Source: Hymenobacter volaticus
GTDB taxonomy: Bacteria > Bacteroidota > Bacteroidia > Cytophagales > Hymenobacteraceae
Reading direction: 5' to 3'
Length of the DNA: 64,000 nucleotides
NCBI RefSeq assembly: GCF_022921055.1
Contig: NZ_CP095061.1
Span: 3,015,501-3,079,500 of the forward strand
Both the position numbers and the translations under genes were made by a program. Position 1 is the first letter of the stretch. Every line of letters starts with the position of its first letter. The notes under the pieces are model-generated. The model was not told where the DNA came from. It did no database searches and saw only the letters and a list, made by a program, of their open reading frames with translations. Below, one piece after another: positions 1-64,000 of this stretch.

Positions 1-1880
1 CTACTGAGCCACCCCTTTCTGCGCCGCTACCAACAGTGGCTCGACCGGCAGCCCGCTAAGAAATATCACGGCTTGCTCGATGGAGTGTGCCGCGAAATTG
101 TAAAGCGCAACGCCGTGCTGCTACCGGCTACCGAGCTACTGGAAATCGGTAAGAACCACCCGATTATCGAAGCGCTGTTCAAGACCTGGGACACCTGCGA
201 CGATATCATTGCGGCCTGCTACACGCTGATTGACTTGCTGAAACAAGTGTACACCGAGCAGCACTCGGCCATTGAGGCCGAATACTTGTATTTGTTTTAC
301 ACGCTGGTTAAACGCCTCGATTCGGTGTTCGACTGTCGGGAACAGCGGTTGTCGGTGCGCTCGTTTCGGCGGTTTCTCTACGAGCAGATGACCCGCACCC
401 GCTTGCCGTTCTCGGGCGAGCCGATTGCCGATGTGCAGGTGATGGGCTTGCTGGAAACCCGCGCCCTCGACTTCGACCACATTATCTTGCTGAGCTGCAA
501 CGAAAACGTGCTGCCGGCCCCAAGCGTCACACGTCGCTCTTTCCCTACGACGTGCTGACCGAGTTCCGCATGCCCACCTACGCCGACCATGAAGCGGCCA
601 CGTCCTACCAGTTTTGGCGCTTGCTCCAGCGCACCCGCCGCGTGGACTTGGTGCACGTGCTGCCCGGTGCCGAAGGCACCCGTACCGGCGAGCGGAGCCG
701 GTTTTTGCTGCAATTAGCCAACGACCTACTACCGCAGAACCCCGGTATGGTGCTGGAAGACTTAACGGCGGTTACCTCTCCCCCTATCCCGGTTGCCGCG
801 CCAAAGCAGGAAGTAGTTGCCGATAAAGCACCAGAGTTTGACTTCAACTCCCGAGCTAACCAGTCGTCTGCCCTGGACAGCGAGCTAGACGAGGTAATGC
901 CCTCGGGGCACGAACTCATGAACGACTTGGTCTTGGAAAAGGACCATGGTATGCTGGATGCGTTGCGCGAGGTCTTGATCAAGGGCCTCTCCCCGACTGG
1001 CTTGAACGAATACTTGAACTGCTCGCTGAAATTCTACTTCAACCGCATTGCCCGTTTCCGTGAGGCCGAGGAAGTGGAAGAAGCACTAGGCGTCGACGGG
1101 TTCGGGACGGTGGTGCACGAGGTGCTAGAGGAACTATTTGCTCCGTTTCAGCGCAGCGGAAAGCCCCTAACCGCCGCCGGTATTCCAGACTTGATAAAAG
1201 CGGCTCCGGGCCTAGTAGCTAAGGCGCTACGCAAAGAAGAAGACGACCGGCACGCTCGCGCCGATGAAGGCCTCAACCACGTGTTAGGCCAAGTTGCTAC
1301 TCAACTCGTGCGGCGCTACTTCGAAAGCTTGCTTACGCAGCCCAACGCCCTCCCTCTCCAGATCCAAAGCATCGAAGAAGGCTTGCAGGCCACTATCTAC
1401 GTAGCGCTGCCAAGTGGCGAGAAGCTGCCCGTTAGCCTCATTGGCTTTGCCGACCGGGTAGACCAATTGCCTGATGGCCGCCTGCGGGTGGTTGACTACA
1501 AAACCGGCTTGGTACACGCACACGAGCTAAAACTGCAAAAGCGCAACGAAACGCCCGCCGAGGCTGCCGAGCGCCTCATCCGCGAGGACACGTCGGCGGC
1601 AGATAAGGTGCGGCAGCTTTGGCTCTACCGGTATATGCTGGAGCAAGGCGGCCGCCCCGCCGCCGACGCGGCTATCATTTCGTTGCGCAACATTCCTGCT
1701 GGCCCCATGTCGGCCGATATGTCGTTTCTGACGGCTGATGGCCAGTCCTTTATGGCGCGCAGCGAGGAATTGCTCAGCCAACTCGTCAACCGCATTCTTA
1801 ATCCTACCGAAGCCATTCGCAAAACCGACGACTTAGAGAAATGTCAGTATTGCCCGTATCGGGGCATTTGCGCACGGTAA
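1..1880 (+). CDS. AddB-like PD-(D/E)XK exonuclease, C-terminal part, interrupted by one frameshift
   Basis: The gene enters from the left edge; about 626 residues of its C-terminal part are present. The nuclease core is visible as G-F-A-D-R-V-D followed by V-V-D-Y-K-T-G near 1440-1510, the PD-(D/E)XK arrangement. A Cys in L-N-C-S (about 1020) and a terminal C-x2-C-x5-C just before the stop resemble the four-Cys iron-sulfur staple of AddB-type nucleases. The role is inferred to be recombinational repair of double-strand breaks with a UvrD-like partner outside the window. The frame breaks at the CCCC run 518-521: adding one C restores a continuous protein across the junction (L-P-A-P-K-R-H-T-S-L-F-P-Y-D). 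A consensus error is more likely than a true pseudogene. Confidence 0.8.
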
Positions 1881-1961
1881 ATAGTTTAATTGCTTGCTTG
1901 TTCTGGTGACCTTTGCCCGATCAAGTAAGTGAACCACCCAACTAGTAAGCAATCCAAACAC

Positions 1962-2396
1962 ATGGACGAATTCATGCAAGCCGCCATCGATGAGGCGCGG
2001 CAAGGACGCAAAGAAGGCGGTATTCCAATTGGCTCGGTGCTAATGCGTAACGGCGAAATCGTGAGCCGGGGGCACAACAAACGGGTGCAGGAACTCGACC
2101 CCATTGCCCACGGCGAAATGGACGCCCTCCGCAACGCCGGCCGGCAGCGCACCTACCGTGACACAGTGCTCTATACCACCCTCATGCCGTGCTTTATGTG
2201 CGCTGGCACCATCGTGCAGTTCAAAATTCCGAAAGTAATAGTCGGTGAGGCTCGCACCTTCGGCGAGTCCAAGGAGTTTTTGGAGAGCCACGGCGTCGAA
2301 GTCGTTATTCTTGACTTAGACGAATGCGTGGATATGATGCAGGAATTCATCGAAGCCGAGCCCACGCTCTGGAACGAGGATATTATGGAGTTGTAA
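1962..2396 (+). CDS. nucleoside/cytosine deaminase, yeast Fcy1 type
   Basis: 144 residues. The zinc-dependent deaminase fold is shown by H-G-E (the H-x-E motif, with Gly as in fungal cytosine deaminase) and M-P-C-F-M-C (the P-C-x2-C motif). The tail, with V-V-I-L-D-L-D-E-C and a terminal W-N-E-D-I, resembles yeast Fcy1 rather than TadA or CDA. The likely reaction is hydrolytic deamination of cytosine or a related base in pyrimidine salvage. I chose ATG 1962 (M-D-E-F); a GTG 33 bases upstream is also in frame, but the extra residues look non-coding. It stands alone and converges with the LacI gene across a hairpin. Confidence 0.85.
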   Translation: MDEFMQAAIDEARQGRKEGGIPIGSVLMRNGEIVSRGHNKRVQELDPIAHGEMDALRNAGRQRTYRDTVLYTTLMPCFMCAGTIVQFKIPKVIVGEARTFGESKEFLESHGVEVVILDLDECVDMMQEFIEAEPTLWNEDIMEL

Positions 2397-2400
2397 GCAG

Positions 2401-2459
2401 TAGCATTCGCTTGTGCCCAATTAACTAGCTAGGCTACTAATTAACACAAGCGGATGCTA
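2401..2459. terminator. convergent hairpin between the deaminase and LacI genes
   Basis: Arms 2401-2415 and 2445-2459 pair over 15 bases with one G-T wobble. An AT-rich inner part can pair further. The hairpin starts 4 bases after the deaminase stop and lies 40 bases beyond the LacI stop on the other strand, so it can serve both genes. There is no strong U-run. Confidence 0.5.
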
Positions 2460-2498
2460 GGCATACCGACAAGCGCAAGTAGCTGTAGAACAACTCCT

Positions 2499-3551
2499 TT
2501 AAAAAGCCCCTGCCTTTGGTTTGCGCAACGACGATTCGCGAATCAACAACTTGGGCTTGAGCACGATGTTATGCGGGGAGGCAGGCCGCTCCGGATTGTC
2601 GGTCACCATGTCGAGCAGCATCTGCACGGCCGTTCGGCCCATCAGTTCGCAGTTCTGGTCGACGCTCGTAATACTAGGGTCGGTGAAGGCGGTGAACTGC
2701 TCGTTGCTGAAACCGGCCAGCGCAATATCCTGGGGCACCCGGATGCCGGCTTTTTTGAGGACCTGCATCGCCCCTACCGCGGCCACGTCAATAGACGAAA
2801 ACACGGCATCCGGCCGCTGAGGCCTTGCCAGCAGTTGCCGCATGCCCTCGGTGCCGCCTGCCAAAGTCATTTCGCAGAAAACGGTTAGCTCTTCCTCGGC
2901 AGGCAATCCGTGCGCCTGCAAGGCATCGAGGTAGCCTTGGTGGCGGTTGCGATAAATATTTAGGTGCAGGGGGCCCGTGAAGTGCGCAATGCGGGTGCAT
3001 CCCTGGGCCGCCAGATGCGTGACCACCTCGTAAGCACCCTGGTAGTCGTCAATCACTACCGCGCCTACGCTGGCTCCTGCAATGCCTTCCACTATCCGGT
3101 CGAAAAAAACCAGGGGCAGGGTGTTGTCTTGCACCATTTCGAAGTGCTCGAAGTTATGGGTACTGTTAGCCAACGACACCAAAATTCCCTCTACCTGGGC
3201 ATTCATCAACAGCTCGATGTTCTTTCTTTCCTGTTGCTCGTCTTCGTTTGATTGGAAGATCATCACGTTGTAGCCCGACAGATTGGCCTCGGTAGCAATG
3301 CCGTGCACCACTTGCGGAAAAAAGTTGCCGGTGATGTGCGGCACCAGCACGCCAAGCATCTTGCTGCGCCCTTTGCGCAAGCCCGCTGCTAGTTGGTTGG
3401 GCTGGTAGTTGAGGGCAGTGGCCAGTTGCCGCACCCGGTCTTTGGTTGCCTGGCTGACGTCTTCATGATCGGAGAGGGCGCGGGAGATAGTGGAGGGAGA
3501 CAAGTTTAGCTGTTTGGCTAAATCCGTAATAGATGCCCGACGAGTTGCCAT
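2499..3551 (-). CDS. LacI family transcriptional regulator
   Basis: 350 residues, the normal length for the family. The N-terminal helix-turn-helix (about residues 7-30, S-I-T-D-L-A-K then S-P-S-T-I-S-R-A-L) and the hinge region lead into a periplasmic-binding-protein-like sugar domain (L-G-V-L-V-P-H-I to the end). It is a paralogue of the regulator at 14188-15219; the recognition helix differs from it by only a few conservative changes. No sugar gene is adjacent: the neighbours are a deaminase and a zinc-ribbon protein. The ligand cannot be told from sequence. A bulged inverted repeat upstream (3575-3616) may be an autoregulatory site. Confidence 0.92.
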   Translation of the reverse strand: MATRRASITDLAKQLNLSPSTISRALSDHEDVSQATKDRVRQLATALNYQPNQLAAGLRKGRSKMLGVLVPHITGNFFPQVVHGIATEANLSGYNVMIFQSNEDEQQERKNIELLMNAQVEGILVSLANSTHNFEHFEMVQDNTLPLVFFDRIVEGIAGASVGAVVIDDYQGAYEVVTHLAAQGCTRIAHFTGPLHLNIYRNRHQGYLDALQAHGLPAEEELTVFCEMTLAGGTEGMRQLLARPQRPDAVFSSIDVAAVGAMQVLKKAGIRVPQDIALAGFSNEQFTAFTDPSITSVDQNCELMGRTAVQMLLDMVTDNPERPASPHNIVLKPKLLIRESSLRKPKAGAF

Positions 3552-3574
3552 GAGTTATTTATTGCTAGAGCGGC

Positions 3575-3616
3575 TGTTGCAGCGAAACGCAGTGAGTGGG
3601 AGGTGGTTTCGCAACA
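3575..3616. promoter_or_regulatory. possible operator upstream of the LacI gene
   Basis: Arms 3575-3588 and 3606-3616 form an inverted repeat (TGTTGC-AG-CGAAAC against GTTTCGCAACA) with a 2-base bulge. It sits 24-65 bases before the LacI start, where an autoregulatory operator would lie. It is a weak call based on symmetry and position only. Confidence 0.25.
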
Positions 3617-3752
3617 ATACTTCTAAACATCCGGCGGCCAGCCGGATTCCAAGCTAGTAGCAAAGTAGCACCATCTGCGGGGAAGTTGTACACTGACCTT
3701 TCCGGTTATCACTCAACCATAACTTTTCCGCTCGCCACACGGTCCTACGCCT

Positions 3753-3760
3753 TATTTTTG
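3753..3760 (+). promoter_or_regulatory. possible Bacteroidota -7 promoter box
   Basis: TATTTTTG fits the TAnnTTTG consensus used by the Bacteroidota primary sigma factor. It ends 4 bases before the ATG of the zinc-ribbon gene, so transcription would begin at or very near the start codon. No good -33 TTG is seen at the right distance, so the call is weak. Confidence 0.3.
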
Positions 3761-3764
3761 TCTT

Positions 3765-4070
3765 ATGGAACAACAGCCGCTTACTGCCACCAAAAAATGC
3801 CCGCATTGCGGGTTCTGGAGTCGTTGGCAGCAGCGGGCCGATGACCGGTGTGAGCGGTGCGGATTGTACTTGGATGCCCCTCGCATGCGGAGCGAACAGG
3901 AGCGTGAGATTCTGGCCAACGAGCCGTTGCCATCTTTCATGCGCATTGAAATCAAGCCCACCGATGGCCCTACCCTGCGCTTTTTCAAGCACATTATTCG
4001 GGGTGGGCAGTTGGCTTTCGGCGCCATGGTTTCGTTTCTGCTGTGGTTTATTGCCTTGCTGGCTGGATGA
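3765..4070 (+). CDS. zinc-ribbon membrane protein of unknown function
   Basis: 101 residues. The N-terminus has two Cys pairs, C-P-H-C (about residues 12-15) and C-E-R-C (about 29-32), the pattern of a small zinc ribbon. The C-terminus (about 80-100) is one hydrophobic segment that would anchor the protein in the inner membrane with the ribbon in the cytoplasm. The stop overlaps the ATG of the next gene (ATGA), so the two are probably translated together. A TATTTTTG box (3753-3760) lies just upstream. I do not recognise a named family. Confidence 0.7.
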   Translation: MEQQPLTATKKCPHCGFWSRWQQRADDRCERCGLYLDAPRMRSEQEREILANEPLPSFMRIEIKPTDGPTLRFFKHIIRGGQLAFGAMVSFLLWFIALLAG

Positions 4071-4444
4071 GAAGAGGGGCCTATGAGTTGCGCCAGCCAC
4101 TGTTCTTGCTTGGAGCAATATTGTACCTGCTTGCCAGTATGCACAAGCGCGGCGTGGGGCCGCTACCCTACTGGCCTACCTTGCTTGCCTCCTACCTGGC
4201 CGACGTGTTGACCTTGCCGCTGGAGCTAACCTTGCTTCGCTGGATTATGCGCCGTTTCTACTTCCGAACCCCTGTTTTCGTGCTGCCTTTGTCCTGGGTG
4301 GTGGCCACGTGGCTGACGATTTCCATTTGGTTTGAAGGCATCCTGCCTTATTTTTCTCGCACTGCCACCGGCGACCCATTCGATGTGGCCGCTTACGCGG
4401 TGGGAGGCCTGCTATTCTGGCGCTGGCTGAACCAACCCGCCTAG
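4067..4444 (+). CDS. integral membrane protein of unknown function
   Basis: 125 residues, mostly hydrophobic, with about three or four predicted membrane segments and a short conserved-looking C-terminus (L-F-W-R-W-L-N-Q). The chosen ATG overlaps the stop of the preceding zinc-ribbon gene (4067-4070); a GTG 24 bases upstream is also in frame but would overlap more. The overlap suggests a two-gene operon and a shared membrane role. I recognise no family. Confidence 0.65.
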   Translation: MRRGAYELRQPLFLLGAILYLLASMHKRGVGPLPYWPTLLASYLADVLTLPLELTLLRWIMRRFYFRTPVFVLPLSWVVATWLTISIWFEGILPYFSRTATGDPFDVAAYAVGGLLFWRWLNQPA

Positions 4445-4610
4445 CATTAGCAACCAGCAACTAGCAACTAGCAGTAGGGTTCATTTCGGGCAGATACCCA
4501 AGCGGCCTGCTTAACCAAGCTGAACCTATTGGCTTGTTTTCAGCGTAAAACGCTTTTCTGCCCCGCTGGCTACCTGCCGCGGGCTGTTGGTTTTACCGTA
4601 CTCTGTTTTC

Positions 4611-5438
4611 ATGCTCCACGATTTGCACCGCGTACTGTCCACGTACTGGCAACAGTTTCTGTTTGTACTTCCTAAGCTGTTGCTGGCCCTGGTTCTGCTT
4701 GCTGTTGCCATCACTATTGCCAACCGCCTCAGCCGCGTGCTGGGCACTCGCCTGCGCAGCCGCGCCCACGACCCGCTCCTGGCCGATTTTCTCACGGGCA
4801 TCAGCCGCTGGGCGCTGTGGCTGCTCGGGCTACTGCTCGCCATGCAAGTTATTGGGCTTTCGGGGGTAGTGACCGGCATGTTGAGCGCAGCCGGGCTATC
4901 GGCTTTTGTGGTGGGCTTCGCTTTCAAAGACATTGCGGAAAACTTTCTGGCTGGTATGATCCTAGCCTTCAATCGTCCTTTCCACCTCAACGACACGGTG
5001 CAGATCCGGGACCAAACGGGCCATGTGGAAGCGCTTAATCTGCGCACCACTGTTATTCGCACCTTCGATGGCAAGCACGTCTTCCTGCCCAACTCCATCG
5101 TGCTCAAGGAACCGCTTATCAACTTCACCCGCAACGGTGACTTGCGACAAGACTTCCTTATCTCGGTTAATTACGGCCCTGAGGGCACCTATGAGCAGGT
5201 GCGGGACCTGATCCTAACGTTTCTGAACGGTCTTCCCGATTTGCACCACGACAGCCCGCGGGCGCCCTACCTGGTGCTCGAAAAATCGACGGATACTACG
5301 GCGGATGTGCGCCTGTACTTCTGGTCTTCTTCCGAGGAATACCGTCGAGGTGCTCTCGAAACCAAGAGCGAGGTAATGCAAAAAGTGAAGAACTTATTGC
5401 TCGACAAAGGCTATGCCCCGCCTACCCTTGCGCAATAA
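4611..5438 (+). CDS. small-conductance mechanosensitive channel (MscS family)
   Basis: 275 residues, close to E. coli MscS. Three N-terminal membrane segments are followed by the pore-lining helix region rich in Gly and Ala (about 90-115) and the MscS beta domain beginning F-A-F-K-D-I-A-E-N-F. The C-terminal alpha/beta domain holds V-x-Y-G-P-E-G-T-Y. The role is release of osmolytes on hypo-osmotic shock through the inner membrane. ATG 4611 (M-L-H-D) was preferred to an upstream non-ATG start. CLC and Na+/H+ antiporter genes lie next to it, so the block 4.6-8.5 kb is an ion and osmotic homeostasis cluster. Confidence 0.9.
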   Translation: MLHDLHRVLSTYWQQFLFVLPKLLLALVLLAVAITIANRLSRVLGTRLRSRAHDPLLADFLTGISRWALWLLGLLLAMQVIGLSGVVTGMLSAAGLSAFVVGFAFKDIAENFLAGMILAFNRPFHLNDTVQIRDQTGHVEALNLRTTVIRTFDGKHVFLPNSIVLKEPLINFTRNGDLRQDFLISVNYGPEGTYEQVRDLILTFLNGLPDLHHDSPRAPYLVLEKSTDTTADVRLYFWSSSEEYRRGALETKSEVMQKVKNLLLDKGYAPPTLAQ

Positions 5439-5558
5439 GCAGGCAAGATTTTTGCGCCTTAAACCCGTTACTTCAGGGCGTTTTTTAGTAACATGCAGTA
5501 AGAGAGCTTAGACTCGCCTACGGCTTTGCCCGGCCGTTTTCATTATTGCCTCGCGGCT

Positions 5559-7335
5559 ATGCGCAAAAATCTCGTTCACCGGCTTCTCAGTCCGTTGCTA
5601 CTCTGGCGCTTACGCCACATCAACAATCGGGTATACCTAATCCTGGTGAGCGTGCTGGTAGGGTTGATGGCCGGCCTAACAGCGGTGATCCTGAAGAGCT
5701 CGGTACACCGCTCTCAAGAACTTCTGTACTCGTGGGTGCCCGAGGAAAAGCGAGTTTTTGCGTTTTTTTTGTACCCCATTATTGGCATTGCGCTGTCGGT
5801 TCTGTTTACCCGTTATTTTCTCGGCGGCAATCTTAGCCGGGGGTTGGGCCTATCATCTACAATATCGCGCGGCAGGGCAGCATTGTGCCGCGCAGCAAGC
5901 TGTACTCGCAGGTCGTTACCTCGTTTATCACCGTTTCGTTTGGAGGTTCGGCAGGTTTGGAGGCGCCTATTTCCGTTACGGGCGCGGCGCAGGGTTCTAA
6001 CCTGGCCCGGCTGCTGCGGGTAGGTCCCCGGGAGCGGCGCTTGCTCGTAGGCTGCGGCGCGGCGGCGGGCGTGGCGGCCATCTTCAACTCGCCTATTGCG
6101 GGCGTGCTGTTTGCTGTGGAAGTGGTGCTTGGCGAGTTATCGGCCCCGTTCTTTATTCCCCTGTTGATTTCGGCAGCCACCGCTACGGTGGTGTCCAAGG
6201 CGCTGTTTGCTGGGCAGCCTTTTGTGCTCATCACCACCAGTTGGCCGGTCGATGCCATCCCGTTCTATATTATGATGGGGTTGTGCACGGCCATGCTTTC
6301 GGTGTATATGATTCGGGTTTACTTCGCTGCCGATAGATTTTTCGAGCGGTGGCCTGGAGCTTTCCGCAAGGTGCTGCTTGGTGGCCTTGCCCTTGGGATA
6401 CTGGTTTTTTTGTTTCCGCCGCTCTATGGCGAAGGCTACAACATCGTACAACTGTTGTTGGCCGGGCGAGGGCAAGAACTGGTTAACGGCTCTATTTTCG
6501 CGGTGTACCGTGACGAAAACGTGTGGATTTTGTTGGCCGTAGCCACCGCGAGTATGCTGCTTAAAGTGTTTGCTACTACCATCACAGTAGGAGCTGGCGG
6601 CAACGGGGGATGTTCGGTTCTTCGCTGTTTGCGGGAGCATTGCTTGGGTTTGTATTCGGACGCCTCATCAATATGAGCGGCCTGACTACCGTATCGGAAG
6701 TACACTTCATCGTGCTGGGCATGGCGGGGGTGCTGGCCGGTGTGGTGCACGCACCCCTAACGGCCATCTTCCTTATCGCCGAAATTACGGGTGGATATGC
6801 GCTGTTCGTGCCCCTGATGGTGGTTACGAGCAGTTCTTATGTGATTACCCGCTACTTCGAGCCCTACTCCGTGTACACGCGCAAGCTGGTGCAGCGTGGC
6901 GTATATGTTCACAAAGACCGTGACCGGGGGCTGCTGGCGCAAATGGACGTGCCGCACCTCACCCAAACCGATTTTGTGGCCGTGCACCCCGAGGATACGC
7001 TCGGCGACCTGGTGAAAACCTTCCGCCACGCCAGTCGCAGTATATTCCCGGTAGTTGACCAAGACAATCAGCTAGTAGGCGTTGTCACCCTCGACACCGT
7101 GCGCGACGCCCTTTTCGACGACGCCCACTACAGCACTACCCGCGTGCGCGACCTGATGACCGACCCGCCCGCCACCGTCAATCCCGACGACTCGCTGCTC
7201 GATACTTTGCGCTGCATGGAGCAACTCGGCGTCCCGGCCCTGCCCGTCGTCGACCACGGGCATTACGTGGGCTTCCTGCTGAAGTCCACCATCTTGGCCG
7301 GCTACCGCAAACAGCTTCTTAAGGAAACAGAGTAG
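5559..7335 (+). CDS. CLC chloride channel/transporter with CBS pair, two frameshifts
   Basis: With two single bases restored the protein is 592 residues, usual for CLC proteins with a CBS tail. The gating glutamate motif appears as G-L-E-A-P (near residue 134), and the last conserved CLC loop as G-A-G-G-N-G-G-M-F-G before a membrane segment. Two CBS domains (about residues 475-590) probably bind adenine nucleotides. Breaks lie at 5849-5850 (CC should be CCC) and 6605-6609 (GGGGG should be six G). After both repairs the reading frame is exact to the TAG at 7333. The GxFxP proline is replaced (F-G-S-S). The function is inferred to be chloride conductance or Cl-/H+ exchange. Confidence 0.85.
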
Positions 7336-7355
7336 AACTGCGGTGATTAATTCAC

Positions 7356-8545
7356 TTAGAACTCTCCTATTTCCGGCTCGCGCTTGGCGAGCTGCAAGCC
7401 AACCATCATAAGCAGACCAGTAAGCAGAATCACAACGAAAAGGATGTTTTCGCCTACTTCGCCGATGTGGTGCTTAACGGGAATGCTGTAGTAGAGCAGC
7501 ACCGTAATAAGTCCTTTGGGTGCAATAAAGAGCTCCGGCACTAGGTCGGTGCGGGCAATGTAGCGTAGGTACACGTAGCGAATAGCCGTGAGTACGGCCA
7601 CAATCAGGAGCCCCTGCAACAGCAAGGACCCACTGAGTAAGCTACCCAGGGTGATACTGAATCCAAACAGCAGAAAGAAAAACGTTCGAATCAGAAAGGC
7701 CGACTCGGCAGTGATGCTTTTGAGAGGATGCAATTCGGCAGCCAATTGCTCGGGGTGCAGCCAGCGGTGCAAGCGCGGGCCGCGCAGTATCAGATCGGCG
7801 TTGTTGACGGCCAGCCCAAATACCAGCACCAGTACCAGCGACGAAAGGTGAAACTGCTTGGCCAAGCTGTAGAGCAGAATCAGGAAGGCCAGAATCAGAA
7901 AGAACTTGACGTGCAGCCGAATGCGCCCTAGTAGAAACGCCAAAGCCGCCGTGCTAAGAATGGCAACCACTACCACCGCCACCACATCCACCGAAAAAGT
8001 AACCACTGATATACCCTGCGCAAAGTTGTCTTGCAAGGCGAAGTTGAAAAGCATGATGCCTAGAATATCCGAGAACGTGCTTTCGTACACGATAAACTCC
8101 TGCTTCTCCCCCATTAAATTGGCTACGCTTGGAATGGCAATGGCCGAGCTAATGACGGACAGCGGCACGGCATTAACGAGGCAGCTTTGAAACGAAGCGC
8201 CTATGTAAGCCTGCAACAACAGCGCAATAGCCACGGCCTGCACGACCAACATAAACGCAGCAGCCAGAAAGGAGCGCCGGATAAGGGGGCTTTGTCCCGA
8301 GTAAGCTTTAAATCGAGGGCTCCTTCCAGCACGATCATAATCAAGCCAATGATGCCAAAGATTTCCAGCACCACCGTCGGGATATTAGGAGTGAAATTGA
8401 AATAGTCGGCGGCTTGGCGCAGGGCGATGCCGGTAAGCAGCAACATCAGCACCGAGGGCACCCGGGTGGCACGCGCTACTACATCAAACAAGTAGGAAAG
8501 AATGACGGCCACACTTAGCCCAATCAAAATAGAGTAGGAACCCAT
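7356..8545 (-). CDS. cation:proton antiporter (NhaP/CPA family), one frameshift
   Basis: Corrected length is 396 residues, with about 11-12 membrane segments. The family is suggested by the early segment L-M-L-L-L-T-G-I-A-L-R and by I-V-L-E-G-A-L-D-L-K, the usual x-F-E-x-G-L-x-L site of CPA antiporters. The frame breaks at the GGGGG run 8285-8289 on the plus strand; one extra base joins R-D-K-A-P-L to I-R-R-S-F-L-A-A-A. There is no C-terminal TrkA domain. The gene converges with the CLC gene (20 bases apart) and probably exchanges Na+ or K+ for H+ in the inner membrane. Confidence 0.83.
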
Positions 8546-8791
8546 ACTTCAGGAGCAACCAGCACTTGCCAGCTTGATGAACAGCCCTTTGTACGGCCAC
8601 AACTCTAGCTGCGCCGTATTCTTGTGTTAAGTCCCTACTCCTCGGCGAGCTTTGGCGCTTGTGTAGCCTATCCTATAGTGGGCGAACTGCTTCTACTAGC
8701 AAGCAGGGCCCTGCCCCCGAAACACCAAAGCAACCCGTTGCTTTACCGTATTTTGCAGCCTCTTTACATCTGGGGCTGATTAGTTGAATTG

Positions 8792-10012
8792 ATGGCGTTG
8801 TCTTCTTTTGTTGCGGTTATTGGGGGCGGTCCGGCCGGTTTGCTGGCGGCGCAGCGCCTGGCCGAGGCCGGCCATCGGGTGGCGGTGTACGAGGCGCAAG
8901 CTACCGTAGGACGCAAGTTTCTGGTGGCAGGTCACGGCGGCTTCAACCTCACCAATGCCGAAGACACTTCCGCTTTCGAAAGTCGCTACGGCCACAAGCA
9001 GCCCGAATTCAGTGGTTTCCTCCGGCACTTCTCCCCCACCGATTTGCGCCAGTGGGCCAGTAGCCTGGGCATCGACACGTTTGTGGGAACCAGCGGCCGC
9101 ATATTCCCCCTTAAAGTTCACAAGCCAGCCGACGTGCTCCGAGCTTGGGTAAGTCGCCTGCACGACCTTGGCGTGGCCGTGCATACTCGACACCGGTGGT
9201 TAGGCTTTGCAGGCACCAATGGCTTGCACCTGCGCGACGACACGACCGGCCGTGACTTCGACTTGTTTCCTGATGCCACCGTGCTGGCCCTAGGTGGCGC
9301 GAGTTGGAGTAAAACTGGTTCAGACGGCCGCTGGGTGGCGGCGTTCGAGCAGATTGGGGTGCAAAGTGTGCCATTTGCGCCGAGCAATTGCGGAGTGGAG
9401 GTAGCTTGGTCGCCCTTTTTCCAAACGAAAGTGGGGCGCGCACCGCTCAAGAATATTGCCTTGCACTGCGGCACCCAACGAGTTCGGGGAGAACTACTCC
9501 TTACCGAATATGGCCTGGAAGGCACGCCGGTGTACGCCCTTTCGGCGTGTCTGCGCGCTGCCCTTGCAAGCAGTACATCAGCACTGCTTCACCTCGACCT
9601 AAAGCCCGACCTCAGCGACGGGCAGCTGGTAGCTAAGCTGCAAAAGCTGCCGTCTAGCCGCTCACTGCCCGACTTTCTACGCCAGACACTACGCCTTGGG
9701 CCGCCCGTTTATACCTTGCTGCGTGAGGTAGCACCCAATGAACTTGTTGCTACGCCCGAGGCATTCGCTCGTTTGCTCCGCAATGTGCCGTTGCCCGTCC
9801 GAGCCCTGCGCCCCCTCGACGAGGCGATTAGCAGCGCGGGTGGCGTGGCCTGGACGGAGCTAACCGAGGAATTGATGCTACACCGCCGGCCAGGTACTTT
9901 TCTAGCAGGCGAAATGCTTGATTGGGAAGCTCCCACCGGCGGCTATCTGTTGCAGGGGTGCTTTAGCACCGGCGCCTGGGCAGCTCACGGCGTTATCCGG
10001 TGGCTAAGCTAA
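8792..10012 (+). CDS. FAD-dependent oxidoreductase, HI0933/TIGR03862 type
   Basis: 406 residues. The N-terminal Rossmann motif is I-G-G-G-P-A-G-L-L-A-A (about 9-19), followed by G-R-K-F-L-V-A-G-H-G-G-F-N-L-T-N, the signature of the HI0933-like (BaiN-type) flavoproteins in its G-H-G-G variant. The C-terminus closes with a second FAD contact (G-G-Y-L-L-Q-G-C-F-S-T-G-A-W-A-A). The substrate is unknown for this subgroup. ATG 8792 was chosen over a TTG one codon upstream. The gene stands alone, divergent from the antiporter. Confidence 0.88.
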   Translation: MALSSFVAVIGGGPAGLLAAQRLAEAGHRVAVYEAQATVGRKFLVAGHGGFNLTNAEDTSAFESRYGHKQPEFSGFLRHFSPTDLRQWASSLGIDTFVGTSGRIFPLKVHKPADVLRAWVSRLHDLGVAVHTRHRWLGFAGTNGLHLRDDTTGRDFDLFPDATVLALGGASWSKTGSDGRWVAAFEQIGVQSVPFAPSNCGVEVAWSPFFQTKVGRAPLKNIALHCGTQRVRGELLLTEYGLEGTPVYALSACLRAALASSTSALLHLDLKPDLSDGQLVAKLQKLPSSRSLPDFLRQTLRLGPPVYTLLREVAPNELVATPEAFARLLRNVPLPVRALRPLDEAISSAGGVAWTELTEELMLHRRPGTFLAGEMLDWEAPTGGYLLQGCFSTGAWAAHGVIRWLS

Positions 10013-10521
10013 CCAAGCCCTCAAATGGTGGACTGCGCACCAACTTTTGGACGACCTAAAAGGGCTTCTCTTACTTGCTACAAGCAACGCCTTTCTGCGC
10101 CTGTGGTCCCCAACAGTGCCTTGGTTATGTACTACTCCGCCCCTTACTAGACTGAATTACCTATGGAGGCTGATCTATACCGTATTTTATATTATAACAA
10201 TTTCAATATTACTCGACTGCTGCAAGAAAACAGGAGACAAAATGCACTAATAAAAACAAGCCTGCATCTATTATAATACAATTATTTATTACTATTTTTC
10301 TAAACCATTGTTTGTTCTACTTAGCCTACTCTTGCCTATGTCCACAACTACGCACTCCTCCTTACCCCGAAGTGCTTATCGTTTGTGCCTTTATGCCGCT
10401 GCGGGCTTCAGTCATCAAACTTTCCCTACTGCTGACAGGTGCGCTGCTGCTGCAACTGCTTGTATCAGCTAAGTCAACTGCACCAGTCGAAAGCCGCCAT
10501 AAAGTTTAAAACTTTGGAGTA
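10013..10521. other. AT-rich intergenic region before the OmpA-like gene
   Basis: 509 bases, clearly richer in A and T than the flanks around 10170-10310. Apart from the possible short peptide at 10393-10509 I see no convincing gene, hairpin or repeat. It probably holds the promoter of the OmpA-like gene. Confidence 0.5.
10393..10509 (+). CDS. possible 38-residue peptide with signal-like N-terminus
   Basis: M-P-L-R-A-S-V-I-K starts a 38-residue reading frame whose residues 10-26 are strongly hydrophobic, followed by a short polar tail. It ends 12 bases before the OmpA-like gene in the same direction. It could be a small exported peptide or a chance frame; nothing but hydrophobicity and position supports it. 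Confidence 0.25.
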   Translation: MPLRASVIKLSLLLTGALLLQLLVSAKSTAPVESRHKV

Positions 10522-11871
10522 ATGAAAACTAATGTTGTAGAAGCAGTAAAATTTTGTTTTACCAGTAAAGTCATCAATCATATAAGCCTGGCGGTTGACG
10601 AAAGTGAGAAAGGGGTAGAAAAGGCGTTGGAAAAAGCTATTCCGCTGGTATTAGAAAGCCTCATGCTGCGGGCCGAGAGAACCGGTGGTCCGGAAATGTT
10701 GCTCGATCTGGCCCGTGAAGCGTACACTGCCAACCTATTTCCTCACTTTCCTCATCTGGAAACCACTGCTTGGTATGCCAAAGGTGCCAGCTTGATGCAG
10801 AACTTAGCGGGCGAAGGGTATGAAGGCTTAATCAACCGAATTTCTATTGTATCCAGCATCCGGCCATCGGCAGGCCAGTCGTTGTTGCTTATTGCAGCGG
10901 CGGCCGTGTTAAGCGTGCTCGGAAAGTACGCCGCTGAAAACGAACTGTCGCAAGCCGAGCTCATGAACTGGTTTAGAACGCAGAAGGCAGAAATTGCCAT
11001 GGCGTTGTTTCCCGACATGAATCGGCGGCCAACAGAATTCAGCGACCGTCCTGACACGCAGCTTAACGCCTCCATAACTTCCCGGCCAGCAGCCATGGCT
11101 CGTCGGCCTGCTCCTGCTGAGCAAGGAATCTGGAATCCTATTGGGGGCGGAGCCACGTACACCCCTCAACCCGAGACGCACGCCCCGGCCCCAAGCCCTG
11201 CTCCTAGCTTTCGCTGGCAGTGGGCACTGGTGCTCTTAATGGCCGTGTGCTTGGGCTACTACTTCGGCCACGACCAGCTGACAACTATTCCTGGCACCGC
11301 AGCGGCTTTTGCTACCGCACCGCCGGAAGGAACCCCCGCTGTTGCTGCCTCCACAAAAGGAGTTTACGACAAAGACCGGGACACCTATATCTACGATACG
11401 GGTCAACCCATCATCTTGACTTTGGCCAATGGCACGACGCAAAAAGTAGGCGCCAATTCCACCGAAAACCGCTTGTACACCTTCCTGTCAGACCCGGCCT
11501 TCCAGGTTGATTCCGTAAACCGGACAAAGGGCTGGATCAATTTCGATCGGGTGTACTTCGAAGCGGGCAAGGCCACGCTCACGCCGGAGTCGCAGCTGCA
11601 ATTGCACAACGTAGCGGAAGTGCTCAAATCCTTCCCGAAAGCGACGGTGAAACTAGGCGGCTATACCGACAGCACTGGCGACGCAGCGAAGAACCTGCAA
11701 ATCAGCGAGCAGCGGGCTAAAACGGCCGCCTTGGCGTTGGTAAAAGAAGGAATACCCTTTAGCCGGTTGCAGTATAAAGGCTACGGCTCCAAGTATTTCG
11801 TCGCCGACAACACCACGCTGGAAGGCCGTGCTTTAAATCGGCGCATCAGCGTCCGGGTTATCAATAAGTAG
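10522..11871 (+). CDS. DUF937-like / transmembrane / OmpA fusion protein
   Basis: 449 residues. The N-terminal part (about 1-160) is helical with Ala/Leu-rich segments and resembles DUF937 proteins (YidB-like). A Pro-rich linker precedes one membrane segment (about 233-250). The C-terminal OmpA/Pal domain (about 336-449) carries the F-x-x-G-K-A-T-L-T-P start, G-G-Y-T-D-S-T-G-D and N-L-x-I-S-E-Q-R-A, with the Asp and Arg that grip diaminopimelate in peptidoglycan. The layout implies a cytoplasmic N-terminus and a periplasmic OmpA domain holding the cell wall. A good terminator follows. The gene stands alone between intergenic regions. Confidence 0.85.
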   Translation: MKTNVVEAVKFCFTSKVINHISLAVDESEKGVEKALEKAIPLVLESLMLRAERTGGPEMLLDLAREAYTANLFPHFPHLETTAWYAKGASLMQNLAGEGYEGLINRISIVSSIRPSAGQSLLLIAAAAVLSVLGKYAAENELSQAELMNWFRTQKAEIAMALFPDMNRRPTEFSDRPDTQLNASITSRPAAMARRPAPAEQGIWNPIGGGATYTPQPETHAPAPSPAPSFRWQWALVLLMAVCLGYYFGHDQLTTIPGTAAAFATAPPEGTPAVAASTKGVYDKDRDTYIYDTGQPIILTLANGTTQKVGANSTENRLYTFLSDPAFQVDSVNRTKGWINFDRVYFEAGKATLTPESQLQLHNVAEVLKSFPKATVKLGGYTDSTGDAAKNLQISEQRAKTAALALVKEGIPFSRLQYKGYGSKYFVADNTTLEGRALNRRISVRVINK

Positions 11872-11933
11872 CCTGCTCCCTCAGATAACAAGGTAGTACG
11901 GTTCGTCTTACACTTTCCTAGCTACTATACTTT

Positions 11934-11979
11934 GTCATCCTTCATTTGGCAGCCGCCGAATGAAGGATGACTTTTTTTT
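11934..11979 (+). terminator. Rho-independent terminator after the OmpA-like gene
   Basis: Arms 11934-11946 and 11959-11971 pair perfectly over 13 bases and are followed directly by eight T (11972-11979). It also faces the end of the convergent GH9 gene. Confidence 0.85.
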
Positions 11980-11983
11980 AGCC

Positions 11984-13737
11984 TTATAGCTTCCCCTGCA
12001 AAGCTTCTAAAGCGCCCGCCAAATACACGAGGGGCGCGTTCCAGTTGATGGCAATTTCGTTGGAAGCGTACGAGCAAACATCGTCTGCATAGGCCATATC
12101 CGCAGTAATGAACGGGTACTGGCACTTGTCCTGCTGGCCAGGGTTGGGGCCGCCAACCAAGAAGCCCGGCAGCGGCGCTTGCACTTTGTCGCCTTCAGAG
12201 AGGCGGTGATGCGGATGCTGCGGGGTCTTGGTTCCGTAGCCCGTCACGAATGAAATACCTAACGCGTTGCGGCCTAGCATGTAATCTAGGTTAGTGAGGG
12301 CGTACTGCAAATACTTGGGATTGCCGCTGATTTGATAAGCCTGAATCAGGGCAATGCCTTGGTTGCCCGCGTTAGAATTGCTGCCCCACGTGAAGTCACG
12401 GGCAGTTTTGCCCATCACCGTTTGATAAGCGCGGGTATCCGTGCCGACCGCCAGGGCATCGGCCAAGGTTTGGATTTCCTTTTTTGCTTTAGCTACGTCC
12501 TTCCCGGCTTTCGCTGGAAGCGTGGAGCCCAGCCGCGCCAAGGTATAGTAGCCAAGCGCCCGCACTTGGCCCCAACTCGGTAACGGCAACTGCCCCTCGG
12601 GGAGTAGCTTGATGGCTTGGTAATACTTGTCTTGTTTGGTGGTGGCGTATAGCTCGGTGGCGGCCCAGCTCCACTCATCCTGCACATCACGGTCGCCGTA
12701 GGTGCCGGTGGCAATGGCAGGCTGGAACTGCTTGTTTAGCGCTTCTTGCTCGTAATACACCGCCGGATGCGCGCTGGCCCACTCCCAAGCCCGCGTGGAA
12801 GCCCGCAAACAGGAATCGGCTAGGCCCGGCAGTTGGCGGTCGAACTGGCGGAAGATGCGGCTGGATTGTGCCAGTACGGCCGCAAAGTCGAGGGCCGCCG
12901 CCGTGCTTTTCTGCACTACGTAGCGAGGCGTTCGGCATTCGGTGGGCATCACCATGCCATCGAATTTGGCGTTAGTGAGCTTGTGGTACACCCCTCCGTC
13001 GTGGGGGTCCTGCATCGAGAGCATCCACCGCAGATTCCACAACGACTCGTCGAGAATATCGGGAATGGCGTTGCTGCTTTCTGGAATCTGTGCTTTTAGC
13101 TGCGCGCCGTATGCTGGAAAGTCTTCGTACAGTGAAAGCAGCGTGCTAAGTGTGATGCCAGAATTAACAATGTACTTGTTGTAGTCGCCAGCATCATACC
13201 ACCCACGGGGTGAAGAAATAATAGTACCAGCAGGCCGCTCCTTACTAGCCGCCGAGGCGTGCACCAGTACTTGGTCGTCGGGGTGGCCCATGGGGCGGTT
13301 CCACACGCCTGCGTAGGTGGCCGGCAGTGCCGTGGAAGCCCGCTGATAATAGTAGCTCTTCAGGGCCGCCGCTGCCAACGGCGCGTGTACCTGCGGCTGA
13401 ATCTGAAAAGAATAAGAATAGCCGAGCGCAGGTACAGAAAGCACGTACGTACCCGCGGTGGCAAAACCGGAAAAGTCGGCCGTTCGCACATCCTGATTTG
13501 AAAACTCGTTGTGCCGCTGTGCGCCCAACTCGCCAGTGAAAACGGTGCTAGTCCGGTCGGGGTGGTGATGTAAAACTTACCAGCCGGCGCGCCCACTACC
13601 ATTGCCACTTTGGGCGCAGCCGGGTAAAAGCCTATCTGATTGAGTTTGATGCTCTCCGTCAATTGTTGAGCATGCAGTGGCGAACTAAGCGCCCACAAAA
13701 AGCCTGAAAATAGGATGGGTTTCAGCAAAGGGGGCAT
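11984..13737 (-). CDS. glycoside hydrolase family 9 (endoglucanase type), secreted, one frameshift
   Basis: Corrected length 584 residues. A signal peptide (about 1-23, ending H-A-Q) precedes a CelD-type Ig-like domain (N-Q-I-G-F-Y-P, about 30-110) and the (alpha/alpha)6 catalytic domain. Visible GH9 landmarks are W-Y-D-A-G-D (about 182-187, catalytic Asp pair), P-Q-H-P-H-H-R (about 511) and the acid Glu in S-N-E-I-A-I-N-W-N (about 562). It should cleave beta-1,4-glucan or a related beta-glucan in the periplasm or outside. The frame breaks at the GGGG run 13559-13562; one added base joins I-T-T-P to D-R-T-S-T-V-F. The LacI gene at 14188 is divergent and is a candidate regulator. Confidence 0.9.
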
Positions 13738-14187
13738 GGGTTGAAGTTGCTAATTGCGTTCAGAAGTGCGTATTTGCTTGCATCAGAAGAAGTGCCGTGG
13801 ACAATTTATCCACTTTTCTATCACCTTAACTTCTTGTGCTGTTGTAGGAGTTGTATATAATCTTCGGCAGGCTACTAACGCTGATTGAAATAGAAAAGCT
13901 GATTGAGTCGGCGCTTCGGGTGTAATTCAGAAAGTTTTTGTCCAGTATGTGCTGTACTTCACCGATGAGTTGAAACTTCCACTGGCTTGTATAGTTGCAA
14001 GCGAAGCAGATGCTTTCCCACCTTAAGCTGCGGCTAACACGCCGATGAAAATTCAAGAAGCTGCGTTAAAAGAAGTAACAAGTCTAGCCGAAGAGTTGAA
14101 CTTCGCCGTTCATCGCAGCTGCTGAGTCAGAAACAACGGTCCTTCTGGCACACCAAGCCCCCACGTACTGATCAATTCGTCTGCCAC
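13738..14187. other. divergent intergenic region, GH9 / LacI
   Basis: 450 bases between the diverging GH9 and LacI genes. Promoters of both must lie here. A short symmetric site (GTGGA-7-TCCAC, 13797-13813) sits 60 bases before the GH9 start and could be an operator, but its 5-base arms are not significant alone. I see no gene. Confidence 0.45.
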
Positions 14188-15219
14188 ATGGCCAATTCAA
14201 AACGAACTTCCATTGCCGACTTAGCTCGGGAATTAGGTATATCTCCTTCCACCGTATCGCGGGCCCTCGCCGACCATGAGGGCATCAGCGAGGCAACCAA
14301 AGACCGGGTACGGAAACTTGCTCAGGAACTGCACTACCGCCCCAACCAATTAGCGGCGGCCCTACGCAAAGGCCACAGCAAAACATTGGGCGTGATTGTC
14401 CCCCACATTCGGGGCTACTTTTTCCCAGCCGTCATGAACGGCATCGAGAAAATTGCGAGTCGGGCCGGCTTCAACGTAATGATGTGCCAATCCAACGAGG
14501 AATTACGGCGCGAACAGCAGAACGTCGACACGTTATTGGCCGCTCAAGTGGAGGGCATTCTGGTTTCTCTCTCGGCTACCACTCACGATGAAGTGCAGCA
14601 CTTCGAGCAAGTTCGGCAGCAAGGCACTCCGCTCGTGTTCTTTGACCGCATGGCGGACCTGCCAGGCACTTCCGCCGTCGTCCTCGACGATTTTCAGGGT
14701 GCCTACCGGGCCGTAACTCACTTAATTGAACAGGGGTGCACGCGCATTGCTCACTTGGCGGGGCCTCAGCACCTCAACACTAGCCGCAACCGCTACTTGG
14801 GCTACGCCGAAGCCCTGCGCGCTCATGGCCTTCCGCTTAAGGAAGAGTGGGTGTACGACCTACCGGCTCTCACGCACGACGCCGGTCGGCTGGCCATCGA
14901 GCATTTGCTGGCGATAGATAATTCCATCGATGCCTTTTTTGCGGCCTATGCCATTCCTACGGTTGGTGCACTCGAATTGCTTCAGGAGCGTGGCGTGCGC
15001 GTACCGCAAGACTTAGCAGTGGCGTGCTTTAGCAACGAGCCATTCACTAATATGACGCAGCCTCGCCTAACGGTGGTGGACCAGCGGGCGGAGCAGATGG
15101 GCGAAACGGCCGTTCAACTGCTGTTGCAGCTACTCAAGCGTGGCCCAAGCTATTCGCCGCCACCGCTGGTGCTCAAGCCTGAATTGATTGTTCGGGCATC
15201 GTCGCTGCACAAAGTGTAG
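14188..15219 (+). CDS. LacI family transcriptional regulator
   Basis: 343 residues. The helix-turn-helix lies at about 7-30 (S-I-A-D-L-A-R then S-P-S-T-V-S-R-A-L), with the hinge around 50-60 and the sugar-binding core after it (L-G-V-I-V-P-H-I). It is a clear paralogue of the regulator at 2499-3551; both keep H-L-N in the effector pocket region and V-P-Q-D-(I/L)-A near the C-terminus. Because it diverges from a secreted GH9 enzyme, control of beta-glucan use is a reasonable guess. ATG 14188 gives the normal family N-terminus. Confidence 0.92.
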   Translation: MANSKRTSIADLARELGISPSTVSRALADHEGISEATKDRVRKLAQELHYRPNQLAAALRKGHSKTLGVIVPHIRGYFFPAVMNGIEKIASRAGFNVMMCQSNEELRREQQNVDTLLAAQVEGILVSLSATTHDEVQHFEQVRQQGTPLVFFDRMADLPGTSAVVLDDFQGAYRAVTHLIEQGCTRIAHLAGPQHLNTSRNRYLGYAEALRAHGLPLKEEWVYDLPALTHDAGRLAIEHLLAIDNSIDAFFAAYAIPTVGALELLQERGVRVPQDLAVACFSNEPFTNMTQPRLTVVDQRAEQMGETAVQLLLQLLKRGPSYSPPPLVLKPELIVRASSLHKV

Positions 15220-15374
15220 CAAACTGATGCATAGCAAGTCAGCCAGCAACTACTGCTCTTTGCTGTTTGGACCCTGGATAGGCGGGATTGTGCCCACCTA
15301 CTAGGAAGGCTGCTCCATGAGCATGGAAGTATTGGTTTGCTGCGCTGCTGCGTAGGCGTGCAGTCGTACCTCGT

Positions 15375-15632
15375 TTAGCGCTTAACCTCCGCCGCTTCGG
15401 CGGCGGCCAGGATTTCTTTGGCTTCCGCCAGCAACCGCTCACCTCGGTCGAGGTGCTGGCGCGCAATCAAAGCGAAAAGCCCTAGGAACGAGAGAATAGG
15501 TAAAATCCAGCCTAGGAGAAACCAAAACCAAAACGAACGGCCGTAGCTAGCTGCGCAGTAGCCTGTAAGCAGGGGCAGCACCGAGTAGGCGCACAGAAAA
15601 CCAAATCCGGATACGAGTAGGTAGACAGGCAT
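15375..15632 (-). CDS. small membrane protein with helical tail
   Basis: 85 residues. Two hydrophobic segments (about 4-25 and 32-57) are followed by a charged, Ala/Glu-rich helix (about 60-83). The form resembles small Bacteroidota inner-membrane proteins of unknown role. No neighbour shares its direction closely. I do not recognise a family. Confidence 0.6.
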   Translation of the reverse strand: MPVYLLVSGFGFLCAYSVLPLLTGYCAASYGRSFWFWFLLGWILPILSFLGLFALIARQHLDRGERLLAEAKEILAAAEAAEVKR

Positions 15633-15845
15633 GGCAGCAGCAACTATACGTTCTAAGGTAGGTTTTCTGGCCGCCTATTGCAAGCTGAGCCAAGATTTTA
15701 TGTCTATTAATAACCTGAAAAAGCAAGAAAAGTTAGTGCGTTGGTATCAACTACCGAGACGCGCATAAATCCTACGACACGAACAACGTACTGGCTACTA
15801 TCACCGTGCCCGACTGGCTGCAGTAATTGTGCCTAGGCTTTAGTT

Positions 15846-17407
15846 TTAGTTGGCCGGCGCACTAGGCGCGGGGGCGCCCAGTGCCTGCAGGCGTTGGCGG
15901 GCGTTGCTGTTCTGAGGGTTCAATTCCAAGGAGCGCCGGTAGTGCGTGATGGCTGCGGCCGTATCGTGGTTGAGTTCATCGGCTTCGCCCAGGCTATCGA
16001 AGAGATTGAAGCTGTTAGGATAAAGCTCTGTGCCGAGGCGGAAGATGGCTAGGGCAGCAGGTAGGTCGTGCGCGTCGCGGATCAACTGGTAGCCCCACGT
16101 GTTGATGATACCTTCTTGAAGGGTAAATGCGGAGTCCTGTTGCTGCAGGCGGCGGTAAATTTGCGGGGCGTGATCGAATCCTTCTTTGGCAAGCGCAGCT
16201 GCCAGGCCAGCCTGGGTAGGCACGACGTCGGTCTGTGCGGGCACGTGGTCCAGCCGAGCCATGTGGGCCGGCACGCCGTTCTGCACGGGCGTGCGGGCGA
16301 GAAAATTCCGGCCGGCCGCATCGCCCTTCAGAAACGTATTTAAGAACTCGAGCGCGTAGCGGCAGGTCCAGTGGTAGGCCGCTTCCACTTCAGCCCGTGA
16401 GTATTCGGTGAAATGCTCGGGCTGGGCCATCCGTAAGCCCACGGTGGAAAAATCGGTGTGCTCCATCGGGTTCATGACCACGTGGTACAGGTCGGCGTAC
16501 TTGGCCTCGTTGAGTAGAATGGATGAGGTTTCCATGCTGTTGGCGCTGAGTTCCCGCACCGATTCGGAGCGGCGCTGCACGTACAACCAGGGCACAGTGA
16601 GCCGAGTGCGGGAAACAGGCTTGGTTAGCTCCCTGTACTGCGTGCCGTCGAAGCTGACCAAGGCAGAAATGCGGCTGTCTTGAGAGGCGGCCAAGGTATT
16701 GGCCAGGCCGCCCCAGCTCCAACCGGCCACTGCGATATGGCCCAGGTCGGCTTGTGGCAAAGTATAAGCATAAGAAAGCAAGAAGCGGATATCGCGCGCC
16801 TGCGATTCGAGTCCTTCCGCATCGGTGTTAATAAAGTAGGTGCGGGTGCCCAGGCTGCGGCTGGCCAGCACCACGTAGCCGTGGCTGGCCAGGTACTCGC
16901 AAAAGTCAGCAGCTTCGTGCGCGGCTCCGCCTCCACCGGCCGCGTAAACAACCACCGGGAACTTGCCGGGCGCGACGGGGGCGTTCGACACGGCCCACAT
17001 GCGCCGGTCGAGCATGTTCTGGGCTTGTTTGTCTCCAATTTTGGTTGCTGCCCATCGCCGCTTTTCTGCCATAAAGGCTGCTACATGCGCCTCGGTTCGC
17101 TCGAATACCTCATCGGTGGCTTCCGTGCGCATGTAGTCGGCGTACCGCACGGAGTTACCACCTTTCGGGCTGGGTACCACACCAGCGTTTGCACGGGCCG
17201 GGCCCGCTCGCCCAGATACGGCTTGCCAGTAACTAAGTCTGTTTTATCCTTGTAGGAACGGGCGTAATCGTATTGCTGCACAACCCGGAAGCCTACGCCA
17301 TGCGGACCTGGTTTGAGGTCGGCAAAGCCGGAACCTGCCTGCGCAACATAGCCAAGGCAGCAGAAAAAGATAAACAAGGTTGTTTGCGAAAACCAGGAGC
17401 GTAACAT
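15846..17407 (-). CDS. exported alpha/beta hydrolase with TPR-like tail, one frameshift
   Basis: Corrected length 520 residues. A signal peptide (about 1-25, ending A-Q-A) is followed by a dienelactone hydrolase/PAF-acetylhydrolase-like domain: P-V-V-V-Y-A-A-G-G-G-G is the oxyanion-side strand, and G-W-S-W-G-G (about residue 228) is the G-x-S-x-G nucleophile elbow. The tail (about 430-505) has A-I-T-H-Y-R-R-S-L-E-L-N-P-Q-N and similar helices, typical of TPR repeats. The frame breaks at 17161-17162 (CC on the plus strand); one added base joins L-V-W-Y-P-A-R-K to G-G-N-S-V-R-Y. Probably a periplasmic esterase; the substrate is unknown. Confidence 0.8.
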
Positions 17408-17840
17408 AAAATCAGTGATAAGAAAGGTTTGTTGTGTCTAGCAGTGCTGGCGACTAGGTGCACAAACATACACGAGCTACCTTGCAAAACAAGGTACTAT
17501 TTGAAATTATAACACGTCCATTTTTTTCAGCCTCACACACAGAGGGTTTGTGTTCGCGAGGGTAAGTTATTCCTCTAACAAGAAGCAAGAGAAAGCAAGT
17601 TGGGCACTCCCGAAGGGCGCTATTAGCCCTGCTAGCTGCCTATTCGTTAATCCCATCGGCTGGAGGTAGACAGTAACTTAAAAAGACAGTTCCAATACTT
17701 TAATCCGGCCCCTATTGGGCACTGCCCACCTATCCTAGCCTAAAAAGTTAATCTTCGTACGCATTTTTTCGTACTCCCCGACATAGCCCCTCGCATCGCC
17801 TCTTTCCGCCCTGCCCTTGCCCATTTTCCAGCTCCCCTCT
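17408..17840. other. divergent intergenic region, hydrolase / DACNV gene
   Basis: 433 bases between two diverging genes. I see no convincing gene, strong hairpin or repeat. Both promoters should lie here. Confidence 0.45.
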
Positions 17841-19291
17841 ATGTGGGACCACCAAAGTCTGTTTCGCGTCTCGGCCCAGTTGTTTGCCGATGGTATATTC
17901 AATCTGCTCGATCGTAATCTGAAGCCCGAGGTATTCTTGCTAGGGCTAGCTACTGCCCGCGAAACCGACGAGCCACAGGCAGTGGTGGTAGAACCCACTA
18001 CTTTGCGCTACACTCCCGCCGACTTTGCGGGCGTCAAATCCTTAGCTGCGGCTCTGGAGCCAGATGGGCCGCGCGACGTGGTGTATCACCTGCACCCTGA
18101 CGACCACGACCGGTACGAGAAGTTGCGCTGGTATGCTTTGCTGCAACAAGCCACCGAGCGGACGTTAACCGAGCTTTGTGCTACTCAGGGCGAAAACCGA
18201 ATTAGTTTCTGTTCGGTGCCCATCAGCCTCTATGGGTATTTGGTGGTTATTGTGCTACAGCTGTCCCGCGAAACCTACGAGGCCTATTATACCCTGCCCG
18301 AGCTTAGCACTGGCAATCGTCCTACGTCGCTAGTCAATGCCACTGTGCAGGAATTTTTGCAGGACTGCAGTCGTGCCCTTCGCGAATCGGATACCGACGA
18401 TGACCGACCCGTACTCGACCGCGACTACAACGAGGTGTTGCGCGCTGCAGGTCGCAGCTTTATGCTGCGCGTGGCCGCCGGCACGCATGGCCTCTATGAT
18501 GCCTGCAACGGCGTAGCAGCCCTTCGCCACGAAGGCGACGAAGGTGTGGGCACCATGCTCGTGGCGCGTCGGCATCACCCGGCCATCGTGTCGGTGCTTA
18601 CGCTGGAAAGTCCGATTCCGCTGCGCGACCACCGCCGCATACGCAAATTATTGGAACTGAGTGAAGACCGGACCGCCTTAGTTTCCGATGCCACCGACGT
18701 GTTCGGGCTTGGCTACCTCGTGGCCCCCGACGACCAAGCCTACGAGCCGATTTTCACGGTACATTTCACTCGCCACTACAGCTGGGAACTCACCCACGAC
18801 AACCAGCTCATGATGAAGGTGGTTTCGAACACCCCCCGCCTCCCCAAGGTCGCGTCGATGCTAGCAACTTCGCTCAGGCGGTGCAGCGTGTGTTCCCCTA
18901 CCTCGACAACGTGGCCATTGATTATCTCTGGGAACTCACTCAACGCGCTACCTCCCAGCCCAACGGCACCATTCTGGTGGTGTCGGAAGGCGCGGCTCAG
19001 GAAGCGGCTCGACTCACCCGCCAGTGCTTTCGGGTGGTTCCTCGCCTGATGACGCCTTCTGTTTTGCGTCTGGTTACCAACATTGACGGTGCTGTGCTTA
19101 TCGAGCCCCACGGCGACTGCTATGCCATCGGCGCCATCCTCGACGGCCTCGCCACCGAGAAAGGTGACTCCTCCCGCGGTTCGCGTTACAACTCGGCTCT
19201 GCGCTATGTGGAAAGCAGCCGTTACCCATGCTTAGCCGTGGTTGTGAGCGAAGACGGCCTCATCGATCTATTGCCACCGATAAGAAGGTAA
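17841..19291 (+). CDS. DisA-N-like (DACNV-type sensor) protein, one frameshift
   Basis: Corrected length 483 residues. The C-terminal 150 residues resemble the diadenylate cyclase (DisA_N) fold: D-G-A (about 415) followed by a strand and turn G-D-C-Y-A-I-G, then R-G-S-R-Y-N-S-A-L (about 446) where true cyclases have R-G-x-R-H-R-A-A, then V-V-V-S-E-D-G. D-G-A is kept, but R-H-R has become R-Y-N, so cyclase activity is doubtful. This layout fits the DACNV group, proposed in the literature as nucleotide-sensing. The frame breaks at GG 18848-18849; one G joins L-P-K-G to R-V-D-A-S-N. ATG 17841 (M-W-D-H-Q) was chosen over an upstream TTG. Confidence 0.72.
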
Positions 19292-19368
19292 GTTGCAAAG
19301 CTTCAAGCAGTTGATCGGCGCCTTCATTCGCAACCATAATCAGAATCAATCTGCCTTGAATAAAGCGA

Positions 19369-19434
19369 GAAGGTGTTTCTCTGATAGAAACGACAACCGT
19401 TGAGACGGTTCGTTTCTATCAGAGAAACACCTTC
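19369..19434. terminator. very long convergent hairpin
   Basis: Arms 19369-19400 and 19405-19434 pair over 30 base pairs with one 2-base bulge and a 4-base loop. It lies between the ends of the DACNV gene and the convergent aldo/keto reductase, so bidirectional termination is the simplest role. There is no U-run on either side, so it might act as an RNA-stability element or be a repeat remnant. Confidence 0.6.
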
Positions 19435-19479
19435 ATTCAATGGAATAGCATTCCTTTCAAATCACTGCTTCACAACTCC

Positions 19480-20469
<990 letters not shown>

Positions 20470-20657
20470 TGATTACAAGTATTAAAGTTTACTGTCCAAA
20501 AACGTAGCGCAGGCGCAGAGGTTGGCTAGCCCCCGCATTACGAACCGTGCGCCGCGGCCCGAAGGAAGGCAGTGGTCAACCTCCGTGCCCGCGCTACGTT
20601 TCTGTGCGGGAGGCTACAAGAAACCGCCACATGCCACCCGTAATCCACTACCCCACC

Positions 20658-21146
20658 ATGTCAACGCCCAAGCCCACCTTCGATACCGATGCCCGCCTGC
20701 GCTGGGTGGAAAGTATTTCTCGTCTCCTGGATAGCCAGTTCCGGGTGCCTGGCACCACCTGGCGCTTCGGCCTCGACCCCATCATGAGTTTGATACCCGT
20801 GGTAGGCGGCATCCCCTCCTTAGCCGTCTCGGGCATTCTCATTCTGACCATGATGCGCCACGGCGCCAGCGGCAACTTGGTGGTGCGCATGGCACTCAAC
20901 GTGCTGCTCGACACTATTTTTGGCGCCATTCCCATCATCGGCAACATCTTCGATTTCGCCTATAAAGCCAACGACAAAAATGTACGCCTGCTGCGCGCGC
21001 ACTATGCCGAAGGCAAGTACCAGGGCAGCGGCAAAGGGCTATTTGCGGTGGTGGCTATTGTGTTCTTACTCTTGGCTGGCGGTGTCGTATGGGGTGGTAT
21101 CGAGCTGTTTACGTGGCTGTACCACCAAGCGCAACACTTGCTTTAA
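20658..21146 (+). CDS. DUF4112 membrane protein
   Basis: 162 residues. The family signature is visible: an amphipathic N-terminus, F-G-L-D-P-I-M-S-L-I-P-V-V-G (about 37-50), two membrane segments, and G-A-I-P-I-I-G-N-I-F-D-F-A-Y-K-A-N (about 92-108), then a last membrane segment. The function of DUF4112 is unknown. ATG 20658 (M-S-T-P-K-P) gives the usual family start; an ATG 27 bases upstream is also possible. Confidence 0.85.
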   Translation: MSTPKPTFDTDARLRWVESISRLLDSQFRVPGTTWRFGLDPIMSLIPVVGGIPSLAVSGILILTMMRHGASGNLVVRMALNVLLDTIFGAIPIIGNIFDFAYKANDKNVRLLRAHYAEGKYQGSGKGLFAVVAIVFLLLAGGVVWGGIELFTWLYHQAQHLL

Positions 21147-21221
21147 GTTCTTCAACTAGTTAGTGCTCAAGCTTACATATGACTGCGCAGCGTTATATTC
21201 CTCTACGACTACCACTGGTTG

Positions 21222-22721
21222 CTACACTTGCGGAAGGGTGACAATAAACTCGGTGAATTGCCCTTCTTGCGAGACTACTGCGAGCGAGCCGCCGTGGCCT
21301 TTCGTTACAATGTCGTAGCTCAACGACAAGCCTAAGCCAGTGCCTTCGCCAGTAGGCTTCGTGGTGAAGAAGGGTTGAAATATCTTTTCCCGAATTGCCG
21401 CCGGAACGCCCATTCCATTGTCGCGCACCCGCACTTCCACCTGCTTTTTACAGCGGCGCGTACTCACTTGCACGTTGGGCTTGTAGTCGGGGCCCTGGGT
21501 TGCGGCTTTCTTCCACACAGCGTAAAAAGCGTTGGTCAGCAAGTTGAGAAAGACCCGGTCTATTTCTTGAGGCACAACTTCCACTAAGCCCACTGCCGGG
21601 TCCAGTTGCGTGGCTAGCGTGGCGTTGAAGTTCGGAGCTTTGGCCCGCAGACTGTGGTAGGCCAACCGCAGGCTTTCCTCGACCAGCGCATTCAAGTCGG
21701 TGGGGGTGGGTTCTCCTTGGCTGGTACGGGCATGGGCGAGCATGTCCCGCACAATAGTAGCAGCTCGGCGCCCGTGCTGCTTGATCCGCTCCTGGTTCTG
21801 GCGCAGGTCTTCGGCGGTGCTGAGCAGAAAAGCCCGATCTAGTTCCGGCCGGTTCACCTCCGCTTCTAACTCGGCTGCTAGTTCGGCACTTACTTCCGAG
21901 AAGTTGTTGACGAAGTTCAAGGGGTTTTGAATTTCGTGGGCAATACCGGCCGTCAACTCACCTAAGGAGGCCATCTTTTCGCGTTGTACGAGTTGCGCCT
22001 GAGTTGCCTCCAAGGAGCTTATGGCTTCGGCTAGCTGCTCGGCTTGCTGTTCCAGTATCTCCCGCTGCGTGTTCGAGGTGTTTTTCTCGGCTTCAATGGT
22101 TTTGCGCTGCAAAAAATCAATCCGGCTGTTCACTTCGAAGAAGTAGCAGGTTGCGGAGGCTACAAAATGTGCCGATAGAAGAAACACGTGGTTGTTGATA
22201 AGCAGGAGCCTGTCCTGCACCATGTCCTTGTCGAACAGTGCTACAACAAGGTGCGCCAAGAAGATCAAGGTATTGGTTGTCAAGCCGTACCAAAACCGGA
22301 GTCTTGCCCACGCCCCCGTAAACATCATGATGATAATCAGGCCGACGTAGTAATGATTATACGCCAGCTCCAGAGGCTGGCCTTTGTGGATGACCCGAAT
22401 AACTGTGGCGGCTACGATGATGCAGGCGCAGCTGGTTATCAATTGCAGATAGACCCGCAGCCTACCCAGATAAGAGAAAATGATAGCCGCTAGAATAGCC
22501 GGACTGCCCACCAAAAACCGGTAAAACCAAGCCGTAGAAGTGGCACTAGGTATTGCAATAACATCGAGCAAGCCAAACGAGGCATAAAGAAACAAGCCCG
22601 CCGTTAAGGATACTTTAATGGTGTTCAGATTGGCGACGTAGTAGTATTTGGCATATTCTCGCTCTATTTCTTTAGGAAAACGAAGGCGCCAAGCGGCGGG
22701 CTCTAGTTGTAAATAATCCAT
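21222..22721 (-). CDS. membrane sensor histidine kinase
   Basis: 499 residues. The first 190 residues hold about six membrane segments forming an unclassified membrane sensor (7TM-like). A coiled coil (about 210-245) leads into the HisKA region with the phosphorylatable His in A-G-I-A-H-E-I-Q-N-P (about 264) and a HATPase domain with D-N-G-M-G-V-P and G-T-G-L-G-L-S-L-S-Y. The long P-L-N-F-V-N-N-F segment is typical of Bacteroidota kinases. No response regulator is adjacent, so its partner is unknown. Confidence 0.9.
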   Translation of the reverse strand: MDYLQLEPAAWRLRFPKEIEREYAKYYYVANLNTIKVSLTAGLFLYASFGLLDVIAIPSATSTAWFYRFLVGSPAILAAIIFSYLGRLRVYLQLITSCACIIVAATVIRVIHKGQPLELAYNHYYVGLIIIMMFTGAWARLRFWYGLTTNTLIFLAHLVVALFDKDMVQDRLLLINNHVFLLSAHFVASATCYFFEVNSRIDFLQRKTIEAEKNTSNTQREILEQQAEQLAEAISSLEATQAQLVQREKMASLGELTAGIAHEIQNPLNFVNNFSEVSAELAAELEAEVNRPELDRAFLLSTAEDLRQNQERIKQHGRRAATIVRDMLAHARTSQGEPTPTDLNALVEESLRLAYHSLRAKAPNFNATLATQLDPAVGLVEVVPQEIDRVFLNLLTNAFYAVWKKAATQGPDYKPNVQVSTRRCKKQVEVRVRDNGMGVPAAIREKIFQPFFTTKPTGEGTGLGLSLSYDIVTKGHGGSLAVVSQEGQFTEFIVTLPQV

Positions 22722-22840
22722 ATTCTGTCGGCGGAGCTGTAGCTGAAAACGGTAGCGGTACCCTTCTGTACTAGCTTCCGTAGTGCGCGCTTATGGGAGT
22801 AAACCAATCTACCACAAGCAGACAGAATAGACAACTTTTT

Positions 22841-22935
22841 AGGGTGTGTGGACACTAGGGGTTTCTAATCAAAACAGGACTGTCACGCTTCGACTGCGCT
22901 CAGCATGACGTTCTTTTGTTTGCTGTCCACACCCT
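22841..22935. repeat. short element with terminal inverted repeats
   Basis: The ends 22841-22854 and 22924-22935 are inverted copies (AGGGTGTG-TG-GACA against TGTCCACACCCT). Inside, 22888-22909 matches one arm of the palindromic repeats at 34.5, 46.4 and 55.4 kb. The 95-base size and terminal repeats resemble a MITE. It sits in the 310-base gap between the kinase and barrel genes; the rest of that gap holds only the hairpin at 22971-23020. Confidence 0.5.
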
Positions 22936-22970
22936 TGTAATAGTGGGTTGGAGATTTGCTGCATAGCTTT

Positions 22971-23020
22971 ACCTGTCAAGTAGCCAACCAAAACAGGTTT
23001 CAGTTAACTACTTGACAGGT
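22971..23020 (-). terminator. hairpin after the barrel gene
   Basis: Arms 22971-22983 and 23008-23020 pair perfectly over 13 bases with a 24-base loop that can extend the stem by AAC/GTT. It begins 11 bases beyond the stop of the minus-strand barrel gene. Confidence 0.55.
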
Positions 23021-23031
23021 TGTTACACACT

Positions 23032-25686
23032 TCAGAATTGAAATCCTAAGCGAACCACTGTCATGTTTTCGTTGCGGGAGAGGCCGTAGGTGCCCACCAA
23101 TACAACCCGGCGAAATGGTTCTGCCCACAGCCCGCCGCCATAGCCGTTGTGCCAAGTATCGGAGTGCTCCTTGTCGATCCACACCCGGCCCACGTCGTGG
23201 AAGCCGAGTACTCCTATTTTAGCCGATACCAGCATCGTGTTCAGCGTCCCTAAGTAAGCTCTGAATTCCAGGTTGTTGTAGACGCTGTTCTCGCCCGCAA
23301 AACGCGTGCGGCGGTAGCCGCGCAGGTTGGAAAGACCACCGAGGGTAGCGGCCTGGTAGAATTCATAGTCGCTGAAGTTCAAGGTGCCGCCCACGCGGGC
23401 CGCCAAGGTGATGCCAGGTGCAATGGCGGGCGTCCAGAACCCTGATGCCTCCGAAGTGAGCTGCGACAGGTTGGGGGCTTGGCTGTTCATGCCCCGCATG
23501 CCTGTATAATCGGTGCTCCAGAACACGCCTTTGGTGGGGCGCCAATCGTTGTTGCGCGTATCTACGATGTAGCCCGCCTTTAAGCCGGCATAGTGCTTGG
23601 GCTCAAACATGGTGTCCAAAAGCCCGTTGGCCTCGGCCATTTGTTCGATAAACCGCCCCCGCGTCCGCTCCACCCGTACGCGCTGATAAATAGGGCCGGC
23701 GTAGAACTGCTGCGGTCCGGCCCGGCGGCGCAACAGGGCTTGAAACGCCACGTTGTTGTAGCGTACCCGGTAGAAACGGATGCCAGCGCGCTTGTTGAAG
23801 CTAGTTTCGTTGCCGAAGCCAAAGAAGTTGCGCACGTAGTTTGGAGCCTGCACATCGGCCCGCACCAGCAAATCGAGCTTTCCGGTTATGTGGTTGAAGT
23901 CGCCGGCGTAGCGGAAGCTGTAGGCGCCGGTGCCAAGTGCCACATTGGCTTGCAGGCGGTGAATCATGGCCCAGGGCGCTTTGCGGAAGCCCGGCTGGCG
24001 GATTTCCACCCCGGCACCGAGGAATAGACCATCGTCGGGGTTGTAGGCCCACGGCAAGAGCGGCCCCACGTACTTGTAGCGGAAGGCTTCGCGGTTGTAG
24101 CTGTTGACAAGCGAGTCCGGGGACGTTCTGTTTCGGCTTTCGGCATTGAGTTGCAAGTCGTTGCCGGTAGGCGTGTCGTATACCACCGTGCGCCGGCCAA
24201 GTCCGGCAACGCGAGAATGGTCGATGAGCACGTCTTCGCCTTCGCCCCCAATCAGGCGCACGATGGGGCTCTTGTTTACTTCCCCACTTACTTCCAGCTT
24301 GTCGCGGCCGCCGTACCCATATAGGCGGATTTCCTGCGTTTCGTCGGTCAGAAAAGTACGCTCGTACAAAGGGTCGCCCGTTGATGTGCCACCGTCTGCC
24401 AGGGCGTAGATCTTGACGCGGGTATGCTCGTCGTCGAGCCGCTCGACTTTAAAGTATTCGGGTTGGTCGCTGCCCGTAATGTCGACTTCGCGCGCCAGAA
24501 AGCGGTAGTACTTCTCGGCGTAGCTTGGCAAAGCATCCCGGTTGGATTTCAAGTTGGCAACGATAGTTGGGCCAGATAGCTGGTAGATGGAATCGGGTAG
24601 CTGGCGGATGGCTTTTTCGATTATGTCATCGGTCAGGCGGGTTTGCATTTCCTGTGCTACCGCTATCCAGTCCTCCCGCGTGGCTTTAGTCAGAAAAGAA
24701 CGGTCGAAGTACCGGGCGCTGAACATGAAGGTATTCACATTGCGCATCGTCCCATCGAACCCCTGGACGGCGGGCACGGCCCAGTCGCGGCTAGCAAGGT
24801 TGGGCAGCAGCCCCTGGTTGACAAAGAAGGCTTGGTCTCGGTCGCGGGGTACAGCACGCAGCAATATGCCGCCCGTGGGCTGCGCGTAGGCCAGCCACCG
24901 CCACTGGTCTTCGTGCCGGTCGAAATCGGCGACTATCACATCAAACAGTCGGGCCCGTACCAACTCGCGCTGATCGACTTGGTTTTTCGAATCGGCGCGC
25001 AGCAGTTCCAGCACTTTGTCGGTGCTGTAGTTCTTTTCCAGCGTGCGCCCCGTAAACGAGGCGGGCACCTGTGGGTCGCGCTCCTCCAGAATAGCCAACG
25101 TATTGGCGAATATGGGTTTAAACTCGCCTAGTCGTTCATCATCGGGCACATACACCAGTTCGGGGTTGGTGTGTCCTACTCCAGCAGCTTCGGCCAAAGT
25201 TGGGATGGTAAGCGCGGCATAAGGGTGCGCCGCCGACACTTGGTCCTGCACCACTTTGGCTGCCAACGTATTGCGGAGTTCTTCGCTTAATACTTGCTCG
25301 GTGTTTTTCTCGATGGAGCGCAACACATATTCGCGGCCATTGGCGGCCCGCAGGCGGAGCGACTTGGTCTGCTTGCCTCCCCCCTGCTTTAGCGGCTGCA
25401 AGCCTCCTTGCGAAGTGCTAAGATTGAGCACTGGCACGCGGACCCGTCTCTGCCACTCTTGCCGGTAATTGCGGCCCAGGAGCATAGTCTTGAATTTTCC
25501 CGCCTGATACTGCTGGCTGGCTTTTACCATCACGCTCTCCTGTTCCTTGAACGGCGGCGCGCTCGGCTTGGCAGTCGGCGCCGACACGGTGGAGGTGGCA
25601 ATGGGGGAAGAGGTGGCGGGAGTTTGAGCGTGGGCAGCGAAGATGGTTTCAACGCCGAGAACAGTGAAAAGTAAAAGTGTCCGCAT
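23032..25686 (-). CDS. BamA-like outer-membrane barrel with kinase-like periplasmic domain
   Basis: 884 residues from ATG 25686; the signal peptide (M-R-T-L-L-L-F to H-A-Q-T) decides the start. Residues about 105-290 look like a CotH/HipA-type kinase fold: a beta hairpin ending Y-V-L-R-S-I-E-K (about 119-127, possible ATP lysine), a loop D-F-D-R-H-E-D-Q-W-R-W (254-264) and P-R-D-R-D-Q-A-F (280-287, possible metal Asp). Residues about 290-540 include G-G-R-D and G-G-E-G-E-D turns. The rest (about 540-884) is a beta barrel ending in Phe (V-R-L-G-F-Q-F) with a BamA-like L-R-G-Y motif. Kinase activity is inference; the region may only bind ligand. It follows a HlyD-like gene by 80 bases. Confidence 0.8.
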   Translation of the reverse strand: MRTLLLFTVLGVETIFAAHAQTPATSSPIATSTVSAPTAKPSAPPFKEQESVMVKASQQYQAGKFKTMLLGRNYRQEWQRRVRVPVLNLSTSQGGLQPLKQGGGKQTKSLRLRAANGREYVLRSIEKNTEQVLSEELRNTLAAKVVQDQVSAAHPYAALTIPTLAEAAGVGHTNPELVYVPDDERLGEFKPIFANTLAILEERDPQVPASFTGRTLEKNYSTDKVLELLRADSKNQVDQRELVRARLFDVIVADFDRHEDQWRWLAYAQPTGGILLRAVPRDRDQAFFVNQGLLPNLASRDWAVPAVQGFDGTMRNVNTFMFSARYFDRSFLTKATREDWIAVAQEMQTRLTDDIIEKAIRQLPDSIYQLSGPTIVANLKSNRDALPSYAEKYYRFLAREVDITGSDQPEYFKVERLDDEHTRVKIYALADGGTSTGDPLYERTFLTDETQEIRLYGYGGRDKLEVSGEVNKSPIVRLIGGEGEDVLIDHSRVAGLGRRTVVYDTPTGNDLQLNAESRNRTSPDSLVNSYNREAFRYKYVGPLLPWAYNPDDGLFLGAGVEIRQPGFRKAPWAMIHRLQANVALGTGAYSFRYAGDFNHITGKLDLLVRADVQAPNYVRNFFGFGNETSFNKRAGIRFYRVRYNNVAFQALLRRRAGPQQFYAGPIYQRVRVERTRGRFIEQMAEANGLLDTMFEPKHYAGLKAGYIVDTRNNDWRPTKGVFWSTDYTGMRGMNSQAPNLSQLTSEASGFWTPAIAPGITLAARVGGTLNFSDYEFYQAATLGGLSNLRGYRRTRFAGENSVYNNLEFRAYLGTLNTMLVSAKIGVLGFHDVGRVWIDKEHSDTWHNGYGGGLWAEPFRRVVLVGTYGLSRNENMTVVRLGFQF

Positions 25687-25766
25687 AGGTTGCAGGGTTA
25701 CAATGGACGCGTTATTATTTCCGATAAAGCCGCCACCCGAAGTGGTCAGCCTGATGGATGCCTGCC

Positions 25767-26453
25767 TTAGCGCTTCGCCACAGACGGCGGCAGTTGACGG
25801 GCATTCCACGAGACGCTAGCGTGCATCAGTGGCCGGATTAAGGGCGCAACAGCGTTTCGCACGGTAACTAAAACCACGGTTTTCGGTTGGGGAAGTGTTT
25901 GCCGCTCGATGCGTTCCACTAGGCCGGTAAAGGTGCGTCCGGGCATTTCCGCCACGCGAACTACCACCGGGTCGCAAACCTTGATTGAGCGCCCCACCTG
26001 CGACGACACCACCAGAGGCACTTTCACATGCGATACGTCCTGCAACATGGCCACGCGCATACCCGCCCGCACCCGATTGCCAACCGCTACGTTTCTTTTC
26101 ACTAGGAAGCCGGCGTGAGGAGCGAGTATGTAGTTGCGATTGAACTCGTTAGAGTACGAGTTGCTTTCCAAGAACTTCAACAGGATTTGCCTGCCCCGTA
26201 CGTAGTCGCCGTCGGCAAAGAACACCTCTCTAACCCAACCATGCCCTGGCGACATCAAAGGCGACGTAGCAATGGCTTCAACGGTACCCTTAGCAGTTAC
26301 AAGGTTAGCAGCCGATTGGTAACCAGCCACTTGTTGAAGTGGCAGGCGTGGCTTAACCGAGGCCGTTCGGTGCTGAGCCCCTAACGGATACGCCAAGATG
26401 CAACTGAGCAGAACAGTGGCAACAAAAGAAGGAGAGAGGAAAAGTAGACCCAT
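25767..26453 (-). CDS. short HlyD/RND-type periplasmic adaptor-like protein
   Basis: 228 residues, about half the length of usual membrane-fusion proteins. A signal peptide (about 1-25) precedes a lipoyl/barrel-sandwich region split around a very short linker: G-W-V-R-E-V-F-F-A-D-G-D-Y-V-R-G, then I-L-A-P-H-A-G-F-L-V-K-R-N-V-A-V-G, then a beta-barrel domain. The long coiled-coil hairpin that meets TolC is missing. It lies 80 bases upstream of the barrel/kinase-like gene on the same strand, and no RND pump or ABC transporter is present. I infer that it works with that barrel, not with an efflux pump. Confidence 0.75.
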   Translation of the reverse strand: MGLLFLSPSFVATVLLSCILAYPLGAQHRTASVKPRLPLQQVAGYQSAANLVTAKGTVEAIATSPLMSPGHGWVREVFFADGDYVRGRQILLKFLESNSYSNEFNRNYILAPHAGFLVKRNVAVGNRVRAGMRVAMLQDVSHVKVPLVVSSQVGRSIKVCDPVVVRVAEMPGRTFTGLVERIERQTLPQPKTVVLVTVRNAVAPLIRPLMHASVSWNARQLPPSVAKR

Positions 26454-26790
26454 AAAATCCTCGATTGGGTATGTAGGAAACCATCATCACAACCAGCACC
26501 AGCTTTTTCGCGCACTTTTCCGGCGCATTCTTAAAAATGCGCTGCCATTTATCGACAGTGAAAGTGCAGGCACCACAGCTATAGGTGAGCAAGAGTGCGC
26601 AGGAGAATATCTTTAAATGAAGATACTCGTAATCTAATTTTATATCAAATAATTACCACAAAAACTGTCAACCTTTTTTGATAGTACACGTAGCTGTTCA
26701 GCTTACTTGTGACAAGCAGCTATTTCTATAAAACTGATTTTGCAATGTTTAGGCCGCGAAAAGGCAAGCAGCCCAGATACATCAAGCTAT
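26454..26790. other. AT-rich intergenic region upstream of the HlyD-like gene
   Basis: 337 bases, AT-rich around 26620-26740. It should hold the promoter of the HlyD-barrel pair. I see no gene, repeat or clear hairpin. Confidence 0.4.
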
Positions 26791-26901
26791 TTATTGATGA
26801 GCATGGTACCAGAGCGCAACGACCAACCCGATACCAGCCACAACTGCCATTAGCACATATATGACTCTGTTCTGGCGGGGTTCTATTTCGCTCTGTTTCA
26901 T
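26791..26901 (-). CDS. 36-residue single-span membrane protein
   Basis: ATG 26901 opens M-K-Q-S-E-I-E-P-R-Q-N-R, followed by one hydrophobic span of about 18 residues (V-I-Y-V-L-M-A-V-V-A to V-A-L-W) and a short tail W-Y-H-A-H-Q before TAA. The charged start and clean span are what a real small membrane protein looks like. It lies upstream of the HlyD-barrel pair on the same strand, with a gap of over 330 bases, so co-transcription is uncertain. Confidence 0.5.
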   Translation of the reverse strand: MKQSEIEPRQNRVIYVLMAVVAGIGLVVALWYHAHQ

Positions 26902-27151
26902 TGTAGTAGGAGCCCAATCTTATTGTCGTCTTAACGCGGTTTACGCTTATAGGTTAGGTAGGCGCGTGTTGTGAAATTGATTTCTTTTTGTGTTGAACTC
27001 AACTCCTAAAACGCTCTTAAACCGCTGGCGCTTTTTGGTTTATTTACTAGAAGGTTGCTTGTAGGGCATCGGGCATCGGATCTTATTCGTTGCCTTCCAT
27101 AGCTGGTTGGAGTGGCTGTATTATCAGGCAAAGGGTGAAGCAACTACCCAC

Positions 27152-27159
27152 TACCTTTG
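27152..27159 (+). promoter_or_regulatory. possible -7 promoter box of the lipoprotein-SCO operon
   Basis: TACCTTTG matches TAnnTTTG exactly and ends 4 bases before the GTG start at 27164, suggesting a leaderless or near-leaderless transcript. No clear -33 TTG is present. Confidence 0.35.
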
Positions 27160-27163
27160 CGGC

Positions 27164-27589
27164 GTGAAAAAGCTTTGTTTGTTACTCCTATTGCCGTTGC
27201 TTACTGGACTGCCCGCCTGCCTTTCGTTGCAGAGCGACGAGCAAAAAGCCGAGGCTGCCGAAAAAGCTGTGCTGGCCAAACACGACGAATTAATGGCCCA
27301 AATGGATCAGCTGACCATTCTGCGACAGCAGCTCCAGAAAACGCCCGGCCCCGATACGGTAGCGGCCGGCCGCCAGCGCCGCGCCCTGCTCGCCTCCGAT
27401 GCCGCCATGATGGATTGGATGCACCGCTACCGCAAACCCGCCGATACCGTGGCCGTAGCCCGACGCCTCATTTACTTTGCAACCCAACAGAAAAAAATCG
27501 ATTCGGTGGCGGGCCTGTTTCGCACTAGTATCGACTCGGCGCGGTTATTAGTACAGACCGCGGGAACCCCCACATCTTCCGCTCAATAA
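27164..27589 (+). CDS. small lipoprotein, first gene of the SCO operon
   Basis: 141 residues from GTG 27164. The signal sequence K-K-L-C-L-L-L-L-L-P ends in the lipobox L-P-A-C, so the mature protein is lipidated. The rest is helical and charged, with a coiled-coil-like Glu/Lys/Gln-rich stretch (about 27-60). I recognise no family. The stop lies 4 bases before the SCO gene, so it probably belongs to the same transcript and may act in cytochrome oxidase or copper handling. Confidence 0.65.
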   Translation: MKKLCLLLLLPLLTGLPACLSLQSDEQKAEAAEKAVLAKHDELMAQMDQLTILRQQLQKTPGPDTVAAGRQRRALLASDAAMMDWMHRYRKPADTVAVARRLIYFATQQKKIDSVAGLFRTSIDSARLLVQTAGTPTSSAQ

Positions 27590-27593
27590 CGCA

Positions 27594-28280
27594 ATGCTGT
27601 TATCTTTTTCGCGTATGCAGGCTGCCTTACTGGCTCTGCTGACAGTTTTTAGCCTCAGCTTGTTTAGCTGCTCCAACACATCCACGCAAGCCAACGAGGA
27701 ACGCCTGCCCGTCCTGGGCATCAAGCACTCCGCCCCTACCAGTCCTTCCGACACGCTGCCCGACCTGGTACCCAATTTCACTCTTACCAACCAAGACGGC
27801 AAAACCATCACCAACCAAACCTTTGCCGGCAAGGTCTACATCACTGACTTCTTTTTTGCCACTTGCCCGAGTATCTGCCCCAAGATGCAAAGCGAGCTGC
27901 TGCGAGTGTACGAGGCCAACAAGAACAACTCTAACGTGCTGTTCCTAAGCCATACCATCGACCCGGCCCACGACTCTATCCCGGTGCTGCGCGACTATGC
28001 CGAGCGCCTAGGCATCAAGGACGCCTCGCGCTGGCATTTTGCCACGGCGGCCCACGACACCATCTTTGCGCTGGCCCGTGCCTACATGACCGGAGCAGAA
28101 GTGGATAAAGGAGTGGCCGGAGGGTATGCGCACAGCGGTACGTTTGCCTTGGTTGATTCCAAGCGCCGGGTTCGGGGCGTGTACGATGGCATGGAGAAAA
28201 CGCAGGTGGATCAGCTAATTCACGATTTGCCGATCTTGCTGAAGGAAGAAGCCGAAGAACGGCAAACAGCCGCCAAATGA
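27594..28280 (+). CDS. SCO1/SenC/PrrC family copper chaperone
   Basis: 228 residues. The signal sequence ends in a lipobox (F-S-C). The thioredoxin-like domain carries C-P-S-I-C-P (the C-x3-C copper site) and the distal His in G-Y-A-H-S-G-T, and P-D-L-V-P-N-F-T-L-T is the typical start of the fold. SCO proteins help load the Cu-A site of cytochrome c oxidase in the periplasm or reduce its cysteines. It is the middle gene of a lipoprotein-SCO-cytochrome operon; its stop overlaps the next start (ATGA). Confidence 0.93.
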   Translation: MLLSFSRMQAALLALLTVFSLSLFSCSNTSTQANEERLPVLGIKHSAPTSPSDTLPDLVPNFTLTNQDGKTITNQTFAGKVYITDFFFATCPSICPKMQSELLRVYEANKNNSNVLFLSHTIDPAHDSIPVLRDYAERLGIKDASRWHFATAAHDTIFALARAYMTGAEVDKGVAGGYAHSGTFALVDSKRRVRGVYDGMEKTQVDQLIHDLPILLKEEAEERQTAAK

Positions 28281-28717
28281 GCCAATTGTTGCCCTTGTTG
28301 CTTCGTCTGAGTGCCTTGCTGGCAACCGGGCTGCTGTTTGCGCTGGGCACGACGGGCTGCTTTTCTAACAAGCAAAACGAGGGCGCTCAACTCTACCAAA
28401 CGCACTGCGCTAGCTGCCACGGCGAGCAAGGCCAGGGCTTGCGCCGGCTCATTCCGCCCGTAGCCGCCTCCGACTACGTAGCCACCCACCGCTCCTACTT
28501 GCCCTGCCTGCTTCGCAATGGGATGCGGGGGCCGGTGGTCGTCAACGGCATTGAGTACAATCAAGTGATGCCAGCCCATAAAAACGACCTGACTGACGCC
28601 GAAATCACCAATCTGTTGAACTTCGTGCAACAGAGCTGGGGCAACAAAAACGAGCCCTATACCATCCGAGAAGTAACGGAGCTATTGGGCCCTTGTCACG
28701 GCAGCATTATCCGCTGA
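28277..28717 (+). CDS. cytochrome c lipoprotein
   Basis: 146 residues. A lipobox (T-T-G-C) after the hydrophobic N-terminus anchors the protein in the membrane. Haem binding is shown by C-A-S-C-H (about residue 40) and the axial Met probably lies in Q-V-M-P-A-H. This is a one-haem class I cytochrome of the cbb3/Cox-associated type. It overlaps the SCO gene by 4 bases and probably delivers electrons to, or matures with, a terminal oxidase not in this window. Confidence 0.9.
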   Translation: MSQLLPLLLRLSALLATGLLFALGTTGCFSNKQNEGAQLYQTHCASCHGEQGQGLRRLIPPVAASDYVATHRSYLPCLLRNGMRGPVVVNGIEYNQVMPAHKNDLTDAEITNLLNFVQQSWGNKNEPYTIREVTELLGPCHGSIIR

Positions 28718-28961
28718 CGGCCAGTTTTGTAAAAAGCTGCTAGTCAAAAGGTAAGCTTAGCACTAACGCGAGCTACGGCCGCTCCCTACTAGAATGGGGC
28801 TTCGAGTTTGGCTTGCTGGTGCGTCGGCTTTGGTAGGGCAGCAGCCAATTGGTAGTCAGAAGTTTACTACTGCATCTTGCTTTCAGCACACTTTGCACCT
28901 GCGGCGGGTATGCATCTTCGCACATTCTTAAGTAGCTTGCACCTTCACTTTTCGTATTTAT

Positions 28962-29921
28962 ATGGGTCTGTTTGATTTCCTGAAAAAGAAGCCTGAAGCG
29001 CCACAAACCCCACCGGCCGCGGCTCCTGATGCTACTACTCCTTCCCCCGCTCCTACCGGTCCCCGCTATAAAGGAGCTAACTATACGCTACCTACCCCTG
29101 AGCAGCAGGCCCCTCCCATTCCGCCCATGCCACTCATTCCAGAGCCGGATTATGGGCAGCCGCCTCAACCCAATTTCCCGTATCCGCCGACCAACGTGCT
29201 GGAAGAGCTGTTGATGCGCGCCGCCAACGAGCCCAATATCCGCCCAGCTTTCTACCAGGCGCTACTGCACGAAGACGTGCTAGCCGTGACCCTGCCCAAA
29301 GAAGGCGATGCCGGTGGCGAGGTACCCCTCACGCCCGGCATGGAAATTCAGTTGCAAGTATTGAACGACGGTAAGATTCCGCTTTTCACGTCGGTGGAGC
29401 GCATATTTGAAGGCGGCCTAGCTCCCGAGGGTATTTCCTACATCCGGGTGCGAGGCCAGGACCTGCTTCAGATGGTACAGGCGACGGATTGCGTGCTAAA
29501 CCCCTTTTCGGCGTCTGGCAAGCTGCTTACCACCCAGGAAATGCAAGACCTGCTCGCCAGCGACTTAATGGCACCGCCTGCCGAGGGCCCGGGTCAAGGT
29601 CAAGTACCCGTGCAGATAGGCCCGCCCGCCGAGCCGCCAATCGCTCTACTCGATGCCTTGCGTGAATATTGCGCTACCCGTCCCTTCATCGAGCAAGCTT
29701 ATTTAGCTGAACTGCGCGTCGAGAACAGCCAAGAGCCTCCCCGTGTCCTGCTTGCCTTCCTCACCGACGAGCAGCAAGCTGATTTCTTGCAGGAGTTAGG
29801 CCCCGTGATGGAAGGCCGCATTGAAGGCTATCAATTTGTAGACATGATGGTGCTCAACCCCGCTGCCGACGAACCCCTGAACCAGTACTTCAATCAGCAA
29901 GAGCCTTTCTATCAAAGATAA
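28962..29921 (+). CDS. SseB-like protein with C-terminal SseB domain
   Basis: 319 residues. A short N-terminus (G-L-F-D-F-L-K-K-K) and a Pro-rich linker (about 15-70) lead to an SseB domain (about 75-200, with A-L-L-H-E-D-V-L-A-V and a V-x-L-x-P-G-M-E-I-Q segment) and the separate SseB C-terminal domain (about 220-305). SseB affects serine sensitivity in E. coli; its mechanism is not settled. It converges with the DUF2062 gene across a strong terminator. Confidence 0.85.
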   Translation: MGLFDFLKKKPEAPQTPPAAAPDATTPSPAPTGPRYKGANYTLPTPEQQAPPIPPMPLIPEPDYGQPPQPNFPYPPTNVLEELLMRAANEPNIRPAFYQALLHEDVLAVTLPKEGDAGGEVPLTPGMEIQLQVLNDGKIPLFTSVERIFEGGLAPEGISYIRVRGQDLLQMVQATDCVLNPFSASGKLLTTQEMQDLLASDLMAPPAEGPGQGQVPVQIGPPAEPPIALLDALREYCATRPFIEQAYLAELRVENSQEPPRVLLAFLTDEQQADFLQELGPVMEGRIEGYQFVDMMVLNPAADEPLNQYFNQQEPFYQR

Positions 29922-29978
29922 ACTGGTGCAGTGAGACGGCGCCTTGTTGGGGCGGATGTACTCATTGCTTGACTCACT

Positions 29979-30027
29979 AAAAGCAACAAGCCCTTGACGA
30001 TTGGTTCGTCAAGGGCTTGTTGCTTTT
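29979..30027. terminator. bidirectional terminator, SseB-like / DUF2062
   Basis: Arms 29979-30000 and 30006-30027 pair perfectly over 22 bases with a 5-base loop. Outer A and T runs give U-tracts for both strands. Confidence 0.85.
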
Positions 30028-30069
30028 CAAACTACGCGTAATAGCACAGCTTGCTTTCGAAGACACGAT

Positions 30070-30609
30070 TTACAGTTCTGCCGCCTCCGTCTTTTTCGCC
30101 TGCCTCGCCAGCAGCCACCGGAATACGGGCCTCAAACCAAAATTCAATAAGAGTCCAACCGGAACGGCGGCTACTGCCCAAATAATCATGGCCCCGGCAC
30201 AGGCTTGCCAGAGCAAGTGCACGGCGTCCCGCCAGTTGTTGGCAATTAGGTGTTCCAGCTGTTCTAACGTCAAATCGGGGCCCGCACTATCGCCGAGTAG
30301 CTGCGCGCCGAGTCGCATCAGGGGAATAATCAGCAGCAGTTGCACCGGGCTAAGCAAATGACTCATCAGTAGCAGCGCGGCCATATTCAGGCGCAGGCGT
30401 ACAGCCGTTGCCGTGCACATCAGCGTGGTGATACCCATCATGGGTACCAACCCAAAGATAACGCCTAGCGCCACCGTCAGGGACAATTGCTTGGGTGTAA
30501 GGCCTTGCTTGAGAATATTAAGTACAGGCTCAACCACCCGCCGACGCCACCAGCTAGGCGGAGCAGGCGGCTGGGGAGGCGGTGAAACAGGGGAAGTAGA
30601 TGAAGTCAC
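30070..30609 (-). CDS. DUF2062 membrane protein
   Basis: 179 residues from GTG 30609. A Pro-rich N-terminus precedes W-W-R-R-R and the DUF2062 core: G-L-T-P-K-Q-L-S-L-T-V-A-L-G-V-I-F-G-L-V-P-M-M-G with three or four membrane segments and S-H-L-L-S-P-V-Q-L. The function is unknown; some members sit next to glycosyltransferases, this one does not. A TTG start 39 bases upstream would extend it to 192 residues; no ATG is available near the start. It is divergent from BrkB. Confidence 0.8.
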   Translation of the reverse strand: MTSSTSPVSPPPQPPAPPSWWRRRVVEPVLNILKQGLTPKQLSLTVALGVIFGLVPMMGITTLMCTATAVRLRLNMAALLLMSHLLSPVQLLLIIPLMRLGAQLLGDSAGPDLTLEQLEHLIANNWRDAVHLLWQACAGAMIIWAVAAVPVGLLLNFGLRPVFRWLLARQAKKTEAAEL

Positions 30610-30708
30610 AGACAAGCAGGAAACTAAGATGCCAAGGAAACTGAGCAACGGCGTTATCTTCGCACAGTGCGCGGTCGGCCATTACGCCGCAACTAGTACG
30701 CAAGGCTG

Positions 30709-31644
30709 ATGACAAAAGTACACGGGCCGCACCCAACCCGGGGCCAGAATCTTACAACTATCCTAATTTTGCTCCGGCGTGCTGCCCGCGAGCTGGTTGC
30801 CAATGACCCGTTGCGCTTGGGTGCCGCCACCGCCTTTTTCACCACGTTTGCCCTGCCGCCTATCGTGCTGATTCTGGTGCAGGTCTTGGGCTCGGTGTAT
30901 TCTACGTCGGCGGTGCGGGCTATGCTACTTTCCAAGCTCTCCAATTTGCTAGGTGCTACAGCCGCCGAGTTGGTGGACCAGATTCTGCAAAACGTAACCA
31001 ACGTGCAGCGCAGCCGCCTCCTCACTTGGCTCGGCTTTATTTTTCTGGTGTTTATTGCCACTACGCTCTTCGTCGTGATTCAGCACTCGCTCAACCAGCT
31101 CTGGCAGATTCGGCCGCGGCGCGGGGGCGGCCGCTTCGATAAGGCGTTGCACGAGCGGGCCCGCTCCTTGGGAGTACTCGTTGCTACTGGCTTGCTCTCG
31201 TTGTTGACCTTCCTGACCGACGCCGTTATTGCCTTCGTAACCGACTACATCCGCGACTTCGACACGAACGTGGGCTATTATCTGTTCATCGGCATCAGTC
31301 AGCTTACGTCCTTGCTGATTTTGGCAACTTGGTTTGGCGTCACGTTTCGCAACTTGAGCAGCGCCAAGGTGCCGTGGCGGGCCGTGGTACGGGGCGCGGC
31401 TCTCACCGCCATTCTCATCGATTTAGGTGAATTTGTGTTGGGCAGATTGTTGGTGCAAAGCAATTTAGGCCCTATTTATGGTGCCGCCTCCAGTATTGTG
31501 CTCGTGTTGCTGTTCGTGTTTTACTCGGCCATGATTTTCTACTTCGGGGCCTGCTTCACCAAAGCCTACGCACACTACGCGGGCATCGATATCAAGCCCA
31601 AGAAATCGGCTGTGCGGTATAAGCTGGTCGATATCGAAGAGTAA
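30709..31644 (+). CDS. YihY/BrkB family membrane protein
   Basis: 311 residues with about six membrane segments, matching the YihY family. Helpful motifs are L-G-A-A-T-A-F-F-T-T-F-A-L-P-P (about 35-50) and Y-G-A-A-S-S-I-V-L-V-L-L-F-V-F-Y-S-A (about 245-262), the C-terminal signature. The family is often annotated as ribonuclease BN by an old error; its function is unproven. The ATG at 30709 is well placed. A TATCTTCG box, close to TAnnTTTG, lies about 50 bases upstream. Confidence 0.9.
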   Translation: MTKVHGPHPTRGQNLTTILILLRRAARELVANDPLRLGAATAFFTTFALPPIVLILVQVLGSVYSTSAVRAMLLSKLSNLLGATAAELVDQILQNVTNVQRSRLLTWLGFIFLVFIATTLFVVIQHSLNQLWQIRPRRGGGRFDKALHERARSLGVLVATGLLSLLTFLTDAVIAFVTDYIRDFDTNVGYYLFIGISQLTSLLILATWFGVTFRNLSSAKVPWRAVVRGAALTAILIDLGEFVLGRLLVQSNLGPIYGAASSIVLVLLFVFYSAMIFYFGACFTKAYAHYAGIDIKPKKSAVRYKLVDIEE

Positions 31645-31718
31645 ATTGCAAAACATACCCCAATAGCTCTGCCTATTCGGTTTGCTACGCGGCATGCTTC
31701 AACGGCAACCTCTTCTAC

Positions 31719-32063
31719 TTACCCTAGATACGCTTTGCAGGCTTCTATGCACACTTTGCAAGCGGCGGCACATTGCTGGCAGTGCGTGTCGTTGTGCTTG
31801 GCGCACTCAATATGGCAGAGCTGGCACAGTTCAATGCACTCGCGCATCACGTGCTTGGCATGAGCAGAACCGCGGGCCACGAAACGGGCCGTCAGAGCGC
31901 AGATATCCGCGCAGTCTCGGTCTAGGAGAATACAGCCCACCATGTGCTGGACGTGCTCCTCGTGCAAACAAGCGGTGATGCAGTTTTCACAAGCTGCTAC
32001 GCAGCGGTTTAAGGCATCAAGAACGGTTTGATTTTCGGTAATGGGCGGCGTGGACTGTTGCAT
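31719..32063 (-). CDS. four-helix-bundle copper-storage protein (Csp-like)
   Basis: 114 residues with about 16 Cys spread through four helices as C-x2-C, C-x3-C and C-x4-C repeats, plus several His. This pattern matches the Csp proteins, which store many Cu(I) ions inside a four-helix bundle. There is no signal peptide, so it is a cytosolic (Csp3-like) form. It converges with BrkB; the SCO-cytochrome operon 3 kb away is the only other copper-linked locus. Confidence 0.88.
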   Translation of the reverse strand: MQQSTPPITENQTVLDALNRCVAACENCITACLHEEHVQHMVGCILLDRDCADICALTARFVARGSAHAKHVMRECIELCQLCHIECAKHNDTHCQQCAAACKVCIEACKAYLG

Positions 32064-32219
32064 GGAACAAAAGGCGAGGGTGAAACAACAAGCTGCTCTG
32101 TTGTACGCACACTCAACGGCTTTGGCTGTGCGGGATTTAACTCGAAAAAGGCACGATTTCCGCCCGGTTGTGGTTACATTCAGCTTTCATGTCCTACTTA
32201 GCCGTCGTATTTTTACCGG

Positions 32220-34468
32220 ATGTTATTTGCTGCCGAACCCCTCGCTCCTACGCTCGATTCTGCTCGTCGCGTCCTAAAGAAATACTATGGTTATGACAGC
32301 TTCCGGCCTATGCAGGAAGACATCATCCAGAGTATTCTGAGTGGGCGCGACACGGTGGTGCTTATGCCAACGGGCGGTGGCAAATCGGTGTGCTTTCAGG
32401 TGCCAGCCGTGGTTAGCGAAGGCGTATGCGTGGTGGTTTCGCCGCTGATTGCTTTGATGAAGGACCAGGTGGAAGCGCTGAAAGCCAACGGTATATCGGC
32501 AGCGTACATCAACAGCAGCATTGGGCAGAGCGAGCAAAACGCCATCTGTTCGGACTGCGCCAACGGCTACCTGAAGCTGCTTTACGTTTCGCCAGAGAAG
32601 CTACTGTCGCCTGGCTTTCTGCAGTTTTTGCAGCGCCTGCGGGTGAGCATGTTTGCCATCGACGAAGCCCACTGCATCTCGTCGTGGGGGCACGACTTCC
32701 GGCCCGAGTACACGCAGTTGCGGGTGCTGCGCGACCAATTTCCGAACACGCCCATCATTGCCCTAACGGCCACCGCCGACCGCCTCACTCAGCGCGATAT
32801 CCAAAAGCAACTGCGCCTGCACGAGCCGCAGGTGTTCCTGTCCAGCTTTGATAGGCCTAACCTCAACCTCATCGTGCGGCCCGGCCAGGACCGCGTAGGT
32901 GGCATCCTCGACTTTATCGAGCGCCACCCCGGCGAGTCGGGGATTGTGTATTGCCTCTCGCGCAAGCAGTGCGAAACACTGACGCAGAAACTACAAGCAA
33001 AGAAAATCAAGGCGGGTTTTTACCATGCCGGCATGACGCCCAACCAGCGTGGGGCCGTGCAAGAAGGCTTTTTGAAAGACGACTTGCAAGTGATTGTGGC
33101 TACCATCGCCTTCGGCATGGGCATCGATAAGAGCAACGTGCGGTGGGTGATGCACTACAACCTGCCAAAAAACATCGAAGGCTACTACCAGGAAATCGGG
33201 CGCGGCGGCCGCGACGGGGCGCCGGCTACGGCGGTGCTGTTCTACAGCTTCGCCGACGTGCTGCAGTTGCGCGAGATGCTCACCAAGGAGAATCCGCAAC
33301 TCACTCAGCTCAACCTCACCAAGTTGGAGCGCATGCAGCAGTTTGCGGAAGCTGCCAGCTGCCGCCGCAAAATCTTGCTTCACTATTTCGGCGAGACTCT
33401 CACCCAAGACTGCGGCAACTGCGACATCTGTCGCAATCCTCCCACCACCTTCGACGGCTCCCTGATTGCGCAGAAAGCCTTGTCGGCGGTGGTCCGGATG
33501 CGCGAGAGAGCCAGCATCGGCCTGCTCATCGACGTGTTGCGCGGTATGCGCAACCAAGCCGTACTCAGCGGCGGCTACGACCAAATTAAAACCTACGGCG
33601 CCGGCTCCGACCTCCCCTACCTCGACTGGTACAGCTACATCCATCAGATGCTGAATGACGGGCTGCTATACATTGCCTACGAGGAAGGGTACGCTCTGAA
33701 AATCACCGATCTAGGCCGCGAAGTACTGCAAGGCCAGCGGCCCTTGGCGCTCAAGAAGTTTCAGCCCGCCGAGAAAGCCGAAAAGCCCAAACGGGGCCGC
33801 AAAGCTGCCACCGAAACCACTGCGCCTGTCTCACGCGAAGTGCAGCTCTACGAGGCCCTGCGTGCCCTGCGCAAGCGCATCGCCGATGAGCAAAACGTGC
33901 CGCCGTACGTCATCTTCACGGATGCTACCCTGCAAGAAATGGCCAACGAACGGCCGGTTTCGCGCATGGCAATGCTTGGCGTTTCAGGTGTGGGCATGAA
34001 GAAATTCGAGAACTACGGCGAGGTATTTATCAAGGAAATCATGGCTCACGGCGGCAATCCTGCCGAGCTCGACGATTCCGACGATGACCTGCCCACCAAC
34101 CTCGACCCCGACGACTTTAGCGCTCCTGCCCCACTCGCAAGCGTGAGCCTAAAGCTGAAACCGGTAACACCATGGACACCTCATTTCAGTTGCACCGCAT
34201 GGGCCTGAGTTTGGAAGCCATTGCCGAACGCCGGGGCCTAACAGTATCAACAGTGCAAACGCACCTTACCAATGCCTACGCCAAAGGAAGCGAGCTGCGC
34301 ATTGCTGACTTCCTAACGCCCACCGATCTGGCTGAAATCCAAACCGCGCAGGCTCAACTCGGCGGCAGCCCCATGCTCCGTGACCTGTACGACCACCTGC
34401 GCGAGAAGTACGACTATTTCAAGCTCCGTCTAGCTTCTCTGTATTTCAAGAAGCTCCGCGGAGAGTAA
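32220..34468 (+). CDS. recQ: RecQ ATP-dependent DNA helicase, one frameshift
   Basis: Corrected length 749 residues. Helicase motifs: M-P-T-G-G-G-K-S (Walker A), D-E-A-H-C-I-S-S-W-G-H-D-F (motif II and aromatic loop), and Q-E-I-G-R-G-G-R-D-G (motif VI). The zinc site is C-R-R with C-G-N-C-D-I-C, then RQC and HRDC (about 540-610), and a C-terminal HTH_40-like domain (about 655-745). The break is at CCCC 34129-34132; one C joins S-A-P-A-P to T-R-K-R-K-P-K-A-E. Without the repair the last 95 residues would be lost. RecQ is a repair helicase, so a sequence error is likely. Confidence 0.93.
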
Positions 34469-34536
34469 GTAGCCCCTTCGGCAGGCGATAATGTTGTTAA
34501 TGAACTTGTTATCATAGTAACTGAGGTCATTAGAAT

Positions 34537-34642
34537 AACGGTCATGCTGAGCGCAGTCGAAGCATCTCGCGTGCTGACGCAGGAGTAGTAAATGACTTTA
34601 CCACCCTAGCGAGATGCTTCGGCTGCGCTCAGCATGACCGTT
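34537..34642. repeat. palindromic intergenic repeat, copy A
   Basis: Arms 34537-34570 and 34609-34642 pair over 34 bases with one mismatch, around a 38-base loop. Related copies are at 46434-46524 (loop partly inverted relative to this one) and 55366-55459, with a half copy at 22888-22909. Size, palindromy and intergenic position resemble REP or MITE elements. Confidence 0.75.
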
Positions 34643-34777
34643 ACTTTGGCATGGTATGTCACCGATATAACTAGTAGAAAAACGATAAATAGTAGGTCGA
34701 ACCATATGTGGCAATGGCCTAATCTACATCAGTAGATAGTTTGTAGCGTTCCAAAAAAAATTAGCAAAAAATTTCAG

Positions 34778-34790
34778 CTAATTGAATTAG
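34778..34790. promoter_or_regulatory. palindrome upstream of the S24 regulator
   Basis: CTAATTGAATTAG is a perfect 13-base palindrome 79 bases before the start of the Xre/S24 gene, in an AT-rich stretch. It is a candidate autoregulatory operator. Only symmetry and position support it. Confidence 0.35.
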
Positions 34791-34868
34791 TATTCTCGTA
34801 ACAGGGTTCGTACTTTCACGAGCCGGTAACTATCTACCGATGAAGCCTTTTTCCGGCTCCCCTGCGCT

Positions 34869-35672
34869 ATGATCAATACCAATCTTAAATTCTGGCGGCG
34901 TGAACTGGCCCTTACACAGGCCCAGATGGCCGAAAAGCTAGGTATCAAACGCTCCTTGGTGGGCGCTTACGAAGAAGGGCGTGCCGAGCCCAAGTTGACT
35001 ACTCTCGTTAACATGGCTCGCCTGTTCGGCATCACGCTGGACGCCCTGGTGACCACTGACTTTAGCAAAAAGAAGAATGCTAAAGCCGCGCTGTTGCAGT
35101 TGCAGCCTGCTACCACCGAACCAACCCGTCCGGGCGGTGGCAACGGCCTGCGCATCTTAGCGCTTACGGTAGACAAAGAGCAAAACGAAAACATCGAGCT
35201 GGTGCCCCAAAAGGCCGCGGCCGGTTACCTCAATGGCTACGCCGACCCTGAGTACCTAGAGGAGCTACCAAAGTTTCGGTTGCCTATGCTCGGCACAGGT
35301 GGAACCTACCGTGCTTTCGAAATCAGCGGCGACTCCATGCTGCCCATTGCCAGTGGCACCGTTATCGTGGGCCGCTACGTGGACGACTGGATGACGCTCA
35401 AGGACGGCACGCCTTGCATTGTAGTTAGCTCCAAGGAAGGCATTGTGTTCAAGCGCGTGTTCAACCGTCTCAAGGAAGGCGCCATGCTGGCCCTGCACTC
35501 CGACAACCCACTGTACTCGCCCTACGAAATCGACGTAGAGGATGTAGTGGAAATCTGGGAAGCTAAAGCATACATCAGCAGCACCTTCCCCATTGCCGAC
35601 CTCTCGCTAAACCGTCTGGCCAGCATCGTACTGGATCTGCAACAGCAGGTGTCCACCATGCGGAAGGCGTAG
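34869..35672 (+). CDS. XRE-family regulator with S24 (LexA/CI-like) peptidase domain
   Basis: 267 residues. The N-terminal helix-turn-helix (about 8-60: L-T-Q-A-Q-M-A-E-K-L-G-I-K-R-S-L-V-G-A-Y-E) is followed by a linker and an S24 domain. The Ser-Lys dyad is Ser in I-S-G-D-S-M-L-P (about 156) and Lys in G-I-V-F-K-R-V (about 194). A-A-A-G-Y near 115 fits the Ala-Gly self-cleavage site. It should be a stress-responsive repressor, possibly cleaved when RecA is active. No phage genes lie nearby, so it looks like a chromosomal regulator. Confidence 0.88.
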   Translation: MINTNLKFWRRELALTQAQMAEKLGIKRSLVGAYEEGRAEPKLTTLVNMARLFGITLDALVTTDFSKKKNAKAALLQLQPATTEPTRPGGGNGLRILALTVDKEQNENIELVPQKAAAGYLNGYADPEYLEELPKFRLPMLGTGGTYRAFEISGDSMLPIASGTVIVGRYVDDWMTLKDGTPCIVVSSKEGIVFKRVFNRLKEGAMLALHSDNPLYSPYEIDVEDVVEIWEAKAYISSTFPIADLSLNRLASIVLDLQQQVSTMRKA

Positions 35673-35721
35673 CAGTTGTAGCCTATTTGTTGACTTGTGC
35701 CGTTTCGCGCAAGTTTTACAT

Positions 35722-35760
35722 AAGCCCACCGAGCCTCTTGTTCGGTGGGCTTTCTGTTTT
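35722..35760 (+). terminator. terminator after the S24 regulator
   Basis: Arms 35722-35732 and 35742-35752 pair over 11 bases with a 9-base loop. A T-rich stretch follows. Confidence 0.75.
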
Positions 35761-35945
35761 TGGTTGAATGAACAAGCCTACTTGCAGGGCAGCTAGTTAG
35801 GTGCTTGTATTGCTAACGACCGCAGCCAGCCAGTGGTAAGCAAGACGCATGCGCCTCCTGGAAGGCACAAGCTAAAGCTTACGCCGTCTTCAACTTCCAG
35901 TGGTTGGGCTGCGTAAGGGAGCACACAACCCAATCTCCTCCCGCT

Positions 35946-36665
35946 ATGATCAAGCTCGTTTCTGCCGCCGACCGTCACCACGCTGCCCCTGTAGCATGGC
36001 TCAATAGTTTCTTCCTCTTCAGTTTTGCCGACTACCACGACCCGCAGAACGTGCAGTTCGGCCCCTTGCGCGTCTTCAACGACGACACGGTGCAGGCCCA
36101 ATCCGGTTTCCCACAGCATCCGCATTCGGAAATGGAAATCGTAACGCTAGTGCTGGAAGGCGAATTGTACCACGAGGATACGCTGGGCAACAAAGCCACC
36201 ATCAAGAAAGGCGACGTGCAGCGCATGACGGCTGGCACCGGCCTAGCCCACTCCGAGTACAACCGCACCGATAAGGTGTTGCACCTGTATCAGCTCTGGT
36301 TTATATCCAACCAGAAAGGCTTGGCGCCTAGCTACGAACAGAAGGACGTAAACTTCCTGGATACCAAGAACGAGTTGGTACCGCTGGTATCAGGGCAGAA
36401 AGTGCTGGAAGACGTGGTGTACATGAATTCTAACACGAGTATCTACTGGTGCAATTTGCGCGAAGACAAGACGGTTATCTTTAAAACCTTCCCCATCCGC
36501 AACACCTTCATTTACGTGAAAGAAGGGTCCCTCTTCATCAACGGCATCGACATTGGGCCCAACGACCAAGTGCGCTCCACCGACGAGCATGTGCTAGAAA
36601 TTCGGGCTTCCAAGGATGCGCAGTTCATACTAATCGATTTGCCAGCTGACGAGGCGAATTACTAA
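35946..36665 (+). CDS. pirin family protein (YhhW/quercetinase-like)
   Basis: 239 residues, short pirin length. The metal site is formed by His and Glu in H-P-H-S-E-M-E-I-V-T (about 59-68) and A-H-S-E (about 102-105), within a double cupin fold. Some members cleave quercetin, others bind transcription factors. ATG 35946 (M-I-K-L-V-S-A-A) matches family starts; an upstream in-frame start would add a poor N-terminus. A terminator follows 60 bases after the stop. Confidence 0.9.
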   Translation: MIKLVSAADRHHAAPVAWLNSFFLFSFADYHDPQNVQFGPLRVFNDDTVQAQSGFPQHPHSEMEIVTLVLEGELYHEDTLGNKATIKKGDVQRMTAGTGLAHSEYNRTDKVLHLYQLWFISNQKGLAPSYEQKDVNFLDTKNELVPLVSGQKVLEDVVYMNSNTSIYWCNLREDKTVIFKTFPIRNTFIYVKEGSLFINGIDIGPNDQVRSTDEHVLEIRASKDAQFILIDLPADEANY

Positions 36666-36724
36666 TTCCATAGTAGCAACGCCGCTCGGCACACTATGCG
36701 CATTGAACATGCTTATGAGACTTC

Positions 36725-36766
36725 AAACAAAGAAGGCCGAACCAAATGGTTCGGCCTTCTTTGTTT
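36725..36766. terminator. strong terminator, pirin / esterase (convergent)
   Basis: Arms 36725-36744 and 36747-36766 are a perfect 20-base inverted repeat with a tiny loop. T-rich ends on both strands suggest it works both ways. Confidence 0.85.
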
Positions 36767-36824
36767 AGACGATGGTGGTCTATATTCCGGCTTTGGTTTG
36801 CCTGTTTAGTTATCCAATTCCTTA

Positions 36825-37682
36825 CTACTTCGCAGAACCTTGCACCGGCGGCTTAAACACGAACCGGAAAGCTTTTAGAGCGGCCGGGTGGTAGATAGTT
36901 GCGTGTGTTTCATCAGGCATCGACTCGAAATGCCAGTTGATAGTAGGCTTTGCAGCTGCTTGTAGTACCTCGGCAAATTGGCGGCCGTCGGTGGCAATTT
37001 CAGGCTCGCTGCTTGTGGCCATATACAGCGTTTTCTTTTTACCGGTATAGGTCTGTAAGAAGCTGCTGGCTTGTTTTACTAGCTGCTTGTTATTCCACCA
37101 CAGGCTCGGGTCGAATGCCAGGTAGGTATCGAACAGGTCGGGCTCTTCCAACAGCGTCTCCACCACAAATAAGCCCGCCAGCGATTCACCGACAATGGCG
37201 GTTTCTGGTGTGGTGCGGTAGCGCTGCCGAATCTGGGGCATTAACTCCTGGCGAATAAACCGGCGAAACGCGGCCGAGCCTCCTACGCGGGGCGCAATCT
37301 TTTTGTCTTTCTCATTGGTTGTGGGACCCGTTAGGTCGCGCCGCCGTTCAGTGTTCTCAATCCCGACCAAGATGAACGGGCGCATGGTGCCATTGCCTAC
37401 CAGCACCTGCACAAGCCCGGCCACGTGCAGGAAGTCTTCCGCTATGCCGCCATCAGGCATATACAGCACAGGAAGCTGCACCGTAAGAGACTCAGTGTAA
37501 GCAGGCGGATAGTACACGTTGATGCGCCGGTTCTCGCCTAATACTTTAGACGCTAGCGTAAAGGTGTTTCCTATAGTGAGTACAGCATCTTTATTTTGCG
37601 CCTGCACAAACTTGCTTCCGGTGCCAACGAGCAGAAACAGAAGAACAAGCATCTGTTTAAGTGAACTACAACTGATGCTCAT
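36825..37682 (-). CDS. esterase of the enterochelin-esterase/IroE type
   Basis: 285 residues. A signal peptide (about 1-29, ending V-Q-A-Q) exports it. The alpha/beta hydrolase fold shows Y-M-P-D-G-G (oxyanion), the nucleophile elbow V-G-E-S-L-A-G (about residue 168) and a late His in D-E-T-H-A-T. This places it with the esterase-D/enterochelin esterase group (PF00756), which hydrolyses siderophore or other esters in the periplasm. No siderophore genes are nearby, so the substrate is open. Confidence 0.85.
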   Translation of the reverse strand: MSISCSSLKQMLVLLFLLVGTGSKFVQAQNKDAVLTIGNTFTLASKVLGENRRINVYYPPAYTESLTVQLPVLYMPDGGIAEDFLHVAGLVQVLVGNGTMRPFILVGIENTERRRDLTGPTTNEKDKKIAPRVGGSAAFRRFIRQELMPQIRQRYRTTPETAIVGESLAGLFVVETLLEEPDLFDTYLAFDPSLWWNNKQLVKQASSFLQTYTGKKKTLYMATSSEPEIATDGRQFAEVLQAAAKPTINWHFESMPDETHATIYHPAALKAFRFVFKPPVQGSAK

Positions 37683-37755
37683 TCTTCTAAATTTAAATTT
37701 GTGATTATCTCGATTATCCGGTCTTGCGCCAGGGCCTTGTTCAAATAGGCTCTTA

Positions 37756-39612
37756 CTACATCGTGTACTTACGCCCTTTGTTCTGCTGCTTTAGATAAGC
37801 CATCAGCGGCTGGAAATACTCTACCATAGCGCGAGCCGACAGGTCTTCGCCGGTTTTCTCTTTGAGCACGGCTTGCCAGTCTTTGCTGGCGCCGGGGCGC
37901 ATGATGTCGGCCAGGAAGGCTCCTACTTCTTTGCTGCCGTAGTAATTGGTAGCGTGTGGGTCCTGCTTGAGGATCTTCTTGGCGATATGGTCGTGAAGCT
38001 GGAACAGGATGACGTACGACAAGGCGTAGTCGTAATACTGCGCGGGGTCGTCGTTGATGTGAGTTTTGGTAGCGGGGTCGAGGTACTGCTCGCCGCGCGT
38101 GGTAGGTGGTACAATGCCCTGGTACTTCTTGGCGAGTTCCCACCACTTCGCGTTAAGCTGGTCGGCGGGCAGCTTGTCGGCGTAGAAGCTGTTCTCCCAC
38201 TCGCTCATCACGCCCGAGGCAAAGGGAATGAAGGCGGCATAGTTGAGGGCCTCTTTGAGCAGGGTTTGGGTTTGGTCGGTTTGCGTTTTGGCATCAACTA
38301 GGTTGAGACCGGTTAGGAATGGCTTTTGGGTGGCCGCCAAGCCCATGAGGCTGCCCACAGCTTCGTGGTAGGCACGGTTGGCGCCACCGCGCAGCAGCAC
38401 GGGTACCTCGGGGTTAGTATAGGTGAGGTAGTAGTAAATGTGGCCAAGTTCGTGGTGGGTGGTTTCGTACCACTCGGTGTTGCCTTCCACGCTCATTAGG
38501 CTGCGCACGTCCTGGTCGAGGTTCATGTGCCAGGCCGAAGCATGGTTGTTTTTCTTATAGGTGGCGCCTTTGGGCAACGGATAGAGGCTACTTTTCTCGT
38601 AAAACACCGGCGGCAGCGCCGGAAAGCCGAGGCTTTGGTAGAATCGTTCGGCCTGCTGCACCTGCCACTCCGCGCCTTTTTTGGCCAGTACGGGGTCGAG
38701 GTTAAGGCCCTTCACTTCCACCATGGCACTCCAATCTTGGCCCCAACGGTTGGGCAGCCAGTGTGCGGGCAAATAGTCGGGTACTTGCTTCTGGCCGTAT
38801 TTTTTGGCTAGCTCGTAGCGGGCATACGTGTGCAACTCGCGGTAGAGTGGGCGTAACTCGTCGTTGATTTTGCGTACCAGCGTCATCATTTCTTCCCGAC
38901 TCAAGCCGTAATCGGAGGCCTGGTAGGTGAAGTAGTCGGGGTAGCCGAGGGCCTGAACGGTTTGGTTGCGCAGGTCGCGCAGGTTAAGCAGGCCGTCTTT
39001 GAGCGTGGGGCCGATGGCCTTGCTGGCTTCCCATACTTGCTGGCGCTTGGCAGCATTCTTTTCCTTGCGCAGCAGTTCGTCGAGGTCGTTGGTGGTGACG
39101 GACTTACCTTCGTACTTGTAGTCGAAGCCGTAGAGCTTTTCGGTTTGGGCGGCTTCAGCAGCAATGCGGCGTTTCACTACATCGGCTACCGTTTGGGGGT
39201 TGTTGGCGGCATTGTAGAGAGCGGTTTGCAGCTGCTTGATTTGCAACTCCGTAAGGTCTGATTTATGCTCTAGCAGGGCCTTAATGGTGACAATATTTTC
39301 GGAGCTACCCGTAAAAGCAGCCATACGGCCGTTAGCACGGGCTGTGGCGCCCGAGTTACTGGTGTCGCCCGCCACAATATGCGTATTGGAGCGCCACTCC
39401 GCCTCACTCGATTGGGTATAGAGCCGCTGGTACTCCTTGGAGTAGTTAATTAAGAATTCCTCGGCCTGCGCCCGGTAATCTGGCGGGGCGGGCGGAGTGG
39501 AAGCGGTGGTTTCGGGAACAGTAGTAGGCGTGGTAGTAGCAGGCGTATTGGCCGTAGGCGCGCAGGCCGCTAGCGAAACAGCCGTTAGAAGGGGCAAAAA
39601 GGTCTTTTTCAT
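37756..39612 (-). CDS. M2 family zinc peptidase (ACE-like dipeptidyl carboxypeptidase), lipoprotein
   Basis: 618 residues. The signal sequence M-K-K-T-F-L-P ends in the lipobox L-A-A-C, followed by a Thr/Pro-rich linker (about 20-45). The zinc site is H-H-E-L-G-H (about 383-388), with the third ligand Glu in Y-H-E-A-V-G about 24 residues later. M2 enzymes remove dipeptides from peptide C-termini and need chloride. It is probably surface- or periplasm-anchored and used for peptide nutrition. Upstream on the same strand lies an MtfA-like peptidase. Confidence 0.93.
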   Translation of the reverse strand: MKKTFLPLLTAVSLAACAPTANTPATTTPTTVPETTASTPPAPPDYRAQAEEFLINYSKEYQRLYTQSSEAEWRSNTHIVAGDTSNSGATARANGRMAAFTGSSENIVTIKALLEHKSDLTELQIKQLQTALYNAANNPQTVADVVKRRIAAEAAQTEKLYGFDYKYEGKSVTTNDLDELLRKEKNAAKRQQVWEASKAIGPTLKDGLLNLRDLRNQTVQALGYPDYFTYQASDYGLSREEMMTLVRKINDELRPLYRELHTYARYELAKKYGQKQVPDYLPAHWLPNRWGQDWSAMVEVKGLNLDPVLAKKGAEWQVQQAERFYQSLGFPALPPVFYEKSSLYPLPKGATYKKNNHASAWHMNLDQDVRSLMSVEGNTEWYETTHHELGHIYYYLTYTNPEVPVLLRGGANRAYHEAVGSLMGLAATQKPFLTGLNLVDAKTQTDQTQTLLKEALNYAAFIPFASGVMSEWENSFYADKLPADQLNAKWWELAKKYQGIVPPTTRGEQYLDPATKTHINDDPAQYYDYALSYVILFQLHDHIAKKILKQDPHATNYYGSKEVGAFLADIMRPGASKDWQAVLKEKTGEDLSARAMVEYFQPLMAYLKQQNKGRKYTM

Positions 39613-39739
39613 TACAGCAAAGCTAAAACTCCCACCGGATTGCGGGGCATCTATCTTTCGCTGCTCATCGATGCCCTGGCTGCTCGTGCTGAGTTACTGG
39701 TCTAGTTTTAATCAACATGAACTTTCCTTCGCCGCAGTT

Positions 39740-40684
39740 TTAGGCAGCGGCTTGCTGCTGCAACAAGTGGCAGTCCTTGTACTTTTTGCCGCTGCCGCAC
39801 GGGCAGGGGTCGTTGCGACCAAATTTGCGGCGGCTCCGCAAAGTCTTGAGCCACTCCCGCGGGTCCACAGCGAAGCGCAGAAAACGCTTTTTAGGGTTCT
39901 GGCGGAAAGCGCGTAACAGGAGTTCGTATAGTTCCGGGTGATGCTCCTGCAGCTTCTCGGGCTTCTCGAAGAAATATTCGGTTACGACGGCAAAGAACTC
40001 GGCTTCATTGGTGGCCGCGTAATCGTTGATTTCCGAGTTACCGTCGCGGATGGCTTGGATTTCACGCGCCATTACCTCGGCCCACGGGGCGTGTAGCTCG
40101 GGTGGCAACGTGGCGGAAGGCACCCCGTCGATGGTGCCATCGGCGGCATCAAGCAAATGCGCAAACTCGTGGATGCCTACGTTCTGCTTGTCTAGCGCAT
40201 CGCGGAAACCTTGTTCCAATGAGGCTTTGGATAAGTGCATGTAGCGGGAAGTCTGGAAGTTGCGGACGCTGCCTAACAAGGTACCCGACAGCGGCGCCAC
40301 TTCTTTGTTGGGGTCCTGCTGCTCTTTCCAAGCATCGGGTACCACGAGTACTTCACTTAGATTACCATACTCCCAATCGGCAAACCCAAACACGGGAATC
40401 ACGGCAGAAGCGGCCACCAACACGCGCGTTACATCGTCTATTTCGGTTTGCACGCCGGTAATAAGCGTTTGGGCCAGAAATACCTGTATTTTCTTCTCGA
40501 AGCGCAATTTGTCCTTAGCAGTCAACGACAAGTAAAACGCGACCCGCTCGCTTAGAATCTGCCGCCAGGCAGCAGGAAAATCTTCGGCTAGCGCGGCCGC
40601 TTTTTGGCGCGATTCGCGGGTGACATAGCGGTAGAATAGAAAGACAACAACCGCGACGAAAGCGGCAAAAAACCAGTATTGCAT
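39740..40684 (-). CDS. MtfA-like zinc peptidase fused to a SEC-C metal-binding tail
   Basis: 314 residues. A membrane segment (about 4-20) is followed by an MtfA-like domain with the zinc motif H-E-F-A-H (about 172-176) and the more distal E-A-E-F-F-A-V (about 228). The last 25 residues are R-N-D-P-C-P-C-G-S-G-K-K-Y-K-D-C-H, the SEC-C zinc motif found at the end of SecA. E. coli MtfA binds Mlc and lacks this tail. The tail may bring the peptidase to SecB or the translocon, or to ribosomes; this is inference. Confidence 0.87.
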   Translation of the reverse strand: MQYWFFAAFVAVVVFLFYRYVTRESRQKAAALAEDFPAAWRQILSERVAFYLSLTAKDKLRFEKKIQVFLAQTLITGVQTEIDDVTRVLVAASAVIPVFGFADWEYGNLSEVLVVPDAWKEQQDPNKEVAPLSGTLLGSVRNFQTSRYMHLSKASLEQGFRDALDKQNVGIHEFAHLLDAADGTIDGVPSATLPPELHAPWAEVMAREIQAIRDGNSEINDYAATNEAEFFAVVTEYFFEKPEKLQEHHPELYELLLRAFRQNPKKRFLRFAVDPREWLKTLRSRRKFGRNDPCPCGSGKKYKDCHLLQQQAAA

Positions 40685-40771
40685 GGGCGGCTAAACGGTT
40701 GACTAACGCTTTGGTTTAAGTAAAGCGGAAATCTATTTGCTCTGCTCGTTCGCAGACGTGCATACTTCGCG

Positions 40772-41161
40772 TTATAACTCTTTTAGGTGCTCGGTTAGCC
40801 GCTCCCGTAGCAAGTCTTGCAGCACGGCATCAAGAAACTGAAACTTGTCGGGGATGCGCAAGTTGATGATGGGCTTGCCCGCCAGTTCTTCCTTGAACTT
40901 GGCCTGTAGAATGTCGGCGTGCTTACGCTCCATTACGAACACTACATCGGCCCATCCCACATGCCCGGCCGTTACGCGCACTCTAGCGCCGGGCTCGGTG
41001 CCGGCGGAGCGAGCCGCGTAGTGCGAGTGACCGTCGAAGAGTCGCTCGGCGGTGAGGCTGCGCCAGCGGTTTTGGCTGCAAATAAAGAGTAGTTGGGTAG
41101 CGTCGGCAGGTACGGTTGGCAAGGGCGTTGTGCTTTTGTAAAGCCCAAAGCTAGTAGGCAT
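40772..41161 (-). CDS. low-molecular-weight protein tyrosine phosphatase-like protein
   Basis: 129 residues from ATG 41161 (M-P-T-S-F-G). The P-loop is I-C-S-Q-N-R-W-R-S (about 33-41), which fits C-x5-R-S with the conserved Asn, as in LMW phosphatases. The usual D-P loop near the C-terminus is replaced by I-P-D, so the general acid may be the following Asp. This small subgroup is seen in many bacteria and is not well studied. It is divergent from the PD40 gene. Confidence 0.72.
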   Translation of the reverse strand: MPTSFGLYKSTTPLPTVPADATQLLFICSQNRWRSLTAERLFDGHSHYAARSAGTEPGARVRVTAGHVGWADVVFVMERKHADILQAKFKEELAGKPIINLRIPDKFQFLDAVLQDLLRERLTEHLKEL

Positions 41162-41306
41162 TCTCGCGTTTACACGCCTCTTCAATGCCCATAATCTTTT
41201 GTACTACTTCCAGGCTTATCCGGGGCAAAACTGCTTTACTTGCCGCCTGTCTCCTACCCAGTGCTGCACTGCTTTCAGCACCATCTACGCCACGCTCTTT
41301 CCCAAC

Positions 41307-42818
41307 ATGAAAACCTGCCTTCAAACTGCCCTGCTTTCCCTGTTTGTACTACTTCACTGGCCTTGCTACAGCCAACAGAAACTAGGCGTATTCGAGGGCA
41401 GCCAAGACGTGGGGACAGGCGGAAAAACTGGCTCCACCTCTTACAAAGCTGCAACGCAACAGTACATAATAGCGGGTTCGGGTGCCAATATTTGGGCCGA
41501 TAAAGACGTGTTTCAGTACGCCTACAAGAAAATGAAAGGCGACTTTCTGCTCTACGCGCGGGCCGAGTTTGCGCAGGCTCAGGGCGTCGATCCGCACCGC
41601 AAGCTCGGCTGGATGATCCGCCAGAGCTTACAAGCCAACGCGCCCCACGTCAGCGCCCTCGAGCACGGCGACGGGTTAACTTCCTTGCAATACCGCCGCA
41701 CTGCCGGGGCCCCTACCGAGGAAACGCGTGCCACCAGCACCCACGCCGACATCATTCAGCTGGAAAGAAAAGGCAAGACTTATACCATGCGCGTGGCTAC
41801 GTTCGGACAGCCTTTCGAGACGCAACAAGTAACTGAAATCGACTTGGGCGACGATGTGTACGTGGGGCTGGCGGTCTGCGCCCACAACGCTGCCGTTACC
41901 GAAACGGGCGTATTTCGGGACGTGCGGATTGTGGTGCCGGCACACGACGGGCTGGTACAATACCGCGAGTACCTGGGCAGTAGCATCGAACTACTGGACG
42001 TTGCCACTGGCAACCGCGAAGTCCGCTATACTTCCCCTAAGTCGTTGCAAGCTCCCAACTGGACGCGAGACGGCAAAAGCCTGATTTACAACAGTGACGG
42101 ACTGATGTACAACTTTAACCTTGCCACGGGTCAGCCTACCGTTATTGCCACCGGCGACGTGAAAAACAACAACAACGACCATGTGCTTTCCTTCGATGGC
42201 ACCATGCTCGGCTTGAGCAGCGGCGTCGAGAAGCTAGGTGGCTCTATTGTGTATACGGTGCCCACCCGCGGCGGCACGCCCACGCAAATAACGCCCCTAG
42301 GCCCCTCCTATTTGCACAGTTGGTCGCCGGATGGGAAAAGCCTTTTGTTTACTGGGCAGCGCAACAAGGAGTTTGACATCTATAGGGTTCCGGCCACCGG
42401 TGGCATGGAAGTGCGCCTAACCAGCGCCACCGCCCTTGATGATGGCGCCGAGTATTCGCCCGATGGTAAGTACATCTACTTCAACTCCAACCGCACGGGT
42501 ACCATGCAAATCTGGCGGATGCGCGCTGACGGCAGCGAGCAGCAAGCCATTACCACCGGCGACTTTCAAGACTGGTTTCCGCACGTATCGCCCGACGGAA
42601 AATGGATAGCCTTTGTCTCGTTTCTGAAAGAAGAAGTGAAGTCCGGCGACCATCCGTTTTATAAACACGTGTATTTGCGCCTGCTGCCCGTTGGCGGCGG
42701 TCAGCCCAAGGTTATTGCCTACGTGTACGGCGGCCAAGGCACAATGAACACCCCTTCCTGGTCGCCAGACAGCAAGCGCATCGCCTTCATTAGCAACAGC
42801 ACTACTGTCGCTGAATAA
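41307..42818 (+). CDS. exported TolB-like PD40 beta-propeller protein
   Basis: 503 residues. A signal peptide (about 1-24) ends S-Q-Q. Residues about 25-210 form a beta-rich domain resembling the DUF1349/concanavalin-like type. The C-terminal half holds at least five PD40 repeats, each with W-S/T-P/R-D-G-K (for example N-W-T-R-D-G-K, Y-S-P-D-G-K and H-V-S-P-D-G-K), forming a propeller. Such proteins bind carbohydrates or peptides in the periplasm. ATG 41307 was chosen because it starts the signal peptide. Confidence 0.85.
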   Translation: MKTCLQTALLSLFVLLHWPCYSQQKLGVFEGSQDVGTGGKTGSTSYKAATQQYIIAGSGANIWADKDVFQYAYKKMKGDFLLYARAEFAQAQGVDPHRKLGWMIRQSLQANAPHVSALEHGDGLTSLQYRRTAGAPTEETRATSTHADIIQLERKGKTYTMRVATFGQPFETQQVTEIDLGDDVYVGLAVCAHNAAVTETGVFRDVRIVVPAHDGLVQYREYLGSSIELLDVATGNREVRYTSPKSLQAPNWTRDGKSLIYNSDGLMYNFNLATGQPTVIATGDVKNNNNDHVLSFDGTMLGLSSGVEKLGGSIVYTVPTRGGTPTQITPLGPSYLHSWSPDGKSLLFTGQRNKEFDIYRVPATGGMEVRLTSATALDDGAEYSPDGKYIYFNSNRTGTMQIWRMRADGSEQQAITTGDFQDWFPHVSPDGKWIAFVSFLKEEVKSGDHPFYKHVYLRLLPVGGGQPKVIAYVYGGQGTMNTPSWSPDSKRIAFISNSTTVAE

Positions 42819-42908
42819 GCGCTTCTACCTGTTTCATCGAATGGCTCAGGCAGAACTGTAGCAGCGCTATTGAGAATCATAAGAACGGTCATGCTACTGC
42901 TTGTCTTA

Positions 42909-43850
42909 TTATCCTAAGGTCTTAGCAACTCGCTCCAATAGGGCTTTGGTTTTCTTGATACCGTCTTCTTCGCCTAGCGTCTCGCCTTCGTACTCGATGC
43001 CCACATAGCCTTTGAAGCCAGACTCCTTGATGATGCGGAACATCTTGTTGTAGTCGGTTTCGATGCAGTTGCCGGCTGCATCGAAGTCAAAGGTTTTGGC
43101 GCTAACGCCTTTGGAAACCGGCATCCACTCCTGCACAGCTTTATATTTGTCGTATTCTTCGATGCACTTGCCTTGGTACAACTCGCCGGTATCGCGCCGG
43201 ACGCAGAAGTTGCCGAAATCCGGCAAGATGCCGACGTTGCTGCGGTTGACTTTCTTGATGGTGGCCAGCAGCCACTCGCCGTTGGAGCTGTAGCTGCCGT
43301 GGTTTTCCACTATCACGTTCAAGCCGGCTTTTTGCGCGTACTCGCCTAGCTTGTTGAGGCCAGCGGCAGCGGCTTGTTGCACATCAGCGGCCGAGCCTTT
43401 GCCAAAGGCATTCACCCGCACCGTTTGGCAACCAAGGTAGTGGGCGGCGTCCACCCACTTGTAGTGATTTTCAACGGCTTTGGTTCTTTCCGGCTCGCTG
43501 AGCGAACCTAGCTCGCCTTCCCCGTCAATCATGATCAAGTGATTTTTCACGCCGTTGTCGCGGCAGCGGAGCAGCAATTCACTTAGGTACTTCTTGTCTT
43601 CGGCCTTGTCTTTGAAAAACTGATTAACATACTCGACCGCGCTGATACCGTACTGCTTTTTGGCAATTACCGGAAAATCGAGGTTGCTGATCTTGTTGGC
43701 AAACAACGATTTATGAAGCGACCATTCGGCCAGCGAGATTTCGAAAAATGGTTTTGCCGCAGCACTCTCGGCAAATAGATACGGGGAGGCACTAGCCGCA
43801 GCACCAAAGGCCACCGCATTTCTGATAAAACCACGTCGAGAAGTAAGCAT
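42909..43850 (-). CDS. Tat-exported sugar phosphate isomerase/epimerase-like TIM barrel
   Basis: 313 residues. The N-terminus holds the twin-arginine motif S-R-R-G-F-I-R and an Ala-rich core, so it is exported folded. The rest is an AP-endonuclease-2-type TIM barrel, with V-E-N-H-G (about 191) and D-F-G-N-F as metal-ligand motifs. These exported members are common in Bacteroidota sugar-use loci. ATG 43850 gives the Tat signal; longer starts add only noise. It lies 577 bases from the gluconate permease and is divergent from it, which may be a functional link. Confidence 0.85.
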   Translation of the reverse strand: MLTSRRGFIRNAVAFGAAASASPYLFAESAAAKPFFEISLAEWSLHKSLFANKISNLDFPVIAKKQYGISAVEYVNQFFKDKAEDKKYLSELLLRCRDNGVKNHLIMIDGEGELGSLSEPERTKAVENHYKWVDAAHYLGCQTVRVNAFGKGSAADVQQAAAAGLNKLGEYAQKAGLNVIVENHGSYSSNGEWLLATIKKVNRSNVGILPDFGNFCVRRDTGELYQGKCIEEYDKYKAVQEWMPVSKGVSAKTFDFDAAGNCIETDYNKMFRIIKESGFKGYVGIEYEGETLGEEDGIKKTKALLERVAKTLG

Positions 43851-44427
43851 GTGAGGAAGATATGGGTGGGAATGAATCAGTAGCGAGACGCACCGCTGCG
43901 AGTAAGCACACGGCAATTCGGTTTTCGGTTGACACTGCTCTCAAGGCCGTTGAGGTTTGGGGTTTCCTTGATCTGAGTTGAGGCTACAGAGAAACTAGCG
44001 CGAAGAACAGCGGGCAATCTAGAGAAAAGGACGAGACCTTGTTCTACCCTCTTTCTTGGTCGTCGAACTCCTCTGTGTGCAGCGTTGCATGCCAACTCTT
44101 GTATATTCAGCGCATGAACTACAGATCAGCAATAAATTTACTGATTTTAGTACCAATCCTTCCGCATGCTGGTCAAGCCTCTGTACAAGTAGCGGCCGAC
44201 CCACCGACAGCACCACACCGACCTTGTTGCGGGGGCGGGAGCGTGCCCTAACCTGTATATTCTGCTACCGCTTGAACTGGTATCGGGCCCGGTGCAACCA
44301 GGAAGCTAAAACGTATTTCCACAAGCTCTAAACGCGTGTGTAGCCCTACTTACCTGAACTATAGATGCAAGTAGTCTGAGTCTTTTATTTGCTCGCAGGT
44401 CCTCATCGTTCATTGTCTTTTCAGCCT
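43851..44427. other. divergent intergenic region, isomerase / gluconate permease
   Basis: 577 bases without a convincing gene. Both promoters are expected here. Several short reading frames exist on both strands but none has a coding-like composition or a recognisable motif. I see no strong hairpin. Confidence 0.45.
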
Positions 44428-45744
44428 ATGCCTTTACTTATTGTCGTGGCGGCGCTTGTTCTGCTGCTAATTCTAACCATCGTTTTCAAGCTCAACGCCT
44501 TTGTGTCGTTGATTGTGGTAGCAGTTGTACTCGGGCTGGCAGAAGGCATGGCGGCCAAGGACGTACTGGTTTCCGTCCAGAACGGGCTCGGTAGCATCCT
44601 CGGTTCGGTGGTGATGATTATTGGCTTTGGGGCTATGCTGGGCGCGCTGCTCATTGATAGCGGGGCCCTGCAACGAATTACGTATCAACTAATTAAAACC
44701 TTCGGCATCAAGCACATCCAGTGGGCGGTGCTGCTCACCGGGTTTGTGGTGGGGTTGCCGATGTACTACATGGCGGGATTCGTGTTGCTGCTGCCGCTGG
44801 TGTTTTCTATAGCCGCTTCCACCCGCTTGCCGTTGCTGTATGTCGGTCTGCCCCTGGTGGCGGCCCTGTCCGTTACGCACGGCTACTTGCCGCCGCACCC
44901 CGGCCCGACGGCTATTGCGGCGCTGTTCAAGGCCGATTTTTCGCTCACGCTGCTCTACGGATTGGCTATTGCCGTGCCCGCCGTCATCATTGCCGGGCCC
45001 ATCTTTTCCCGCACCCTGAAGCGCTATAACCCCACCGCGCCCACCACCATTGCCATGCCCAAGCATTTCACCGAAGAAGAAATGCCCGGCTTCGGGGTTA
45101 GCTTATTTACGGTGCTCACGCCCATCATGCTCATGACGCTGGGAGCCGTAGCCACCCTGACGTTGCCAGCCGATTCCAAGGTTCGGCAAGTGGTAGAATT
45201 CATCAGCGACCCGAACCTGGCTCTGCTGATATCGGTGCTGGTGGCCTTGGTGCTGCTTGGCCTGAACCGTGGCAAAAGCATGAAAGAGCTTATGGACTTA
45301 TTTTCGTCGTCTATTGCCGGTATTGCTACGATTCTGCTGATTGTTGGCGGAGGCGGGGCCTTGAAGCAGGTTCTGGTGGACAGCGGCGTGAGCGTTTATA
45401 TCACCAACTTGTTCAGCGACATGCACCTGTCGCCCTTGTTTATGGCGTGGGCCATTGCCGCTATCTTGCGCATCTGCCTAGGATCTTCCACGGTGGCCTC
45501 CTTAACGGCTGGCGGCATGATGCTGCCCCTACTGGCTACTACCGGCGTGAAGCCCGAATTGATGGTGTTGGCTGTAGGAGCCGGCAGTTTAACCTGTTCC
45601 CACGTCAACGATTCCGGGTTCTGGATCTTTAAAGAGTATTTCAACCTCACCATCGTTCAAACCCTGGCCACCTGGACAGTGATGGAAACGCTGGTGTCAA
45701 TCATCGGGTTGATCGGAGTTTTCGTGCTGAATGCAGTTTTATAG
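44428..45744 (+). CDS. gntP: gluconate:H+ symporter (GntP family)
   Basis: 438 residues with about 12 membrane segments, the GntP length. Family landmarks include L-G-L-A-E-G-M, G-F-G-A-M-L-G-A-L-L-I-D-S-G-A (about 68-82), H-P-G-P-T-A-I-A (about 157) and the late N-D-S-G-F-W (about 396). It moves gluconate or a related sugar acid with protons. It is followed 161 bases later by a gluconokinase, so the pair covers uptake and entry into the pentose phosphate or Entner-Doudoroff route. Confidence 0.92.
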   Translation: MPLLIVVAALVLLLILTIVFKLNAFVSLIVVAVVLGLAEGMAAKDVLVSVQNGLGSILGSVVMIIGFGAMLGALLIDSGALQRITYQLIKTFGIKHIQWAVLLTGFVVGLPMYYMAGFVLLLPLVFSIAASTRLPLLYVGLPLVAALSVTHGYLPPHPGPTAIAALFKADFSLTLLYGLAIAVPAVIIAGPIFSRTLKRYNPTAPTTIAMPKHFTEEEMPGFGVSLFTVLTPIMLMTLGAVATLTLPADSKVRQVVEFISDPNLALLISVLVALVLLGLNRGKSMKELMDLFSSSIAGIATILLIVGGGGALKQVLVDSGVSVYITNLFSDMHLSPLFMAWAIAAILRICLGSSTVASLTAGGMMLPLLATTGVKPELMVLAVGAGSLTCSHVNDSGFWIFKEYFNLTIVQTLATWTVMETLVSIIGLIGVFVLNAVL

Positions 45745-45905
45745 TCTGCTGGTTGTAGAGGCACATTCTGTTAGAACACGTGCAGCTGATTTACAGGCCA
45801 TTATCGCCCGAACCAGCGATTATCTGGCGACCTAGCCATTTAAGCTACACTGGAGCTTGAAAATATGCGTACAACAGCCACGCAACTTCTGAAAGTCGAC
45901 GAGTT

Positions 45906-46412
45906 ATGGCCAGTAATGTATTTATCGTAATGGGCGTGTCGGGCAGCGGCAAAACCACCATCGGGCGCCTATTAGCCAAGCAACTAGGCCTCCCTTTCCA
46001 TGATGCCGACGACTTCCACTCACCCGCCAACATAGCCAAGATGAGCAACGGCATCCCCCTCACCGACGCCGACCGGCAGGGCTGGCTTGCCGATTTAGCC
46101 GCCGGTATCGGAGAGTGGGAAAAGGCGGGGGGCGCCGTATTGGCGTGCTCGGCACTGAAAGAAACCTATCGGCAAACCCTACAAGCCGGCGCTCAATTAC
46201 CGCTGCGGTGGGCATTTCTGGACGGCTCGCGGGAGCTATTACAAAGCCGCCTGCTCGGTCGCAAAAACCATTACATGAGCGCCTCCCTCCTCGATTCTCA
46301 GTTGGCAACGCTAGAAAAGCCAACCTATGCTCTTCAGCTTCCCTTGGCGGGCCAACAGCCGCAGGATATAGTAAACAAAATTATCGACGCCTACGCCCCA
46401 AGTAGCAACTAA
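45906..46412 (+). CDS. gntK: gluconokinase
   Basis: 168 residues. The Walker A site is M-G-V-S-G-S-G-K-T-T (about 9-18), followed by F-H-D-A-D-D-F-H (gluconate site), A-C-S-A-L-K-E-T-Y-R, and a late L-E-x-P at the lid side. It phosphorylates gluconate to 6-phosphogluconate with ATP. The gene lies after gntP on the same strand. No regulator of this pair is visible in the window. Confidence 0.95.
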   Translation: MASNVFIVMGVSGSGKTTIGRLLAKQLGLPFHDADDFHSPANIAKMSNGIPLTDADRQGWLADLAAGIGEWEKAGGAVLACSALKETYRQTLQAGAQLPLRWAFLDGSRELLQSRLLGRKNHYMSASLLDSQLATLEKPTYALQLPLAGQQPQDIVNKIIDAYAPSSN

Positions 46413-46433
46413 GGATATTACCAAAAGGATTGT

Positions 46434-46524
46434 ATGCTGAGCGCAGCCGAAGCATCTCGCTAGGGTGGTAAACCCTAATGCTTGTGCAACAATTCAAGCG
46501 AGATGCTTCGGCTGCGCTCAGCAT
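46434..46524. repeat. palindromic intergenic repeat, copy B
   Basis: Arms 46434-46461 and 46497-46524 are a perfect 28-base inverted repeat with a 35-base loop. Relative to copy A, the sequence next to the left arm here (TAGGGTGGTAAA) is the reverse complement of that next to the right arm there, so the element lies in the opposite orientation. It sits between gntK and the convergent dbpA gene. Confidence 0.75.
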
Positions 46525-46599
46525 GACCGTTACTATGGCAATGTCAGCACATGGGCTATTTGATTTCTGATTTGCAGAACTAGCCTGCCAAGCTGGCCT

Positions 46600-47982
46600 T
46601 TACTCCACCAACGATACGCGCACCTTCTTGCCTTTGACTTTCGCGCCGAGCAGGCGTTGCACCACATCGGGAGCCATTTGGCGGGGTACGGCCACGTAAC
46701 TGTAGTAGTCGAACACCTCGATGTGGCCCACTTGCTCACGCGTGACACCGCCCACGTTGACGAAGGCACCTACTAAATCGTGGGCACTGACTTTGTCTTT
46801 TTTGCCAGCTGATACGTGCAGCGTGACGTTTTCGGGCTTGGGAGCTTTGGGAGCGGCGGGCGGTAGTTTAGGCGCTTTCATATCGCGCCACTGGATGCTG
46901 GCGGCTACCGGCCACTTTTGCACGTGGGCTTGCTCTTTGGGCGTGGCTAGCAGGTGCGCCGTGCCTTCGGCGCCGGCGCGGGCGGTACGGCCGGCCCGGT
47001 GCTGGAAGCTGTCGGCTTTGTCGGGGGCGTCGTACTGCACTACGGTGTCGAGCAGGGTCACGTCGAGGCCGCGGGCAGCTACGTCGGTGGCTACTAGAAC
47101 CTGGCTGGAGCCGTTGCGGAGCTTGAGCAAGGCTTTGTCGCGCTCAGGTTGGGGCATCTTGCCGTGCAACACCTCTGCCGCTACTTCGCGGCCTTGCAGG
47201 AAACGAGCCAGTTCAACGCACTTCTCGCGGGTATTGCAGAAGATCAGGGCACGGCCGGTTTCGGGCTGGCGGAGCAGGTGCAGCAAGGCTGCGGGCTTCA
47301 TCTCAATCGGGCCTACATGGCCAATCAGCTTCAGGTTTTCGGGCAGCCGGTCCTCGTCTTGGCCGAGGTTGATAACCCGCGGACGAGTCAAGTTCTTGCG
47401 GATCAACTCCAGCACCTTGTCCGACATAGTCGCCGAGAACAGCAGGGTCTGGCGGCGGCGGGGCAAGCGCTTTACTATTTCCACTAGTTCGTCCTGAAAG
47501 CCTAGTTCCAGGAGCTTATCTGCTTCGTCGAGCACCAACGTTTTCAGTTGGTTTGGGATGATGGAGCGCCGCTCGAAGTGGTCGAGCAGGCGGCCCGGCG
47601 TGGCTACCACTACGTGGGGAGCTTGCTTGAGGGACGCGGTTTCTTCGCGGAAGGCGTGCCCACCGTAGAAAGCGGCCACGCGCAGATTAGGCAAGAATTT
47701 GCCCATCCGCTTGAGGGCATCGCGCACCTGCAAGGCCAGCTCGCGTGCTGGCACCAGCACAATCATCTGCACCGCGTCATTTTTCAGGTCGACTTGTTGC
47801 AGCAGCCCCAAACCATACGCGGCGGTTTTACCGGAACCAGTGGGCGCCTGACCGGCTACGTCCTGCCCATCGAGGGTGAGGGGCAACACTTGCTCCTGCA
47901 CGGGCGTAGGCGTGGTGAACTGGAGTTCTTCCAGAGCTTGCAGAAGGGCGGGCGCGAGGCCAAGTTCAACGAATGAGGGCAT
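46600..47982 (-). CDS. dbpA: DEAD-box RNA helicase, DbpA type
   Basis: 460 residues. Motifs: A-P-T-G-S-G-K-T (Walker A), D-E-A-D-K-L-L (motif II), S-A-T (motif III) and H-R-A-G-R-T-A-R-A-G (motif VI). The last 75 residues are the DbpA RNA-binding domain, which in E. coli recognises hairpin 92 of 23S rRNA. It therefore probably acts in large-subunit assembly. A TACCTTTG box lies upstream at 48002-48009. The next gene upstream is an RlmL-type rRNA methyltransferase. Confidence 0.93.
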   Translation of the reverse strand: MPSFVELGLAPALLQALEELQFTTPTPVQEQVLPLTLDGQDVAGQAPTGSGKTAAYGLGLLQQVDLKNDAVQMIVLVPARELALQVRDALKRMGKFLPNLRVAAFYGGHAFREETASLKQAPHVVVATPGRLLDHFERRSIIPNQLKTLVLDEADKLLELGFQDELVEIVKRLPRRRQTLLFSATMSDKVLELIRKNLTRPRVINLGQDEDRLPENLKLIGHVGPIEMKPAALLHLLRQPETGRALIFCNTREKCVELARFLQGREVAAEVLHGKMPQPERDKALLKLRNGSSQVLVATDVAARGLDVTLLDTVVQYDAPDKADSFQHRAGRTARAGAEGTAHLLATPKEQAHVQKWPVAASIQWRDMKAPKLPPAAPKAPKPENVTLHVSAGKKDKVSAHDLVGAFVNVGGVTREQVGHIEVFDYYSYVAVPRQMAPDVVQRLLGAKVKGKKVRVSLVE

Positions 47983-48001
47983 GAGGCAAGGGATTAGCCT
48001 G

Positions 48002-48009
48002 CAAAGGTA
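48002..48009 (-). promoter_or_regulatory. possible -7 promoter box of dbpA
   Basis: On the minus strand the bases read TACCTTTG, matching TAnnTTTG, about 20 bases before the dbpA ATG. No good -33 element is seen. Confidence 0.3.
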
Positions 48010-48068
48010 CGCGGTAGCGCTTCACCGATTAGGTTACTGCGTAAAAGAGGCTGTGGCAAACAGTTTTC

Positions 48069-49250
48069 CTACGCGGATTTGGGGCGGCGGCTGCCCTGGT
48101 ACAACTCGTATTTCAGCAGGCGGCAGTCAATCGGGCCGTTGAAGAGCGGGATGCGGCGCGAAGCCTTCAGGCCCACGCGCTTGGCGGCTTCCAGATTACC
48201 AGTGAAGATGTAGGCATCGTAGCCAGCAAAGCCGGATTTGAGCGTGTCGCCAATGGTTTTGTAGAGTGCATCCATCTCCGCTTCCTCGCCGATCCGCTCG
48301 CCATACGGTGGGTTCATCACCACGAGGCCTGGCTCGCCTTTGGGGGCGGTAGCATCCTTTACGTCGCGCACAGCGAGGCGAACAAAGTCTTCCAGGCCCG
48401 CCGCCGACACGTTTTCACGGGCTAAGTCGATGTACTCGGCGGAAATATCGGAGCCGACGATGAGGGCCTGTGGTTCTTCGATGCGGGCTTGTTCGGCGTC
48501 GAGGCGCACGGAATCCCACAGGGCTTGGTCGAAATCGGGCCAGTTCTGGAAGCTGAAATTCCCTTGGTGATACAGACCGGGCGCAATACGTTGGGCAATC
48601 AAGGCCGCCTCGGTGAGGATGGTGCCCGACCCGCACATGGGGTCGACGAGAGTTTTGCGGCCGTCCCAATCGGCGAGCAGCAGGATACCCGCGGCCAGGA
48701 TTTCGTTGAGCGGGGCCACGTTGGTTTGCTGGCGGTAGCCGCGCCGGTGTAGGGAGTCGCCGCTGGAATCCAGGCTGAGTACCACCTCGTTCTCAATCAT
48801 ATGCAGGTGCAACCGAATATCGGGGTTTTTCACGTCGACGCTGGGCCGCTCGCCGGTGCGGTTGCGGAACTGATCGACAATGGCATCTTTGGTGAGCTGC
48901 GCCACAAACAGCGAGTGCTCTAGGTTGGACTTGTTGACGACGGCCGTAATGGCAAACGTCTGGTCGGGCTGGATGTAGTCCGCCCAATTAATGCGGCCAG
49001 TTTCGCGGTAAAGCGTTTTTTCGTCGGGGGCGTAGAAGCCAGCGAAAGGCCGCAGAATACGGATGGCGGTGCGGCACCAGAGGTTGGCTTCGTAGCAAAG
49101 CTGCATGTCGCCGCTGAACTCGACGGCTCGCTGGCCCACCTTGTCGATGGTGGCCCCGAGCTGATACAGTTCTTCGGCCAGCACTTCTTCCAAGCCAAAT
49201 TGAGTGGTGGCCGTCATGTAGAACGGAGCGGAGCGGCGGGATTGAGCCAT
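48069..49250 (-). CDS. RlmL-type 23S rRNA guanine N2-methyltransferase
   Basis: 393 residues. An N-terminal ferredoxin-like and THUMP domain (about 10-160, with L-E-E-V-L-A-E-E-L) precedes a class I SAM methyltransferase: D-P-M-C-G-S-G-T (SAM loop), G-S-D-I-S (acidic strand end) and N-P-P-Y-G-E-R (catalytic). It lacks the second methyltransferase (RlmK) of the fused E. coli protein, as usual outside gamma-proteobacteria. ATG 49250 (M-A-Q-S-R-R) was chosen; an earlier in-frame start adds poor sequence. Confidence 0.88.
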   Translation of the reverse strand: MAQSRRSAPFYMTATTQFGLEEVLAEELYQLGATIDKVGQRAVEFSGDMQLCYEANLWCRTAIRILRPFAGFYAPDEKTLYRETGRINWADYIQPDQTFAITAVVNKSNLEHSLFVAQLTKDAIVDQFRNRTGERPSVDVKNPDIRLHLHMIENEVVLSLDSSGDSLHRRGYRQQTNVAPLNEILAAGILLLADWDGRKTLVDPMCGSGTILTEAALIAQRIAPGLYHQGNFSFQNWPDFDQALWDSVRLDAEQARIEEPQALIVGSDISAEYIDLARENVSAAGLEDFVRLAVRDVKDATAPKGEPGLVVMNPPYGERIGEEAEMDALYKTIGDTLKSGFAGYDAYIFTGNLEAAKRVGLKASRRIPLFNGPIDCRLLKYELYQGSRRPKSA

Positions 49251-49360
49251 GCGAATGCGTAGTGAGGTGAAACGGCAAAGGTCGGTACTATTGGCCGGCA
49301 ACCGATGCAAGACTATAGAAAAGTCCTGCTAGGTTGCAATCCTGTTCACTGCACCTTGTT

Positions 49361-50386
49361 ATGGCCCGCAACTCGTTTCTCTTCGACCCCAATAAAAGCT
49401 CACTGTTCTACCTAATCCTCTTTGTGAGCTTGATGGCTCTTGGGCTAACGGCCTCCGAGGCGATGAGCGGGCACTACTCCATTATTGGCAGCGTAGCTTC
49501 ATTTTTGGGGCTGTTTGTGGCTTTCCAGAGCTGGAAAGCCGCCGATGATGCCTCGCGCAACGCCGACAAGGCGCTCGAAGAAATGCATCAACTGGCGCAG
49601 GAAACCCGTCAATTAGTGGAACGAAGCACGGCAGTGGAAGAGCAAATCAAAATGGCCGTTACCACCATCAGCGACGCCACGCGGGAGCTGTACAAAGGCT
49701 TTCAGCCTATTATGCAGGAAGTTAAAAAGTTTCTGGCCGAAGCCGAAAATAGTGAGTACCTCGCCATCATGACCGATTCGGCCGCTATTGGCACGTTTTA
49801 TGTCCGCCACCATCACCCGCCCCTCAACCAGCGGGAGTTGAGCGCCCTCACCAACCAGATTCATGACTTGCTGCTGGAGCGGGCCCGCGACGCCCGCGAG
49901 TTTTACTTGGCCACGCTGGCCGCCGACGAAACGCCCGAAGCCTTCCCTCCTACCCAAGACCACAACGGCCTGTTCCATCACTACGTGCAGGGCGTGTGGC
50001 AGCAGTTTCACCCCGATGCGCCCATCACGGCCGACACCTGGAACGAGCACCGCGCGCAACACCTAGCCACGCTGCACCAGCTACAAGAAACCTTCGCCTC
50101 CCTCTCCGACCACCACGAGCAAAAAGCGGCCGGTTTGCCCCTGCACCGTACGCTGCCCGTCTTGCCGCTGCAACTCTTGATTCGCTTCAACGCCGAATCG
50201 CACGAGCCGTTTCGGGCACTGGTCGTGTTTCTAGGCCAGTACAACCTCGACCGGGTAGCCGACGCCCGCGCCATGCAAACCACCGACCCGGAACTCGTCC
50301 GCACCTTTATCAGCATGTTCGAGAGCCTCACCAGCCTCGACGACACCCCCGCGTACCAGGCGCTGCGCAAGCAATTCCCGCTGTAA
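49361..50386 (+). CDS. membrane-anchored coiled-coil protein of unknown function
   Basis: 341 residues. Two close membrane segments (about 14-34 and 40-58) are followed by W-K-A-A-D-D-A-S-R-N-A-D-K and a coiled coil (about 65-110) with heptad-like Leu and Glu. The C-terminal two-thirds are helical, with H-H-H-P-P and several His/Glu. The short membrane hairpin and coiled coil resemble sensor-like or scaffold proteins, but I recognise no family. It is divergent from the RlmL-type gene. Confidence 0.65.
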   Translation: MARNSFLFDPNKSSLFYLILFVSLMALGLTASEAMSGHYSIIGSVASFLGLFVAFQSWKAADDASRNADKALEEMHQLAQETRQLVERSTAVEEQIKMAVTTISDATRELYKGFQPIMQEVKKFLAEAENSEYLAIMTDSAAIGTFYVRHHHPPLNQRELSALTNQIHDLLLERARDAREFYLATLAADETPEAFPPTQDHNGLFHHYVQGVWQQFHPDAPITADTWNEHRAQHLATLHQLQETFASLSDHHEQKAAGLPLHRTLPVLPLQLLIRFNAESHEPFRALVVFLGQYNLDRVADARAMQTTDPELVRTFISMFESLTSLDDTPAYQALRKQFPL

Positions 50387-50543
50387 GGAGACAGCAAAGC
50401 GGCTACTCCAATTGATTGCGAAGTTGCTGGCTGCTAGCCACTAAGGCTTATAGTATAACCACAAACGAATACCTTGTCAGGGCTTGTAGCGGCTAGAATA
50501 TGGATGGTGATTGAGCCCCCTACTCTTCAACGTTCTTAACTCT

Positions 50544-51020
50544 ATGAACTTATCAGAACACGTAGCAACGCAATTCAGAGGGGTTTATTTTGGAGGAAAC
50601 TGGACTTCCGTAAACCTAAAAGAGAGTTTAACTGACGTAACCTGGCAACATGCTATAACCAAGGTTCAAACGTTTAATACGATTGCCGTCCTCGTCTACC
50701 ATACAACGTACTATGTAAGCGCAGTCTTGCAGGTACTGCAAGGCGAACCACTTCAAGCCAAGGATGCCTATAGTTTCAACCATCCTCCTATCCTCGCTCA
50801 AGAAGACTGGGAGAATTTGTTAGACAAGACCTGGACCGATGCCGAGCTATTTGCCGGATTAATAGAGCGCCTGCTCGAAAGCAAGCTCTGGGAGGACTTT
50901 TCGGACAAGAAGTACGGGACCTACTACCGAAATATTCACGGCATTATTGAACATACCCACTACCATCTAGGGCAAATTACTTTGATAAAGAAAATGCTGT
51001 TACTAGCTGACAATAAGTGA
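50544..51020 (+). CDS. DinB-like four-helix protein
   Basis: 158 residues. The DinB/YfiT fold is indicated by length, helix pattern and the His-rich G-I-I-E-H-T-H-Y-H-L-G-Q-I near the C-terminus (about 138-150), with another His in V-Y-H-T-T (about 53). These His probably bind a metal. Many members are thiol transferases or damage-induced proteins. ATG 50544 (M-N-L-S-E-H) was chosen over an earlier start. Confidence 0.8.
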   Translation: MNLSEHVATQFRGVYFGGNWTSVNLKESLTDVTWQHAITKVQTFNTIAVLVYHTTYYVSAVLQVLQGEPLQAKDAYSFNHPPILAQEDWENLLDKTWTDAELFAGLIERLLESKLWEDFSDKKYGTYYRNIHGIIEHTHYHLGQITLIKKMLLLADNK

Positions 51021-51173
51021 ACTATCAGCCGTTACGAACACGGTTCCAGCCGCGGGCAGTTGTGCTTGTCTGCTGCGTATTTCGAATAATTACCTCCGCG
51101 GCATTGCGGGCTACTGCCTTTGCCTGCGCCGACCTAATCTCCAGCTATTCTTTTTCCTGCCTATTTTGCCGGT

Positions 51174-52595
51174 ATGGCTACTCCTCTCACCTCCTCTCCT
51201 CCTACCTCAACCGCCGCTCCGGCCCGCAGCTACGCCCTGCCGATGGTGGCCATGACGGCCCTGTTCTTCCTGTTTGGAGCCGTTACCAATTTCAACGACG
51301 TGCTCATGCCCTACCTCAAGGACGTGTGCCAGCTCACCGATTTGCAGTCGTCGGCGGTGCAGTCGGCGTTTTTTGGGGCGTACTTCCTGATGTCGTTGCC
51401 GGCGGGCTGGGTGCTGAAACGATTGGGCTACCAGCGCGGCATTGTGGCTGGTTTGCTGATAATGGCAGCTGGGGCCCTGCTGTTCGTGCCGGCCGCTGAC
51501 TCCCGTGCCTTTGGCTTGTTTCTGACGGCGCTAGCAGTGCTTGGGGCCGGTATTACGCTGTTGCAAGTGGCCGCTAACCCCTACGTGAGCGTGCTGGGAC
51601 CGGCTCGTTCGGCGGCGGCGCGCGTGAGCATCGTGGGTGTGGCCAACAACTTTGGCGGTGCGCTGTCGCCGCTGGTGGGCGGGCTGGTGCTGTTTGGCGG
51701 CTCGGTAACGTTAAAGGCGCGGCTAGCCGCATTGCCGCTGGCTCAACGGCTAGGCGAAGAATCACAGTTGGTGAAAGCGCCGTACCTGGGACTGGCGGCG
51801 TTTCTGGTGCTGCTAGCGGGTCTGTTCTTTTTCGTGGTGAAGCTGCCGGAAATCGAAAGCCTGCCCGTAGAGGAAGAAACCCGCGGGGCCGAATGGGACG
51901 AAGAAGGCCATTTGCGAATAGTACGCCGCAAAAGCGCCTTGGAATTTCCCCATCTATTGCTCGGCATCGGGGCTATTTTCGTGTACGTGGGGGTGGAAGT
52001 CGGGCTGGGCTCGTTCCTGATTCGTTACGGCGAAGCGCAGGGCATTCAGCAACTCTCCGCTTTCACGCAAAGCTTGGTGCGGGGCTTGAATGTGGCTACC
52101 AACTACGCCATTACGCTTTTCGGCCAGTCCCCGGCTCCGATTGATACCTCTGCTGGCTTCACGAAGGCAGTGGGCGCGGTGTTGGTGTCATCGTACTGGT
52201 TTGGTTCGTTGGTGGGCCGGGTGATTGGTATTCCGCTGTTGCTTAAGTTTCACAACCGTGCTTTGCTGGTGGCCGTGTGCGCCGCGGGCGTGACGCTGGT
52301 GGGGGCTTCTATCCTGAGCAGTGGCGAAACGGCGTTGTGGCTAATCGTGCTTTGCGGGCTGATGAACTCGATTATGTGGCCGGTTATTTTCCCGCTGGCC
52401 ATTACCGGGCTCGGGCGCTTCACCAAGCAAGGCTCGTCGTACTTGGTAATGGCTATTGTGGGCGGCGCGATTATTCCACCGCTCATGGGCTGGCTGGCTA
52501 CGCACGGCGGCGGGCTACGCGTGGCCTTTGCGGTGCCCCTGCTATGCTACGCCTACTTGCTGTTCTACTCGCTGAGCGGGTACCGGGTGCGGTAG
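51174..52595 (+). CDS. sugar:H+ symporter, FucP/GluP family
   Basis: 473 residues with 12 expected membrane segments. FHS-family cues are A-L-F-F-L-F-G-A-V-T-N-F-N-D-V-L-M-P (segment 1), Q-S-A-F-F-G-A-Y-F-L, and the R-x-G-Y-Q-R-G loop, and A-A-N-P-Y-V-S-V-L-G-P (segment 4). The substrate is probably fucose, galactose, glucose or a related sugar. It is followed by a terminator shared with the convergent DctA-type gene. Confidence 0.9.
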   Translation: MATPLTSSPPTSTAAPARSYALPMVAMTALFFLFGAVTNFNDVLMPYLKDVCQLTDLQSSAVQSAFFGAYFLMSLPAGWVLKRLGYQRGIVAGLLIMAAGALLFVPAADSRAFGLFLTALAVLGAGITLLQVAANPYVSVLGPARSAAARVSIVGVANNFGGALSPLVGGLVLFGGSVTLKARLAALPLAQRLGEESQLVKAPYLGLAAFLVLLAGLFFFVVKLPEIESLPVEEETRGAEWDEEGHLRIVRRKSALEFPHLLLGIGAIFVYVGVEVGLGSFLIRYGEAQGIQQLSAFTQSLVRGLNVATNYAITLFGQSPAPIDTSAGFTKAVGAVLVSSYWFGSLVGRVIGIPLLLKFHNRALLVAVCAAGVTLVGASILSSGETALWLIVLCGLMNSIMWPVIFPLAITGLGRFTKQGSSYLVMAIVGGAIIPPLMGWLATHGGGLRVAFAVPLLCYAYLLFYSLSGYRVR

Positions 52596-52620
52596 AGTAC
52601 ACGTATTCATCCTAACTGAA

Positions 52621-52652
52621 AGGCCGTCCCGCTTCTGTAAGCAGGACGGCCT
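52621..52652. terminator. convergent terminator, sugar / dicarboxylate transporters
   Basis: Arms 52621-52634 and 52639-52652 pair over 14 bases with one mismatch and a 4-base loop. It starts 25 bases after the sugar transporter stop. Confidence 0.75.
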
Positions 52653-52690
52653 GTTCAGTTGAAAGAGGTTCAAGAACTCCTTGGGCCAAG

Positions 52691-53995
52691 CTACTTTCTG
52701 GTCGGAATTTTTGCAGGCTCTGCTTCTACAGGAAGGTTAGATACAGACGTGGCAGAATCTGGCATACTCTCTGCCGAGGCTGAAACGGTGGTATTTCCGC
52801 TCAGAACTAGGGCGGCTTGCGCGTGATTGAGGGCGCCTTCGTTGTGGGAAAGGAAGATAGTGGCCACGCCGTTGCCTATGAAGTTGGTGATGGAACGCGC
52901 TTCCGACATGAATCGGTCAACGCCGAGTAGCAGCGCCAACCCTTCCACTGGAATCACCTTCACGGCTGTGAGGGTACTGGCTAGCACCACAAAGCCCGAG
53001 CCCGTAACGCCTGCAGCGCCTTTGCTGGTTACCATTAAAATTCCGATTATGGTAAGCATCTGGCCTACGGTAAGTTCCACCCCGAATACTTGGGCCAGAA
53101 AGATGGTAGCCAGGGACAAGTAAATGGTCGTGCCATCGAGGTTGAACGAGTAGCCCGCCGGCACCACTAGCCCCACCACGGGTTTGGCGCAGCCCATTCG
53201 CTCCAGCTTTTCCATCAGCCCCGGCAGCCCTGCCTCCGACGACGAGGTACCAAGCACAATCAGCAGTTCTTCTTTGATGTAATTCAGAAACGACAACATC
53301 CGGATGCCGCAGTAGCGCAGAATAGCGCCCAACACGATAAACACGAACAGCGCCATCGTGATGTACACGGTAGCCATCAGTTTGGCCAACGGAATCAGTG
53401 TGGCCACGCCGTATTTGCCAATAGTATAGGCCATGCCGCCAAAGGCCCCGATAGGCGCAAATACCATCACGAAATGCAGGCCCTTGAACACGTACTTCGA
53501 GGCAACATTGAGCTTGTCGATGATAACTTGCCGACCGCTGTAGCGGCTCAGGAGCATGCCCAGCACAATGGATACCAGCAACACTTGCAGGGTCAGGTTA
53601 TCGGCTAGGAACTGTAGCCACGAGAAGCTGCCTGCCTGCTTGGTGTACTGCCCTACGGCTTGCCCATTGAGGTTGCTGGTGGTTACGCCAGCGCCCGGTT
53701 GGATGACGTGAGCCACGCCGACCCCAATAATCAGCGCCAACGTCGTAACGATTTCGAAGTACAGCAGCGCCTTCCCGCCCACGCGCCCGACCTTTTTCAG
53801 GTCGCCCATGCTGCTGATACCGAGCGTGATAGTAAGGAAGATGATCGGGTTGATGAACAGCTTGACGACGTTGATAAACGACTTGCCGAGCACGTCCATC
53901 TCGACGGCGGTAGCGGGGGCGAAATGCCCAAGCAGCGCTCCGGCTACGATGGCCGTCAGTACCCAGAAGGTAAGGTTGGTGATTAATTTCTTCAT
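52691..53995 (-). CDS. dicarboxylate/amino acid:cation symporter (DctA/GltP family)
   Basis: 434 residues. The family signatures are present: the serine-rich re-entrant loop G-T-S-S-S-E-A-G-L-P (about 248-257), N-L-D-G-T-T-I-Y (about 285-292), and the second loop G-A-A-G-V-T-G-S-G-F (about 326-335), with R-S-I-T-N near the end of the core. It transports C4-dicarboxylates or glutamate/aspartate with Na+ or H+. The last 35 residues are a polar Ser/Pro-rich extension not part of the transport core. Confidence 0.93.
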   Translation of the reverse strand: MKKLITNLTFWVLTAIVAGALLGHFAPATAVEMDVLGKSFINVVKLFINPIIFLTITLGISSMGDLKKVGRVGGKALLYFEIVTTLALIIGVGVAHVIQPGAGVTTSNLNGQAVGQYTKQAGSFSWLQFLADNLTLQVLLVSIVLGMLLSRYSGRQVIIDKLNVASKYVFKGLHFVMVFAPIGAFGGMAYTIGKYGVATLIPLAKLMATVYITMALFVFIVLGAILRYCGIRMLSFLNYIKEELLIVLGTSSSEAGLPGLMEKLERMGCAKPVVGLVVPAGYSFNLDGTTIYLSLATIFLAQVFGVELTVGQMLTIIGILMVTSKGAAGVTGSGFVVLASTLTAVKVIPVEGLALLLGVDRFMSEARSITNFIGNGVATIFLSHNEGALNHAQAALVLSGNTTVSASAESMPDSATSVSNLPVEAEPAKIPTRK

Positions 53996-54154
53996 GGATA
54001 CTACAGTACGTATGCGGAGTTAGAAAAGCACTAAAGCTAAATACCTTTCCAAACAAGCAGATAAAAAGCCAGATACGCCACTCCGACGCAACCAGTCAGG
54101 AACGTCGCTAACGGGTTTGTCTACGGGTTCTACGACCTCCATCCCACGGCGCCC

Positions 54155-54162
54155 TATCTTTG
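54155..54162 (+). promoter_or_regulatory. possible -7 promoter box of murB
   Basis: TATCTTTG matches TAnnTTTG exactly and lies 24 bases before the murB ATG. A convincing -33 TTG is lacking. Confidence 0.35.
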
Positions 54163-54185
54163 CGGTCTAGGTTTTTCTTTTCCGC

Positions 54186-55208
54186 ATGGCTCCTACCCTC
54201 GAACACGATATTTCGCTTCGGCCCTACAACACGTTTAATCTGGACGTGAAGGCCCGGCTGTTTGCCCGCTTCACGTCCACCGAAGAACTGCGGGCTTTGC
54301 TGGCCCTGCCCGAAGTGCAGCAAGCAGAACGGCTAATTCTCGGCGGAGGCTCCAACTTGCTTTTCACCAAGGACTTCGACGGTGTGGTGCTGAAAAATGA
54401 AATTCGAGGGCTGGAAATTATCGGCCAGGACGAGGATACAGCGCTGGTACGGGCCGGGGCGGGCGAGTCGTGGCACGGGCTGGTGCAATACACGCTCGAC
54501 CAGGAATTGAGCGGCATCGAGAACCTGTCGTTGATTCCGGGCACGGTGGGCGCGGCCCCCTTGCAGAACATTGGGGCGTATGGTGCCGAGTTGAAAGACA
54601 CGTTTGAGGAACTAGAGGCGCTGGAAACGGCAACTGGCCAGTTGCGCACGTTTTCGGTGGAAGAATGTGGCTTTGGCTACCGGGAAAGCGTGTTCAAGGG
54701 GCCGCTCAAAAACCAGTACATCGTCACGAGTGTGGTGCTGCGCCTGCACCGGCGGGCCCAAACCAACATCAGCTACGGCGCCATCCAAACCACCTTGCAG
54801 GACCTCGGCATCACCGAGGAGCCCACACCTCGCCACGTGAGCGAAGCGGTGGTGCACATCCGCCGCAGCAAGCTCCCCGACCCCGCCGAAATCGGCAATG
54901 CCGGTTCGTTCTTCAAAAACCCGGAAATCTCGCAGCACAAGTACGACGAGCTGAAAGCGCAGTACCCCGACTTACCTGGCTACCCCGTACCCGGCGGCGT
55001 GAAGGTGCCCGCGGCTTGGCTAATTGAGCAGTGCGGCTGGAAAGGCCTCCGTCGCGGCCCCCACGGCGTCCACGACCGGCAGGCGCTGGTGCTCGTCAAC
55101 CACGGCGGCGCCCAAGGCCAGGACATCCGCGACTTAGCCTTCGAAATTATTACCTCGGTGCGCGAGAAATTCGGGATAGAGTTACATCCCGAAGTGAATA
55201 TTATGTAG
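54186..55208 (+). CDS. murB: UDP-N-acetylenolpyruvoylglucosamine reductase
   Basis: 340 residues, type I MurB. FAD binding is shown by G-G-G-S-N-L-L-F (about 54-61) and P-G-T-V-G-A-A-P; N-I-G-A-Y-G, G-Y-R-E-S and the catalytic Ser in N-A-G-S-F-F-K-N-P (about 236-244) mark the active site, with the final Glu in H-P-E-V-N. It reduces enolpyruvyl-UDP-GlcNAc to UDP-MurNAc in peptidoglycan synthesis. A TATCTTTG box lies 24 bases upstream. It is not in the usual mur cluster. Confidence 0.97.
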   Translation: MAPTLEHDISLRPYNTFNLDVKARLFARFTSTEELRALLALPEVQQAERLILGGGSNLLFTKDFDGVVLKNEIRGLEIIGQDEDTALVRAGAGESWHGLVQYTLDQELSGIENLSLIPGTVGAAPLQNIGAYGAELKDTFEELEALETATGQLRTFSVEECGFGYRESVFKGPLKNQYIVTSVVLRLHRRAQTNISYGAIQTTLQDLGITEEPTPRHVSEAVVHIRRSKLPDPAEIGNAGSFFKNPEISQHKYDELKAQYPDLPGYPVPGGVKVPAAWLIEQCGWKGLRRGPHGVHDRQALVLVNHGGAQGQDIRDLAFEIITSVREKFGIELHPEVNIM

Positions 55209-55647
55209 CGGGATTTCGCATGAACGTCATAATCGGTACTGGTATGGCACTGTGATGCTGAGCTCGCCGAAAATCGAATGTGGTGAGGTTACCAACGCCA
55301 CCAAAACGCTCGATGCTGAGCGCAACGCAACGAAGTAACTAACTTGAAATCGTTGCAATGGCATTGTCATGCTGAGCGGAGCCGAAGCATCTTGCTCGGA
55401 TCGTTGAATTAGTTTGGTAGCATCAGCACGCGAGATGCTTCGACTCCGCTCAGCATGACGGATAGTTTTGCGATGTTAGCAAGCCAGCTACTTTAACTTC
55501 GATCTGCTTTATATGGCGCTTTTTAGGGGTAGACTTTCCATGTTTTCACCTACTCAGCTCAACTTTAATTCCAGTAAAAAGAGCATCTTTAAGCTTGGTT
55601 TTCTACCATAATTCCAGGCTTACCTCCCTTTTGCTCTTTTTGCCTAT
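55209..55647. other. intergenic region rich in repeat remnants
   Basis: 439 bases between murB and the phospholipase D-like gene. It holds copy C of the palindromic repeat (55366-55459), and before it, about 55250-55330, two decayed stretches containing GATGCTGAGC. The last 140 bases are AT-rich and probably hold the promoter of the next gene. Confidence 0.5.
55366..55459. repeat. palindromic intergenic repeat, copy C
   Basis: Arms 55366-55395 and 55430-55459 pair over 30 bases with two mismatches, loop 34 bases. The stem is related to copies A and B but has GGAGCC where they have GCAGCC or GCAGTC, and the opposite arm has the matching change, as expected if pairing is kept by selection. Confidence 0.7.
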
Positions 55648-57927
55648 ATGAAGAACTTTACCCTTGTGGCCTTGCTGCTTGGAACTGCCTCGATGCGGCC
55701 CGTTCAGGCTCAAACCGTTACTACCATTGCTGCGGCCCGCACCGCTGGCGTTGGGGCTACCGTTACAGTGCGCGGCGTCGTTACCAATGGTGCTGAGCTT
55801 GGCGTAATTCGCTATCTGCAAGACGGTACGGCCGGTTTGGCAACATACTCCACTTCGGCGGCGGGCTTCGATGCCCTCGTGCCCGGCGACAGTATACAGA
55901 TCAGCGGTACGTTGAAAAACTTCAGTGGCTTGCTGGAAATGGACCCTGTTGCTTCCGTGACGGTTCTGGCCAAGAATCGTGCAGTTCGACCCGCAGTTAC
56001 GGTAGCAGCAGCCAATTCAAGCAGCGTTTTCGCCGAAGCCTACGAGGGTCAGCTGGTTCGTATTACCGGCAACACGCGCCTGACCACCACGGCGGGCGGT
56101 TCGTTTTACACGTTTTCAGGCAACACCAATTACTTGCTCAACGGTACGACCAACGCCATCGTGCGTCCTAGCGTTTCGTCGACTGGCCCCAACGGTGTGG
56201 TAGGCAAAATTGCCCCAAACGGCAATTTCGATGTGACTGGTATTATGAGCCAGTTCAGTACGACCGGTACGGGCGGCTACCAGTTCGTTCCTCGGCTCTA
56301 CTCCGACTTTGGCCTCGGCAATACGCCCAACGTCGTGGGCGCGCCGTCGGTAACCAACATCACTACTGCCGGCTTCACCATCAACTTTCCGACTCAAAAC
56401 GCTGGCGACGCTCGCGCGGAGTATGGCCTAACGCCTACCACGCTCACGCAGCAAGTAAACAGCAGCACTGTGGGCACGCAACATACGTTGTCGATCAGCG
56501 GCTTACAGCCTGGCACCATCTACTACGTGAAAGTAAGCTCAAGCAATGCCAATGGCCGCTCGGAACTAGGTGCTGTACCTATGATTACGGCCTCCTCGTC
56601 GTCTGGCAAGATGCGCAGCTACTTCAACAACCCGGTGAATACCACCCCGGCGTTGCCCGGCAACAATGCCGTGTACCTGCCCAACGGTACTATTGCCGAC
56701 ACGCTGGCTCGTTACATCAACCTAGCGCAGCAAACGCTCGATATTGCCATCTACAACTGGAACAGCCCTGTAATTCTGAGTGCCGTGAATGCGGCCAAAG
56801 CACGCGGCGTACAAGTGCGAGTCGTATCGGAAGGCGGCAACAGCAACGTGAGTCTGGCTGGCTTGAATTCCTCTATTCCGCGCGTGGCCCGCAACACCCA
56901 GACGGCTATCATGCACAACAAGTTTGTGGTGATTGACGCCAATAGCACCGAGCCTAACCGCCCGTGGGTCTGGACTGGCTCTACCAACTGGACTCCGGCG
57001 CAGCTTGCCTCTGACCGCAACAGCGCCATTGCCATTCAGGATCAAAGCCTGGCGCGCGTTTATACCCTAGAGTTCAACGAAATGTGGGGCAGCGGCACCA
57101 GCGGTACCACCCGGTTCGGCTCCGCCAAAACCGACAACACGCCCCACTACCTAAGCATTGCCGGCAAACCAGTAGAATCGTGGTTTTCGCCCACCGACAA
57201 CGTGCAGGAGCACCTGATCCAAACTATTCAAACGGCCAACAACGACCTGCACGTAGCCACCATGCTCATCACGCGCGGCGAAATTGCCGATGCCATTCGC
57301 AACCAGGTGCAAGCGGCCAACATCACCGCCTGTTCCAGCGTGCTGCTCGATGATGAACCCGACTCGCAGGCTGGCGTTGTAGCCACCCTGCGCTCGGCCC
57401 TCGGTGCCCGCGTGCTGTTCGATGCGGTGCCCGGCACCATGCACCACAAGTACGTGCTGGTTGATGCCCGCTCCTCGCAGTCAGACCCGACGTTGTTTGT
57501 TGGCTCGCACAACTGGAGCGCCGCCGCCAACACCGAAAACGACGAAAACACGCTCATCATCCACGATGAGCGCATGGTAAATCAGTATTACCAAGAGTAC
57601 TTCCAGCGCATCGTCGACCAGAATGCCCCCGGCGTAGCGCCTTGCAACCTGATTTTGGCCAACAAGCAGGCCAGCATCCAGAAAAGCACCGTGCAGATCT
57701 ATCCGAACCCAACCCACGGTTCCTTTGCGGTGCATCTTGCAGCCAACATGGCCCGCACAGCTACCATTACGCTGCGCGACGCAACCGGTCGCGTGGTGCT
57801 CGAGCAGAATCGCCCGATGAATAGCCAGGAAGTGACAGTTGATGCTTCGGCACTCCACGCCGGCCTCTATCTGGTGCAGATTGTGACGCCCGAAGCCACG
57901 CAACTAAGCCGCGTCGTGGTGGAGTAA
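55648..57927 (+). CDS. secreted PLD-superfamily protein with OB, Fn3 and T9SS tail
   Basis: 759 residues. After a signal peptide (about 1-22), residues about 25-190 look like OB-fold domains of the secreted-nuclease type. A fibronectin-III-like domain (about 225-315) follows. Two full HKD motifs form the active site: H-N-K-F-V-V-I-D (about 421) with G-S-T-N-W, and H-H-K-Y-V-L-V-D (about 598) with G-S-H-N-W. The end, with I-Y-P-N-P-T-H-G, is a type A T9SS sorting signal. It should be exported to the cell surface as a phosphodiesterase; nuclease (from the OB folds) or phospholipase activity is undecided. Confidence 0.88.
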   Translation: MKNFTLVALLLGTASMRPVQAQTVTTIAAARTAGVGATVTVRGVVTNGAELGVIRYLQDGTAGLATYSTSAAGFDALVPGDSIQISGTLKNFSGLLEMDPVASVTVLAKNRAVRPAVTVAAANSSSVFAEAYEGQLVRITGNTRLTTTAGGSFYTFSGNTNYLLNGTTNAIVRPSVSSTGPNGVVGKIAPNGNFDVTGIMSQFSTTGTGGYQFVPRLYSDFGLGNTPNVVGAPSVTNITTAGFTINFPTQNAGDARAEYGLTPTTLTQQVNSSTVGTQHTLSISGLQPGTIYYVKVSSSNANGRSELGAVPMITASSSSGKMRSYFNNPVNTTPALPGNNAVYLPNGTIADTLARYINLAQQTLDIAIYNWNSPVILSAVNAAKARGVQVRVVSEGGNSNVSLAGLNSSIPRVARNTQTAIMHNKFVVIDANSTEPNRPWVWTGSTNWTPAQLASDRNSAIAIQDQSLARVYTLEFNEMWGSGTSGTTRFGSAKTDNTPHYLSIAGKPVESWFSPTDNVQEHLIQTIQTANNDLHVATMLITRGEIADAIRNQVQAANITACSSVLLDDEPDSQAGVVATLRSALGARVLFDAVPGTMHHKYVLVDARSSQSDPTLFVGSHNWSAAANTENDENTLIIHDERMVNQYYQEYFQRIVDQNAPGVAPCNLILANKQASIQKSTVQIYPNPTHGSFAVHLAANMARTATITLRDATGRVVLEQNRPMNSQEVTVDASALHAGLYLVQIVTPEATQLSRVVVE

Positions 57928-57938
57928 GCAATACCCGT

Positions 57939-57993
57939 ATACAGCAACAAAAAGGCCGTTTCTAGTTAAGAAACGGCCTTTTTGTTGCTGTAT
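57939..57993. terminator. strong bidirectional terminator
   Basis: Arms 57939-57963 and 57969-57993 are a perfect 25-base inverted repeat with a 5-base loop and inner A/T runs. It ends 6 bases before the convergent rlmF stop. Confidence 0.85.
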
Positions 57994-57998
57994 AGTTT

Positions 57999-58925
57999 CT
58001 ACTTCTTCCACCGCCGCTCGCGCCACTGCTGTTGCTGCGCTTCGTCCTGAAACGTCCAGGCTACAATGCGGCTGACTTTCTGGCCCTGGCTCATATTGAT
58101 GGTTTTCACGTCCACGGCGTTGGCTTGCTTGAGAAAGTGGTAAGCACTCGGCAACGTTTCCTTTTTGGAAATCAGGGACGTGAACCACAGCACCCGCGTG
58201 GCAAGCGGTACGCTTTGCTCCACCATGCGCCGCACAAAAGCTTCCTCGCCACCTTCGTACCAGAGCTCGGTGTTTTTGCCGCCAAAATTGGGCGAAGGCT
58301 CCATCGATTGCGCATGCCCTAGGTTGCGAGCTTTACGCAGGTTACTGGCCGCCGCTTCCTCGGCCGACGCATGAAACGGCGGGTTGGAGACCGTCAGATC
58401 AAACTCTTCCCGCGGCTTTACGATGCCCTCGAAAATATCTTCCACGTGATTCTGTAACCGAAAATCGATGCGGCCGGCTAGCCCCGGGTTGGCCGCCACC
58501 ATGTGCTTGGCCGCCCGAATAGCCACCGGGTCAATGTCGGCCCCAACGAAGCGCCAATTATACTCCCGCGTCCCGACGATGGGGTACACACAGTTGGCCC
58601 CCACGCCTATGTCCAGCACGTGCACCGACTTGCCACGCGGCACTTCTCCCCCGTTGCTAGCTGCCAGCAGGTCGGCCGCGTAGTGGATATAGTCGGCGCG
58701 GCCAGGAATGGGCGGGCATAGGTAGCCCGCCGGAATGTCCCAGAACTGCACTCCGTAAAACTGTTTCAGCAGGGCTTTATTCAGCGCTTTCACAGCGGCC
58801 GGATCCGCAAAGTCTATGCTTTCGTCGCCGTGTGCGGCGCGGGTCACAAAGGGGGCAAGCTCGGGGCTCGACGCCAGGAGTTGAGGAAAATCGTAGCGGG
58901 CGGAAAGGAGGTTGCGAGAATGCAA
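57999..58925 (-). CDS. rlmF: 23S rRNA adenine-1618 N6-methyltransferase
   Basis: 308 residues. Family cues are L-H-S-R-N at the start, D-I-G-V-G-A-N-C-V-Y-P (SAM loop), G-A-D-I-D (acidic end) and N-P-P-F-H-A-S (catalytic N-P-P-F). RlmF methylates A1618 (E. coli numbering) of 23S rRNA. The start is TTG 58925, with no ATG nearby; an unusual start further upstream is possible. Spacing to the upstream Pr6Pr gene is 42 bases, same strand. Confidence 0.93.
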   Translation of the reverse strand: MHSRNLLSARYDFPQLLASSPELAPFVTRAAHGDESIDFADPAAVKALNKALLKQFYGVQFWDIPAGYLCPPIPGRADYIHYAADLLAASNGGEVPRGKSVHVLDIGVGANCVYPIVGTREYNWRFVGADIDPVAIRAAKHMVAANPGLAGRIDFRLQNHVEDIFEGIVKPREEFDLTVSNPPFHASAEEAAASNLRKARNLGHAQSMEPSPNFGGKNTELWYEGGEEAFVRRMVEQSVPLATRVLWFTSLISKKETLPSAYHFLKQANAVDVKTINMSQGQKVSRIVAWTFQDEAQQQQWRERRWKK

Positions 58926-58967
58926 AATGAGAGAAGAAAAGAATAAAAAACGTGAATAGCAGTCCAG

Positions 58968-59612
58968 CTAAGCTGGTAGCGTCTGGTTTCGGTGACGCCA
59001 TTTGGCTACAGCACCCAGGAGCACCGAAAAAAGCAGAATAACCAGCAGCACCAACAAGCTATTCACCAGCACCTGCCGATACCCCAAGGCCCCGACATTC
59101 ACAAACGGATACGGGTAGAAGTTGGCCATCGACCCGTGCAACAAGGTGTACGCCAGGTAAGCCGCCGGATAAATCAGCCAATAGGGCAAGGTTTGCAGCC
59201 GCACAGGCTTCGTGGAAACAAACCAGAGCCAGTAGCAAAGCATGTACAAAGGTACGAGCCCATGAATGATGTTGTCGGCTACGCGGCCCCATTCGTCCAA
59301 TGGCACCAACCCGCGCAGTACCGTTTGGTACACCACGCCAACCACCAAAATGTACACCGTAACGGCCGTGCCCACTTCAGGACGGGAAGCAAAGCGCGTT
59401 AGTCCTGTGCTACTGCCCGTACTAGCAGCTAGCAAATACAGCACGACCAGCGCATTGGTGAGAATGGTGAAGTAGCTAAAAAAGCGAATCACCATTTCAA
59501 CTGCCGGTAGTTGCCGATTAGTGTACGTCAGGTAAAACTGCAGGGCGATACCTGTTATGCCTAACACGGCTCCAACGGCCGCAAAAGTAGTTTTGTAGCT
59601 CTTCTCAGCCAT
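58968..59612 (-). CDS. Pr6Pr family membrane protein
   Basis: 214 residues, six membrane segments. Characteristic pieces are F-S-Y-F-T-I-L-T-N (about 44-52), D-N-I-I-H-G-L-V-P (about 111-119) and Y-P-Y-P-F-V-N-V (about 165-172), as in the FAR-17a/Pr6Pr group. Eukaryotic relatives include fatty-acid ester hydrolases (AIG1/ADTRP); the bacterial role is unknown. The TACTTTTG box inside its first codons is probably chance. Confidence 0.85.
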   Translation of the reverse strand: MAEKSYKTTFAAVGAVLGITGIALQFYLTYTNRQLPAVEMVIRFFSYFTILTNALVVLYLLAASTGSSTGLTRFASRPEVGTAVTVYILVVGVVYQTVLRGLVPLDEWGRVADNIIHGLVPLYMLCYWLWFVSTKPVRLQTLPYWLIYPAAYLAYTLLHGSMANFYPYPFVNVGALGYRQVLVNSLLVLLVILLFSVLLGAVAKWRHRNQTLPA

Positions 59613-59693
59613 GCTAGGTCCTCAGGGTTATAATGGTGGAAGCAGGATAAGTACGACAGGCACGACGCATCAGCTGACCTAGTTCAGTACTGC

Positions 59694-60248
59694 TTACTCC
59701 TTGGCAACGGGCGGCCCTAGCACTTGAATGTCGTGGGCCGCGAAAAGCTTAACTGTTTCATCGGGCGTTGGCGGCTTCTTCAGGCTGGAGAAAGCAACAA
59801 ATAGCTCTTCCAGTTTCCCGGCGGGTTGCAGCGAAACCAGCGTGTGGCCTTTGGCACTTATCTGAATTCAGGAGTGAGGTACGTTGCGCGGCATAAAAAT
59901 ACTTTCGCCGGTTTTGAGCGAGTACTTCTCTTTGCCTACCTGAAATTAGAATTCCCCTTCCAGCACGTAGAAACCTTCGTCTTGGCTCAGATGCATGTGC
60001 AGGGGCGTACCCTTTCCCGGAGTCAACTGGTTCTGCTCGAAAAGCAGCAGGCCCCCATCCGTATCCTTGCCCGATACCTTTATATCGATGATGTTGGTGT
60101 TGACGCCCATGCTCTGAATGTGCCCGTGATAACGCCCTTCCCCGGCCGACACTTTGAAGCCCGGCCCGGTTTGCGTATTCCAGTGGAGCAAGTTGGGCAT
60201 GCTAAATGGCAGCGCCAGCGTAGCCAGCATAAATGTTCTTCTTTTCAT
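59694..60248 (-). pseudogene. cupin gene with two in-frame stop codons
   Basis: An intact reading frame of 184 codons runs from ATG 60248 to TAA 59694 but is broken twice: TAA at 59946-59948 (after E-G-E-F) and TGA at 59868-59870 (after N-V-P-H-S). Family consensus suggests Tyr and Trp at these points, so both are simple substitutions, not frameshifts. The N-terminus is a signal (M-K-R-R-T-F-M), and the cupin core keeps P-L-H-M-H-L-S-Q-D-E (metal His) and P-R-N-V-P-H. The first 100 residues could be made but would lack half of the cupin barrel. It is best read as a recent pseudogene. Confidence 0.82.
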
Positions 60249-60318
60249 GGCTTTCGACGTTTCAGGTTTCCTGTCCAGGCTTGGCGCGCATTAGCTGTCT
60301 TCACTCCACTACAACGCA

Positions 60319-60350
60319 ATTAGCCGAAGCATACATATGCTTCGGCTAAT
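60319..60350 (-). terminator. hairpin after mutS2
   Basis: Arms 60319-60333 and 60336-60350 are a perfect 15-base inverted repeat with a 2-base gap. It lies 25 bases beyond the mutS2 stop on the minus strand. Confidence 0.7.
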
Positions 60351-60374
60351 ATACAGATGCGTAACTGATCTACT

Positions 60375-62792
60375 TTACTTCAATACTGCGACAGTGGCAC
60401 CATCGCCGCCCCGGTCGGCGTGCTCATCGGCTACGCTGGCTACTTGGCGGGTACGGTGCAGGTAGTCGCGTACTACTTGGCGGAGTACACCGTTGCCGCG
60501 GCCGTGCAGAAACTTGATTTCCGGCACACCGAGCATCACCGCATCATCCACGTAGGCCATGATCTTGTTGAGCGCATCTTCGGCCCGCTCGCCGCGCAAA
60601 TCCAGCGTCGGGCTGAAGTTCGACATCTTGCCCGTGGTGTCGAAGCCAGAATACTGCGCGGGCGCTTTCCGGGCCGCCTCCTTTTCCCGCTCCCGGATTT
60701 CGTTGCGCGTAAGCTTCTCGAGCTGATTAACCTTGACGATGGTTTTCATGCCCCCGAAGCTCACTTCGGCCGTTTTGCCTTTCACGCTCATCAGCTCGCC
60801 GTAGCCTTCCTGCCCAATCAGAGCCACTTTGTCGCCGGCTTTGAGTGAACCTACTTCGGCTAGTTCCCGCGTGCCTTTCGGTTTGGGCGGCTCGATTTGC
60901 AGCTTCTCGCGCACAAACGTATCCAGCTTACCGCGGGCTTCCTTGGTGCGTTCTTTGTCGGCTTGGCCCAACCGGATTTCCTGGATGGTCGCCTCAATCT
61001 GCTGGTTGGTGTCTTTCAGCAAGGCCTTGGCCTTCTGTTTGGCGTCGCGCAGCACATCGAGCGTGGTATCGTCGAGGTACTTCTTCAGGTCTTGGTACTC
61101 TTGAGCCGCTTTCTTAAGGCGTCGCTCCTGCTTAACAGCTTCGGCCGTACGGGCTTCGAGGTCGGTTTTCTCTTTTTCCAGACCTTCCAACAGCCGGTCG
61201 TAGCGGATTTTGTCTTTACCAACGAGCTGCGTGGCCCGCTCTACAAGTTGCTTGGGCAACCCAATTTTGCGGGCAATTTCGATGGCAAACGACGAGCCGG
61301 GCTTGCCGATTTCTAGGCGGTAAAGCGGCTGCAACTGCTCGGGGTCGTAGCGCATGGCCCCGTTCACGATGCCCGGCGTACGCTCTGCAAAGTTCTTGAG
61401 GTTGGTGTAGTGTGTGGTGATAACGCCAAAGCTGCGGGCCCGATTCAGCTGTTCCAATATCGCCTCGGCAATGGCACCGCCCAACGAGGGCTCGGTACCC
61501 GTACCGAACTCGTCGATGAGCACCAGGCTGCGCTTGTTGGCCAACGTCACGAACTGCTTCATGCTCAGCAAGTGCGATGAATACGTACTCAAGTCGTTTT
61601 CCAGGCTTTGCTCGTCGCCGATGTCAAGGAAGATGTCATCGAACATACCCGCCTCCGAGTTTTCGCCGGCCGGTATCAGCAAGCCGCACTGCAGCATGTA
61701 CTGCACCAAGCCCACCGTCTTCATAGTCACGGACTTACCACCCGCGTTGGGCCCCGAAATCAAGAGAATGCGCTGCTCGTAGTTGAGCTCCATATCGAGC
61801 GGCACCACCTCACGTGGGTCGTCTTTGGCGTGCTTCTGGAAAGTGAGATACAGCAACGGGTGGCGCACCTGCTTCCAGCGCGCCACTGGCCGAGCGCTTA
61901 AGGTTGGCAACGTAGCTTCCAACTCTATAGCCAGCCGCGCCTTGGCCCGAATAAAGTCAATCAGGCCGAGGTATTGGTATGCCTTGCGCAAATCCGGAAT
62001 GTGCGGCCGCAGCTGATCGGTCAAGGCCGTCAGAATCCGAATCAGCTCGCGCTGATAGGCGTTTTCTAGGTCCTTGATGTCGTTGTTCAACTCGAACACC
62101 GCTTCCGGCTCGATGTACACAGTCTGGCCCGAAGCCGATTCATCGTGAATCAAGCCCTTCACCCGCCGCTTGTGCTCGGCAATGATGGGCAGCACGAGGC
62201 GGCCACCGCGGATGGTCGGCTCGGCATCGCCGGGCACCCACCCCTCCGACTTGGCGTGGCGCAGAATACCCGCAATCTGCTTGCGCAGTTGCCCCTGACG
62301 CGCAATCAGTTCCTGCCGGATTTGGCTCAGCAAGGGCGAGGCGTTGTCGCGGACGGCGCCTTCGTCGTCCACCACTTTGTCGAGAGCGGCCAGCAGGTTG
62401 CGGTCTACTTGTACGCCTATGCCCAACAGGCGCAGGGTCGGGTACAGCTCTTCAGGCGCCTGGCTAAAGAAGGTCAGGGCCTGCCGAATGGTGCGTAAGC
62501 TCATTTTCACGGCAAAAAAGGCCGCTACATCCAGGAAAGCACCGGGCAGACTAGCGCGCACCAGCTGCGGGTTTACGTCGTGGTAGTGTGAGCTTGGGAA
62601 ATCGGCCCCGCTGTGGAGCAGGCCGCGGAATTCATCGGTTTGCAGCAGTAGCTTCTCGAGCTGGTCGTGCTTGGTCTGGAAGGTCATCTTGGCCACAAAC
62701 TGGCGGCCTAGCGTGCTCAGACACATCGATTCCAGCATTTCGCGCAATTGCGCGAAGCCTATCTTTTGCTCGAAGTTATTGGGAAGAATCAA
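60375..62792 (-). CDS. mutS2: endonuclease MutS2
   Basis: 805 residues. A MutS-like core and clamp are followed by the ATPase: S-G-P-N-A-G-G-K-S-V-T (Walker A, about 344), D-I-G-D-E-Q-S (motif), and L-I-D-E-F-G-T-G-T-E-P (Walker B and signature). The C-terminal Smr nuclease domain shows L-D-L-R-G-E-R and H-G-R-G-N-G. MutS2 acts against recombination intermediates or rescues stalled ribosomes, depending on species. The start is a TTG at 62792 that gives M-I-L-P-N-N-F-E, as in related proteins; an in-frame stop follows upstream. Confidence 0.95.
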   Translation of the reverse strand: MILPNNFEQKIGFAQLREMLESMCLSTLGRQFVAKMTFQTKHDQLEKLLLQTDEFRGLLHSGADFPSSHYHDVNPQLVRASLPGAFLDVAAFFAVKMSLRTIRQALTFFSQAPEELYPTLRLLGIGVQVDRNLLAALDKVVDDEGAVRDNASPLLSQIRQELIARQGQLRKQIAGILRHAKSEGWVPGDAEPTIRGGRLVLPIIAEHKRRVKGLIHDESASGQTVYIEPEAVFELNNDIKDLENAYQRELIRILTALTDQLRPHIPDLRKAYQYLGLIDFIRAKARLAIELEATLPTLSARPVARWKQVRHPLLYLTFQKHAKDDPREVVPLDMELNYEQRILLISGPNAGGKSVTMKTVGLVQYMLQCGLLIPAGENSEAGMFDDIFLDIGDEQSLENDLSTYSSHLLSMKQFVTLANKRSLVLIDEFGTGTEPSLGGAIAEAILEQLNRARSFGVITTHYTNLKNFAERTPGIVNGAMRYDPEQLQPLYRLEIGKPGSSFAIEIARKIGLPKQLVERATQLVGKDKIRYDRLLEGLEKEKTDLEARTAEAVKQERRLKKAAQEYQDLKKYLDDTTLDVLRDAKQKAKALLKDTNQQIEATIQEIRLGQADKERTKEARGKLDTFVREKLQIEPPKPKGTRELAEVGSLKAGDKVALIGQEGYGELMSVKGKTAEVSFGGMKTIVKVNQLEKLTRNEIREREKEAARKAPAQYSGFDTTGKMSNFSPTLDLRGERAEDALNKIMAYVDDAVMLGVPEIKFLHGRGNGVLRQVVRDYLHRTRQVASVADEHADRGGDGATVAVLK

Positions 62793-62918
62793 ATCAGGTA
62801 GATGGTAATGGGTAGTAGGTATTCAGATCAGAATACGAAGATAAACACGCGGGAAGGCAGGAAAGATTCATTAATTGAAATGTAACGTTACACTTCGTCT
62901 TGGTAGGCAAGTTTGACG

Positions 62919-63677
62919 CTACATCTCCCCTTCCACTCCTAGCCCAAACAGCGCAAAGTCGTACTTCACGGGGTCGGTAGGGTCGAAATCGCGGAGGTGG
63001 GCGGTGAGGTCCTCGGCGGCCAGCCAATCCATTTGCTTGCGGTCCAGCAACCCTAGGCGGCGCGCCACGCGTTCCACGTGCACATCGCAAGGGCAGATTA
63101 GCTCGCTCATGGGCAGGCGGGTCCAGAGGCCGAAGTCCACGCCCCGGTCGTCTTGCCTCACCATCCAGCGCAAATACATGTTCACGCGCTTGCAGGCTGA
63201 GCCACGGGCGGGCGTGGCTACGTGTTTGCGGGTGCGTTGGGGCGCGTCGGGCAGACTGAAGAACAGATTATGGAAGTTTTCGAGCCGCTCTTTTTGCGTG
63301 GTACCAAGTAAGAAACCGTCCTCCAGCGTGTCGTGGCTGGTGTAGAACCAGCGCAGCCAGTGCACGAAGTACAACAAGTCGGTGTCGCAGAAGGTACGGT
63401 GGCAAAACCCGAGCAGGCGCTTCAGGTCTTCGTCTTCGTGCTGCGTAATGAACTGGTAGGGCGCATCATCCATGCGCCGCATCAGTTCGTGGCATTTGCT
63501 GATGATGGTCGGCCGGCGGCCCCAAGCCAGTAGCGCCGCAAACATTCCACTAATTTCCACATCCTGCCGCTGCGTGAAGCGGTGCGGGATGCTGATGGGG
63601 TCGTTGAGGACGAAAGCCGGGCGGTTGTAGTGGTCGTACTGCTCCTCTAGCAGGGTACGAACCTGAGCGTGGTTCAT
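62919..63677 (-). CDS. TIGR02757/DUF2400 family protein
   Basis: 252 residues from ATG 63677. The N-terminus has D-P-I-S-I-P-H-R-F and the core M-F-A-A-L-L-A-W-G-R-R, typical of TIGR02757. K-R-V-N-M-Y-L-R-W-M-V-R and C-P-C-D-V-H-V-E-R-V-A resemble the helix-hairpin-helix DNA-glycosylase-like region, and a late D-P-x-x-P-V-K-Y-D-F-A-L-F closes the family. Its function is unknown but a DNA-repair role is plausible, as it lies just upstream of mutS2 on the same strand. Confidence 0.92.
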   Translation of the reverse strand: MNHAQVRTLLEEQYDHYNRPAFVLNDPISIPHRFTQRQDVEISGMFAALLAWGRRPTIISKCHELMRRMDDAPYQFITQHEDEDLKRLLGFCHRTFCDTDLLYFVHWLRWFYTSHDTLEDGFLLGTTQKERLENFHNLFFSLPDAPQRTRKHVATPARGSACKRVNMYLRWMVRQDDRGVDFGLWTRLPMSELICPCDVHVERVARRLGLLDRKQMDWLAAEDLTAHLRDFDPTDPVKYDFALFGLGVEGEM

Positions 63678-63737
63678 TGTTGAAAGCAAGATGAAAGTGG
63701 GCGCCTGAGCACAAGGCAGTTTACCAACAAAGCAAAA

Positions 63738-63806
63738 GCAGTAAGAGGTGAGACTTGCGTTCTAAGGGCTAATTAGCGTTGGAACGAAAGTCTCACCTCT
63801 TACTGC
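63738..63806. terminator. long hairpin before the DPBB gene end
   Basis: Arms 63738-63762 and 63782-63806 pair over 25 bases with one mismatch around a 19-base loop. It lies just after the stop of the right-edge gene (minus strand) and before the TIGR02757 start, so it probably terminates that gene. Confidence 0.6.
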
Positions 63807-63824
63807 TTACGTCTTTGCTTTCCG

Positions 63825-64000
63825 CTACGGCACGTAGCTCGTCTCGACGCGGAAACGGGCATCGGGCGTAGCCAGGCGCTGCACAGCACGGGGCGAAAGA
63901 CGCACCAAGATGTTGTTGTTTTCGCCGGTATTAGGCAGCACCCCAATCACGCGCACGTACACCGACTGTCCGTTCATGATGTTGCGCACCTGCATAATGG
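63825..64000 (-). CDS. C-terminal end of an RlpA-like double-psi beta-barrel protein
   Basis: Fifty-seven codons are present; the gene runs off the right edge, so its start is unseen. The readable tail has V-Y-V-R-V-I-G-V-L-P, L-V-R-L-S-P-R-A-V-Q-R-L, and F-R-V-E-T-S-Y-V-P before TAG. This resembles the double-psi beta-barrel domain that ends many Bacteroidota LysM/RlpA-type envelope proteins. The assignment rests on a short tail and is moderate at best. Confidence 0.5.
   Translation of the reverse strand, partial: IMQVRNIMNGQSVYVRVIGVLPNTGENNNILVRLSPRAVQRLATPDARFRVETSYVP

Follow-up and report, generated by a model that had tools for sequence, protein, structure and literature searches.

The window analysed here, a stretch of 64,000 nucleotides from Hymenobacter volaticus (contig NZ_CP095061.1, positions 3,015,501 to 3,079,500), contains a gene whose product appears to place the motifs of a kinase in front of a beta barrel of the outer membrane. 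We asked whether the predicted domain has a kinase fold, whether it could be active and, if so, which phosphate donor could serve it, given that ATP is generally regarded as absent from the periplasm.

A kinase-like domain and an Omp85 barrel in one polypeptide

The gene (Table 1) lies in a host genome of 7.1 Mb, and the nearest named protein matches to its 884-residue product are from Hymenobacter. The original prediction had described a single polypeptide with a signal peptide, two Asp-rich loops and a barrel ending in Phe. This layout holds: the motifs are found at residues 120-127, 254-262 and 280-287, and Phe is the last residue. The order of the motifs, which had been likened to the ATP lysine, catalytic loop and metal loop of kinases, is also as described; only the spacing differs slightly, as P280 lies 18 rather than 16 residues after W262.

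Table 1. Features of the kinase-like/Omp85 gene and of the gene directly upstream, in window coordinates
Feature	Position	Strand	Basis or remark
Kinase-like/Omp85 gene (P0001)	23032..25686	(-)	884 residues, stop included
Signal-peptide-like N-terminus, residues about 1-20 (..AAHA/Q)	25627..25686	(-)	by eye; residues 1-48 pLDDT <50
Kinase-like domain, residues about 50-398	24493..25539	(-)	AlphaFold2 model and atypical-kinase matches
R123..K127 of YVLRSIEK, predicted nucleotide-side strand	25306..25320	(-)	conservation
E201 (LEER)	25084..25086	(-)	conservation 121/121, 133/140
Catalytic-loop equivalent D254-W264 (DFDRHEDQWRW)	24895..24927	(-)	register with CotH and HipA (hhalign) and with CtkA GNFDRHNGNWGF (hmmsearch)
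Metal-loop equivalent P280-F287 (PRDRDQAF)	24826..24849	(-)	register with CotH PYDYDN; D282 131/140, D284 129/140
Beta-rich domain, residues about 400-535	24082..24489	(-)	secondary structure in the full-length model
Omp85 barrel ending in Phe, residues about 536-884	23035..24081	(-)	
Gene just upstream for a small HlyD/CusB-type periplasmic adaptor-like protein	25767..26453	(-)	PF16576 E 6.4e-13

The barrel matches an Omp85 profile and is close to TamA and BamA. Pfam returned no POTRA match in the window protein at E-values up to 10; residues 400-535 are beta-rich, and they are hardly covered by the TamA and BamA matches. Rfam gave no match within window positions 22000-27500, and promoter-like and terminator-like sites occur at chance level only.

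The predicted model has the fold of atypical kinases

The AlphaFold2 model of residues 47-440 has a pLDDT of 90.8 and a pTM of 0.87. Foldseek ranked CtkA first (E 1.5e-5), followed by HipA and PI4K-II and, lower, by Golgi casein kinase, with TM-scores that are modest (0.16-0.52, with large rmsd, among the 50 matches listed). The top matches in VIA-align were, in this order, PI4K-II, CotH, CtkA, VPS34, HipA and Fam20, at an identity to the matched kinases of about 10-14%. Kinases top both structure comparisons, in line with the kinase-like fold that had been predicted. The more specific likeness to CotH, HipA and FAM20 stands in so far as the fold is common to all of them, but PI4K-II, CotH and CtkA outrank HipA and Fam20. 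Thus, for the predicted model, the computation shows the fold common to the PI4K-II, CotH, CtkA, HipA and Fam20 kinases, and we consider it almost certain that a kinase fold is seated on the outer-membrane barrel. Such a combination had been held to be undescribed, and we found no description of a kinase on an Omp85 barrel among the listings of open-licence papers that our search covered; in a term search of the main text of PMC4104836 the word 'kinase' has 0 occurrences.

At the sequence level, profiles were needed because searches of Pfam, NCBIfam and the PDB sequences with the window protein alone returned just barrel families or nothing; in Pfam, no kinase family matched it at E up to 10. 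With family profiles, CtkA was the best match among the PDB sequences (hmmsearch, E 0.013 and 0.012), its GNFDRHNGNWGF lying beneath the DRH loop; taken alone, these E-values are weak. In hhalign, CotH scored 29.7 with both loops in register, compared to a maximum of 22.6 for 28 controls (8 unrelated and 20 column-shuffled profiles). HipA, with the loop in register, scored 20.6 and did not exceed the controls, and since this score lies within the control range we did not use it for kinship.

In Pfam, HipA_C matched 13 of the 42 alignment members, with a best E-value of 0.0015 and, in the two rows detailed, 12.0 and 12.5 bits compared to a cut-off of 30.5, and did not match the window protein. 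DUF1598 matched 20 of the 42 and several other families were at least as frequent as HipA_C; the matches to families other than HipA are probably due to chance. With E-values allowed up to 10, CotH (PF08757) did not match the window protein, it was absent for the 42 members among the families listed (25 of 26), and Fam20C (PF06702) matched one of the 42 (E 0.13) and not the window protein. A stand-alone member (P0189) is named 'HipA domain-containing protein' in its source database and was without a Pfam match at E up to 1. A further weak match over the catalytic loop was to PADLOC PDC-M03A (E 0.00082, residues 214-262).

The catalytic and metal loops are maintained by selection

In 121 aligned full-length proteins, close relatives included, K127, D254, D256, H258 and D284 are invariant, R123, K127 and E201 are each present in 121 of 121, and D282 differs in two. 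In a 44-member alignment, R123, K127, E201, D249, D254, D282 and D284 are found in 44 of 44, and D256 in at least 90%. Because the 121-protein set contains close relatives, we added a set from 296 genomes across the phylum, 110 of which have the domain, with 140 matches (row sum) and 140 distinct domains recovered. Of the residues singled out by the original prediction, Lys ~127, Asp ~256 and Asp ~282, none is lost in most homologues: K127 is present in 135, D256 in 128 and D282 in 131 of the 140 domains. The corresponding counts are 130 for R123, 133 for E201, 137 for D254 and 129 for D284. The assignment of a lysine to the nucleotide side fared less clearly: K127 is conserved, but so is R123, which may serve instead, and either may be the nucleotide-side residue.

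All of K127, D254, D256, D282 and D284 are retained in 122 of the 140 domains. The 18 domains in which at least one is missing comprise 11 barrel proteins that have no phosphatase region, three stand-alone proteins in which SRR replaces DRH, three barrel proteins with a degenerate phosphatase and Gly at position 256, and one fragment at a contig end; 14 of the 18 retain the barrel. Judged by these residues, a minority of the relatives is pseudokinase-like. The window copy has all key residues, and purifying selection acts on its kinase-like domain more strongly than on the rest of the gene. The computation shows that the acidic residues of the catalytic and metal loops are maintained by selection.

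The commonest family form combines the domain with a phosphatase

The family was found in 110 of the 296 phylum genomes and in all 101 genomes sampled in the genus. Its commonest form is phosphatase, kinase-like domain and barrel: 73 of the 140 domains lie between a phosphatase region, defined by at least three of five calcineurin motifs, and the barrel, and all 73 have the five kinase residues intact. Nine have the barrel and a long N-terminal region with fewer than three of the five motifs, and 42, as in the window protein, have the barrel and no phosphatase region. The remaining 16 are without a barrel; one of them is a fragment at a contig end, which leaves 15 true cases. PF00149 scored over the cut-off in four of six relatives scanned and is absent from the window protein. 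In a paralogue from the same genome, the phosphatase domain is similar in sequence to purple acid phosphatase 1qfc (E 6.2e-5). The window copy may have lost the phosphatase half.

A quickly built tree with 138 of the 140 domains and several long branches implies 13 changes for the phosphatase, at least six for the kinase and five for the barrel. We had also considered that loss of the kinase tracks loss of the phosphatase. This was dropped: corrected for ancestry, there were seven independent pairs on supported branches, with a median p of 1.

Five members are encoded in the H. volaticus genome: besides the window gene there are a full form, a copy with a degenerate phosphatase and Gly at position 256, and a stand-alone pair. 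The full form (L048, 4304-9703) and an HD-PycTM gene point away from each other, and ppk1 is nearby. The stand-alone pair is itself divergent (L044, 6809-8404 (-) and 8610-10220 (+)), one copy being lipoprotein-like with DRH and the other having SRR; intact and SRR copies likewise occur together at L171 and L176, from two further genomes of the genus. By eye, the N-termini of stand-alone members are lipoprotein- or anchor-like. At other loci, a stand-alone kinase-like gene (L045, 5655-8165 (-)) adjoins a gene that by eye is of the carboxypeptidase-regulatory-like/barrel type, and in a tandem of barrel genes (L088, 1976-4612 and 4626-7187) the kinase-like domain is decayed in the first and intact in the second.

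Neighbouring genes

A same-strand gene for a 228-residue HlyD-like protein precedes the window gene. Among eight related loci taken from the best matches in the genus, six have a relative of it in the same orientation and immediately upstream, and two are without one. One of these six loci is nearly a duplicate of the entire region, and the other five are without any further closely similar neighbour. Thus, the HlyD-like gene is probably an operon partner of the barrel gene. In the wider family a HlyD-like relative is found near one of the best 80 of 593 named loci, so that the partnership is at most branch-specific. These named loci had been selected by the DWDRH pattern and are unusable for DRH counts, for which the 140-domain set was therefore used.

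Downstream on the same strand lies a sensor histidine kinase gene (21222-22721 (-)), which, among the eight loci, the near copy (L261) alone retains at this position; L264 has a distant match close to the gene. On the opposite strand (17817-19291 (+)), the ORF 17817-19049 has DACNG and DACNH sensor domains (PF21752, PF21750); the ORF 18881-19291 (+) overlaps it in another frame and could be its frameshifted continuation.

Near the best 80 of 593 named loci, the neighbours, identified by Pfam except for SixA, which was named from its sequence, are HD-PycTM (50), SdiA-regulated lipoprotein (22), ppk1 (20), GAF (14), DUF6268 (12), SixA (9) and nucleotidyl cyclase (6). Around 100 loci from the phylum-wide genomes, for which the flanks were shorter, we counted HD-PycTM 35 times, a second lipoprotein group 24 times, cyclase 18 times and ppk1 seven times. 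The lipoprotein neighbour of other members matches the SdiA-regulated family over the cut-off (E 2.9e-5) and a Phytase-like family below it (E 0.002). We surveyed ppk1 in 80 of the 110 domain-bearing genomes, hand-picked mainly by thinning well-sampled families, and found it in 77. In 16 genomes, from nine of 21 families, its distance to a family gene is at most 10 kb, and in 21 genomes at most 15 kb, compared to 0.74 and 1.11 expected under uniform placement and ignoring contig breaks. Both ppk1 genes of the H. volaticus genome have a family member at a distance of about 7 kb or less, which in neither case is the window gene. The evidence for a polyphosphate link is purely genetic and comes from the relatives, not from the window copy.

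Discussion

We propose that the window protein is probably an outer-membrane-anchored atypical kinase that faces the periplasm. Its kinase-like domain would be exported and oriented towards the periplasm, would bind a nucleotide or another phosphate donor in a metal-dependent manner, and would transfer phosphate onto a molecule of the envelope. We give it a fairly good chance of being an active phosphotransferase. The commonest form of the family also carries a calcineurin-type phosphatase on the same chain, purple-acid-phosphatase-like in the one member tested; with both on one polypeptide, kinase and phosphatase would act on one pool at the membrane. The window copy has the kinase half alone, and it probably acts together with the small HlyD-like periplasmic adaptor.

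The alternative that survives best is a different transfer chemistry (AMPylation or similar) or a small-molecule substrate such as lipids, sugars or inositol compounds. Kinase folds are capable of other transfer reactions, the top solved fold in VIA-align is the lipid kinase PI4K-II, and the lipoprotein neighbour of other members has the SdiA-regulated and, below the cut-off, Phytase-like matches. However, CotH and CtkA, which are protein kinases, have scores that differ from that of PI4K-II by no more than about 2 Z units, and the sequence does not decide the substrate. We regard this alternative as possible rather than probable; its small-molecule half overlaps with the atypical kinase that we favour, so that the two are not exclusive.

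It is somewhat doubtful that the domain is a pseudokinase, kept as a periplasmic scaffold or binding fold for the barrel or for nucleotides, with no phosphotransfer. This would fit the relatives that have lost key residues and mostly still carry the barrel, the SRR of one stand-alone paralogue in the same genome, and a periplasm in which no ATP is known to occur. The losses are few, however, at least six changes on the quick tree, and the window copy combines an intact set of residues with the strongest constraint in its gene. Still less likely is that the protein serves mainly in BamA/TamA-type assembly or secretion, with the front domain merely replacing POTRA. The barrel closely matches TamA and BamA, but 15 of the 140 domains have no barrel, and a POTRA substitute is unlikely because the conserved catalytic residues would be needless in such a role. 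That the fold match is an artefact of the common two-lobe shape, to which the modest Foldseek TM-scores and large rmsd could point, is hardly credible.

An atypical kinase on the outer membrane, as we propose, would need a phosphate donor. By common understanding there is no ATP in the periplasm, which speaks against the proposal. PMC11116518 also states that ATP is absent there. The linkage of ppk1 to other members points to phosphate or polyphosphate metabolism as a possible setting. A bolder and quite improbable reading is that the family forms an envelope system that adds and removes phosphate in the ATP-poor periplasm and is fed by polyphosphate or a product of its metabolism, the window copy being an offshoot that has just the kinase and a HlyD-like partner of its own; ppk1 would then travel with the family because polyphosphate or such a product, and not ATP, feeds it.

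The domain and the frequent phosphatase of its relatives hint at a system for handling phosphate in the cell envelope that has so far gone unrecognised. If the proposal is true, Bacteroidota-type bacteria could use reversible phosphorylation to control molecules of the envelope, outside the cytoplasm, and the family is so common that one laboratory species would speak for many.

Comparison with known systems

The window protein shares its C-terminal barrel with the Omp85 superfamily. As described by Heinz and Lithgow in 2014 (PMC4104836), the 'Metallo' subfamily has an N-terminal PF00149 domain, termed a metalloprotease, in front of the Omp85 barrel, and a further group without an N-terminal domain has barrels similar to those of 'Metallo'. 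The combination of PF00149 and barrel is that of the full form of our family, and 'Metallo' proteins probably are this form; the window protein, in contrast, is without PF00149. Purple or tartrate-resistant acid phosphatase resembles the phosphatase domain of the paralogue in the same genome by sequence match, and this domain, too, is absent from the window protein. PlpD, a patatin-Omp85 protein, likewise has an enzyme-type domain before an Omp85 barrel; its description in PMC11116518 gives patatin-like and POTRA domains and no kinase or phosphatase domain. There, the enzyme-type domain of PlpD was shown to remain in the periplasm, a topology that supports by analogy, without proving, a periplasm-facing kinase-like domain. 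Finally, the predicted model is alike in overall fold to the type II PI4K, CotH, CtkA, HipA and Fam20 kinases, and the D..DRH..(N/Q) and D-x-D-type loops of CtkA and CotH are in sequence register with its own. Unlike these kinases, the window protein has no Pfam match to their families over the cut-off, would be exported and is fused to an outer-membrane barrel.
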